A model generated the notes under the pieces. That model saw only the letters and a list, made by a program, of their open reading frames with translations, did not search any database and had not been told where the DNA came from. A program made the translations under genes and the position numbers. A stretch of DNA of 37,222 nucleotides, from IMG/VR virus record IMGVR_UViG_3300042691_030506, positions 1 through 37,222 of that record, one strand, 5' to 3'. Positions 1 through 37,222 of this stretch are shown in pieces. The stretch comes from a virus. How positions within the stretch are numbered: the first letter of the stretch is position 1; every line of letters starts with the position of its first letter.

Positions 1-53
1 AAGGGTGTAGTTGACGTTGTTCAACTCACCGGCGTTGAAGTCCATCGTGAGTC
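1..53 (+). repeat. Terminal 53-bp redundancy (copy 1)
   Basis: Identical to 37170-37222; base 54 differs only because the window ends. It marks a circular assembly. It lies inside the major tail protein gene, so it is unlikely to be a natural terminal repeat or attachment site. Confidence 0.9.
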
Positions 54-678
54 CAGTCACGCGTGCGCCGCTCATCATCTGAATCGCGCCGCCGTTGCCG
101 AGGTAGTTCACAACTGTATAGGTCGGATGTCCTTCGGAGGCAGGCTTGTAAAGCTGACACTTGCCAAGGTTTACGCCAGACGCAGGTGCGGTCGGCAAAT
201 GAAAGCCAATCGTCAGCGCGTCGGAAGAAATTGAGTCGATGACGCGAACGCGGAAACCGTTTGTACCGTCTTTAATAAGAAGACCTTCGCCGCGTTCGAA
301 GGTTGCACCCTCGCCCGTGTCGACGTTGATGATGGACGTGCTGGAGCCAGAAACGGTGTCATATTGGGTGTTGGTCGTCGACTTGGCACCGAGGAAAGCG
401 TGGAGAAGTTTTGCGTAGTTTGCTTCGACGCCTTCGGTTCCCGAGGAGCGGAAGTAGTGGGACAGTGAAACGGTCGGGTTTTCTGCGCCTTGGATAGACT
501 TCGCAGGGCCGATTGATGACCGCAACTCTGCGTTTTCAAGTTCATCGAACGCAGGTTCAATTGAGAAGTCGTCTTGGATCGCAACCGCGTCGGTGCCCGC
601 TGTCGGGAGAACCGGCGTTCCTTCGGTCGTTTCGACCTTCATAGCGAGGACACTTGAGCGCGTCGTAATGTTTGCCAT
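1..678 (-). CDS. Major tail (tube) protein, N-terminal part (gene split by contig ends)
   Basis: These are the first 226 codons of a 503-residue protein whose remainder lies at 36336-37169. The ATG at 676-678 follows an AAAGGGAG Shine-Dalgarno. Base 1 equals base 37170, and the reading frame continues without interruption, so the split is an artefact of linearising a circle. The N-terminus and a GLTMDFNAGELNNVNY stretch near the join resemble siphovirus tail-tube proteins, which stack as rings to form the tail shaft. The position supports this: directly after a terminator-like protein (695-1147) and before tail chaperones and tape measure in transcription order. It is longer than most tube proteins because of an inserted beta-rich domain (residues about 237-344). 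The tube call is inference from context and sequence style. Confidence 0.75.
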   Translation of the reverse strand, partial: MANITTRSSVLAMKVETTEGTPVLPTAGTDAVAIQDDFSIEPAFDELENAELRSSIGPAKSIQGAENPTVSLSHYFRSSGTEGVEANYAKLLHAFLGAKSTTNTQYDTVSGSSTSIINVDTGEGATFERGEGLLIKDGTNGFRVRVIDSISSDALTIGFHLPTAPASGVNLGKCQLYKPASEGHPTYTVVNYLGNGGAIQMMSGARVTGLTMDFNAGELNNVNYTL

Positions 679-694
679 CTCTATCTATCTCCCT

Positions 695-1147
695 TTAGGT
701 TACAGCGTCTTGATATTCTATGGTTACAGACAACTCCATGGCTAGAAACTTCTGCAGATCGGCGTCGATAAACTGCACGCCGTTGTCAGATGAAAGCGTT
801 GCCTTGATACAGTTTCCGTCCAGAGTCGTCTTGTAGATTGCTTTTCGCAGTGTATCATGATCGACAAGCAAGTCACGTTCAACCAATTCACGCGACCCAG
901 TGTCGTTCTGCAGTTTGGTCATCTTGTTGACCAAGACGACCGTGAAAACTCTCTCATAAAACGACGTACAGCCGAGGGTCCGCTCCGTATCCACGCCCGG
1001 GCCAACGGCCACGCCGTAGCCTTTAGTCATGTGGATAAACGTGTTGGCGTCGATCTGATACGGATTCGGAAAACGTTTGTAACCCACGAGTTCTGTCTCG
1101 ATCAGGTTACAAAGTTCCGTGTGGATGTCTTCGATTTTGACTGGCAT
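695..1147 (-). CDS. Putative tail terminator / tail completion protein
   Basis: A 150-residue protein with an alpha/beta composition typical of small minor tail or tail-terminator proteins (gpU or gp17-like), which cap the tail tube and join it to the head. It begins with an amphipathic helix (IEDIHTELCNLIETEL) and ends in alternating hydrophobic strands. It lies 4 bases after the connector-like gene and 16 bases before the major tail protein, the usual place for a terminator in siphophage gene order. The ATG at 1145-1147 has only a weak ribosome site (CGGTAA), so translational coupling to the upstream gene is likely. No diagnostic motif is visible; function rests on position and size. Confidence 0.55.
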   Translation of the reverse strand: MPVKIEDIHTELCNLIETELVGYKRFPNPYQIDANTFIHMTKGYGVAVGPGVDTERTLGCTSFYERVFTVVLVNKMTKLQNDTGSRELVERDLLVDHDTLRKAIYKTTLDGNCIKATLSSDNGVQFIDADLQKFLAMELSVTIEYQDAVT

Positions 1148-1151
1148 CTGG

Positions 1152-1964
1152 TTACCGCGTCATAAAATTTGTTGAAAGGCAACGCTCAATCGGGTCGGGG
1201 CTGCCGTTGCCGGTGACGTCGATCAGGGGGTATTTGACGTTCATCGCTGCCGTGTAGTCGTCGCGGGCGCGTTTGAGTTGGTCCGAGTAGGGCTGTCCGA
1301 ACGCTTTGTAAACGATTTCTGCAACCTTGTGGCAGCTTGCCTCCTCGTACTGGGTCCAGTCCATGATTTGGCTTGAGGAGATAACAATATCGCCCTTTTT
1401 CAGGTCAGCGATGATGCGCTCGGCCGCCATGTAATGCTGGTCATTCCAGTTGGCTTTACCGGCGGCAAACCCTGTCAGGATGTCCGTGTTGTTCAGGTCC
1501 GGATAATACGTGTAAAGGACACTGTCTTCTGAGAACTTCTGGCCGATGTATTTTAAAGTCGTTCCGTTGCTGAAGTTTGCAGACCACGACAGCCTTGCCC
1601 AATACTTCCAGTAAACTTTGAACGCGGAAAGACCTGTCACGTCCTCTGAAGTTTCTTCTCGGTCCCACCCCTTGAGCCTATCCGTCGCCCAAGACAGACG
1701 CCCGGTGTTTGCCATCCCGTTGGTTCCGTCTCTCAAGTCAACTGCGGGCGTCCATTGTTGGCCGAACCACATATCTACGGACGCAACTGCTGCGTTGTTG
1801 TTATGGGGCTGAGCCTCGAAAAAGAGGTTGTTAAACGGCATTACTGAGCCAATGTAGAGATACTCCCCGACGTTATAGTGAAACGTCTGAGTCCCTGCGC
1901 GAAAGTCGACGACTGCCTTGGTAATATCAGCCCCGTTATAGATGACGCGAAGGTCTTGGCTCAT
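1152..1964 (-). CDS. Putative head-tail connector (neck) protein
   Basis: A 270-residue protein. The N-terminal half is rich in aromatic residues and strands. The C-terminal half (from about residue 170) is helical, with a run of A-E-x-I-I-x-D-L-K-K-G-D, then E-x-x-x-H-K-V-A-E-I-V-Y, and an acidic D-x-x-G-N-G-x-x-D-x-x-E near the end. That pattern resembles head-tail connector/adaptor proteins that sit below the portal. The ATG at 1962-1964 overlaps the upstream stop as ATGA and has a GAGGGACGG ribosome site, so it is coupled to the 288-residue gene. The connector assignment is inference; the N-terminal half is not recognised and may be a separate virion domain. Confidence 0.45.
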   Translation of the reverse strand: MSQDLRVIYNGADITKAVVDFRAGTQTFHYNVGEYLYIGSVMPFNNLFFEAQPHNNNAAVASVDMWFGQQWTPAVDLRDGTNGMANTGRLSWATDRLKGWDREETSEDVTGLSAFKVYWKYWARLSWSANFSNGTTLKYIGQKFSEDSVLYTYYPDLNNTDILTGFAAGKANWNDQHYMAAERIIADLKKGDIVISSSQIMDWTQYEEASCHKVAEIVYKAFGQPYSDQLKRARDDYTAAMNVKYPLIDVTGNGSPDPIERCLSTNFMTR

Positions 1965-2827
1965 GTTCCGTCCCTCGTTACTGAAGTTCTTTCACTGCCT
2001 GTCATATCTGCCGTAACTCGGTCCTTGGAATCGGACACGTCTCTGAATGTAACTGTGGCTGTATCGCCTACGCCGGGCGTGATCGTGGTCTTCCCGGCGG
2101 CAACTGCCAGCAAGATCCTCAATACTTCTCGCGCGTCGAGGGTACTTTCTATCGTCTCCGTCCACGGATTTGATGCAGACCCTGAAGCGTTGAGCTTTTC
2201 TCCCATGGTGCCTGCTAAATTGTAACTCGAAGCCAAGGCATTCCATACAGCGTCAGCAAGTTTTGTTGGTGAGAACTCATTTTCCAAGGTCATGTCTGCA
2301 GACATGTCGGCGGTCGCAAAATTGTCTGCGTCTGTTTTTGTCAAAGATCCAAAAAGTGACGCAAGCATGCTGACGATCGCGCCAAGCTGCGCGTCAGTGA
2401 TGGTCATGGACGCTGAGATATCTGCGAGCAAACTTGCAGAAGCCGACAGTTCCGCATCTGTCAGACTGAGTGCGCCAGACAAACTGGCAATCATGTCTGA
2501 AATAAGTTGAAGCTGCGGCGGAGTTATCGTCAGAGTCCCTGTCAAGCTGGCATCAAGCCCTGAGCCAGAGACGAGTAATGCAGAAGTTCTTTCAAGCTCT
2601 GCGACCAAAAGCCTGTAGCTGGCAATCCCGCCAGCGATGCGTGGCATCATTAGCGAATACGGATGGAGATACCCGTTCGGAGTGGCAGACTTTGGCAAAA
2701 ACCCTTCGCCATAGTAGCGGTTGTACCTTCTCGAACCGTGCTTTGACGCAGTGTTGTCAAAAGACAAAGACCCAGCCCCAAAGGAGCCGGCAACGTGCGC
2801 CAAGTTATGGTTCGTCAGAAGGCCCAA
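1961..2827 (-). CDS. Virion structural protein with helical repeats and a neck/appendage-type C-terminus
   Basis: A 288-residue protein. Residues about 75-165 form Ala/Ser/Leu-rich repeats of roughly 24 residues, with recurrent L-T-D-A-x-L and L-A-D-I-S-A-S motifs, likely amphipathic helices or a rod. The C-terminal part has A-D-A-V-W-N-A-L, then E-V-L-R-I-L-L-A-V-A-A-G-K, then T-F-R-D-V-S-D-S-K-D-R. This combination recurs in phage neck/tail-appendage proteins. Translation appears to start at TTG (2825-2827), three bases after the previous stop, with a strong GGGGGT ribosome site that overlaps that stop; no ATG fits as well. It ends in an ATGA overlap with the connector-like gene. A structural role is likely; the exact position in the particle is unknown. 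Confidence 0.5.
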   Translation of the reverse strand: MGLLTNHNLAHVAGSFGAGSLSFDNTASKHGSRRYNRYYGEGFLPKSATPNGYLHPYSLMMPRIAGGIASYRLLVAELERTSALLVSGSGLDASLTGTLTITPPQLQLISDMIASLSGALSLTDAELSASASLLADISASMTITDAQLGAIVSMLASLFGSLTKTDADNFATADMSADMTLENEFSPTKLADAVWNALASSYNLAGTMGEKLNASGSASNPWTETIESTLDAREVLRILLAVAAGKTTITPGVGDTATVTFRDVSDSKDRVTADMTGSERTSVTRDGT

Positions 2828-2830
2828 AGA

Positions 2831-3982
2831 TTACCCCCAAGCAACATCAACGTGCCCAAATAGCGCGCTGTTTGTTGGCGTGTTGACACCTGAGTAGAGA
2901 AGCCATTGCAAGTTCGCGCCGTCATAGATACGAGGCATTGACGGAAGTTGGTTCACAAGGTCGCGCTCTGTCGCAACGCCAAGAGTAGTCAGCGGGATTG
3001 TAAGAAGCGGCCTACAAAGGCCGATCGAAAACTCACCTGAGACGTAAGAGACAGAGATTGTGACAGTATCGATTTGAGAGATCCCAGAGTCCGCGCCTTG
3101 CATCGGCATGAACGGTCCGTATTTACCCGAGCCTGTGCCTGAGTAAAGAATTAGGCCGTTTGCAGGCGCAGTCTTACCGACCGGCAAGACCGTAGGTGTT
3201 GCCCTACCAGTATCTTGCGTGGAGTTTCTATAGCCGATCGACAAACTCGGCGTTGCAGCACCCAGGGGCGTGGCGTTGGTATTCCACATAAACGCCCGAA
3301 GCCCTGCGCCCGACGTGTAGCGCGGGAGAAGTGTGTTTATCGTATGCGTCCCCGTGCCTGCGTCGGTGATGTCGATAAACGTCCCCGCTACCGCGTTGGC
3401 GTATGATGATGCAAGCCGACATGTCGTGTCAGACACTTTAATGACAAAGTAGTCGGTCGCGGTTGCAAGCCCTGCTGGCAAAGTTCCAGAGGTTGTTAGA
3501 CGGACGCGCGTTAAGGGAAACAAGTTATAAAACGTGTGCGTCAGAAGATCCGTCGAATCATCCGCCGTGAAGTTGTTCGTAACACTCAGAGTGTTTGTCA
3601 AGCTCTGTGCCGTGATCGTCGTGACAGAGGTCACGCGGTAAAAACCGACAAGATCGACAAGCATGAGGACACAGGGGTTAACCGTCGCAGCGGCGGAAAA
3701 TGCCGATGCGTTGATAATATGCTTCGTAGCTGACGGCGATTTATCCCCGCCATGCTGGAACGTCCCGGCGTTGGCCGTGGTGTCTGAAACAGGCTGGAAC
3801 GCCAAGTTGGTCCCGGTGTTGTACAGGGCGTCTGCCGCAGGGCTACCGCCGCCACGGGCGAGGCAGTGCCATTCCCCGGCAACTGCTGCGGTTGTCGGTA
3901 GGAACAGCTTGTTCCAGTCGAGACGCTGAAAGTTTCCAGCGGCGGTTTTTGATACAAGGTCATCCATTGATGTAAACGGCAT
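2831..3982 (-). CDS. Virion structural protein, larger member of a tandem paralogue pair
   Basis: The start is set at the ATG at 3980-3982, 1 base after the preceding stop, with GGGGAT upstream; an upstream in-frame ATG at 4051 would overlap the previous gene by 68 bases. The product has 383 residues. Its N-terminal W...G-x-SP...HGG...FSAAATV...LMLVDLVGFY block and C-terminal G-A-D-S-G-I-S-Q-I-D...MPRI...VAWG block align with the neighbouring 292-residue protein. Between these blocks sits an extra beta module containing LTTSGTLPAGLATATDYF and DITDAGTGTHTI, a module common in phage particle proteins. It is probably a head or tail surface protein; no enzyme motif is seen. Confidence 0.5.
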   Translation of the reverse strand: MPFTSMDDLVSKTAAGNFQRLDWNKLFLPTTAAVAGEWHCLARGGGSPAADALYNTGTNLAFQPVSDTTANAGTFQHGGDKSPSATKHIINASAFSAAATVNPCVLMLVDLVGFYRVTSVTTITAQSLTNTLSVTNNFTADDSTDLLTHTFYNLFPLTRVRLTTSGTLPAGLATATDYFVIKVSDTTCRLASSYANAVAGTFIDITDAGTGTHTINTLLPRYTSGAGLRAFMWNTNATPLGAATPSLSIGYRNSTQDTGRATPTVLPVGKTAPANGLILYSGTGSGKYGPFMPMQGADSGISQIDTVTISVSYVSGEFSIGLCRPLLTIPLTTLGVATERDLVNQLPSMPRIYDGANLQWLLYSGVNTPTNSALFGHVDVAWG

Positions 3983-3983
3983 A

Positions 3984-4862
3984 TTATCCCCAAACTGTTT
4001 CGATAGTTCCTTGCAGAGCTTGACCTGCAAAAGAGACGTTTGCGGTTCCAATAAGGCTCAAGAACGCACTGTTTTCTATTCTAGGCATAGCAAAGCTGCG
4101 GTCTGTCAGGTAGCAAGTTTCGCAGGGTGCAGCAGCAGACCTGAACGAAAACGACGCAAGAGGCTTTACCAGAACAAGAGTGATCAGCCCCACGTCTGAG
4201 CCACTTGTAAACTGTACCGACTCGATACTTCTCACGCCCGAGTCACCGGACTGTAACGCCATGAAAGGGACTGCGGTTGATGCCAGCCCGCCCGTGGCTG
4301 GGGCGTTACTTGTCGATATGGTTCCGGTAAAGAAGCTTGCATTCGTCAGAGTATGTGGCGGAGTTTGACGTCCCGGCACGCCGTCTTGATTGGTGTAGGT
4401 CACGACGAAAGGGATGTTACCAACAGAATGTTGCGCAACGGTGACAGGCATAATCTTAACGCCGTTGCCGTCAGTGTATCTCGTCAAAGAAACGTCGTTT
4501 ACCATTACCTGCGCGTCGTTCGTATCCTCTGCAATGAACGGGTAGTACATAAGAATGTCGCAGAGGATGAAATACCCAACACCGCCCGCAAAAGATGACG
4601 CGATAAACGAAAAGTCTTTCAAATATTTCTTGGCAGGTGCCGGAGCGTTTCCGTGGCGTATCCCACCTCTTGAGGAATCAACAGTCGCAGCTACGAGAGG
4701 CTCGCTCGCGTAATAAAACGGTGACGGGTTACCGGGCGAAATGGTCGTGTCAACCCAGACCCCTCCTGTTGTCGCAGGAACTGGAACTTTTCTAAATGTA
4801 AATACCGTCTCTTTGCCAAGCTCTTTGTAATCGACGATATCTTTGACACTACCAATCGTCAT
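3984..4862 (-). CDS. Virion structural protein, smaller member of a tandem paralogue pair
   Basis: A 292-residue beta-rich protein beginning at ATG 4860-4862, two bases after the upstream stop, with a weak GGA ribosome site that suggests coupling. It shares its whole-length plan with the following gene: an N-terminal W-V-D...GNPSPFYY...HGN segment, a FAGGVGYFILCDILMYYPF strand block, then Q-S-G-D-S-G-V-R-S-I-E-S-V and a terminal AMPRI...ETVWG. It lacks the inserted TLPAGLATATDYF-type module of the larger paralogue. The two arose by duplication (observed similarity); an accessory head or appendage role is inferred from location among structural genes. Confidence 0.5.
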   Translation of the reverse strand: MTIGSVKDIVDYKELGKETVFTFRKVPVPATTGGVWVDTTISPGNPSPFYYASEPLVAATVDSSRGGIRHGNAPAPAKKYLKDFSFIASSFAGGVGYFILCDILMYYPFIAEDTNDAQVMVNDVSLTRYTDGNGVKIMPVTVAQHSVGNIPFVVTYTNQDGVPGRQTPPHTLTNASFFTGTISTSNAPATGGLASTAVPFMALQSGDSGVRSIESVQFTSGSDVGLITLVLVKPLASFSFRSAAAPCETCYLTDRSFAMPRIENSAFLSLIGTANVSFAGQALQGTIETVWG

Positions 4863-4864
4863 GA

Positions 4865-5272
4865 TTAGTCCAGCGTAAAGACCAGAGACCCAGCAGCAAA
4901 TTGCGGCTGAATACCGGTCGCGACGTTAACTGACGAGTTAAGAGCACCGTAACAGATAATATCCCCTGCACCTGACGCCGAAGTCACGATAGAGACGTGC
5001 GTGACAGTGTTTGTTCCGGACGTGCAAACTGGAAACTGCTCAAGGTTTGCGTTCTCAACGGTAGCCCCAGACACGGTAAGATCCGAAGCGCGGGTAAGGA
5101 CGACGCGGGCGTATCCACCGTAGGTCGCTTCGTTTGTGGTAGCACTCCCCGCCTCACCGGGGTTTGCCGTGTGAAGGGCGAGCCAGAGGTTGGTGTTGCC
5201 ATCCCAGCCGACGTTGGTGCCTTTGAAGATGTAATCCAAAATGGCTGTTTCTGCTGCGTTGCTGAAACTCAT
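4865..5272 (-). CDS. Small phage structural protein (head/tail accessory family)
   Basis: A 135-residue protein resembling a family common in siphophages and podophages. It has a short N-terminal helix (A-E-T-A-I-L-D-Y-I-F-K-G), then L-W-L-A-L-H-T-A-N-P-G-E, then G-G-Y-A-R, and a beta-rich rest. Members are usually annotated as putative tail or virion proteins of unknown detailed role. The ATG at 5270-5272 overlaps the stop of the 48-residue gene as ATGA. Gene order, between neck/appendage proteins, agrees with a particle component. Confidence in the family is moderate; function within the particle is not known. Confidence 0.5.
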   Translation of the reverse strand: MSFSNAAETAILDYIFKGTNVGWDGNTNLWLALHTANPGEAGSATTNEATYGGYARVVLTRASDLTVSGATVENANLEQFPVCTSGTNTVTHVSIVTSASGAGDIICYGALNSSVNVATGIQPQFAAGSLVFTLD

Positions 5273-5415
5273 GACTGCGCCCCCGTTGCGACTTGTTCGA
5301 CGTAAGCGAACTTAATGATTTGGTCTTGAGTAAGAGGTAGCCCCTCTAAAACTCTGTCCATGTAATACCGGTAAAGCCCCACCGGATCTTCTCTCAATGC
5401 TCTATTTTCGTCCAC
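5269..5415 (-). CDS. 48-residue small protein between virion genes
   Basis: A short gene read directly from the minus strand: GTG at 5413-5415 to TGA at 5269-5271, 48 residues. It begins one base after the stop of the 65-residue gene, and its stop overlaps the next ATG as ATGA, so it fills the otherwise empty gap exactly and is almost certainly translated. The product is largely helical and charged: D-P-V-G-L-Y-R-Y-Y-M-D-R-V-L-E-G-L, then L-T-Q-D-Q-I-I-K-F-A-Y. A GGGGTGG stretch upstream may act as ribosome site. An internal ATG (M19) is an alternative start. No function is recognised. Confidence 0.6.
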   Translation of the reverse strand: MDENRALREDPVGLYRYYMDRVLEGLPLTQDQIIKFAYVEQVATGAQS

Positions 5416-5416
5416 A

Positions 5417-5614
5417 CTACCACCCCGCTGGGAAGTATGCGTTTGCTTTTATTGTAATCGTACCCGCTGAAGTCTCCACGGTCACGCCGCCACCACCTTC
5501 AATGGTGATGTCTCCAGTCTCCCCGTTGACGGAGTCAACGGCACCGCCACCACCTGTCCCGCCAGCTTCTGTGAAGTCCAAGTTTCCAGTGAACGGGTTA
5601 AACCGCCAAGGCAT
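5417..5614 (-). CDS. 65-residue glycine-rich virion-associated protein
   Basis: It starts at ATG 5612-5614, right after the upstream TGA, with a GAGGT ribosome site. The first residues (P-W-R-F-N-P-F-T-G-N-L-D-F) match a short N-terminal signature often found in phage appendage or fibre-like small proteins. It is followed by a Gly-rich linker (GGTGGGG) and a V-N-G-E-T-G-D-I-T-I strand motif typical of trimeric phage beta structures. It is probably a small particle accessory or an attachment peptide. No catalytic motif is present. Confidence 0.5.
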   Translation of the reverse strand: MPWRFNPFTGNLDFTEAGGTGGGGAVDSVNGETGDITIEGGGGVTVETSAGTITIKANAYFPAGW

Positions 5615-5615
5615 G

Positions 5616-5864
5616 TCACGACCTCACTGCGGAAACGAGTTCAGATTTTGCAGAGCTTGCATAGGTCAAGGTGATGACTGCAACAGTGTCGCCACTCAGT
5701 TTAAAGTCGTAAACTTCAGTCGTCGAAGTCGGGTAGGTAATGTCCACCCGGTCATACTTTTCAGGTGCGAGGCCTCCGGAAAGAGTCACGCGAACAGATG
5801 TGCCGTCGCCGGTCTCTGTAAACTTGGCAAATTCCCGGTCGTTTATAGAAGGCGAAAGGGCCAC
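5616..5864 (-). CDS. 82-residue phage structural protein
   Basis: It starts at GTG 5862-5864 with an AAGGTGAG ribosome site lying just below the terminator at 5876-5910. The product is all-beta in appearance: S-P-S-I-N-D-R-E-F-A-K-F-T-E, then V-R-V-T-L-S-G-G, then Y-D-R-V-D-I-T-Y-P, then a short helical tail. Small proteins with this N-D-R-E-F and D-x-I-x-V-x-Y plan occur among virion genes of many tailed phages, so a particle role is likely but not specified. Its stop abuts the next ATG (TGAcATG), indicating co-translation. Confidence 0.5.
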   Translation of the reverse strand: MALSPSINDREFAKFTETGDGTSVRVTLSGGLAPEKYDRVDITYPTSTTEVYDFKLSGDTVAVITLTYASSAKSELVSAVRS

Positions 5865-5875
5865 GTCTCACCTTG

Positions 5876-5910
5876 AAAAAGACAGGGCGAGGCCTCGAAA
5901 GACCCCGCCC
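5876..5910 (-). terminator. Intrinsic terminator after coat/decoration genes
   Basis: Read on the minus strand, bases 5910-5885 form an 11-pair stem (GGGCGGGGTCT against AGGCCTCGCCC, two G-U pairs) closed by a TTCG loop, followed by TGTCTTTTT. It lies just after the stop of the 132-residue decoration-like gene (5919) and before the GTG at 5864. It probably lowers transcription of the downstream genes relative to coat protein. Confidence 0.75.
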
Positions 5911-5918
5911 ACGGTTTG

Positions 5919-6317
5919 TTAGGCTGCCATGTACTGGACAACAACTTCGATCTTGCCTGCGGTCAAAGCTGCAGTTCCGATTGTCATCAGAACTTTGCTT
6001 CCGCTTGCCAAACGGGTAGGCAAGTCAGCAAGTGCGTTCGGCTTCAAGACTGCGTTGGCGGTCAAGTTGGCGACTGCACCCTCCGTCGTGTTGACGAACA
6101 GGTCGGTCGTTCCGGTGATACCGAGAGCAACCGTCGCAGATCCGCCAGACGTACAAGTTGTCTTGACGTAAGCGTGGAAGTGGGTCAACACGACGTCGCC
6201 GTCAGCTTCGAAGAGCTCAACCGTTCCGACTGCTCCGCCGTCGACTGCAAATTCCCACGTCTTGCGGACGAGGGTTTCTGCGACCATGAATTCAGGTCCG
6301 ATTTTCTTTGCTGGCAT
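5919..6317 (-). CDS. Putative capsid decoration / head structural protein
   Basis: A 132-residue, beta-rich protein: G-T-V-E-L-F-E-A-D-G-D-V-V-L-T-H-F-H-A-Y-V-K, then T-C-T-S-G-G-S-A-T-V-A-L-G-I, then K-I-E-V-V-V-Q-Y. It follows the major capsid gene with one small gene between, the position of many head decoration or minor head proteins. The ATG at 6315-6317 has an AAAGGAAG ribosome site; the gene starts inside the end of the upstream gene (26-base overlap). The following hairpin terminator suggests that it and the coat protein are made in larger amounts than later proteins. The decoration role is inferred. Confidence 0.5.
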   Translation of the reverse strand: MPAKKIGPEFMVAETLVRKTWEFAVDGGAVGTVELFEADGDVVLTHFHAYVKTTCTSGGSATVALGITGTTDLFVNTTEGAVANLTANAVLKPNALADLPTRLASGSKVLMTIGTAALTAGKIEVVVQYMAA

Positions 6318-6519
6318 TTTTATCTTCCTTTGATTTCTTTTGTTTTGTGGGCGGCAGATGACCCGTTATGTAAGCGACCTGCCGCGTTCCGTATGAAGTC
6401 ATAGCAACGATTTTGAAAGGGGTCATGATCGAGCGCAGAACTCTTGTCAACTCCTCAGGAGACTCGGCGACAATCGCCTTGATCTCCTGATATGGGTTGA
6501 GACTTGTGAACTCGATCAT
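6292..6519 (-). CDS. 75-residue protein downstream of coat gene, unknown
   Basis: It starts at ATG 6517-6519 with a GAGGGG ribosome site, 15 bases after the coat gene stop. The N-terminal two-thirds look like a compact alpha/beta fold (L-N-P-Y-Q-E-I-K-A-I-V, E-E-L-T-R-V-L-R-S-I, K-I-V-A-M-T-S-Y). The last 20 residues are a Lys/Glu-rich tail, encoded where the gene overlaps the next ribosome site and start. Function is not recognised. Conserved order among head genes suggests an assembly or structural role. Confidence 0.55.
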   Translation of the reverse strand: MIEFTSLNPYQEIKAIVAESPEELTRVLRSIMTPFKIVAMTSYGTRQVAYITGHLPPTKQKKSKEDKNASKENRT

Positions 6520-6534
6520 AACCGCCCCTCAAAA

Positions 6535-7404
6535 TTACGAACCAGAAGCTGCAGCGACGACGCTGATGTGCTTCTTGGAGCCTTCGATTCCAAGCTTGGC
6601 ACCGAAGACCATATCGACGGACATCACCATGCCGAACTTCTTCGACGAGTGCATGTCCGAAATTTTCACTTGCACTTCCGGCTGGCTGACCATGTGGAGG
6701 TAGCTGGGGTGGAAGATGAGTGCTTTATCTGTTGCGCGGCTGTTGTCTTCAAGGGTGTTGAAGCCGAAGCGACGCAGCGCGATTTGGCCGCCGATAACTG
6801 GGGCATCTTGCGCGCCGAAGTCCGAACTCACAAGGGTTTGTGCGTTCAGGAGATCGGAGTAGTAGCTGGGGTCGACGATACAGTACCACTGGCCGTCGTT
6901 TGGCCACTTGGCTTGAGCGGCGAGAAGACGCACTGCAGCGAGTTGCGCTGCGTTGAAGTCCGTCACGCTGTTGATGACATGGTCAGGGGCAGACGTCGAC
7001 GGTGCGGTCAAGCTGTACAGGTAGTCGTTGATCTGCTTAGCCATTGCGTAGCGGAGGGACTCCATCACTTCAGGATTTTCCATAGCGATTTGGCTCTGCA
7101 GGGACACGAGGTCTTCGAACTCGTAGGCAGCGACGGCGCGCTTATCTGCTTTGATGTCCACAAAGTTTGTGCTGACGGCTTCAGTGTCGAAGCTGTCTGC
7201 GTCGGTTCCGACGGTCAACAGTTGACCTGTAGGGGCGTTCACCTGAGAAACGCGGACGGTGTCGCCGCCTTTGGTGATTGCGCCTTCGTAACGCTTGTCC
7301 ACGAGGCCGCCGAGGAGGAGGCTTTCACGGAGTTGCTTGGTGAACAGGGGCGACCAATATTTTTGGATTTGATCTGCGACTTCTGCGAGTTTCGTAACTG
7401 ACAT
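6535..7404 (-). CDS. Major capsid (coat) protein
   Basis: A 289-residue protein beginning at ATG 7402-7404 with an AAGAAGGATG ribosome site that overlaps the scaffold stop. The sequence has the look of coat proteins with an HK97-type fold: an N-terminal arm and helix (Q-K-Y-W-S-P-L-F-T-K-Q-L-R-E-S), an early V-R-V-S-Q-V strand, a spine-type helix region around M-E-S-L-R-Y-A-M-A-K-Q-I-N-D-Y-L-Y, and a long central domain with W-Y-C-I-V-D-P-S-Y-Y-S-D-L-L. It stands immediately after a coiled-coil scaffold gene and in the terminase-portal-scaffold-coat order. It has no long N-terminal delta domain, consistent with a separate scaffold. Confidence 0.8.
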   Translation of the reverse strand: MSVTKLAEVADQIQKYWSPLFTKQLRESLLLGGLVDKRYEGAITKGGDTVRVSQVNAPTGQLLTVGTDADSFDTEAVSTNFVDIKADKRAVAAYEFEDLVSLQSQIAMENPEVMESLRYAMAKQINDYLYSLTAPSTSAPDHVINSVTDFNAAQLAAVRLLAAQAKWPNDGQWYCIVDPSYYSDLLNAQTLVSSDFGAQDAPVIGGQIALRRFGFNTLEDNSRATDKALIFHPSYLHMVSQPEVQVKISDMHSSKKFGMVMSVDMVFGAKLGIEGSKKHISVVAAASGS

Positions 7405-7409
7405 TTATG

Positions 7410-8012
7410 TCATCCTTCTTTAATTTGATCGGGTTTCCATTTTTTCATCTCTTTGGCTGGAAGCCTAAGCCACTCAGCACGCGTGATGATCGATGGATTC
7501 CCGCCAGCGGGCGCGCCGTTGGGGACGCCGACCGGTGTTTTTTTAAGCATCTCAGGCCAAGACTCTTTAATCTTGGCCACAACCGGAGTGATACTCATTT
7601 CTTCAACTTGACCAGTCTCAGGATTGACGCGGACTTCATCCATGTAGTCGCCCAAAACTGAGTACCATTTATCCTCAACCGACGTGCCAAGACCTTTCAA
7701 GACTGCAGAGAACTTTCGCGCGCGGAGTTTCATTTCCTCTTCGGCTGCCAACTTTTGGCGGAGTTCTTCCGCCTCTTTTTTGGCAAGCTCAGCGATTTTT
7801 TGATACTCGCCGCGTGCTTCGAGTTCTTTTTTCTCGCGTTCAGCTTTCTCAGCTTCGTAGGCGCGAAGTTGTTCTTTCAACTTCTTCTCGCGTTCGACAG
7901 CCTTTTCGTAAGCATCGCGCGTCACAGTTTCAGGTTTCGGTGTTTCGGGCGTCTCAACCGGCGCAACCGGCGGAGTCTGGGGCGCAACCCCAGTAGGATT
8001 TGGTGCGGTCAT
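7410..8012 (-). CDS. Capsid scaffolding protein
   Basis: The start is placed at ATG 8010-8012, preceded by AAGGGAG; the in-frame TTG at 8033 has no ribosome site. The product of 200 residues has a Pro/Thr-rich N-terminus, then a long charged coiled coil (residues about 35-100, dense Lys/Glu with repeated E-K-A-E-R-E-K-K-E-L-E-type heptads), a middle segment (K-G-L-G-T-S-V-E-D-K-W-Y), and a basic C-terminus with K-E-M-K-K-W-K-P-D-Q-I. This matches phage scaffolds, where the basic tail contacts the coat. It lies directly before the coat gene. No protease motif is seen. Confidence 0.75.
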   Translation of the reverse strand: MTAPNPTGVAPQTPPVAPVETPETPKPETVTRDAYEKAVEREKKLKEQLRAYEAEKAEREKKELEARGEYQKIAELAKKEAEELRQKLAAEEEMKLRARKFSAVLKGLGTSVEDKWYSVLGDYMDEVRVNPETGQVEEMSITPVVAKIKESWPEMLKKTPVGVPNGAPAGGNPSIITRAEWLRLPAKEMKKWKPDQIKEG

Positions 8013-8051
8013 AAAAAGTATGACTCCCTTCAATATGAGTTGTCAAATTGA

Positions 8052-8564
8052 CTACCTCGGACGATAGCTGACGCGGGCGCGTTTGAGCAAGTCCGTAAAC
8101 TGTTGGCGGTAAATTCTCAGAAGCTGTTTAAATTCCAAATCTGACAGGTTGAGAAACGGGCGGCCTTGCTCCTCGACAAACGCTGCGACTTGGGCGTTTG
8201 TCAAATCCGAGTCGTTTCTGCTTCCAGTTGGCCCGATTATGATCTCGTCAGCCCGGACGGATTTGACCCGTAAAGAGTCAAGCATCTGCCCTGTCAGCGT
8301 CAAGTTGGACTTGTTGGGCGTAGTCTTGTTGGAAAGCAGGTCGAAGTTGGTCCGAAACTCCCTGTAACGTGGAGATAACGCTTTCAGCTTTCCGCGCCTG
8401 CCCAAGAATTCTGACACGGAACCGCCGAGCAAGGTGCGCCGTCTGATGATCTCAACCGCCTTTTGAGCGACGAACTTCTTCGCCTGCGCCGATGCGGTAG
8501 ACTTGACCGCCTTTTCCAGCCTGTCAAAAAAGTCTGCGAGAGATTTCTGCGCCTCACTCGCCAT
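8052..8564 (-). CDS. Neck / virion-morphogenesis-like protein, paralogue 2
   Basis: A 170-residue basic protein. A helical N-terminus is followed by the pattern L-S-P-R-Y-R-E-F-R, then K-S-N-L-T-L-T-G-Q-M-L-D-S-L-R-V, then D-E-I-I-I-G, then R-P-F-L-N-L-S. The neighbouring 147-residue gene has the same series of motifs (Y-S-K-E-Y, V-N-L-T-M-S-G-D-M-L, K-I-R-I-G, R-D-F-L-G-I). This layout occurs in phage neck or virion morphogenesis proteins that act at the head-tail joint. The ATG at 8562-8564 overlaps the upstream gene by 11 bases and is preceded by GAGAGGG. Its place before the scaffold rather than after the coat is somewhat unusual. The 39 bases to the scaffold start hold only its ribosome site. 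Confidence 0.5.
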   Translation of the reverse strand: MASEAQKSLADFFDRLEKAVKSTASAQAKKFVAQKAVEIIRRRTLLGGSVSEFLGRRGKLKALSPRYREFRTNFDLLSNKTTPNKSNLTLTGQMLDSLRVKSVRADEIIIGPTGSRNDSDLTNAQVAAFVEEQGRPFLNLSDLEFKQLLRIYRQQFTDLLKRARVSYRPR

Positions 8565-8997
8565 CTTTTTTGACCCTCTCGATCAGCTTAGACAGGACTT
8601 CCGGCTTGATCCCAAGAAAGTCGCGCGCCTTTTTACGCGAGGGCGTGTCCGACCCGTAAGTGCCTCGGATGTTTCCATCGGCGCGGGCGTTCTCGTCGCT
8701 GCCGCGTTCGAAACCGATGCGAATCTTGCCCGGAGCGTCGTCCAAGACTTGAATCGCGGCAAGCATGTCGCCTGACATGGTTAGGTTGACGTCACCCTTG
8801 GACTTGCCGGCGTTTTTGAAGTCGAGAGATTCAGCATATTCCTTCGAGTAACGCGGAAATGCGCGGCCGTCTTTGTCACGCCCCCGCTGCGTCCGGTCAA
8901 CAATGTGTTCGATGACAAGATCCGCCAGTTCAATCCTCTCCCTCTTCGTCAGACTCTTCGGAATGCTCAGGTCGATCTTCTGGTGTTTCGCTGGCAT
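8554..8997 (-). CDS. Neck / virion-morphogenesis-like protein, paralogue 1
   Basis: A 147-residue protein with an N-terminal helix (L-T-K-R-E-R-I-E-L-A-D-L-V-I-E-H-I), then D-K-D-G-R-A-F-P-R-Y-S-K-E-Y, then V-N-L-T-M-S-G-D-M-L-A-A-I-Q, typical of a family of phage neck/morphogenesis proteins. The ATG at 8995-8997 has a GAGAGG ribosome site 8 bases away and lies inside the portal gene, giving a 68-base overlap in another frame. The N-terminal helix is a needed part of the family pattern, so the overlap seems genuine rather than a wrong start. It is paralogous to the next gene. Confidence 0.5.
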   Translation of the reverse strand: MPAKHQKIDLSIPKSLTKRERIELADLVIEHIVDRTQRGRDKDGRAFPRYSKEYAESLDFKNAGKSKGDVNLTMSGDMLAAIQVLDDAPGKIRIGFERGSDENARADGNIRGTYGSDTPSRKKARDFLGIKPEVLSKLIERVKKDGE

Positions 8998-10579
8998 CGT
9001 CTTGGCCTCTCACGATAATGGGGTCCACAATCGCGGAAATAGTCGCGCTGTCAACGTTGAAGGCTGCAGAAATCATCGCTTTGGCTGCAGCTTTCGGCAA
9101 CTGACCGAGACTTACCCTCTCAACAATGGCAAGCATCGATTCGACCTGTGCGCCGTTCAAGGATAGCTGTTGCACGTCTGCAGCCAAGCCGCCTGTGACG
9201 CCTGCTGCAACGTCTGGGACTTCCTCAGCAACGCCAATGCCGCGCTCTGCGTCCACTTCAGAGATATATTCCTCCGCCGCCTCGTCAGACATCTCAGGGT
9301 TGAGCCTCATGATGGCGTGTTTGCGTGTGATAAACCCTGCCGCATACTCCTCTTTGGCGTCCCGGACCGCGACGCCGCGTGCCTGTGCTGGCAACTGGAC
9401 AGGAAACTTTGTCACGACCTCTGCGCCGACGCTAAACTGTGCCGTGACTCCTTCGAGTTGACCAGTTTGCAGCCAGTAAGGGTGCATATGCTTCGTGATC
9501 AAAATCCAAAGGTCATGCTCTGCCTTGGTGTAGATCTCGACTTGTTTCTGCCGCGCCTCAAATGTATCCATCTCGTCGATGATCTTGGACACTCCCGATG
9601 CGAAGTTTTCGTCTGACAAGGAGCCAACCGCGCCGGCGCGGATACCTTTTGTGCCGAGCCAGATCGACAGTTCCGACTCGATCAAGCTCAAGACCTGCGG
9701 ATAATCAACCGTCGGCTTGATCGTGCCAATCTCGGGTTTCTTGTCCGAGGTAAGGTCACTCTTGATATTCCAGAAGGCGTTGGGCGCAAACTTCAGGTTC
9801 TCGTCCGAAACGTCAATCCCGTAAACGATGGAGAAGGCCTGAAACATCGCCGCGAGGTTAAGATCTGACAACATGACAGGGACAAGCTTAACCATCCGGT
9901 ACGTGTCAACATCTGCTGGCGGGGTCAACCTGTTGCGCGACCCGTTAACGTAAACGAACGGCAAAACCCCAAACGGGTTGACGCCGTCGACGTTACCCAT
10001 CTCAGACATGATATCAGGCCGACGTTTTTCCTCTGAGTCGGATACGTAAAACCCGTCTGCACTCCAAACCCAGTAGAGTTGTTTCCCGTTACTGTCTTTG
10101 CCGGCGAGAAGGATGACGTCGGTCGGGATTTCTGGATTCATCGTGTCGTTGGAGTAAACGATAAACCTGTCGTTCATGATCACGCGGAGTTTCGGCTTGC
10201 CCTTATACGTGTAGGGGTAAATCAGTGACGACTGGCAGGTATTGAAAAACTCGTTCGAGTCGTTCATCGAGACGTTGATACTGCCTTCTTTCTCGTACCA
10301 AGCGAGAAGTTCCGCGTCTGTCTCTGTCCCGCCCTCAACCCGGCGCGATACGCCCGTCTGGTAGATGTGTGTTAGCTTGTCGATGATCTTTGGCAGGATA
10401 TTAATTGGGGAAATCCTGTGAGCAACTTGCATAAAAGACTGCAGCGACAATTGCGCCTTTAAGTCGTCAAGGATGTAAGACGTTAAATTTCCTTCGAGAA
10501 TGTCGAGCATTTTATGCTGATGCCCAAGGTAGGCCGCGTGGTCGAGGGCAAGCTGATGGACGTCTTTAGGTGTAAGCAT
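8930..10579 (-). CDS. Portal protein
   Basis: A 549-residue protein following the large terminase gene; portals form the dodecameric DNA gate at the capsid vertex. The sequence resembles SPP1-gp6-type or related portals: a long N-terminal helical region (I-L-P-K-I-I-D-K-L-T-H-I-Y), a stretch N-P-F-G-V-L-P-F-V-Y-V-N-G, a clip-to-stem region with S-D-E-N-F-A-S-G-V-S-K-I-I-D-E-M-D-T-F-E-A-R, and an A-K-E-E-Y-A-A-G-F-I-T-R-K segment. The C-terminus is acidic (repeated Glu/Asp/Ser), and its last 68 bases are shared with the next gene. The ATG at 10577-10579 has GAGGA 11 bases upstream. Assignment is well supported by context and length. Confidence 0.8.
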   Translation of the reverse strand: MLTPKDVHQLALDHAAYLGHQHKMLDILEGNLTSYILDDLKAQLSLQSFMQVAHRISPINILPKIIDKLTHIYQTGVSRRVEGGTETDAELLAWYEKEGSINVSMNDSNEFFNTCQSSLIYPYTYKGKPKLRVIMNDRFIVYSNDTMNPEIPTDVILLAGKDSNGKQLYWVWSADGFYVSDSEEKRRPDIMSEMGNVDGVNPFGVLPFVYVNGSRNRLTPPADVDTYRMVKLVPVMLSDLNLAAMFQAFSIVYGIDVSDENLKFAPNAFWNIKSDLTSDKKPEIGTIKPTVDYPQVLSLIESELSIWLGTKGIRAGAVGSLSDENFASGVSKIIDEMDTFEARQKQVEIYTKAEHDLWILITKHMHPYWLQTGQLEGVTAQFSVGAEVVTKFPVQLPAQARGVAVRDAKEEYAAGFITRKHAIMRLNPEMSDEAAEEYISEVDAERGIGVAEEVPDVAAGVTGGLAADVQQLSLNGAQVESMLAIVERVSLGQLPKAAAKAMISAAFNVDSATISAIVDPIIVRGQDDASETPEDRPEHSEESDEEGED

Positions 10580-10594
10580 TGTTTAAATGTCCTC

Positions 10595-11965
10595 TTAGAG
10601 TTGACGCGACGTGCTGGCCCCACGCGCCTCTTGTGCCGATAGAAATACTATAGCGTAACCAAGGGCCGTGGTGACATGTTGATAGCGTTTTGAGTCGTCC
10701 TCAAGATACTGCCCGCCTTCTTTAAGCTTAACAAGTCTAAGACCCTCGTCCACCGTCGGTGCGGTTGAGTAAACCGTCAGGCGCGACTCGCCCAGAGAGT
10801 TGCGGCAGTAGGCGTTGACGCGGTTGTGCCTAAGTCTGATAGGCGGGTTTGCTGCAGGGACGGCGAAGGTGTAGCGCAAGGCCCTATCCGACAGAAACTT
10901 CGTGATGATCTCATAATCCGACCGCGAAGACCGCGTGTCCCTGTTTTTGCCAGCAGCATCCCCGCAGACGACAAAATTCCACTCAGGCCGGAGAAGTTGG
11001 CGCGATTCCAACTCCTCCATCACGTTCCAAGTGTTTGCGCCGTCGATGACGACTTCTGCGAAGACATGAAAATGCCCGTTAACGTTTTGCATCAGGCAAC
11101 AGGACAAGGGTTTGCCATGGCCGATGTTGAAGTCAAACGAGATGACAACCGGCCGCAACGGGTCAACCGTGTACGGCAGGGTCGAATAGTTTCTGTCGCG
11201 TGAGTATTCGTAGTAGATGACCTCGCCAGAGATCTCAATCCACAGGCCGTCGAGGTAGCGTTGCGCCTCTTTCGGTGACAAGTCTTGCCTGAGTTGGCGG
11301 ACGTAGGTGCGGTCGATGAAGGGATTGTCTTCCGTCTTGGAGTAGAAGACAAACCGCGTCGGATACTTGGCCGCGCCTTCGATGAAATACTTGTAGACCC
11401 AATGCGAAGGCGCGTCCGGGTTGGACGCAGCGATCAAGACGTTTTCCTTGACGTCTGGCAGACGCCGCAGACGGGCTTTGAGTTGCCGAAACGCCTCTTG
11501 ATCGTCCTCATCATTCTCGACGATCTCCTCGACGACGAGCATCGACAGTTTCAGCGAGCGGAACTTGGCAAAAAGCTGATCCGCCCACGAAACCGAAATG
11601 ATTTCCGACCCGTTCTTCCACGTCAGCGTGTTACTTGACCGGTTGATGCGGTAGTGGACACCTTCGATAAAGTCTTCTGCGATGTGATCAAGGATTTCGC
11701 GCCAGATTGTACGCTTAAGGTCTGGCATGGCGCGGCGGCCAATTGCCACACGCGCGCCTGGAAACTTCAGACAGTGACGGATTGCAAGATGAGCCATCAG
11801 TGTCGACTTGGCAGACCCATACGACCCTGAGAGAAGTATCTCAGGCGTCCCCTCGGCGTAGTCGAAGTCACGGATAAGGTCCAAGACGCGGCGTTGATAG
11901 GGGATGACGTCAGGCGAGAACGCACAAAAAGTCGGGCGACTTTTCAGCGTCTCTGTCTCACTCAC
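10595..11965 (-). CDS. terL: Terminase large subunit (ATPase-nuclease)
   Basis: A 456-residue packaging motor. The Walker A-like motif is G-S-Y-G-S-A-K-S-T at residues 47-55 and Walker B is S-M-L-V-V-E-E at 141-147. The RNase H-like nuclease half has D278 (V-I-S-F-D-F-N), D336 (V-V-C-G-D-A-A-G-K) and an acidic D-D-S-K-R-Y-Q-H cluster at 423-430, which fits the usual metal-binding triad. It starts at GTG 11963-11965; the ribosome site is weak, and the start overlaps the terS stop within GTGAGTGA, so translation is likely coupled. It acts with TerS at the portal to cut and pump concatemeric DNA. Length and both domains are normal. Confidence 0.93.
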   Translation of the reverse strand: MSETETLKSRPTFCAFSPDVIPYQRRVLDLIRDFDYAEGTPEILLSGSYGSAKSTLMAHLAIRHCLKFPGARVAIGRRAMPDLKRTIWREILDHIAEDFIEGVHYRINRSSNTLTWKNGSEIISVSWADQLFAKFRSLKLSMLVVEEIVENDEDDQEAFRQLKARLRRLPDVKENVLIAASNPDAPSHWVYKYFIEGAAKYPTRFVFYSKTEDNPFIDRTYVRQLRQDLSPKEAQRYLDGLWIEISGEVIYYEYSRDRNYSTLPYTVDPLRPVVISFDFNIGHGKPLSCCLMQNVNGHFHVFAEVVIDGANTWNVMEELESRQLLRPEWNFVVCGDAAGKNRDTRSSRSDYEIITKFLSDRALRYTFAVPAANPPIRLRHNRVNAYCRNSLGESRLTVYSTAPTVDEGLRLVKLKEGGQYLEDDSKRYQHVTTALGYAIVFLSAQEARGASTSRQL

Positions 11966-12329
11966 GGTAGCTCAGCTTAAAGAAGTTATCGTCTTCATTA
12001 TCAGACGGCTTATCATCCTTAGAATCTGATTGACCAAGCCAATTTTTTCCAAGCCAGATAAGCATTGCAATATTTCCATCCATCGCTGTTTGAAATTGCT
12101 TACGACGTATAGAAATCTTACCTTTGGCACCCTTTTGGTCTTTATAATCCGCAAAACCCATGCCAAATTTCTTTAAAACTGCGCGTTCGATAGTATCTTC
12201 GCTGCAGTTGAACCATCCAGCAACCTCTCTAAGAGTCGCGTGAATCAGGAGAAGTTTGTCAAATTCTTCCCAGTCGATCTCAATCGGTGGACGGCCGCCT
12301 TTGTTTTTTGGCTTCGGTGTATCACTCAC
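11958..12329 (-). CDS. terS: Terminase small subunit
   Basis: A 123-residue DNA-recognition subunit. After a basic K-N-K-G-G-R-P-P start comes a helix-turn-helix (L-R-E-V-A-G-W-F-N-C-S-E-D-T-I-E-R), then F-G-M-G-F-A-D-Y-K-D-Q-K and R-R-K-Q-F-Q-T-A-M, the oligomerisation region, and M-L-I-W-L-G-K-N-W-L-G-Q. This series is characteristic of a common phage small terminase family. Start GTG 12327-12329 has an AAAGAGG ribosome site and overlaps the methyltransferase stop by 8 bases. It overlaps terL by 8 bases through the same GTGAGTGA sequence. It would select the packaging site, which is not identified here. Confidence 0.85.
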   Translation of the reverse strand: MSDTPKPKNKGGRPPIEIDWEEFDKLLLIHATLREVAGWFNCSEDTIERAVLKKFGMGFADYKDQKGAKGKISIRRKQFQTAMDGNIAMLIWLGKNWLGQSDSKDDKPSDNEDDNFFKLSYRE

Positions 12330-13470
12330 TTAGCACCGCCTCTTTCCCAGTAAATTTTTGCCATCGTTCAATTATAACATCGCAGTAGCCGGGATCGATC
12401 TCTAAACCGAAGCATCTGCGGCCTGTCTTTTCACAGGCGATCAGCGTTGAGCCGGAGCCGAGGAATAGGTCTAAAACAGTTTTAGGATCCCCATATTCTG
12501 AGAAACACCATTCGGCTAAAGCAATTGGTTTTTGAGTTGGGTGAACCCTTGATTGACCTTTTTCACTCGCCTTTATCATGCCCTTCCAAAGGTGACGAAA
12601 CAGCCTTACCGATTTTTTGTGCGGGTGTTTAACGTAAGCCAATTCGGCGTCACTGTTTATATCTGTATGTTTTTCCTCAACCCTTTTATCCCACACAATC
12701 CAACACGCACTTGGCGGCAAACTATAATAGTTGCCGCCCCAATACACCACTGTGTCACTTAAAGATGACGCAAGGTGCCAAGCCGCCATTGCCGTATCAA
12801 TTGAGTCGTCACCAGCAATGGGTTTATATTTTCCTTTTTTTGCAACACCCTGCTTTTTAAATGTCTTTACGTTCTCAACTCGGTCTGTTTTTTCGCTTAT
12901 CCCATACGGCGGATCCGTAAACACCATATCCGCCTTCTCACCATTCATCAGTCTTTCAACATGCTGTACGTTCGTCGAGTCACCACACAGCAGCCTGTGA
13001 CTTCCTAAAATCCACAAATCGCCCGGCTTACAACGTGTCTCCACGTTCTCCGGTACGTCGTCCCCATCTGTCAAACCTGCGACTGGCTCAACCTTTAGAA
13101 AGTCTTTGTCGAAGCCAATGTCTTCGATGTTGAAATCCTCAGCTAGCAAGCTTTTGAGGCTTTCACTAAGGACGTCAGTATCCCACTCAGCAAGTTCCGA
13201 AGTCCTGTTGTCCGCAAGAGCGAAAGCGGTCGCATCCACCGAGGACAAGTCATCAGCGCGGACGACTTCAATTTCTTCCCAGCCCAACGCCTTGGCCGCA
13301 GCCAACGTGCCGTTGCCGGCAATCACGACGCCGCCCCGGATGACAATCGGCTTGCGCTGGCCGAACTTGGCGAGCGAGCCTTTGATCGCTTCAATGTTTT
13401 TGTCGGAATGCTTGCGGGCGTTCGAAGGGTCAAACGCCAACGACGAGATCTTAACTTTTTCGACTTGCAT
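12322..13470 (-). CDS. ParB-fused DNA methyltransferase (N6-adenine or N4-cytosine type)
   Basis: A 382-residue two-domain protein. Residues 1 to about 125 form a ParB/Srx-like domain (S-N-A-R-K-H at 16-21, G-Q-R-K-P-I-V-I, then V-I-A-G-N-G-T-L-A-A-A-K). Residues about 150-375 form a beta-class amino-methyltransferase: D-P-P-Y at 186-189, V-H-P-T-Q-K-P at 309-315, and the AdoMet motif F-L-G-S-G-S-T at 336-342, in the order IV then I. Such fusions are frequent in phages and are thought to protect phage DNA against host restriction. Its placement directly before terS may tie modification to packaging. ATG 13468-13470; ribosome site (AGGG) close by. Target sequence unknown. Confidence 0.88.
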   Translation of the reverse strand: MQVEKVKISSLAFDPSNARKHSDKNIEAIKGSLAKFGQRKPIVIRGGVVIAGNGTLAAAKALGWEEIEVVRADDLSSVDATAFALADNRTSELAEWDTDVLSESLKSLLAEDFNIEDIGFDKDFLKVEPVAGLTDGDDVPENVETRCKPGDLWILGSHRLLCGDSTNVQHVERLMNGEKADMVFTDPPYGISEKTDRVENVKTFKKQGVAKKGKYKPIAGDDSIDTAMAAWHLASSLSDTVVYWGGNYYSLPPSACWIVWDKRVEEKHTDINSDAELAYVKHPHKKSVRLFRHLWKGMIKASEKGQSRVHPTQKPIALAEWCFSEYGDPKTVLDLFLGSGSTLIACEKTGRRCFGLEIDPGYCDVIIERWQKFTGKEAVLSE

Positions 13471-13483
13471 AAAACCCTGTATA

Positions 13484-13669
13484 TTATTCAGCCCGGGCGG
13501 CTAGAAACTTTTGCGACTTGCCACGGAAGATGAGAAGTGTGGCAGCCGGCAAAACGATCGTCCGGAACTTACTTTTGATCACGACTTGGCCTTTGGCGTT
13601 CTCGACAACTTCGACCGGAAACAGGACCGTTTTCCAGAAGACCATACCGGGTGCTTTAAAGCGAATCAT
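13484..13669 (-). CDS. 61-residue unknown protein of the export cassette
   Basis: The start is placed at ATG 13667-13669, 4 bases after the lipoprotein gene stop with CGGAG upstream; the longer frame up to 13891 merely runs antiphase through that gene. The product is basic with alternating hydrophobic strands (V-F-W-K-T-V-L-F-P-V-E-V-V-E, then V-V-I-K-S-K-F-R-T-I-V-L-P), suggesting a small beta barrel, and has no signal peptide. It forms the last gene of a run with the protease and collagen-like lipoprotein. No function is recognised. Confidence 0.55.
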   Translation of the reverse strand: MIRFKAPGMVFWKTVLFPVEVVENAKGQVVIKSKFRTIVLPAATLLIFRGKSQKFLAARAE

Positions 13670-13673
13670 CAGT

Positions 13674-13955
13674 TTATTCTCCGTAGAGTTTTGTGAGGCA
13701 TTCTGAGACGACGTTGCGGACGTAGCGGCACAGGTCTTTATCGACCGCTTTGCCGACTTTCGGGTCAACGCAGACTGCCCACGTTTCAACTGCAGCCCCC
13801 GCACCGACGCACATGGCAGGTCCGGGTTCACCGGGCTCGCCCGGTTGTCCGGGAGGCCCCGGCTCGCCCGGTTTCCCGTCGGTGCCGTCACTGCCGTCTT
13901 GGCCGCAAGCGGTGACGAAGGCCATAAGCATCAAAGCGACAAGAAAACGTCTCAT
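13674..13955 (-). CDS. Collagen-like lipoprotein with C-terminal four-cysteine module
   Basis: A 93-residue predicted outer-envelope lipoprotein. The start is ATG 13953-13955, within an ATGA overlap with the protease stop and with a near-ideal GGAGGTGATC ribosome site. The N-terminus (M-R-R-F-L-V-A-L-M-L-M-A-F-V-T-A-C-G) is a type II signal peptide with lipobox V-T-A-C. Ten Gly-X-Y triplets rich in GEP/GPP/GQP follow, able to form a short collagen-like triple helix. The C-terminal 50 residues hold cysteines spaced C-x12-C-x13-C-x9-C in likely helices, nearly the spacing of the protease tail. It may be a trimeric stalk on the host envelope; role unknown. Confidence 0.8.
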   Translation of the reverse strand: MRRFLVALMLMAFVTACGQDGSDGTDGKPGEPGPPGQPGEPGEPGPAMCVGAGAAVETWAVCVDPKVGKAVDKDLCRYVRNVVSECLTKLYGE

Positions 13956-14908
13956 TTGATCACCTCCGCATAGCAAGCGTCCAAGGCGGCCAAGGCTTTG
14001 CCGCAAAGCTCTGCAGCACCCTTACCGTTAATACATTCACGGATCGTTTTCAGGTTCTCTGCGTTAGCTTTACACGCCTCAGGCAGTTCTGGCGGCGGAG
14101 GCGGAGCGTCCGCGCCGCAATCAAGTGAGACGCCACAAAGCTTGACGTTGTTGTTCGTCTCATATGCCTTGGCAAACGAGATAAACTCAGGATGATTGGT
14201 GCGGTTGAAGTAAGAACATCCCCCACCGCCTCTGGAGTTGACGCCCACGACTTTGAACTTGGCCGTTTTCTTCCGGTCATCCGACCAACGCAGGAGGGAT
14301 CCGCCCGAGTCGCCGCCGCCCAAGTTCGACGGGCCGCAGGTGACGATGTCTTGACCCGAAACGTTGCGGACGACGCCTGAACCCCAGTAATGCGTCCGGA
14401 CGTTAGGCGCGCCGAGGCCGTTCATCAGGAGTTTCTCATTCGCCGCCACCCCAAGAGCAATATCAAACGAGGCCATCTGCGAACCCGCCGGCGCGGGCGC
14501 GGCCAGTTTACAAAAAGCGTAGTCGTTGTACACGGTGCGGGTGTTATATGCCGGGTGCCGCGTACAAACCGCCGAGATCTGTTGACCACTACCCCTATGG
14601 GAAAACGTGATGCGGCTACCTGTGGAGACGCAGTGCGAAGCCGTAAAGAGGACTTGGGGGCCGACAAGCGTGCCCGTACAGTTACCGATCCAGCCCATCG
14701 GCTCAAACTCGTCCGCGTTTGAACGCGTGCCGTTATAGACCATCGTGTCGGCGTGGACGCCGAGATCACGCAGGAGGTAGATCGGCTCGCCCGTAATCTC
14801 GTCCCAATCGGTTGGGCGGGGTTTGCCGTCTTGGCTGTCTTTGGCGATCAAACTGTAGGAGTCGAGTGCAAAAAGAAGGACCGCGATCAAGGCTAAAAAT
14901 CTTGGCAT
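13952..14908 (-). CDS. Secreted chymotrypsin-fold serine protease with cysteine-rich tail
   Basis: The start is placed at ATG 14906-14908 (AAAGAGG upstream), where a signal peptide begins (R-F-L-A-L-I-A-V-L-L-F-A-L), giving 318 residues; the longer frame to 15070 overlaps the facing peptidase gene. The family S1-like catalytic triad is visible: H92 in F-T-A-S-H-C-V, D129 in N-D-Y-A-F-C-K-L, S201 in G-G-G-D-S-G-G-S. After the protease domain come C-x5-C, a PPPPP linker and a helical tail with C-x12-C-x9-C-x9-C. Paired cysteines imply folding outside the cytoplasm. S1 proteases are rare in phage genomes; this may be a virion-independent host-envelope factor. Substrate unknown. Confidence 0.88.
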   Translation of the reverse strand: MPRFLALIAVLLFALDSYSLIAKDSQDGKPRPTDWDEITGEPIYLLRDLGVHADTMVYNGTRSNADEFEPMGWIGNCTGTLVGPQVLFTASHCVSTGSRITFSHRGSGQQISAVCTRHPAYNTRTVYNDYAFCKLAAPAPAGSQMASFDIALGVAANEKLLMNGLGAPNVRTHYWGSGVVRNVSGQDIVTCGPSNLGGGDSGGSLLRWSDDRKKTAKFKVVGVNSRGGGGCSYFNRTNHPEFISFAKAYETNNNVKLCGVSLDCGADAPPPPPELPEACKANAENLKTIRECINGKGAAELCGKALAALDACYAEVIK

Positions 14909-14980
14909 CGTTGTAGGCCTCTTTGAGTTGACGGGGTGTCGTGGGATCATCTTCTCAAAGACCAATTGAAAGGGCAACCC

Positions 14981-15391
14981 ATGAAAGTATTCGTAACCGA
15001 GAACGAGTATCTGAAGGGACGTGACAAAACTTGGCCCCTGACGCCTCAGCAGCGTATCAATATGAGACACCTGCTTGAAATCCTGAACAAAGTCCGGGCC
15101 GTTTTGGACGTCCCCTTTATCGTGACATCCGGTTACAGGCCTGAGGGGATCAACAAAGAGATCGGCGGCGCAGTCGGATCACTTCATATAAGCTGCGAGG
15201 CCGTAGACCTTGCCGACGCAGACGGCCGGATCAAGAAGTGGTTTGCCGACGAGGGACGTCTTGAAAAGTATGGGCTGTGGATGGAATCCCCGATCTACAC
15301 GCCCAAGCACTGTCACCTGCAGACCAAGGCCCCGCGTTCTGGCGCGCGGATCTTTGTCCCTCACCGGAAACCTTGGCTGACTGGAGTCTAG
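14981..15391 (+). CDS. Peptidase M15-like D,L/D,D-peptidase, probable endolysin
   Basis: The start is placed at ATG 14981 with AAAGGG upstream, giving 136 residues; an in-frame ATG at 14936 lacks a ribosome site. Motifs match the M15 zinc peptidase family: S-G-Y-R-P (50-54), S-L-H-I-S-C-E-A-V-D (H69 and D76 as zinc ligands) and H-C-H-L (H110/H112). Such enzymes cut peptidoglycan cross-links and serve as phage endolysins. No signal peptide, so it would need a holin. It is the only rightward gene in this leftward block, diverging from the protease gene (72-bp gap) and converging on the resolvase gene with overlapping stops. A virion-associated role is possible. Confidence 0.8.
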   Translation: MKVFVTENEYLKGRDKTWPLTPQQRINMRHLLEILNKVRAVLDVPFIVTSGYRPEGINKEIGGAVGSLHISCEAVDLADADGRIKKWFADEGRLEKYGLWMESPIYTPKHCHLQTKAPRSGARIFVPHRKPWLTGV

Positions 15392-15927
15392 AATGAGATT
15401 GCCCGACGGCGGGGTTTCTTGGCCTCTGTGTTGGGCGGTTCGATCTCACCGGCCAAGACCTTGGCCCCGTAAACGGCGATCCCGTATGCGTCCATAAGGC
15501 CGCTGTGGGGTACTCTACACGCTGGCGGGGTAAACATCGCGCGATACCCTCGACTCTCAACCCAACGCCGCGTCCGTTCCTTGGCCGGCTCGTCCAGTTT
15601 GGCCGGAATATCGACCACAGTCTGCCACGTCTGGGGCGCGACTTGGGTCGGAAAGACTTCGTAGGCGGCAAGATAGCCCAAGATCTCGCCAAAGGACTTG
15701 CCGAATGAGAACGCTGAGACAACCCCCATCTGAGGGGACGCCCCGACCTTTTCAATGAAGACCGTCAACTCGTGGATGTTGTAGACGGCCGTCAGCTTGT
15801 CGAGACACCCCCAGGGCCCGCCGACGTCAAACGTGAACCACTTGAGCGGGCGAAGGGTTTCAACTGAAACCACAACCGCCGCCCCCGTTCTTCCCGGGTC
15901 GATACCTATGACTAGTTTTGATGTCAT
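15388..15927 (-). CDS. RuvC-like Holliday junction resolvase
   Basis: An RNase H-fold nuclease of 179 residues, if started at ATG 15925-15927. A GTG at 15946-15948 would add 7 residues; neither has a clear ribosome site, so the start is uncertain. Acidic catalytic residues are visible: D10 in V-I-G-I-D-P-G-R-T-G, E59 in V-F-I-E-K-V, and D146 in S-G-L-M-D-A-Y-G. It would resolve branched recombination or replication intermediates before packaging. The C-terminus is basic (K-K-P-R-R-R). It is the first leftward gene after the non-coding control region. Its stop shares the CTAG with the facing peptidase stop. Confidence 0.8.
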   Translation of the reverse strand: MTSKLVIGIDPGRTGAAVVVSVETLRPLKWFTFDVGGPWGCLDKLTAVYNIHELTVFIEKVGASPQMGVVSAFSFGKSFGEILGYLAAYEVFPTQVAPQTWQTVVDIPAKLDEPAKERTRRWVESRGYRAMFTPPACRVPHSGLMDAYGIAVYGAKVLAGEIEPPNTEAKKPRRRAISF

Positions 15928-16178
15928 AAGGTGAGAGCGTAGAGACACGGGTCCGCGGTGGCAATAAAAACTTTATAAACCTGACCCATTTTTCTGCCTC
16001 ACATTTGCTGCCTAAAAAATAGGCAGACCCCTTCCGACCCTACACTGCAAACGCCTTTTCACTTTTACTATAAAAATAAACTCTCTTCTCTACTCTTCTT
16101 TTTGAGGAGAGAGGATAGTACCCTGCGTGTGTAAGGTTTTGACTAAAAAATAAACAGTTTTATGCAGTTTTCGGCTGT

Positions 16179-16187
16179 TTATGCACA
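16179..16187 (+). promoter_or_regulatory. DnaA-box match TTATGCACA
   Basis: The nonamer TTATGCACA fits the conserved bacterial DnaA consensus TTATNCACA exactly. It lies in the AT-rich divergent region among repeated TTATGCA elements, which makes a role in origin melting plausible. One match alone can occur by chance. Confidence 0.4.
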
Positions 16188-16300
16188 GTTTTTTGCATAA
16201 AACGTTCTCATAAACTTTTTTGCGATTGTTCATACCAGTCTTAACAAAGGCCCTTTTTTGGCTATTGTTCAGAACTCGTGAACGATTTTTCCAGGTGCGA

Positions 16301-16320
16301 TATAGTGGTTTTTCACTATA
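16301..16320. repeat. Perfect inverted repeat, operator-like
   Basis: TATAGTG and CACTATA flank a six-base spacer (GTTTTT). The 7-bp arms are perfect. It has no following T-run in either direction, so it is better seen as a protein-binding site than a terminator. It lies between the DnaA-box matches. Confidence 0.45.
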
Positions 16321-16349
16321 GTAAAACGGTGTAACCAAAAGTACACACC

Positions 16350-16358
16350 TGTGGATAA
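16350..16358 (-). promoter_or_regulatory. Perfect DnaA box (TTATCCACA on minus strand)
   Basis: TGTGGATAA on the plus strand is the exact reverse complement of the strongest consensus DnaA box TTATCCACA. It faces the other match at 16179-16187, 170 bp away, within the only long intergenic region. Confidence 0.5.
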
Positions 16359-16395
16359 CTTTAGGTTTGGGAGGGGTTAAAACCTTTAAAACAGG

Positions 16396-16424
16396 TTGAC
16401 TGCGCGAAAGGGGTTTGACATATT
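16396..16424 (+). promoter_or_regulatory. Candidate sigma70-type promoter for replication genes
   Basis: TTGACT (16396-16401) and CATATT (16419-16424) are separated by 17 bases, giving a fair match to -35 and -10 hexamers. It points towards the helicase gene at 16579 and would place the 16475-16515 hairpin in the leader. The -10 is imperfect and host promoter rules are unknown. Confidence 0.35.
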
Positions 16425-16474
16425 TTGAGAGTCCTACTCCGCCTGAACTCAGGTTGAGAACAGACTACCTAATA

Positions 16475-16515
16475 GGCCCGTGACCGGATTTTTCTGTTCA
16501 CGGGCCAAATTTTTT
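16475..16515 (+). terminator. Leader terminator/attenuator before replication genes
   Basis: GGCCCGTGA (16475-16483) pairs perfectly with TCACGGGCC (16498-16506), followed by AAATTTTTT. It sits 64 bases before the helicase GTG, so either it ends leader transcripts from the upstream promoter or acts as an attenuator. Flanking CTACCT and AGGTAG segments could form a competing pairing. Confidence 0.6.
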
Positions 16516-16578
16516 GTGGTTTAGTTCGGTTCAGGTAGCCGTGTTTTCAAAATCTGAGTTTTCCGAGCGGAGGTTTTC

Positions 16579-18150
16579 GTGTCTTCTGTTGTTGTCTCCT
16601 TTTCCAGTAAAATCCTCAAAGACCATGGCCCAAAGTTCTCTCTGAAACTGAATAAACTTCAGTTCCAAAAAACAAGTATCCAAGACCCTGCCAAACTCTT
16701 CTTTCTGACCCTCGGATACCCCAAACCGGGAGGGGTTGAGGACTTGGACCAATTTGCCGCTCAAATCGCGTCGGACCTGACCCAAAGGCTCATCCAAGCC
16801 AAAGCAGACGAAACCGCAGAGGCAGAGGCGGCCATGGTGGATGAGATCCTAGATACCAAAAGTCTGTTTGGGGCGGGGGCCGATCTCCCTTTGAGGGAAA
16901 CCAAGATTTACCGAAACATTCACGGCGACAAATCGATCGTAGTTTGTCGAGGTCAAAAGCTGACCCTATCTTGTGAGGCGGTCAAGTCTTCCCTGTCGTC
17001 CCTCTTCAAAAAAACGAACTTCGCACACAGTTTTATCGTCGATCATACAGAGATCGCCACCATAGAGTACAGTGTCCGCTCCCCGTTTATCTCTTCGCGG
17101 GATGGCATGCTTTACGTGAATGAGTGGGCACCCCCGCCTTGGACAAGTGACGAAACCCTCAAACCCAAAACGATCGAAGTCATACCCGCCTCCTTCAACC
17201 TTTATGACGAGTTTATGAAAAAACTTTGTCTGACAGGTGAAGACCGCAACACAATTGAATCATTTATGAGGGACTGCCTTTATCACAAAGCCCAAACGGC
17301 CCTGGTTATGATTTCCACTCCGGGGACGGGGAAAACAACGCTGGCGCAAATTATCGGGGGGCTGGTCGGCCGCGACAACTGGATGCTAACCACGCAGAAA
17401 ATGGGTGACACGCGGTTTGATTCGGGTTTGTTTAAAAAGGCCTACCTATTTTTGGATGAAGTCCCTATCACCGAAGGCGTCGTCGAAAAGATTAAAGCGT
17501 ATCTTAATGACTACGTTGCTGCGGAACAGAAGTTTGTAAACCTTGAAAAGAATATCCGATCCTTTGTTTCGATAATGTCGGCAATCAACCATGTAAAAAA
17601 AGTCCATTTCACTTTTAAGGACAGGAGGTTTAATACCCCTCAACTCCGTCGCGACGAAATCACTATTCGGGACATGGATGAAAAACAAATTATAACACTC
17701 AAAGACTGGTCAGATGAAAATAGTCAAAGTTACAATCCTCAGTTCCTTAACTCAGTAGCGGATTACCTCCTCAGAAATTACGTCGAAGGTTCTTCGCGTA
17801 GAGTTGTCAGAAATGCTGAGTTCAACAGGGTCTGTCTGAACAAGTATAAGAGATACCGACACGAAAGGTTTCTTAAAGCCTGTCACTTGGGTGAGGAGTT
17901 TAACTCAAAGACGTTTAATATGAAGGGTGAGGCAGCGCGATCGGCTAACATGACTATTGATGAGGTATCAGATTTTATCACAGACTTTTTTGCCGACTCC
18001 AACAAAAACCTAGGTCAAGTTTTTGCGAATGCTGCGGGTGGGTGGACTTTCAAACCCGCCAAGGATCTCAACCTCGGGTTTCGTCCAGAGGAACTTAATT
18101 CCATCGGGTCTCTACCTGTGGCAGAAACCCCATCCGAAGTTTTGACCTGA
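16579..18150 (+). CDS. SF3/D5-like replicative helicase (primase-helicase type)
   Basis: A 523-residue protein from GTG 16579 with a GGAGG ribosome site. The ATPase core has Walker A S-T-P-G-T-G-K-T-T (246-254), Walker B Y-L-F-L-D-E-V (289-295) and a downstream S-I-M-S-A-I-N stretch resembling the SF3 sensor asparagine motif. This is the layout of phage D5/P4-like replication helicases with a winged C-terminal region (about 400-523). The N-terminal 240 residues show no zinc finger or clear primase motif, so priming ability is uncertain. It is the first gene of the rightward replication set, 19 bases before the DNA polymerase gene. Confidence 0.78.
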   Translation: MSSVVVSFSSKILKDHGPKFSLKLNKLQFQKTSIQDPAKLFFLTLGYPKPGGVEDLDQFAAQIASDLTQRLIQAKADETAEAEAAMVDEILDTKSLFGAGADLPLRETKIYRNIHGDKSIVVCRGQKLTLSCEAVKSSLSSLFKKTNFAHSFIVDHTEIATIEYSVRSPFISSRDGMLYVNEWAPPPWTSDETLKPKTIEVIPASFNLYDEFMKKLCLTGEDRNTIESFMRDCLYHKAQTALVMISTPGTGKTTLAQIIGGLVGRDNWMLTTQKMGDTRFDSGLFKKAYLFLDEVPITEGVVEKIKAYLNDYVAAEQKFVNLEKNIRSFVSIMSAINHVKKVHFTFKDRRFNTPQLRRDEITIRDMDEKQIITLKDWSDENSQSYNPQFLNSVADYLLRNYVEGSSRRVVRNAEFNRVCLNKYKRYRHERFLKACHLGEEFNSKTFNMKGEAARSANMTIDEVSDFITDFFADSNKNLGQVFANAAGGWTFKPAKDLNLGFRPEELNSIGSLPVAETPSEVLT

Positions 18151-18169
18151 ACCATTCTGGCGGTGTCTT

Positions 18170-20161
18170 ATGAAATTTTTGTTTTTGGATTTTGAATTCA
18201 CAGGCGTCTCTGAACCTGATTTGAAACTTGTCTCGTGCGCGTGGGCGTTGGGTGAAGGCGGAAAGATTGTACAGAAAGGGACTGTGTGGTTACACGGTCA
18301 AGGCGATCAAATTTACGAAAACAAACAGGCATTAATTAACAAGATTTATGGCTGTTTGGAGCTAGGATACATTCTTGTTTCCTACGTTTTGGAAGCAGAG
18401 ATGCGCGCGATTTTGACGTTGGAACCTTATTTGGAACATGGGTCGGACTATAAATTTTTAAAAGAAGGCCCTTTAAAATTAAACGCGTTTCGCAAGTCCA
18501 TAGACATTTATCTTGAATACCGAAACATTCTCAACAGCAATCACTTCCTGAGTTATGGCGAGCAGTATATAGGCGGCGAAGTCATCAAGACAACCCCTCC
18601 GCCAAATAAATGGGAAGTGGTGGCCAGTGAGGGTGAGGACACACAACACCACAAACCAGAATATTCCCTTGCTGCGGCGTGTTTTAAACTCCTTGGCGTC
18701 AAAATTGACACTGAGGAAAAGGACAGAATCCGAGGGATCATCATCCGAGGAGACGCCGAAGAAATAGAACACCACAAAGATGAAATTCTTAAATATAACG
18801 AGTCGGACATTACCCACCTATACGATCTTCTCAAGACGATCTCCAGACACTATGAGTTGTGTGGGAAAAGGCGGACTTGGTTTAATGATGCTTTAAATCG
18901 CGGTAATTTTTCCATAGACACGGCCCACATGGTCCGACGTGGTTACCCCGTAAACGTCGGCGAAATTAAAAAGTTTGCCGCCGCGTCAAAGGAGATCATG
19001 GCCGACGCGGCCAAGGCGGTTAACGATTCTGGCGTCTGGGCTTTTCGCGCCGATGGGTCGATGGACCAGAAAGCTGTCAAAGAGTGGGTTGAAAAGTTTG
19101 TCGCGGAAAAGGGGATTAAGACTTGGCGGCGGACGCCCAAAGGCGAACTTTCAATATCTAAGGATGCTTTTGGGGACTTTAAAAAAGCAGTCGATGAAAC
19201 TTCTTTCGGTGTGGCTTTCAGAGAGTATTTGAGTACAAAGCAATCCCTAAATGGATTTCTCCCTCCGCGTGAGGGGTCAAAACGCAAAAAGACTTTTTGG
19301 GACTTTCTCGGATCAGACGGGAGAGTTCGCCCCCACTTTGGAATTTACGGATCCCAGACGTCGCGGAGTCAACCCGCAGCGACGGGGTTTATGTTTCTCA
19401 AAGCCAAGTGGATGCGTTACTTTGTCCACCCTCCTCCGGGGAGTTTCCTTATCGAAGTGGACTACTCGTCCCAAGAGTTTTTGATTGCGGCCATTATTTC
19501 TCAGGATAAGAAAATGATGGATGCTTATGAGTCTGGAGACGTTTACCTTGCGTTTGCGAAGGACGCTGGTCTAGTTCCGAGAGACGGCGAACGAAAGGAT
19601 TACGAAGATCAGAGAAAACTTTGTAAAGGTATCGTCCTCGGGGTCTCTTATGACATGTCCGCCAAAGGTCTCGCCCCAAGAATTGGTAAGACTGAAGAAG
19701 AGGCACAATCTCTGATTAACAAGTTCTATGAAGCTTATCCCGACTACGCGGCGTGGAAGAAAAAAACAATCGAAGAATACCAAACGGCGGGCCATCTTGA
19801 ATTGTCGGATGGTTGGATGTTGGGTCCACACAATGACAATATGAGAAGCGTTGGTAATTTCCCGATCCAAGGTCACGGGGCCGTTATCATGAGGCAGGCC
19901 GTAAGGAACCTTTTGCAGGCGAAAATATGCGTTATCTTCACTGTTCACGATTCTATTGTCTGTGAGACAGGTAAAAGAAACCCAGAAAAGTGTGTTGAAG
20001 ATATAAAATTTCTTATGAACCTTGCTTTCGCGCAAGTTATGTCCGCGTTTGGCGAGACTCGTAAAGTTCGGATGGATGCTAAAGTTTGGGGTGGAGACAG
20101 AAGATACGTCGCCGAAGGGGCTGAAAAACAACTTGCCCGATACAAAAAATATTTCTCTTAA
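18170..20161 (+). CDS. Family A DNA polymerase with 3'-5' exonuclease domain
   Basis: A 663-residue replicative polymerase. The exonuclease domain shows F-L-D-F-E-F (D7, E9) and a later E-S-D-I-T-H-L-Y-D-L motif near residues 219-228. Polymerase motif A is V-D-Y-S-S-Q-E (D431, E436). Motif B is R482-x3-K486-x7-Y494. Motif C is V-H-D-S (592-595), with Ser in place of the usual Glu, as occurs in some phage enzymes. There is no 5'-3' nuclease domain. ATG 18170 has a GGCGGT site. It works with the neighbouring helicase and SSB-like protein. Confidence 0.92.
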   Translation: MKFLFLDFEFTGVSEPDLKLVSCAWALGEGGKIVQKGTVWLHGQGDQIYENKQALINKIYGCLELGYILVSYVLEAEMRAILTLEPYLEHGSDYKFLKEGPLKLNAFRKSIDIYLEYRNILNSNHFLSYGEQYIGGEVIKTTPPPNKWEVVASEGEDTQHHKPEYSLAAACFKLLGVKIDTEEKDRIRGIIIRGDAEEIEHHKDEILKYNESDITHLYDLLKTISRHYELCGKRRTWFNDALNRGNFSIDTAHMVRRGYPVNVGEIKKFAAASKEIMADAAKAVNDSGVWAFRADGSMDQKAVKEWVEKFVAEKGIKTWRRTPKGELSISKDAFGDFKKAVDETSFGVAFREYLSTKQSLNGFLPPREGSKRKKTFWDFLGSDGRVRPHFGIYGSQTSRSQPAATGFMFLKAKWMRYFVHPPPGSFLIEVDYSSQEFLIAAIISQDKKMMDAYESGDVYLAFAKDAGLVPRDGERKDYEDQRKLCKGIVLGVSYDMSAKGLAPRIGKTEEEAQSLINKFYEAYPDYAAWKKKTIEEYQTAGHLELSDGWMLGPHNDNMRSVGNFPIQGHGAVIMRQAVRNLLQAKICVIFTVHDSIVCETGKRNPEKCVEDIKFLMNLAFAQVMSAFGETRKVRMDAKVWGGDRRYVAEGAEKQLARYKKYFS

Positions 20162-20221
20162 ATTTTATCTAAGGTAAAGATCATTCACTAACCACAAATA
20201 GCCATGAAAGGAAAAGGCACG

Positions 20222-20596
20222 ATGTGGAAGAAAGTCGGCGGAAGAAAGTATTTCAAGTATAGCGAGTGCGAAGCTGGATCGGTATTGGTCGACGGCCTCG
20301 AGTTCATCGGAACCGAACAAGGCAAGTTTGGCGTGATTCACGTCTTCTCGGATGACCACGGCGGAGAGACTGTCCTTAACTCAAGCGGCCAACTTAACTA
20401 CCTCGTTGACAGGTATCTTAAGACTGGCGACAAGTGCCGCGTCGTCTACCAAGGCAAGGCGAAACTGACCAAAGGCGCGATGGCTGGGAAAGAAGCCCAC
20501 AACTTCGAGTTGTTTATCGCTGGCGAGGAAGCACCCGCACACACGGACGCGGACATTCCGCCACCGTCTGACGACGATTTTTCGACAATCATGTAA
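20222..20596 (+). CDS. Single-stranded DNA-binding-like protein
   Basis: The start is placed at ATG 20222, which has AAGGAAAAGG upstream; the ATG at 20204 has no ribosome site. The 124-residue product is beta-rich like an OB fold (S-V-L-V-D-G-L-E-F-I-G, V-I-H-V-F-S, C-R-V-V-Y-Q-G-K, then H-N-F-E-L-F-I) and ends in an acidic Pro-rich tail (P-P-P-S-D-D-D-F-S-T-I-M) like those with which SSBs recruit partners. It lies between the polymerase and a RecB-like nuclease and is followed by a terminator. The call rests on tail, size and context. Confidence 0.7.
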   Translation: MWKKVGGRKYFKYSECEAGSVLVDGLEFIGTEQGKFGVIHVFSDDHGGETVLNSSGQLNYLVDRYLKTGDKCRVVYQGKAKLTKGAMAGKEAHNFELFIAGEEAPAHTDADIPPPSDDDFSTIM

Positions 20597-20610
20597 GCGT
20601 CCCCCTTCGG

Positions 20611-20642
20611 AAGCCTCGTCGGCATAAGTCGGCGGGGCTTTT
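20611..20642 (+). terminator. Intrinsic terminator after the SSB-like gene
   Basis: Arms 20611-20623 and 20628-20640 form a 13-pair stem (three G-U pairs) with an ATAA loop, running into TTTT. It separates the polymerase/SSB group from the nuclease/helicase group, which would need read-through or its own promoter. Confidence 0.7.
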
Positions 20643-20671
20643 CCAAAACTCTCACGCGAGAAAATTTACAG

Positions 20672-21559
20672 ATGAAAAAACCTAGCAGAGGCCTGAGTCC
20701 TTCGTCTTTTAAACTCTACCAAGCGTGCCAACGGAAATACTTCCTTGAAAAAATCGTCGAGGCCCCAGCCGATCCAGACGCTGAAGACGACACTGAGGCG
20801 TTAACAGTCGGCAAGATCTTTCACAAGGTTCTGGAAGACACGCGGCATGAGCTCGCAGGCGTCACGGTTGGACGCGTCGCAGAGACGGCAAAAGAGTTTG
20901 CCATGGAAGACCCTGACACGGCGGCAATGATTTGGGCGATGCTTTACGCGTATAAGAGGACGCATGAAGCGTCAGCACTCAAAGTTCTCGCATGTGAGAA
21001 GGTTGTCGACACGCCAGATTTTTACGGGATTGTTGACGCTGTCATGGCCTCAGCCCAAGGCGAGTGGTGGATTGTCGACATGAAAACTGCGGCGTCGTGG
21101 AACCCTGACGCCCTGATTCCGACCCTGCCGACAGATTTGCAGATGACCCTTTACACGCAGCACGCCCCAATCATTGCAGAATTCCTAGGCCTTGACATGA
21201 GGGACTTTCAAGGGTGCAGGTACCGCGCAGCGATCAAGATGCGGATCATGCGTAAAGCTGACGAATCAATCGGCGAGTATGCCACGCGCCTTGCCAAGGT
21301 TGCCCGTTGCTACGATATTGAAATCCCAAAACGCGTTATTAAAGCTGGCCTTGTCGTAGAAGAACACTACGCCGCGCGCGTCAACATTAACCAAAAGATT
21401 GAACTCGCGGCGGCGTGTTCGCCCGAAATCGCGGCGAATTATTTCCTGAAGAACAGAGGAAACTGCATGTCCTACTTTAGGCCGTGCAAGTACTGGTCAC
21501 AGTGTCACGGGCAGACCTTCACGGAAGCCAAGACCGCAATCAAAGTTTGTGGAGGTTGA
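20672..21559 (+). CDS. Cas4/RecB-like PD-(D/E)XK nuclease with probable iron-sulfur cluster
   Basis: A 295-residue nuclease. Motifs: S-P-S-S-F-K-L-Y-Q-A-C (C19), H51, G-I-V-D-A-V (D122), I-V-D-M-K-T-A (D136, K138), and D-L-Q-M-T-L-Y (Q157, Y161), the RecB-family QxxxY. Three C-terminal cysteines (C265, C272, C278) with C19 match the 4Fe-4S arrangement of Cas4 and AddB. No CRISPR array or cas1/cas2 is present, so a role in phage recombination or DNA end processing is likely. Followed 4 bases later by the zinc-ribbon gene. The ribosome site is weak. Confidence 0.85.
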   Translation: MKKPSRGLSPSSFKLYQACQRKYFLEKIVEAPADPDAEDDTEALTVGKIFHKVLEDTRHELAGVTVGRVAETAKEFAMEDPDTAAMIWAMLYAYKRTHEASALKVLACEKVVDTPDFYGIVDAVMASAQGEWWIVDMKTAASWNPDALIPTLPTDLQMTLYTQHAPIIAEFLGLDMRDFQGCRYRAAIKMRIMRKADESIGEYATRLAKVARCYDIEIPKRVIKAGLVVEEHYAARVNINQKIELAAACSPEIAANYFLKNRGNCMSYFRPCKYWSQCHGQTFTEAKTAIKVCGG

Positions 21560-21563
21560 GGCG

Positions 21564-21767
21564 ATGGCAATCACGAAAGCGAATGGCTACACCTTTCCAG
21601 AGTCGACAGACAAGAAATTCTGCAGGGGCTGTGAGACTGAGAAATACGTGACAGAGTTTTCACGCGATAACGCACGCCCGGACAAGCTCAACACGCGGTG
21701 CAAGGAGTGCATGTACAAAATCCGCAAGAATAGACGCGAAAACTTTGTCCGTGGGCCGAGGCATTAA
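21564..21767 (+). CDS. Lone zinc-ribbon protein (endonuclease VII-like N-terminus)
   Basis: The start is placed at ATG 21564 behind GGAGG, giving 67 residues. Two pairs, C-R-G-C and C-K-E-C, with E-F-S-R-D-N between them and a basic Y-K-I-R-K-N-R-R end, match the zinc-ribbon that precedes the nuclease domain in phage recombination endonuclease VII-type proteins. No H-N-H catalytic part follows, so this is a free-standing ribbon, perhaps a DNA-binding accessory to its neighbours. The TAATG overlap couples it to the helicase gene. Confidence 0.65.
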   Translation: MAITKANGYTFPESTDKKFCRGCETEKYVTEFSRDNARPDKLNTRCKECMYKIRKNRRENFVRGPRH

Positions 21768-22984
21768 TGAGGAAGCTTTACCCCTTTCAAGAAACATGCG
21801 TCGATTTCCACTTGCGCACACCTTATTCCATCAACGCCTGTGAAATGGGTCTTGGGAAATCTGTGATGGCGATGCGGACGGCCAAGGCTGCAGGTGTTTC
21901 GCGCCTTGCGGTTTTCGGGCCAAAGTATCTCGAACGGGTTTGGGAAATGGAGGCTGAGGCAGAAAAAATTCCTGTCACCTACTTCCCGTATTCGATCCTC
22001 ACAAAGTTCAAGCCAAAAGACCTCGCCGGGTTTCCGATGTGGGTCGCAGAAGAAGCGGCGTATCTGAAAAACCCTGAGGCGATCCGCACCGAGGCGTTTG
22101 TGGCCCTGCTGCGCGCGTGTCTCCCTGAAAGGCTTCTCCTTCTCACGGGGACGCCGATCAAAAACAGGGTGCCAGACATTTGGACCCTGATCGGAATGAC
22201 GTCTCTTGACCCAAATGAGAAGACGCGGCGTGAGATGCCTGTTCAGTTTAAACGCTGGCGGGGCTTTTGCCGCCACTTTTGCCGGACAGAACTTGTCCAG
22301 ATGCGCGCGCGGACGTTCGAGAAATTTTACGACCTGAAACCAGACAAGGTTGAGGAATTCAGGCAACTCCTGAATGGCCGCATGATCAGGTTTCTTGCGA
22401 AAGATGTTCTCCACGACTTGCCGGATCTGATTGAAAAATACGTTTTGTCCGATCTTAAACCCGTCCCCGACCTTCTCGAAGAGTTTGAGGCGTATCAAAA
22501 AGGCCGGCTTGTTGATCCCAAGGCGAAATCACTGTCAGCCCTACTCAAAACTGAAGCGACAGTTGAAAGGGTAAAAGCGATCTTGGATTCCGGATATGGT
22601 CCGGTCTTGGTCTTCTCTGATCACGTCGAACCTGTGCGGCGGATCGCCGCCGAGTTCAAGACTGCCGTTTACGTCACAGGCCAAACGCCAGCCTATGCCC
22701 GCGCTGATGCCGTGGAAAGATTTCAAAACGGCCGCGTCGAAGTCCTCTCTGCAACCATCGGCGCGATGGCGACAGGCGTTACGTTGACGAAGGCCCGGCA
22801 CGTCGTCTTCAACGATTTGTCTTGGGTGCCTTCGGATAACGAACAGGCCCTGAAACGGATTCACCGGATCGGGCAAAAGGAAACGTGCATGGCGCACTAC
22901 ATGGTCGCGTCCAAGACAGACGAATACATCGCCAAGACTCTGCGCCAAAAAGCGGCCGCAATTGCGGAGGCCCTGTCGCCATGA
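21767..22984 (+). CDS. SNF2-type superfamily 2 helicase
   Basis: A 405-residue DNA translocase. Motif I is E-M-G-L-G-K-S near residue 26. Motif II is read as E-E-A-A in V-A-E-E-A-A-Y-L-K-N-P, departing from the usual D-E-A-H. Motif III is L-T-G-T-P-I-K-N. The C-terminal half has L-V-F-S-D-H, A-T-G-V-T-L-T and motif VI Q-A-L-K-R-I-H-R-I-G-Q. This is a compact SNF2 core common in phage replication modules, presumably remodelling forks or recombination intermediates. ATG overlaps the previous TAA. Confidence 0.85.
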   Translation: MRKLYPFQETCVDFHLRTPYSINACEMGLGKSVMAMRTAKAAGVSRLAVFGPKYLERVWEMEAEAEKIPVTYFPYSILTKFKPKDLAGFPMWVAEEAAYLKNPEAIRTEAFVALLRACLPERLLLLTGTPIKNRVPDIWTLIGMTSLDPNEKTRREMPVQFKRWRGFCRHFCRTELVQMRARTFEKFYDLKPDKVEEFRQLLNGRMIRFLAKDVLHDLPDLIEKYVLSDLKPVPDLLEEFEAYQKGRLVDPKAKSLSALLKTEATVERVKAILDSGYGPVLVFSDHVEPVRRIAAEFKTAVYVTGQTPAYARADAVERFQNGRVEVLSATIGAMATGVTLTKARHVVFNDLSWVPSDNEQALKRIHRIGQKETCMAHYMVASKTDEYIAKTLRQKAAAIAEALSP

Positions 22985-23175
22985 TGTCCATCTCGTTTGG
23001 GATTTTCGCATTCATTTTCATTTTGGGGATGTTGAGACTTGCCCGGTTCCTGTCGACGCCCCCGCAGCGGGTGCCGCCTTGGGTCCGGGTGTCGATCTGT
23101 AGGCCGGTCAGGCGCGGCCGGGTTCGGTTGGCGCGGACCCTGCGCGTCGGCAAGTATTTCATCAGAATTCGGTAA
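22981..23175 (+). CDS. 64-residue membrane protein with basic tail
   Basis: It begins at ATG 22981 (ATGATG), overlapping the helicase stop as ATGA, with GGAGG 10 bases upstream. Residues 3-18 form a hydrophobic segment (I-S-F-G-I-F-A-F-I-F-I-L-G-M-L), then a Pro-containing, strongly Arg-rich region that would stay cytoplasmic. Translational coupling argues for a real gene although codon content in the tail is very G/C-rich. Function unknown; an early takeover peptide or membrane tether for replication is conceivable. Confidence 0.5.
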   Translation: MMSISFGIFAFIFILGMLRLARFLSTPPQRVPPWVRVSICRPVRRGRVRLARTLRVGKYFIRIR

Positions 23176-23190
23176 GGGTTACAGCAGGTT

Positions 23191-23224
23191 ATAATATTTA
23201 TAAAATAATATTAAAGAATATTAT
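23191..23224. repeat. Three ATAATATT octamers (two direct, one inverted)
   Basis: ATAATATT occurs at 23191-23198 and 23205-23212, and its complement AATATTAT at 23217-23224, making a perfect 8-bp inverted repeat with the second copy. They lie in the 106-bp AT-rich gap before the small-protein cluster. A TATAAT at 23190-23195 could be a -10, though no good -35 is seen. Likely an operator/promoter region. Confidence 0.45.
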
Positions 23225-23281
23225 AGAAATGCCGAAGAGTATGATGTAAGTATGGCAAGGGAGACAAACGGAGGGCCAACT

Positions 23282-23593
23282 ATGAGATCTGACACCCACA
23301 CACGTATGGCGCGGGCGATTTTTCAAAGTTTTGGCGAGTATTACAAGTGGGACGCTGTTCGCATGGACAGGTGCTGCGGCGGACTTTTCAACTATTTCGG
23401 TGGCGCAGAGTGGGACCGCGCTTGGGAGTCAGAATTGTCTGCAGAAGAAAAGCAAATTTACCGCGAGTGGTTGACCCTCAGCGAGAACGGCGACGAAAAT
23501 GCCATAGAAAAACTTGAAGAATTTAGTGACGCGGTTCAAGACGCGATGGAAGATGCTTTGATATCTTTTCTTGAGAGTGAGGCAGGAAAGTGA
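23282..23593 (+). CDS. 103-residue unknown acidic protein
   Basis: The start is placed at ATG 23282 with GGAGGG 6 bases before; the in-frame ATG at 23252 lacks a site. The product has an aromatic N-terminal half (A-R-A-I-F-Q-S-F-G-E-Y-Y-K-W-D, C-C-G-G-L-F-N-Y-F-G-G) and an acidic helical C-terminal half (E-E-K-Q-I-Y-R-E-W-L, then E-E-F-S-D-A-V-Q-D-A). It is first in a tightly overlapped group of four genes behind the ATAATATT repeats. No family is recognised; acidity would suit a DNA-mimic or binding-partner role but nothing proves it. Confidence 0.6.
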   Translation: MRSDTHTRMARAIFQSFGEYYKWDAVRMDRCCGGLFNYFGGAEWDRAWESELSAEEKQIYREWLTLSENGDENAIEKLEEFSDAVQDAMEDALISFLESEAGK

Positions 23594-23793
23594 AATCCAG
23601 TTATCCATTAGTCGAGTTCAAGACCCAAGACGGAAAGCCGCTGACGATTTGGCATGACGAGGCGTCGGAAACTTTCTACGCCAAAGTCGGTACAGACGGT
23701 CAGCCAGTCATGCGGCAAGCCTTACTTCATAAAGTAATTGAAGCGGCACAAGTTTGCTTTGGTATCGACGTTAACAATTTCAGGAGGATTTAA
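23590..23793 (+). CDS. 67-residue unknown protein
   Basis: It starts at GTG 23590 within a GTGA overlap with the preceding stop; AGGCAGG lies upstream. The product is compact alpha/beta: V-E-F-K-T-Q-D-G-K-P-L-T-I-W-H-D-E, then F-Y-A-K-V-G, then a helix A-L-L-H-K-V-I-E-A-A-Q. Its stop overlaps the next ATG (TAATG). No known function; the dense coupling with the ribbon-helix-helix gene suggests a shared expression programme. Confidence 0.55.
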   Translation: MKSSYPLVEFKTQDGKPLTIWHDEASETFYAKVGTDGQPVMRQALLHKVIEAAQVCFGIDVNNFRRI

Positions 23794-23978
23794 TGGCACC
23801 GACGAAAGTGAAACGCGGCCCCGGTCGCCCGCCAGTTGCGGAGAAGAAGGCATACGTCGCGACGACTGTTTCCAAAAAACTCGAAACCCAACTCAAGCGC
23901 GAAGCAAAGCGGCGTGGCGTGTCGGTTGCGAATTTAATTCGAAACTTTCTTGAAGAATATATGGAGAAGACTGCGTGA
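23793..23978 (+). CDS. Ribbon-helix-helix DNA-binding protein
   Basis: A 61-residue protein from ATG 23793 with a near-perfect AGGAGG site. The N-terminus is basic with an AT-hook-like G-P-G-R-P-P. It is followed by a beta strand (Y-V-A-T-T-V-S) and two helices (L-E-T-Q-L-K-R-E-A-K-R-R-G and V-A-N-L-I-R-N-F-L-E-E-Y), the Arc/CopG plan. Such proteins bind DNA as dimers and repress or activate transcription. The AT-rich ATAATATT repeats 570 bp upstream are a candidate target (inference). Confidence 0.75.
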   Translation: MAPTKVKRGPGRPPVAEKKAYVATTVSKKLETQLKREAKRRGVSVANLIRNFLEEYMEKTA

Positions 23979-24133
23979 TGGCTTACGAAATTTTCTTGGT
24001 CGCAGGGTTTTCGTCAATCTTCGCCGTCGCGGCGTTTGTCTTTGGCGTCGCAGTTGGGTCTACTTTTGCGACCAGTGCGTTGTCTCAAGACAGTAAGCGT
24101 AAGCGTTCAGAAATTTTCCAAGACAAAATCTGA
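23978..24133 (+). CDS. 51-residue single-span membrane protein
   Basis: Read directly: ATG 23978 (TGATG overlap with the preceding stop) to TGA 24131-24133. A hydrophobic span covers residues 5-31 (I-F-L-V-A-G-F-S-S-I-F-A-V-A-A-F-V-F-G-V-A-V-G), then a short K/R-rich tail. Its last 27 bases overlap the end of the convergent leftward gene. Coupling supports translation. It could be a small holin-like or inhibitory membrane peptide; no family is recognised. Confidence 0.5.
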   Translation: MAYEIFLVAGFSSIFAVAAFVFGVAVGSTFATSALSQDSKRKRSEIFQDKI

Positions 24134-24388
24134 CTGGGCGTATTCAAGTTTTCGGATGATCTTGTGCCCAAGCTTCACGCCATACTCCCATTCGTAGGCA
24201 TGAAAAATTTCGTGCCAGAGTGTGGCAAGTCTTTCGCGCGGGCTTTGACCAAGGCGGATATGGATCTCCGCTTCCTCAAAGTAGCACATGCCGAGATATA
24301 TCGGGTTGCCTTCAATCACACGTCGAAACTTGACGACCCAAGTCCTACCGCCGATGACAAGTTCCTTTGGAAAGTCTTTCATCTTCAT
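24107..24388 (-). CDS. HExxH zinc metallopeptidase-like protein
   Basis: The start is placed at ATG 24386-24388, overlapping the phosphoesterase stop as ATGA, giving 93 residues; the longer frame to 24442 would overlap that gene by 58 bases. The sequence L-W-H-E-I-F-H-A-Y-E carries the zinc signature H59-E60-x-x-H63 on a helix, preceded by beta strands (T-W-V-V-K-F-R-R-V, I-Y-L-G-M-C-Y-F, E-I-H-I-R). Phage proteins of this SprT/ImmA-like size are common; substrate unknown. The third zinc ligand is not evident. Confidence 0.65.
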   Translation of the reverse strand: MKMKDFPKELVIGGRTWVVKFRRVIEGNPIYLGMCYFEEAEIHIRLGQSPRERLATLWHEIFHAYEWEYGVKLGHKIIRKLEYAQSDFVLENF

Positions 24389-25047
24389 AACGGTATAAAC
24401 CTCGGGCCAAAGTCGTCTATCCATCCAAGACCGTGCGTCCACGTCGCGAACGTCCGCTGTTTGGCGTAGGACATGTTGGGCGTCAGAGGGTTTGCAAGGT
24501 GTCCTGCGTTAAGCTCCCATAGTGTCTTTTTCCCACGTCTGAAGTAGTGAACCCCGCCACGGTGGGAGTGGCCGCAGACAGTTGAAATGCCGTTGTGCAT
24601 CGCATGATCGCCAAGCTTCGAACGCCAGCCGTGCATGAAACAAATCCCGCCGTAGAACCACTCATCCTCGAAAACAGTTTCAACACCTTCGAAGCGGAAA
24701 TACTCGTGAAGGCCGACGATGGATTCCATCTCAGGTGCGGTTTCGATGATGCGTTTATGTGGCCGGACGTCGTGATTGCCGAGAAGCATCACGATGCGCG
24801 CACGCGGACAAGCGCGCCGCAACATGTCAAATATTTCCTCAAGAGCGCGCGTCCCCTGCTTCAACTCTTCCAAGGGTGTGATTACGTTATGTGAACGCGG
24901 AAATTTTGCGAAAGAGTATAAGTCGCGAGCGTCTCCGACTTGTACGATGACTTCCGGTTTGAGAAAGCGGAGAGTGTCGACAGCGCGTCTCATTGTCCGC
25001 CAATGGACCCACGGCGCGTGGATGTCTCCCAATACACCGATACGCAT
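24385..25047 (-). CDS. Calcineurin-like metallophosphoesterase
   Basis: A 220-residue protein carrying the full family motif set: G-D-I-H (D8, H10), V-G-D-A-R-D (D39), G-N-H-D (91-93), M-H-G (H139) and G-H-S-H (H160, H162), which bind two metals and cleave phosphoester bonds. Candidate substrates are nucleotides or DNA ends; nothing in the sequence decides. ATG 25045-25047 has a GAGGAA ribosome site. With the HExxH gene it forms a leftward two-gene island inside the rightward region, so it needs its own promoter in the 109-bp divergent gap, where no clear leftward promoter is visible. Confidence 0.88.
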   Translation of the reverse strand: MRIGVLGDIHAPWVHWRTMRRAVDTLRFLKPEVIVQVGDARDLYSFAKFPRSHNVITPLEELKQGTRALEEIFDMLRRACPRARIVMLLGNHDVRPHKRIIETAPEMESIVGLHEYFRFEGVETVFEDEWFYGGICFMHGWRSKLGDHAMHNGISTVCGHSHRGGVHYFRRGKKTLWELNAGHLANPLTPNMSYAKQRTFATWTHGLGWIDDFGPRFIPL

Positions 25048-25121
25048 AGTGAAATTTCCTCACCCGAAGCGGACCAAATGTGTGCGGCGCGTGCCCTATC
25101 AAAAAGTCTAGCACGGTTTTC

Positions 25122-25150
25122 TTTTCATGCGTCTCGATTGGCCGTAGAAT
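25122..25150 (+). promoter_or_regulatory. Weak candidate promoter for the 25.2-25.8 kb genes
   Basis: TTTTCA (25122-25127), 17-base spacing and TAGAAT (25145-25150) give a moderate sigma70-like match, just before the ATG at 25157. The start of the gene would leave almost no leader, so the site may be wrong. Confidence 0.25.
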
Positions 25151-25156
25151 TAAAGA

Positions 25157-25393
25157 ATGATGGACGTTCAAAACACAGAGATTTTAAAACAGGTCTTCAT
25201 CGCGGCAGTGTCCGGGTCGGCCCTTTGGTTTATCTCTTCGGTACGCGGCGATATCCGCGACATGACAAGTTCCATCTCGAACCTGAATGCACAGATTTCT
25301 GTTTTGGTTGAGCGCACGTCCTCCTACCATAAAAGGGTCGAGGAACATGAGCACCGAATACGTGACCTTGAAAAAGGGTCGGGCAATAGATGA
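25157..25393 (+). CDS. Membrane-anchored coiled-coil protein, lysis candidate
   Basis: A 78-residue protein (ATGATG start, weak ribosome site). Residues about 11-28 form a membrane span (Q-V-F-I-A-A-V-S-G-S-A-L-W-F-I), followed by a heptad-patterned helix (I-S-N-L-N-A-Q-I-S-V-L-V, then E-E-H-E-H-R-I-R-D-L-E). One span plus an external coiled coil resembles XhlA-type haemolysin enhancers or inner-membrane spanins. It is the first of three overlapping small genes before a strong terminator. The lysis role is inferred. Confidence 0.55.
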   Translation: MMDVQNTEILKQVFIAAVSGSALWFISSVRGDIRDMTSSISNLNAQISVLVERTSSYHKRVEEHEHRIRDLEKGSGNR

Positions 25394-25577
25394 CATGCCG
25401 TTTGCTGATCTGGTCGACGTTGGAATTGTTGAAGACTATCTGGCTTGGATGGCGGCGCATGTTGAAGGCAAATATAACGTCGATATTTCGGAACTAACTG
25501 AATTCATACTGGAGACAATCCATGGGCGCGCTGGCCATTATTTCATTGATCGTGTCAATCGTCAGGGCGATCCCTGA
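25347..25577 (+). CDS. 76-residue unknown soluble protein
   Basis: The start is placed at ATG 25347 (AAAGGG and GAGG upstream); the frame to 25287 is antiphase with the previous gene. It overlaps the previous gene by 47 bases and the next by 56. The product is acidic with helices (D-D-M-P-F-A-D-L-V-D-V-G-I-V-E-D-Y-L-A-W-M and I-S-E-L-T-E-F-I-L-E-T-I). No membrane span. Long overlaps on both sides weaken the call but its residue composition looks protein-like. Confidence 0.45.
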   Translation: MSTEYVTLKKGRAIDDMPFADLVDVGIVEDYLAWMAAHVEGKYNVDISELTEFILETIHGRAGHYFIDRVNRQGDP

Positions 25578-25767
25578 TTTTATCGCACTCGTCAATTTTA
25601 TCCTCGGCCTCATCAAAAAGGGTGACCACACCAAAGTGCGTGAGCGTCGGCAGAAGCTTTACGAGATGCTGAAGGAAGCGCGCGCGTCTCACGACTACTC
25701 GAAGCTTGGAACCAAACTAGAGTTGATGAAGCGTGAACTTGAAAAGGAAATGGCTGGACAAGATTAA
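25522..25767 (+). CDS. Small membrane protein, holin candidate
   Basis: An 81-residue protein from ATG 25522 with GGAG 7 bases before it. The N-terminal 32 residues are strongly hydrophobic (A-L-A-I-I-S-L-I-V-S-I-V-R-A-I-P, then F-I-A-L-V-N-F-I-L-G-L-I), enough for one long or two short spans, followed by a charged helical tail (residues 33-80). Last gene before the terminator at 25790. A holin role would serve the M15 peptidase, which lacks an export signal, but that gene is 10 kb away. Function unproven. Confidence 0.55.
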   Translation: MGALAIISLIVSIVRAIPDFIALVNFILGLIKKGDHTKVRERRQKLYEMLKEARASHDYSKLGTKLELMKRELEKEMAGQD

Positions 25768-25789
25768 AACCCTGCCCAGCCCAATATGG

Positions 25790-25823
25790 AGAGCCGTTGA
25801 TGCGTTGACGGCTCTTTTATTTT
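25790..25823 (+). terminator. Strong intrinsic terminator between convergent operons
   Basis: AGAGCCGT (25790-25797) pairs with ACGGCTCT (25808-25815), loop of 10, followed by TTTATTTT. It ends the rightward genes at the point where leftward transcription of the 89-residue gene also ends. On the minus strand no T-run follows, so it acts mainly rightward. Confidence 0.8.
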
Positions 25824-26086
25824 GCCATGATTCCCTTGATCAGGGCAGATATTGCAACAGTCATCTTGCTGACCAGTGCCTGAATCTCTTCCACGGACAA
25901 GTCTTTAATCTCGGCCGAGATCATGTGCGTGCCTTCGATCGCAGCTTTGCCAGCCGAGAGAACAGGCGCGAATTTGGGGAGGTCCATCCAGTTGACTTTC
26001 CCATCTTCTTTTGCCTTCTCAAGGGCGAGGCCGACTTCCTCGATCAGGGCGAGCATCTCAAGCGTTTCCTTAATACCTTGTGCCAT
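25817..26086 (-). CDS. 89-residue helical phage protein
   Basis: It starts at ATG 26084-26086 with AAAGGA upstream and overlaps the lipoprotein gene by 17 bases. It is almost wholly helical: I-K-E-T-L-E-M-L-A-L-I-E-E-V-G-L-A-L-E-K, then D-L-P-K-F-A-P-V-L-S-A-G-K-A-A-I-E-G, then L-S-V-E-E-I-Q-A-L-V-S-K-M. Proteins with this K-E-T-L-E and W-x-D-L-P-K plan occur in other tailed phages without an assigned role. It is the last gene of the tail-lipoprotein run; its stop lies in the shared terminator. Confidence 0.6.
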   Translation of the reverse strand: MAQGIKETLEMLALIEEVGLALEKAKEDGKVNWMDLPKFAPVLSAGKAAIEGTHMISAEIKDLSVEEIQALVSKMTVAISALIKGIMAK

Positions 26087-27035
26087 GACTGAATCCTTTC
26101 AAAAATGTGGTTGGCGTGTATGCTTCGACTATAGCATGCATCAAATCGATTCCGGGCGTCTCCAGCCCAGTCTTGCCGTCTGGTTTCTCCCAGTCGCCGC
26201 AGCGTTGATGGCGATATTCCCAAGTGTTGTATGAGAACGCCTCAATCCACGGGCGAATGTCTTTCCGGCCACAGTAATGATCGATGAGTGGGACGTCGTT
26301 GCCGGCTGCTTGTTCGCACCAGATGGCGCGTTGGCGTGGGCTGATGCCAACACCTGTGTCGTCAAGGATACGCAGCGACTGGTATCCGAGATGAAGGCGG
26401 AAACAAGACGGTTTGGAAAACCGCACCGCCGCAGCCCATGCAGTCATCTTGGCGGCAAAAGAATCTGTGGAGCTCGGGCGCGAGCCTTCGCCAAGGCTGT
26501 AGAGAAGTGCGGATAAAAGTATTTCGAAACCGTTTTCGAGGCGGACTTCGGACGCCTTGTTCAGCTTTGAGTCGTTCAAGGCGAGGAAGTTGCGGTGGCT
26601 CAAGACCCACTCGCGCCATAGGTCTTTGGCCCAAGTGCAGCGGTGAACTTGGGAGGAGATGCCGCGGTAAAGGCCGATCGCACCGTCGAGGCTGATCTTG
26701 TCCGGCAAAGTCGGGTGGCGGTAGATCTCACCCATCGACTGCCAGAGGGTTTGCTGCAGCGACAGGGTCAAGGCTTCAGCCTCAGGGTCACACGGCAGGG
26801 ATGCGAGAAGGATTCCGGTCCAAATAAGGGAATCGCCCGTGTGTTCGATGCGGCCGTTGTCATAAACGGAAACTACCCAAGGGTCTGGGTCGAGGAAGTT
26901 GTTCAGGCGTGTTCTGGCTTCAGAGTGTTTGGCTGACAAGAACTCGTCAGGTGTAAGCCTGTCCGGCTTCTCCTGCGGCGAACCACAAGAGAAGACCAGA
27001 CAAGCAGTTAAAATTGTAACGAGACGAGTCAACAT
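26070..27035 (-). CDS. Phage-encoded lipoprotein next to tail fibre
   Basis: A 321-residue protein with a clear type II signal peptide: L-T-R-L-V-T-I-L-T-A-C-L-V-F-S-C-G, lipobox V-F-S-C (C17). The mature part is mainly helical and has seven more cysteines, suiting an oxidising periplasm. A G-D-S-L-I-W-T-G-I-L-L-A-S-L segment and repeated helices suggest an alpha/alpha-toroid-like fold, but no catalytic residues are identified. It starts at ATG 27033-27035 (AAAGGTGG), 13 bases after the fibre gene stop. A receptor-blocking lipoprotein, as T5 Llp beside its receptor-binding gene, is one hypothesis. Confidence 0.7.
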   Translation of the reverse strand: MLTRLVTILTACLVFSCGSPQEKPDRLTPDEFLSAKHSEARTRLNNFLDPDPWVVSVYDNGRIEHTGDSLIWTGILLASLPCDPEAEALTLSLQQTLWQSMGEIYRHPTLPDKISLDGAIGLYRGISSQVHRCTWAKDLWREWVLSHRNFLALNDSKLNKASEVRLENGFEILLSALLYSLGEGSRPSSTDSFAAKMTAWAAAVRFSKPSCFRLHLGYQSLRILDDTGVGISPRQRAIWCEQAAGNDVPLIDHYCGRKDIRPWIEAFSYNTWEYRHQRCGDWEKPDGKTGLETPGIDLMHAIVEAYTPTTFLKGFSHGTRY

Positions 27036-27048
27036 TGGTCAACCACCT

Positions 27049-29403
27049 TTATGCGATACGTCTTGCAACCCAAGACCCGCGCGAGACGTCGCGGGATGAG
27101 ATAGTCCCACCTGTAACGTCGATATAAGCACGCATCTTGCACGTTGTTGATGATGCTAGGGTTACTTCGACGCGTCCGGAAATATTCCCGCGGTGGTAAG
27201 TCGCTGTCGCTGGCGCGGCTGTGCCAGACGCAGCCGCTGTTCCTGAACCCAGGACGTTATTTGAGTTGTCTGTGATGTAGATCTCAAACTCCACACTTGT
27301 CGGTGTTACAGTCCAGTCAACGCGGCAACCTGCGGTGTATTCAATAAGGTAAGTCCCTGCTGGCAGAACAATCGTACTACCGCTGACATCTGTCAAAGTC
27401 GCGTCAGTCAAAGCGGCCTGAGAAAGGTTGTAAACGCCGTATTGCCTGTAGGTAAAGCCCGGTTGAGTTGTCGTCGCTAGGAAAGAGTTACTCAGGGAGA
27501 CAAGTCCGGATTGTGTTGCAGTCGCTTGACCAAACCCCACGGGGATTCCTGAAGCTGTTTTCTTTAGACGCCAGCGAGTGACAGCAGTGACTGCGCTCCA
27601 GTTTTGACCAGCTGCGCCAAATGATGCGCCGCTGGCCCTTGCGTACTGCCCGAAAGCAACATCGACGTCGGTTGAGTTTACCGTGTAAAAGTAAATCCCG
27701 TATTCAATGCTGTTTTGAATGAGATACGGCAACCCTCCGGCTCTGTTGGTTGCTGCTGGATACCAGCCGCCAGCGGAGTCTAAAACTTCAATTGTAAGTT
27801 GATCTGTTGGTTGAATCGGATTCTGAAATCTTACCCTTTTTGTACGGGTCGCCCCCAGAGTTGTCGTCCCGATGACGCCGACAGATCCGGCAGGACCGTA
27901 AACAAAGGACGTCGTGTCAGCAGCATCCGTCGCTGATGAGTTGCTGACATACTCCACATCATTTTGGCCGATTCCGACAGAAGCTCCGGCCCATTCGGCG
28001 ATAGATATGTCAAACCTTACCCACACTAAAGCAGAAGACCCGATAAATGTGTCGTTCTGCCTAGTGGCAGGGGCTCCAGATGTTGTGTAGTCGGAATTTG
28101 TAAATCCAACGTATGTTTGACCATTGGCGGCTATAAGACTGCCGCTTTTTAATGTCGTCCCTGCGCTATTATTTACCCACCATGTGCCGCATTGGGTTGT
28201 AGATGATGCCGGGACAAACGCAGTCGTGCCAGTAGGCAAGCCAAATCTTGCCTCCACTCCTGAAGCTGTCCCAGTTGTAAATCTGGCAATGACCCTCATT
28301 GTCGGGCCAAATTGCTGCCAAGTCGCATAATCGAATGACGCGGAGCCGAAGCCTTGCAAAGTCGGGCTGTAACTTGTCTGCGGCCCTATCACGCCACCAA
28401 CAACTGCGGCCTGACCCGGGCCAACAACAATTTGATCAAGTTCAAGGCTGAACGCCGTCGCAGCAGTCGTCGCTTGATGGATGTAGAGCCTATATGACGT
28501 GGAAGAAGTCGTCACAAAAGACGCGCGGTAAACACCTTTCCCTGCGGTCGGAAAGTTCACGACTGATGGCGTAATCAATGTCGAGTTGGTGACGTCAAGG
28601 ATGTAGACGACAAGGTCGCCTGACGCGATTGACGTCGACCCGAAATCGTAATTGATGGAGATATAGTTGACGTCGTTCAAACTGCCTTGCGTAAACGTCA
28701 TTGCATTCGAGGCGATACCGTGGCCTTGGCGGTTGTTTGCAGTCTTTGTGAGAAGGCCTGAGACAGACCCGTACAAAGGTGTTGTCGTTGTCCCTTGGAA
28801 AGTCCAGTCGGCGTTAGGTGATCCTGCGGCAAAAGTCGTTGGCGGAGTCGCAGCGGAGTTTGTATACCGCGTCCAACCGGTAGGGTTTGCACCGTTTGAG
28901 GTCGCCTCAAAGTTCCATTCGATGCTGTTTGTTTGAATGAAGTTGACGCCTCCGCTACCGCCTCCACCGCCCTCTTTCCATGCGACACCTGAAGCTGCAG
29001 TAGAGTCTGCAGTTAGGACTTGACCGTTGATGCCTACACCAACGCGCACGTTGTCTGTACCGTCGTAGCCGATCAAATCGCCCTTGGTTGTTGACGGTGA
29101 CAGGGCGTCAAACGCTGCGGTTTTTGACGTCTGCCCAGTCCCGCCTTTGTTTATGTTCAAAGTGCCGGTAATCGAATTGATGTCGACAGTCGTCGGGTGG
29201 TAGGTCTTTTCAACTCCTGAGTCGTCTTTGGTATAAATCAGACCGTCAGTCTTGGTGTAGACGTACATTGATCCAGACGGCGGGGTAGCCGGTGCAGCAC
29301 CTTCGACAAGTTCCAGTCTGTCAATCTTCAAAGGCGCGCCAGACGGGGCTGTTACCACGATGCCTTCTGCGACCTGAAGTGATTTAATTTCGCCAAGTGC
29401 CAT
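27049..29403 (-). CDS. Tail fibre / receptor-binding protein
   Basis: A 784-residue beta-rich protein, the last tail gene. The N-terminal 150 residues carry typical fibre-shaft elements: I-N-K-G-G-T-G-Q-T-S-K, G-D-L-I-G-Y-D-G-T-D-N-V-R-V-G-V-G-I-N-G-Q-V-L-T-A-D, then G-G-G-G-G-S-G-G. Several beta-sandwich-like segments follow, and the final 140 residues (V-L-P-A-G-T-Y-L-I-E-Y and later strands) resemble a C-terminal jelly-roll head. ATG 29401-29403 has GAGGG. It most likely recognises the host surface. No peptidase or chaperone domain is evident. Confidence 0.75.
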   Translation of the reverse strand: MALGEIKSLQVAEGIVVTAPSGAPLKIDRLELVEGAAPATPPSGSMYVYTKTDGLIYTKDDSGVEKTYHPTTVDINSITGTLNINKGGTGQTSKTAAFDALSPSTTKGDLIGYDGTDNVRVGVGINGQVLTADSTAASGVAWKEGGGGGSGGVNFIQTNSIEWNFEATSNGANPTGWTRYTNSAATPPTTFAAGSPNADWTFQGTTTTPLYGSVSGLLTKTANNRQGHGIASNAMTFTQGSLNDVNYISINYDFGSTSIASGDLVVYILDVTNSTLITPSVVNFPTAGKGVYRASFVTTSSTSYRLYIHQATTAATAFSLELDQIVVGPGQAAVVGGVIGPQTSYSPTLQGFGSASFDYATWQQFGPTMRVIARFTTGTASGVEARFGLPTGTTAFVPASSTTQCGTWWVNNSAGTTLKSGSLIAANGQTYVGFTNSDYTTSGAPATRQNDTFIGSSALVWVRFDISIAEWAGASVGIGQNDVEYVSNSSATDAADTTSFVYGPAGSVGVIGTTTLGATRTKRVRFQNPIQPTDQLTIEVLDSAGGWYPAATNRAGGLPYLIQNSIEYGIYFYTVNSTDVDVAFGQYARASGASFGAAGQNWSAVTAVTRWRLKKTASGIPVGFGQATATQSGLVSLSNSFLATTTQPGFTYRQYGVYNLSQAALTDATLTDVSGSTIVLPAGTYLIEYTAGCRVDWTVTPTSVEFEIYITDNSNNVLGSGTAAASGTAAPATATYHRGNISGRVEVTLASSTTCKMRAYIDVTGGTISSRDVSRGSWVARRIA

Positions 29404-29415
29404 GTCTAAACCCTC

Positions 29416-31518
29416 TTAAACGTCTGTTGCGGAAAGGCCTTCAAGTGGCGTCCCCGTCACGGTGATTGCGTCGGTGCTGAATTCAAGGCCGATGATTTTA
29501 AGGTCAACTGTCCCGCCAGCAACTTGCGCAGACTGTAGTTCGATGTCGTCGCCAACACTTTGTTCGACTGCCTTGGACGCGACCTGAAAGGTGTAGGTCA
29601 CATACGGGCGCGAGCGAAGGCGCACAATTTCCTCAAGACGGTCTGAGATGTCTGTCAAAACGTGCCGCAGGCGCGTGTCAATTGAGGCGCGGTTGAGAAA
29701 CTGCGCGCGCGTACTGTCGTCTGTCAGTGAAGATTCCAACGCCTCGTTCAGATACTCTGAGGAACTCGGGTTGTAGGCAATGACTTTGGTCGCAAGATCC
29801 CTGTATTCAAACCCTGTTGACAGGTTCAAAATGTCTGAATCGGTGTATGTGTCACCCGGTGAAGGCGCAGAAAACAGATACGCCTGCGCCTGCCCGGACG
29901 TGTTAAGGCGGACGTAACCGAGGATGGAACGCAATACCTTGGCCAAAACTTCTGAGTAGGTCGGATAATCCTGTTCGTCAAAGTCTGGGATACCTAAATC
30001 TGTGTAAACCAAAGGAAGTGCGCTGTCGATTGCGGTAAACGGCGTCGAGTCACAAGTGATCCCAGACCCTTCAATCGCGTTTTGCAGAAAAGTCCCAACA
30101 AGGCCGTCGGTGAAAGTTCCGTACATCATGTAATAGAGTTTATCTTCGCCAGGTTTTACCGCACCTAGGCTGAAAGTTGACTCGAAGTTACTGACCAGAT
30201 TCGCTTCATAGTAAACATTCCCGCCAGTCGTCGCATTGCCTGTGATCGTATAGTCTCTCTCATACATCAGGGCGTAAGAAACACCGTCGCGGACAAGGTT
30301 GAGTGCAACACCGGGGAACGTGCTGAACGTTGCACTTGTCGTATAAAGTGGGTTTGTTCCGACGCTAGGTTCCCAAAGTCTGATGCGTTTGTTTGCACCA
30401 GTTTCGTCAATCCGAACCACGCGGTAATAGTTTGTCGGTTTGGCGGCCTCTGTAATTTTGAACGTGAAACCGACTTGGCAATAGAATGGATCGAAGTCAG
30501 CTATTGGTATTTGAAGTGTGTAGTAGTGCCCGCCGCTTTGAGATTGATAGCTCAAAGAAACTGCGTTTGTTGTGTCAATGAATGCTGTCAAAACACCGCC
30601 GGGACTAAGGCGACACAAACCCCATTCGCGGTTGTTTGAGTTGGAGTATGCAGCGGTGTAAGTTGTGCAGCTTGCCTCCGGCATTGCTGACTCGTCCAAA
30701 AACTGGAACAGGTTGATCAGCCCCGGTTTCAGACGATGCCGCGTCGATTTCCCATAAAAAAGTGGGACAACCCTGTCTTGATGCCCGGGGAACATGTTTG
30801 GGAAACTTCCTGTTTGCTTTAGGAAGTAAGATTCCTCGGCAGTGTCTCCCATGAATGCGGGCTTCGACAGCGGCGAAAATGCGTCATACAGGCTGAACGT
30901 GATAACCGAGTCGTTAACGGCAATAGACTGACACGCACCGTTGAAGATTTTGCGCCTGTTTCCAACCTCGTCGTAGCAGATCCAAATGTCAACTGGCGCG
31001 TCACGGTAGCTGTCGTCTGCGGAAAGAAACGTGTCAAAGTATGAGTCGGCGTTGGCTGCGTCAAAAGATCCTGCAGAAAATGTGAAGACGCCGCCGTCCA
31101 AGACAGACGATATTGACTGGTTGACAGTCGGCGGAGTCTGCAGCCGTGGCAACCACTCAACCCGCGACGTTGACGTGCTGTCTGGGTTTGAGTGCCAATA
31201 CAGGGCCTCACCGCTTGTCAGAAAAATGAAGTAGTCGAGGCAAAGGATTTGAGACGTCCCGTTGGGCGCAGAAGCAAGGCGGAGAGTTACCGCGTTTGTT
31301 GACTCGTTAAACGTGTATTGATTGTTCCCAGACAGTGAAGTGACTTGGGTCAACGCGGTTGAGTTAATCGTCATCCCAGCGACAAACCCCGGTGCGGTCA
31401 GACTATAATCACTCCCGCCGATACTGACTGCGTCATTGGAGACGTAACGCCTGACGCGGATACGGACCAACATGAAACGCTTGGTTTTGGCGTTCTCTTT
31501 AACGTCAACCAACGCCAT
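29416..31518 (-). CDS. Large tail tip / hub-like protein
   Basis: The start is placed at ATG 31516-31518 with GGAGGG 7 bases away; the frame to 31584 would overlap the previous gene by 80 bases. The product has 700 residues, mostly beta: an N-terminal W-H-S-N-P region, an A-P-V-D-I-W-I-C-Y-D strand, V-V-P-L-F-Y-G-K-S segments and a C-terminal domain with R-L-R-H-V-L-T-D-I-S-D-R-L-E-E-I. It resembles large central tail proteins of siphophages that lack a T4-gp27-style name. Location between distal-tail-like proteins and the fibre supports a hub role. No lytic motif found. Confidence 0.55.
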   Translation of the reverse strand: MALVDVKENAKTKRFMLVRIRVRRYVSNDAVSIGGSDYSLTAPGFVAGMTINSTALTQVTSLSGNNQYTFNESTNAVTLRLASAPNGTSQILCLDYFIFLTSGEALYWHSNPDSTSTSRVEWLPRLQTPPTVNQSISSVLDGGVFTFSAGSFDAANADSYFDTFLSADDSYRDAPVDIWICYDEVGNRRKIFNGACQSIAVNDSVITFSLYDAFSPLSKPAFMGDTAEESYFLKQTGSFPNMFPGHQDRVVPLFYGKSTRHRLKPGLINLFQFLDESAMPEASCTTYTAAYSNSNNREWGLCRLSPGGVLTAFIDTTNAVSLSYQSQSGGHYYTLQIPIADFDPFYCQVGFTFKITEAAKPTNYYRVVRIDETGANKRIRLWEPSVGTNPLYTTSATFSTFPGVALNLVRDGVSYALMYERDYTITGNATTGGNVYYEANLVSNFESTFSLGAVKPGEDKLYYMMYGTFTDGLVGTFLQNAIEGSGITCDSTPFTAIDSALPLVYTDLGIPDFDEQDYPTYSEVLAKVLRSILGYVRLNTSGQAQAYLFSAPSPGDTYTDSDILNLSTGFEYRDLATKVIAYNPSSSEYLNEALESSLTDDSTRAQFLNRASIDTRLRHVLTDISDRLEEIVRLRSRPYVTYTFQVASKAVEQSVGDDIELQSAQVAGGTVDLKIIGLEFSTDAITVTGTPLEGLSATDV

Positions 31519-31966
31519 AGCTGACCCTCCGGTTAACGTAAACGGACGCACAAGGTCCGCCGTAGCCTGAACCGACAAGTTCAAACGGGTAGTTCAGACC
31601 AAAGGCGACGTAAAAAGTGTCGCCGTTTCTCGTGTAGTTTGCGCTATCAACTGTCAGGTAGTACGCCCTCGACGCGGCAAGGGGTTTAAAGTTGAAATCA
31701 AACCGAACCTCACCACGCCATGCGCCAGTCGAAGGAATTACCCCGCCCAAAACAGTCCAATCGGAGATGACGTAAACTTCTGTCAGGGCTGCGTCAGTCC
31801 AAACCCTCAGGCGAAACTGTTCTGCACCTGCCATCGTCCCGACTTTCAGCAACGGCAAAGTGATGTAACGCAAATCCGCATCGGCGGACGTCATCAGAAA
31901 CGACCCTAACGGCTCATTCGTCGTATCGTCGATGACTTTCCAAAGTTGTGACTGCGGAAACGTCAT
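31505..31966 (-). CDS. Distal tail accessory protein
   Basis: A 153-residue beta-sandwich-like protein: L-W-K-V-I-D-D-T-T-N-E-P-L-G-S-F, then F-R-L-R-V-W-T-D-A-A-L-T-E-V-Y-V-I, then A-Y-Y-L-T-V-D-S-A-N-Y. It starts in an ATGA overlap with the preceding stop (GAGGTC site) and ends inside the next gene. A tail-tip component by position, between the distal tail-like protein and hub. No specific family recognised. Confidence 0.5.
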   Translation of the reverse strand: MTFPQSQLWKVIDDTTNEPLGSFLMTSADADLRYITLPLLKVGTMAGAEQFRLRVWTDAALTEVYVISDWTVLGGVIPSTGAWRGEVRFDFNFKPLAASRAYYLTVDSANYTRNGDTFYVAFGLNYPFELVGSGYGGPCASVYVNRRVSYGVG

Positions 31967-33087
31967 CCGATGACCTCACGGAACACGCAGTTGAAGGCGT
32001 AGTAGTTGCTGAAAATATGGTTGATCTGTGCCGGCGATTCAAACCGCATATACTTCGTAAACTCGCCCACCGAGGCCGAGACTTGGGCGAGTGGGTCGAG
32101 GCTGACGAAAAGTGGGACCGAGGCCCCGAGTTCACGGAAGGCGCGGCGCAGTTCCGCAATGTCGTCATCCGAGACGTATTCAGCGGTCAAAGACTCAAAC
32201 CGCCAGAACTTGGGCAACACCCGGTAATACTGGACGCCCGAAGTCGAGGCCTGAACAAGGGCAGGATCCTCGTGGACAGCCGAAAAACCGGGCGAAAAGT
32301 TACGCGTCGCAGGCGTAACATAGTCGCCGAGGTAGAGTTGATTGATGGAAATGACGTCCTCGTCATTCTCGCGGTCTGAGATTTCGATCTGCCAGTAACG
32401 ATACGTTGTCGTCAGGCCGTCGAAGAATTTGAAGAATGACCCGTCACTCTCAATTGTTGCGCTGATCGTGATGGCAGGTGATGAAAAGCTGTTCGTAATA
32501 TTACCCCTGATCGTCACGGTCGCATTGGAAGTCAGATACGTGTCGTCATCTGCAGGGCCAATCAAGGCGAAAAACTTTGGCGTCACTGCAGTTGTAAAAT
32601 CGACAGTGACTTTTTCAGACGTATGGCGGCGCACGTTTGCCGCAGTAAGACCTGTACCAGGGTCAGTGTCAACGGCGTTGGTGTAACCAAGCATACCCCA
32701 CGCAGCGTTTGTCGTCTGGGTAAAGCGCAAACTGCGCGTCCCAGACGAGCGGCCAATGGTGAACTTGAAAGTCGTCGAGGAGTATGTACAAGTCCAGAGC
32801 GACGACGACGCGTTGAGTTGAGTTTGGATGTGGGACGCCAAGGATGCGCCAGTAGTATACGTCGCAGCGGTCAAAGTGACGGTCTTGTTTGACCCGTCGT
32901 TGATGTAAATCGTGTTGTTTGACGACGTGACTTCAAACGCGCCGGCAGGGATCCAACGTTTATGGCGTTCTGGAAGCAGAGCGTTTGCGCCAAGAGAGCC
33001 GGTCACGCCTGATGAGAAGGTGACTGTGGCGTAACTCGCTGCGAGGAAGTTGTTTTGACAAAGGCGGACCGCACCGTCAACAGCCAT
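31963..33087 (-). CDS. Distal tail-like protein with shared beta-rich domain
   Basis: A 374-residue protein immediately after the tape measure, where siphophages encode the distal tail protein. Residues about 51-160 (T-S-S-N-N-T-I-Y-I-N-D-G, L-A-S-H-I-Q-T-Q-L, K-F-T-I, M-L-G-Y, L-T-A-A-N) match a domain also inserted in the major tail protein. The rest includes sandwich strands and a conserved-looking end (F-N-C-V-F-R-E-V-I-G). The ATG at 33085-33087 has GGAG. The role is inferred from position. Confidence 0.6.
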   Translation of the reverse strand: MAVDGAVRLCQNNFLAASYATVTFSSGVTGSLGANALLPERHKRWIPAGAFEVTSSNNTIYINDGSNKTVTLTAATYTTGASLASHIQTQLNASSSLWTCTYSSTTFKFTIGRSSGTRSLRFTQTTNAAWGMLGYTNAVDTDPGTGLTAANVRRHTSEKVTVDFTTAVTPKFFALIGPADDDTYLTSNATVTIRGNITNSFSSPAITISATIESDGSFFKFFDGLTTTYRYWQIEISDRENDEDVISINQLYLGDYVTPATRNFSPGFSAVHEDPALVQASTSGVQYYRVLPKFWRFESLTAEYVSDDDIAELRRAFRELGASVPLFVSLDPLAQVSASVGEFTKYMRFESPAQINHIFSNYYAFNCVFREVIG

Positions 33088-33090
33088 GAC

Positions 33091-35616
33091 TTATACTCCG
33101 AGGCGGGCATTGCGCCGGTTGAGGTTGAGAATTGCGGTCGCAAGTTTATCAGACCCAATGTTGATGTCAGTCTCCACCGTCATCCCTGCTTCGAGAAGGG
33201 ACGCGATCTTGACGAGAATCGGCAGAGACGCATCAGACGCGCCGGTTCCCGAGTTGAGTTGCCGGAACAGGTTTGACTGCTGGCGTGGGTTTAGAAGCAT
33301 TTCATCCGGCCGCGTCAGAGTCAGGGCTGTGTCAGGGCCTTCAAAGATCCCGCCGTTGGCAAAGCCAAGACCTCTGCGGATTGACTGGAACCCACTTGAG
33401 ATCGCACCACCTGCGCCGCCCAGTCCAGATTTGCCGCCAATGCCGGCGTTTAAAATCTCGCGCAGCTTTTCAATCCAAGCTGGCTCTTCAAACTTCAGCG
33501 CACCTTGGAAGAAGTTGATAATTGCGTCACCGACAGCAAGGATCCCGTCTTTAATTCCGGTCAAGATAATGTTCGGTAAACTGGCAACAAAGCTGAATAG
33601 TTGGTTAAAGAAACTGCTAAAGACTGAAAGGACGGTTTGGACAAACGTTTTGACAAAGGAAATTGATCCGGCCGCAAGGTTTTCAAGACCTTGAACGAAC
33701 GCTTGGTTGATGCCTTGGCTAAAAGTTGCGGCAAAGCTTTGAAAGACTGCAGCTATTTTCCCGCCTGCGACCTGAAAAGCACCGCCAATGATTGTTCCAA
33801 GACGCTGGGCATTGAAAAGTTTCTGCGCCTCAATCCCGAACGCATTACCGATCAAAGTTCCGACAAGCCTAAACGGGGTTTCAGCAATTGCCTTGGCGAT
33901 GGCGACACCGATTCGAACCGCACCGCCTTTTGTGATGAGTACATCAACAAGGGTTTCAACGAAGACAGGGATAGACTCAGCAATCGCGTCTATGACGAGT
34001 GGGATTGCTTCAACAAATCCTTGAACCGCAGCCTTTGTTGCCTCAGGCCCTTGAGCGAAAAGGTCGAGAAGTGGCTTAACAGCTTGCCCGATGCCGGGGA
34101 GAAGGAGGTCGCCAGCTTGGGCAAGAGAACTTGTGATAAACCCCGCAGCACCTTCTGCGCCTTGGCTGATCCCTGTGGCAAGTGGGCCGATAAACCCTGC
34201 GGCAGCTTCGCCAGTTTTCTTACGCTCTTCTTCCTCAAACTTGACGATATCTTTGATCGCCTTTTCTTCGATGGCGATGCGTGTTTTGGCAAACTCTTCG
34301 GCTGAAAGTGCGCCTTTTTTGTAGAATTTTTCAAGCTCGGCAAAGCGTTCACGTTCCTCGAAACGGATCTTGTCGATGCCGTCCAAGCTTGCCTTTACCG
34401 TATCGTTGACAAACTTCTGGGCCTCGTCGCGGAAGTCTTTGACGTCTTTTGCCGCCTCGACAAACGAACGGCCAGCTTTGATGTTTGCCGCTTCAGTCTT
34501 TTTGCCAAAGTCTGTTGCAGTCTCCCCGGCCTTTGCGATGCGAAGTTGCAGACCTTGAAAGTTTTTGGCGAGGATGTCCCTATTTTTCTCAGCCTGTTGC
34601 AACCCGTCGGCGAAGTTTTCGACCGCACCAGCTGCGCCTTTGAAGGCGTTGTCGATGGCGTCGACTTTAATTAGGCTTACAAAGTTAAAAAGCTTTCTAA
34701 GTTGTTCAATAGAGATCGAGATAAGTCTTGCAATGCCTTCAATTGCGCGGCTGACAGCTTTAAAAACTGCGTCAACTGTATCCGTCAGAACTGATGCGAC
34801 GGCCAAGGTAAAGCTGATCAAAGAGTTGATCGCGCCAGTAATGCTTGAGCGGCTGTTATCAACGCCGCCTTGGATAAACGCGATAGAATCGGCGATCGTT
34901 TTAAAGACCTCGCGCAAGGATCCTGATTCGATGATGGCTTGGCCGAATGCCTCTGCGAGGTTTGAGACAGAATTCTGGACGCGGATAATCGCGCCGGCGA
35001 AGGTTTCAACCTCGCCACGGGCTGCGCCCTCAAATCTCTTTGCGACAAGGTTGATTGCCGCTCCCGAGGCAAGTTGTTCCTTTGTCAGACCGCGAACCTC
35101 GGGGATGAGTTTCCCGAGTTCCCGGATGTTGCCGGCGTAGCTGTTGGTCAGGGACTGAACCGCACCTTCAAGACTGTCACCAGTCGCGGCGGCAAGGTCT
35201 GCAGCGGCGCGTGTGAGGCTTAATGCTTGGTCGTTTGTCAGGCCGTAAGCTTTGGCAAGCGCGGCAGCAGACAAAACAGCGTCGTCTTGGAAGCGTGAGG
35301 TCGCCTCAATCTCGTTTGCGAGGTCTTCAAACTGTTTTGATGCGGCCGCTCCAGCTTCGCCGGTGGCTTCGAGTTGCAGGTTGAGGCGCGCGAGGGCCTT
35401 CTCCTGCGCAACTGCGGACTCAATCCCTTGAGAAAAGAAGTTGGCAACGGCGCGGCTGCCAGCAAACGCAAGGGCTGCAGCGGCAACAGTTTTGAGTGTG
35501 TCGAAGGATTTACCAATCTTGGAAACCGCTTCAGTCGAGTTGCGCTCCAAAGTCTTGAGACTTTTGAGGGCTTCGGCCGTGTCAAAACTGATTTTAAGTT
35601 CCGCGCTATCTGCCAC
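33091..35616 (-). CDS. Tape measure protein
   Basis: The longest gene: 841 residues, Ala/Gly-rich, mainly helical, with several hydrophobic stretches (A-A-A-A-L-A-F-A-G, I-S-F-T-L-A-V-A-S-V, S-I-S-F-V-K-T-F-V-Q-T-V-L) and a central charged coiled coil (residues about 385-490). These are typical of proteins that set tail length and later pass into the host membrane. At about 1.5 angstrom per residue the tail would be near 126 nm. Starts at GTG 35614-35616 with AAGGTGA, overlapping the second chaperone gene by 11 bases. It follows the tail chaperones as expected. Confidence 0.9.
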   Translation of the reverse strand: MADSAELKISFDTAEALKSLKTLERNSTEAVSKIGKSFDTLKTVAAAALAFAGSRAVANFFSQGIESAVAQEKALARLNLQLEATGEAGAAASKQFEDLANEIEATSRFQDDAVLSAAALAKAYGLTNDQALSLTRAAADLAAATGDSLEGAVQSLTNSYAGNIRELGKLIPEVRGLTKEQLASGAAINLVAKRFEGAARGEVETFAGAIIRVQNSVSNLAEAFGQAIIESGSLREVFKTIADSIAFIQGGVDNSRSSITGAINSLISFTLAVASVLTDTVDAVFKAVSRAIEGIARLISISIEQLRKLFNFVSLIKVDAIDNAFKGAAGAVENFADGLQQAEKNRDILAKNFQGLQLRIAKAGETATDFGKKTEAANIKAGRSFVEAAKDVKDFRDEAQKFVNDTVKASLDGIDKIRFEERERFAELEKFYKKGALSAEEFAKTRIAIEEKAIKDIVKFEEEERKKTGEAAAGFIGPLATGISQGAEGAAGFITSSLAQAGDLLLPGIGQAVKPLLDLFAQGPEATKAAVQGFVEAIPLVIDAIAESIPVFVETLVDVLITKGGAVRIGVAIAKAIAETPFRLVGTLIGNAFGIEAQKLFNAQRLGTIIGGAFQVAGGKIAAVFQSFAATFSQGINQAFVQGLENLAAGSISFVKTFVQTVLSVFSSFFNQLFSFVASLPNIILTGIKDGILAVGDAIINFFQGALKFEEPAWIEKLREILNAGIGGKSGLGGAGGAISSGFQSIRRGLGFANGGIFEGPDTALTLTRPDEMLLNPRQQSNLFRQLNSGTGASDASLPILVKIASLLEAGMTVETDINIGSDKLATAILNLNRRNARLGV

Positions 35617-35842
35617 GTTTCACCTTGCTTTTTAAGGCTTCTTTTTTGCGTTCTTCCTCTTCCAACTCGTCAAGGTAGCGGTCAATTTCGAGGAACCTAT
35701 CGACGGTGACAGCGGGTAGGGTTTCGACGTTGACCACTATCCCCAGTTTAGCAAGTCTCTTCCTCTCCACATAGTCGCGCACGACTTCGTTTGCCTCAAC
35801 CCCGCCGTAACGGAGGCCTTTCCCTTGAAAGGAAAGGCGCAC
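35606..35842 (-). CDS. Second tail assembly chaperone-like protein (possible frameshift product)
   Basis: A 78-residue charged protein annotated from GTG 35840-35842: helices E-A-N-E-V-V-R-D-Y-V-E-R-K-R and F-L-E-I-D-R-Y-L-D-E-L-E-E-E-E. No ribosome site precedes the GTG. Its frame is the -1 frame of the upstream chaperone gene and is open back to 35908, so ribosomes could enter by slippage before the 35860 stop, giving a gpG-gpGT-type pair. CCCTTCC just before the stop is the best, though imperfect, slip site. Position directly before the tape measure fits the pair model. Confidence 0.6.
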   Translation of the reverse strand: MRLSFQGKGLRYGGVEANEVVRDYVERKRLAKLGIVVNVETLPAVTVDRFLEIDRYLDELEEEERKKEALKSKVKRGR

Positions 35843-35859
35843 CGCACGCCGGATTGAGG

Positions 35860-36243
35860 CTAGGAAGGGCTTCCAACTTCGTACTTGCCGATGATCCGGC
35901 CGGCGATCTCAGTCAACACTGGGACCATATCGGAGTCGTAGTTAAGGTGTTCAAAAGTTTGAAACTTGAAATTGTCTTTTTCGCGAACAATGTCGACTTC
36001 GACAATGAAATCAGCCATCCGGCTGGCAACGGTTTGCATCAAAAGAGATGAACGCTTGGCCATACGCCGCTTTTGTGCAGCCTTTTCCGCGTCATTCTGA
36101 GGTTCTTCGCCCGGGGTGCCGTCTGTTTCGTCGATCAGGTCTTCGCTGAAAAATGACAATCGTTCACCGTAGGTCGGCATGCGAATGACGACGTGCCCAG
36201 CGTAGCCGGCTGGCAGACTTTCAGGTTTAAACTTTTGTTTCAT
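35860..36243 (-). CDS. Tail assembly chaperone (gpG-like)
   Basis: A 127-residue protein between the major tail protein and the tape measure, the standard place for the tail chaperone that coats the tape measure during assembly. It has an N-terminal strand region (A-G-H-V-V-I-R-M-P-T-Y-G-E-R), an acidic loop, and helices (A-E-K-A-A-Q-K-R-R, L-L-M-Q-T-V-A-S-R-M-A-D). ATG 36241-36243 has GGAG about 10 bases upstream. A terminator precedes it, so it is probably expressed less than the tube protein. Assignment by position and size. Confidence 0.6.
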   Translation of the reverse strand: MKQKFKPESLPAGYAGHVVIRMPTYGERLSFFSEDLIDETDGTPGEEPQNDAEKAAQKRRMAKRSSLLMQTVASRMADFIVEVDIVREKDNFKFQTFEHLNYDSDMVPVLTEIAGRIIGKYEVGSPS

Positions 36244-36265
36244 CTTCGCTTGTCTCCATATGTCT

Positions 36266-36293
36266 CAAAATAAAAGGGGCGTCGCCGCCCCTT
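36266..36293 (-). terminator. Intrinsic terminator after the major tail protein gene
   Basis: On the minus strand, AAGGGGCG and CGCCCCTT (36293-36286 and 36281-36274) form a perfect 8-bp stem with a 4-base loop, followed by TTATTTT. It lies in the 92-bp gap between the major tail protein stop and the chaperone start. An upstream arm at 36322-36330 can pair with part of it instead (see findings). Confidence 0.8.
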
Positions 36294-36335
36294 CATATAT
36301 CCCTACACGAAAGACCCCATCGGCGACGCCTTGCC

Positions 36336-37222
36336 TTAGAGCGTACCGATGTAGAACTCACCTTGTCCAGAGGAGTTCACAAAGCAGCGCAGGCCGATGT
36401 TTGCCACCGCGACGCCGTCTTCGTCGGAGACGGAGAAGGACGTTACAGAACACGTCGGCGAGTAAGCGTAAGCAACCTTGCCAGCGACCCAGTTGCCACC
36501 AGATTTTTGACCTGCGGTAACTTGGAACTTGGTGTCGGTGCTTTCGCGGAAACGACGCCACACGTCTGCATCGTACTTCTGAAGACGCGCCGTAATTGTT
36601 ATTTCAATCGTGCGTGCCGTGATGAGCGACCCAGAGCGGCCGGATTCAGCGCACAAGCTACCCAAAACCACACGTTCGTTGGTGCCGGAGATCGAAACAG
36701 ATGACGCCTCAAAGCAGACGTAGTCAACGGCGTCGCCAAGCATGGCTTCCATATACTTACCGACTGTCGGGTCAGCCGCGTCGTAGGAAGGTGTGTATGG
36801 GAAAGCATAGTTTTGGGCATTGTCTGCAGTGTATGTCAAAGACCCGGTGTCATCAGAAGACGTAACGTATCCGAGTTTCCCGCCGATCTTGTTGGCAGTG
36901 TTTGGACCGGTTGCGTGGTTAAGTTCCAAAGTCCCCGTGTCGACTTCAATTTGGAATTTACCCAAGGTGTCGCTGTAGAAAACGCTGAAAACTTGACCGG
37001 GATCGCCGACAGAGGTCATCGCTGTCTCAAGGGCGTCTGCCAACTCGTGGGGGTCGGAGTAGACTTTGACAGCCACAACTGCAGCTTTTGCGCCGCCGTC
37101 ATCGGTGAAGTCAAGATACCGCGTCGATGACGTGATTTCGATCGGGTTGAAATAGAATTTGATGCCTTCAAGGGTGTAGTTGACGTTGTTCAACTCACCG
37201 GCGTTGAAGTCCATCGTGAGTC
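36336..37222 (-). CDS. Major tail (tube) protein, C-terminal part
   Basis: The continuation of the gene that starts at 678; bases 37170-37222 repeat 53-1, so the unique part is 36336-37169. The whole product is 503 residues. After V-T-G-L-T-M-D-F-N-A-G-E-L-N-N-V-N-Y an inserted beta-rich domain (residues about 237-344: L-A-D-A-L-E-T, V-F-Y-S-D-T-L-G-K-F-Q-I, K-L-G-Y, L-T-Y-T-A-D-N-A) interrupts the tube fold, which resumes with F-P-Y-T-P-S-Y-D and ends with an Ig-like-looking stretch. The insertion may project from the tail surface. A terminator follows the stop. Confidence 0.75.
   Translation of the reverse strand, partial: LTMDFNAGELNNVNYTLEGIKFYFNPIEITSSTRYLDFTDDGGAKAAVVAVKVYSDPHELADALETAMTSVGDPGQVFSVFYSDTLGKFQIEVDTGTLELNHATGPNTANKIGGKLGYVTSSDDTGSLTYTADNAQNYAFPYTPSYDAADPTVGKYMEAMLGDAVDYVCFEASSVSISGTNERVVLGSLCAESGRSGSLITARTIEITITARLQKYDADVWRRFRESTDTKFQVTAGQKSGGNWVAGKVAYAYSPTCSVTSFSVSDEDGVAVANIGLRCFVNSSGQGEFYIGTL
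37170..37222 (+). repeat. Terminal 53-bp redundancy (copy 2)
   Basis: Same 53 bases as 1-53. Removing one copy leaves the tail gene frame intact, so the unique genome is about 37,169 bp. Confidence 0.9.

Follow-up and report, generated by a model that had tools for sequence, protein, structure and literature searches.

A secreted S1 protease coupled to a collagen-like lipoprotein in an uncultured phage: a possible envelope protease of the lysis module

Introduction

Lysis of Gram-negative bacteria by phages is usually pictured as the work of a holin, an endolysin and a spanin. What, then, would a phage do with a secreted serine protease that is encoded next to its endolysin and whose gene overlaps that of a small collagen-like lipoprotein? 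This arrangement is found in the phage record IMGVR_UViG_3300042691_030506, the whole 37,222 bp of which we call the window. The original prediction read the pair as a two-component envelope system whose members share a four-cysteine C-terminal module. We followed up this proposal by comparing the two genes, their tails and their neighbourhoods with those of related phages.

Results

The locus and its genome

The window is very probably a complete phage assembly of ~37.17 kb because it carries a 53-bp direct terminal repeat (1-53 and 37170-37222); a tail gene runs on across the record ends. Terminase, portal-position, major head, tape measure and tail genes lie on the minus strand, and replication genes lie on the plus strand. 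The protease and lipoprotein genes head the packaging/late operon, with the holin candidate not adjacent, and the M15 endolysin gene starts ~70 bp from the protease gene on the opposite strand (Table 1). Scans for Sigma-70-type promoters and terminators at the pair gave nothing above chance, and no family match was found for the 61-aa protein. A simple scan of the complete genome, of a kind that could miss one, saw no classical spanin.

Table 1. Features of the protease-lipoprotein locus and associated genes in the window
Feature	Coordinates	Strand	Basis or remarks
Secreted S1 (trypsin-fold) serine protease, 318 aa	13952..14908	-	Pfam, fold, triad; coding 14908-13955 plus stop
Protease signal peptide, residues ~1-22	14843..14908	-	Sequence, hydrophobic stretch; cleavage site not certain
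Protease linker, residues 265-278	14075..14116	-	Sequence; PPPPP at 269-273
Four-Cys helical protease tail, residues 279-318	13955..14074	-	C-x12-C-x9-C-x9-C
Collagen-like lipoprotein, 93 aa	13674..13955	-	Overlaps protease stop as ATGA; coding 13955-13677 plus stop
Lipoprotein signal peptide	13905..13955	-	Sequence; lipobox V-T-A-C17
Ten Gly-X-Y triplets, residues 18-47	13815..13904	-	Directly after lipobox Cys; eleven in sister phage L008
Four-Cys helical lipoprotein tail, residues 48-93	13677..13814	-	C-x12-C-x13-C-x9-C
61-aa protein	13484..13669	-	Directly 3' of lipoprotein gene; kept in L008; third gene of coupled group
M15-type endolysin	14981..15391	+	Divergent from protease; PHROG endolysin 6.8e-14
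81-aa membrane protein, holin candidate	25522..25767	+	Kept in L008 and L009; remote from the pair

The window PolA (18170-20161, +) has one strong match (32%, E 2e-51) among cultured phages, the Silvanigrella phage CP017838, which hints at a Bdellovibrionota host. This does not suffice to assign a host, as the open reading frames of CP017838 contain no S1 or S8 active-site motif. Scanning genome contigs with the protease alignment returned two weak, short matches only and no close host homologue. Elsewhere in the window, a 111-aa protein with an HExxH motif (24107-24442, -; WHEIFHAYEWEYG) adjoins a calcineurin-like phosphoesterase gene, and a similar pair occurs in phage L115.

The protease

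The upstream protein matches Pfam Trypsin (PF00089) with an E value of 2.3e-12 and 47.6 bits, against a curated cut-off of 20.6, and its predicted fold matched trypsins and kallikreins in Foldseek. Its triad residues, H92 (14633-14635), D129 (14522-14524) and S201 (14306-14308), align with those of six other phage proteases and are therefore conserved in all seven; the GDSGG motif is present. The original prediction of an S1 protease with a signal peptide and this triad is borne out by the Pfam match and the alignment, and the sequence marks the protein as a true exported S1 enzyme whose triad is complete. The signal peptide sequence diverges in the sister phage L008, and the protease of the related phage L087 has a classical AFA site.

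A proenzyme-type neo-N-terminus (VYNG in the window protease, LIGG in relatives) and an Asp preceding the active Ser suggest, from what is known of the family, that the protease is probably made as a proenzyme. Residue 189 is Asn or Ala, so the specificity would not be trypsin-like. C-terminal to the catalytic part, a Pro-rich or Asp/Pro-rich linker occurs at the equivalent place in the proteases of L008, L087, L114 and L115. The tail that follows PPPPP in the window protease (C279-x12-C292-x9-C302-x9-C312) is modelled by AlphaFold2 as two helices, 282-293 and 299-317, with pLDDT about 80. The protease has no significant PHROG match and no NCBIfam model, and there was no match to the PADLOC anti-phage defence models.

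The lipoprotein

The downstream protein scores just under the curated cut-off of Pfam Collagen (PF01391; E 1.3e-5, 25.3 bits against 27.2), and its L008 homologue scores above it. Its PHROG matches are collagen-like tail proteins, reached via the repeat only. Family knowledge suggests that the repeat would form a collagen trimer. Lipoproteins without Asp at +2 are generally sorted to the outer membrane. The lipobox and the residues after it read VTAC-G-Q in the window and ISGC-G-F in L008, with no Asp at +2, and from the Gly at this position the lipoprotein is predicted to reach the outer membrane. Its tail (C49-x12-C62-x13-C76-x9-C86) is again modelled as two helices, 52-63 and 73-91, at low pLDDT (55-66). 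The ten triplets, the ATGA overlap, the cysteine spacings of both tails and the PPPPP linker of the original prediction are all confirmed in the sequence, and AlphaFold2 agrees with its helical tails. A candidate relative of the lipoprotein, L099, was ruled out: it has no cysteines and adjoins a capsid gene.

Coupling and its conservation

At the ATGA overlap, the lipoprotein start has a near-perfect Shine-Dalgarno sequence (GGAGGTGATCAA-ATG; site GGAGGTGATC). The sister phage L008 (contig of 37,076 bp, PolA 92% identical to that of the window) has the same gene order, namely protease, lipoprotein, 61-aa gene, M15 endolysin and RuvC, and its protease and lipoprotein genes also overlap by 4 nt (GTGA). 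The proposal of a secreted enzyme coupled to a lipid-anchored neighbour thus holds in a second phage.

Between the window and L008, the catalytic part of the protease is 81% identical, with synonymous change saturated; identity is 39% in the linker and tail and 46% in the lipoprotein tail. Neither the eight tail cysteines nor the distances between them have changed. Cysteines kept amid such divergence would be the pattern expected of disulphide-clamped hairpins.

S1 proteases mostly lie near endolysins in related phages

Our survey covered 50 records, mostly terminase relatives and many of them partial. Four encode an S1 protease and one a subtilase; with 46 of the 50 lacking S1, this protease is not essential to the group. 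A later scan added L114 and L115, neither of which matched the TerL profile, to give seven S1 phages: the window, L008, L087, L088, G002, L114 and L115. The structural genes of G053 (L087) and G002 are colinear with those of the window.

These seven related or gene-sharing phages represent five gene arrangements, and in four of the five the protease lies at most 1.3 kb from an endolysin. It is beside M15 in the window and L008, directly after an SLT lysozyme in L115, and last in the order TM/coil protein, SLT lysozyme, S1 in G002. L087 and L088 have the order fibre, 319-aa lipoprotein, S1, 87 aa, TM/coil protein, 115 aa, TM protein and M15. In L114 the closest endolysin seen is 5.6 kb away. 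The chance of four in five arrangements falling this near an endolysin is of the order of 1e-4, assuming random placement in a ~40 kb genome and with the arrangements not fully independent. This neighbourhood supports the envelope role that had been proposed for the pair.

The collagen lipoprotein, in contrast, was detected in the window and L008 but in none of the other five S1 phages, and is confined to the window/L008 lineage. The pairing of protease and lipoprotein put forward originally therefore stands in the sister phage and finds no support as a general rule, and we regard the lipoprotein as a lineage-specific partner.

Are the two tails related?

The matching cysteine patterns had been taken to point to common descent or partnership. 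When only the protease tails of the window and L008 were compared with the lipoprotein tails, hhalign detected nothing (0.5%), and the residues between the fixed cysteines showed no likeness beyond shuffles (p 0.17-0.41). Profile searches of the PDB with the tails found nothing. This lack of similarity beyond the cysteines in the window and L008 favours an alternative in which the pairing is only apparent: a stand-alone protease would sit beside an unrelated lipoprotein, the cysteine patterns having converged because hairpins allow few spacings. The four-Cys protease tail also occurs in L115 without a collagen lipoprotein, which is likewise missing from all other S1 phages beyond the window and L008.

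L115 also supplies evidence against this alternative. It came from the later scan for protease relatives and was not selected for its tail, which reads C-x12-C-x11-C-x9-C and has a Trp where both lipoproteins have Trp. With this tail added, hhalign gave a full-length match over 44 columns with all four cysteines aligned (34%, pairwise E 4e-4). When the comparison was repeated under somewhat altered settings (score 18.3), one of 300 column shuffles with the cysteines fixed reached that score, and the L115 tail alone against the lipoprotein tails gave p about 0.013. The outer spacings, 12 and 9, agree exactly across five tails, three from proteases and two from lipoproteins, and the overlap and coupling are conserved. 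We therefore consider a merely apparent pairing very unlikely. The claim of shared ancestry, which gained nothing from two protease tails, draws moderate support from three; because the L115 comparison was a second test of one question, we rate common descent as reasonably probable and no higher.

In the protease tree, L115 groups with the window and L008 (support 0.80), in keeping with a single origin of the four-Cys protease tail. The protease tails of L087, L088 and L114 have a two-Cys version (C-x23-C or C-x30-C) after the Pro-rich linker, and the G002 protease has no tail.

Lipid-anchored hydrolases and other lipoproteins

The G002 S1 protease starts MRVLSYVFIISLISC behind an AAGGAG site and, because this N-terminus carries its own lipobox, is a predicted lipoprotein. 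Other anchored hydrolases occur among the terminase relatives. Predicted lipoproteins with HExxH motifs are encoded at L016:433-1002 (-), L076:7475-8023 (+) and L042:321-839 (+); those of L016 and L076 are homologous (34%) and metzincin-like by their HExxHxxGxxH motif, while scoring below all Pfam cut-offs. L006 encodes a subtilase with an N-terminal membrane segment (5910-7085, +; Pfam 2.8e-46); a gene located 1.4 kb upstream of it (4311-4550, +) specifies a predicted lipoprotein of 79 aa whose lipobox is followed by six Cys. Lipobox proteins with SLT-like (transglycosylase) sequence, at L046:1212-1934 (+) and L042:3568-4185 (+), are possible lipid-anchored endolysins. Given these examples in G002, L016, L076, L042, L006 and L046, a membrane-anchored envelope hydrolase appears to be a habit of this phage group, and the simplest reading of the window lipoprotein, a separate protein whose tail matches that of the protease, is that of a split anchor.

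Immediately behind its tail fibre gene, the window also encodes a 321-aa lipoprotein (26070-27035, -) whose conserved features include six Cys and the motif YRHQRC. Its family, which has no Pfam, PHROG, NCBIfam or PDB match, occurs in L008, L087, L088, L009, L115 and G031, mostly S1-bearing phages. We considered it as the true partner of the protease, as it adjoins S1 in L087 and L088, but rejected it as a specific partner because it is remote from the protease in the window and present in G031 without S1.

Lipid-anchored phage proteins can block superinfection. The occurrence of a second lipoprotein, beside the tail fibres and common to most S1-bearing phages, would fit a role for the protease in superinfection exclusion or host-surface shaving, in which the anchored enzyme destroys phage receptors or other envelope proteins independently of lysis. 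However, the pair is flanked by an endolysin gene and late genes rather than by early genes or an immunity region, and the window proteins looked at included no recognisable integrase or repressor. We judge this role unlikely.

Discussion

Taken together, these observations lead us to propose, as a tentative reading that we put at somewhat less than an even prospect, that the protease belongs to the lysis module as an envelope enzyme and is probably tethered to the outer membrane by the separately encoded lipoprotein. Both genes would form an exported proteolytic module of the phage exit programme. The protease, probably still a proenzyme, would be exported by means of its signal peptide; at its C-terminus, a Pro-rich linker would carry a helical hairpin clamped by disulphides. 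The product of the overlapping gene would be a lipoprotein of the outer membrane in which a short collagen stalk is joined to a hairpin of like build. Through contact between the two hairpins, this lipoprotein would most likely keep the protease at the membrane's inner face. There the protease would cut envelope proteins and weaken the envelope jointly with the adjacent endolysin. In G002, an S1 protease with its own lipid anchor apparently does the equivalent job.

We favour this lysis-module reading because the pair is coupled and conserved with its overlap, because the tails show similarity once L115 is included, and because endolysins are close in four of five arrangements and no classical spanin was seen. 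The lipobox of the G002 protease, the lipid-anchored HExxH proteins and the membrane-anchored subtilase of the relatives point the same way. Counted against it are the position of the pair at the head of the packaging/late operon, away from the holin candidate; the 46 of 50 records without S1; the distant endolysin of L114; and the four-Cys tail of L115 without a collagen lipoprotein. A further-reaching version seems rather doubtful: the protease would be a catalytic counterpart of the spanins, a periplasm-bridging or outer-membrane-tethered lysis enzyme that docks with the lipoprotein through hairpins of common ancestry, and related phages would employ S1, subtilase or lipid-anchored metallopeptidase versions, interchangeable and separately acquired, at this step.

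The wider interest lies in the occurrence of unrelated families of secreted or lipid-anchored proteases in one uncultured phage group, the S1 ones mostly beside endolysins. This suggests that breakage of envelope proteins is a possible further lysis step, or a replacement for spanins, in some hosts. As related phages carry such proteases beside a cell-wall-lysing enzyme, the protease is probably a so far unrecognised phage tool against the host envelope at exit. The window is the clearest and most testable example: its genome is complete, no spanin was recognised in it, and its protease and lipoprotein genes are coupled.

Comparison with known systems

The window protease shares with family S1 (PF00089) the triad, GDSGG, the trypsin fold and the proenzyme-type neo-N-terminus, and differs in its C-terminal Pro-rich linker and predicted disulphide hairpin and in its Asn/Ala at residue 189. 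The tails, each with two predicted helices bracketed by Cys pairs, resemble twin Cx9C (CHCH-type) disulphide hairpins; they differ in a first spacing of 12 rather than 9 and have no sequence match in the PDB.

The pair also invites comparison with spanins, and the strongest structural rival to the lysis-module reading is a spanin-like pair in which the protease N-terminus serves as inner-membrane anchor and its C-terminal hairpin meets the lipoprotein hairpin, bridging the periplasm; in a weaker form, the lipoprotein alone would be a divergent o-spanin. To our knowledge no catalytic i-spanin has been described. What makes this rival strong is that the published layout of two-component spanins (Rz/Rz1) matches, with a membrane or periplasmic protein upstream and an overlapping downstream gene for a small, here predicted, outer-membrane lipoprotein with periplasmic Cys near its C-terminus, the C-termini possibly meeting in the periplasm (PMC6139136); that Cys is nearly universal, being present in 507 of 528 two-component spanins, with up to four in o-spanins (PMC6139136); and that the complete genome showed no other spanin. 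However, an i-spanin has an uncleaved TM segment and a periplasmic coiled coil, whereas the upstream protein here is a trypsin-fold enzyme with no predicted coiled coil and a signal that is probably cleaved, and the signal peptides of the L087 and L088 proteases look cleavable; the collagen-like lipoprotein differs as well. In addition, L087/L088 and G002 encode a distinct TM/coil protein that weakly matches an Rz-like PHROG (E 0.0018 and 0.015). We hold a bridging pair to be improbable, noting that the missing coiled coil weakens the claim that the pair is a spanin and not the claim that it works like one.

Phage collagen-like proteins, such as tail fibres and prophage collagens, have the same Gly-X-Y repeats, but the window protein is short, lipid-anchored and no fibre; lipoproteins go unmentioned in a survey of the prophage collagens of E. 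coli (PMC3368898). Neither protein matched any of 50,697 phage records, nor did the protease match any of 72,556 plasmid records, and no account of a comparable pair was found in the openly accessible literature. S1 proteases, collagen repeats and phage lipoproteins are each of a known kind; what is new is their combination and its lysis setting.
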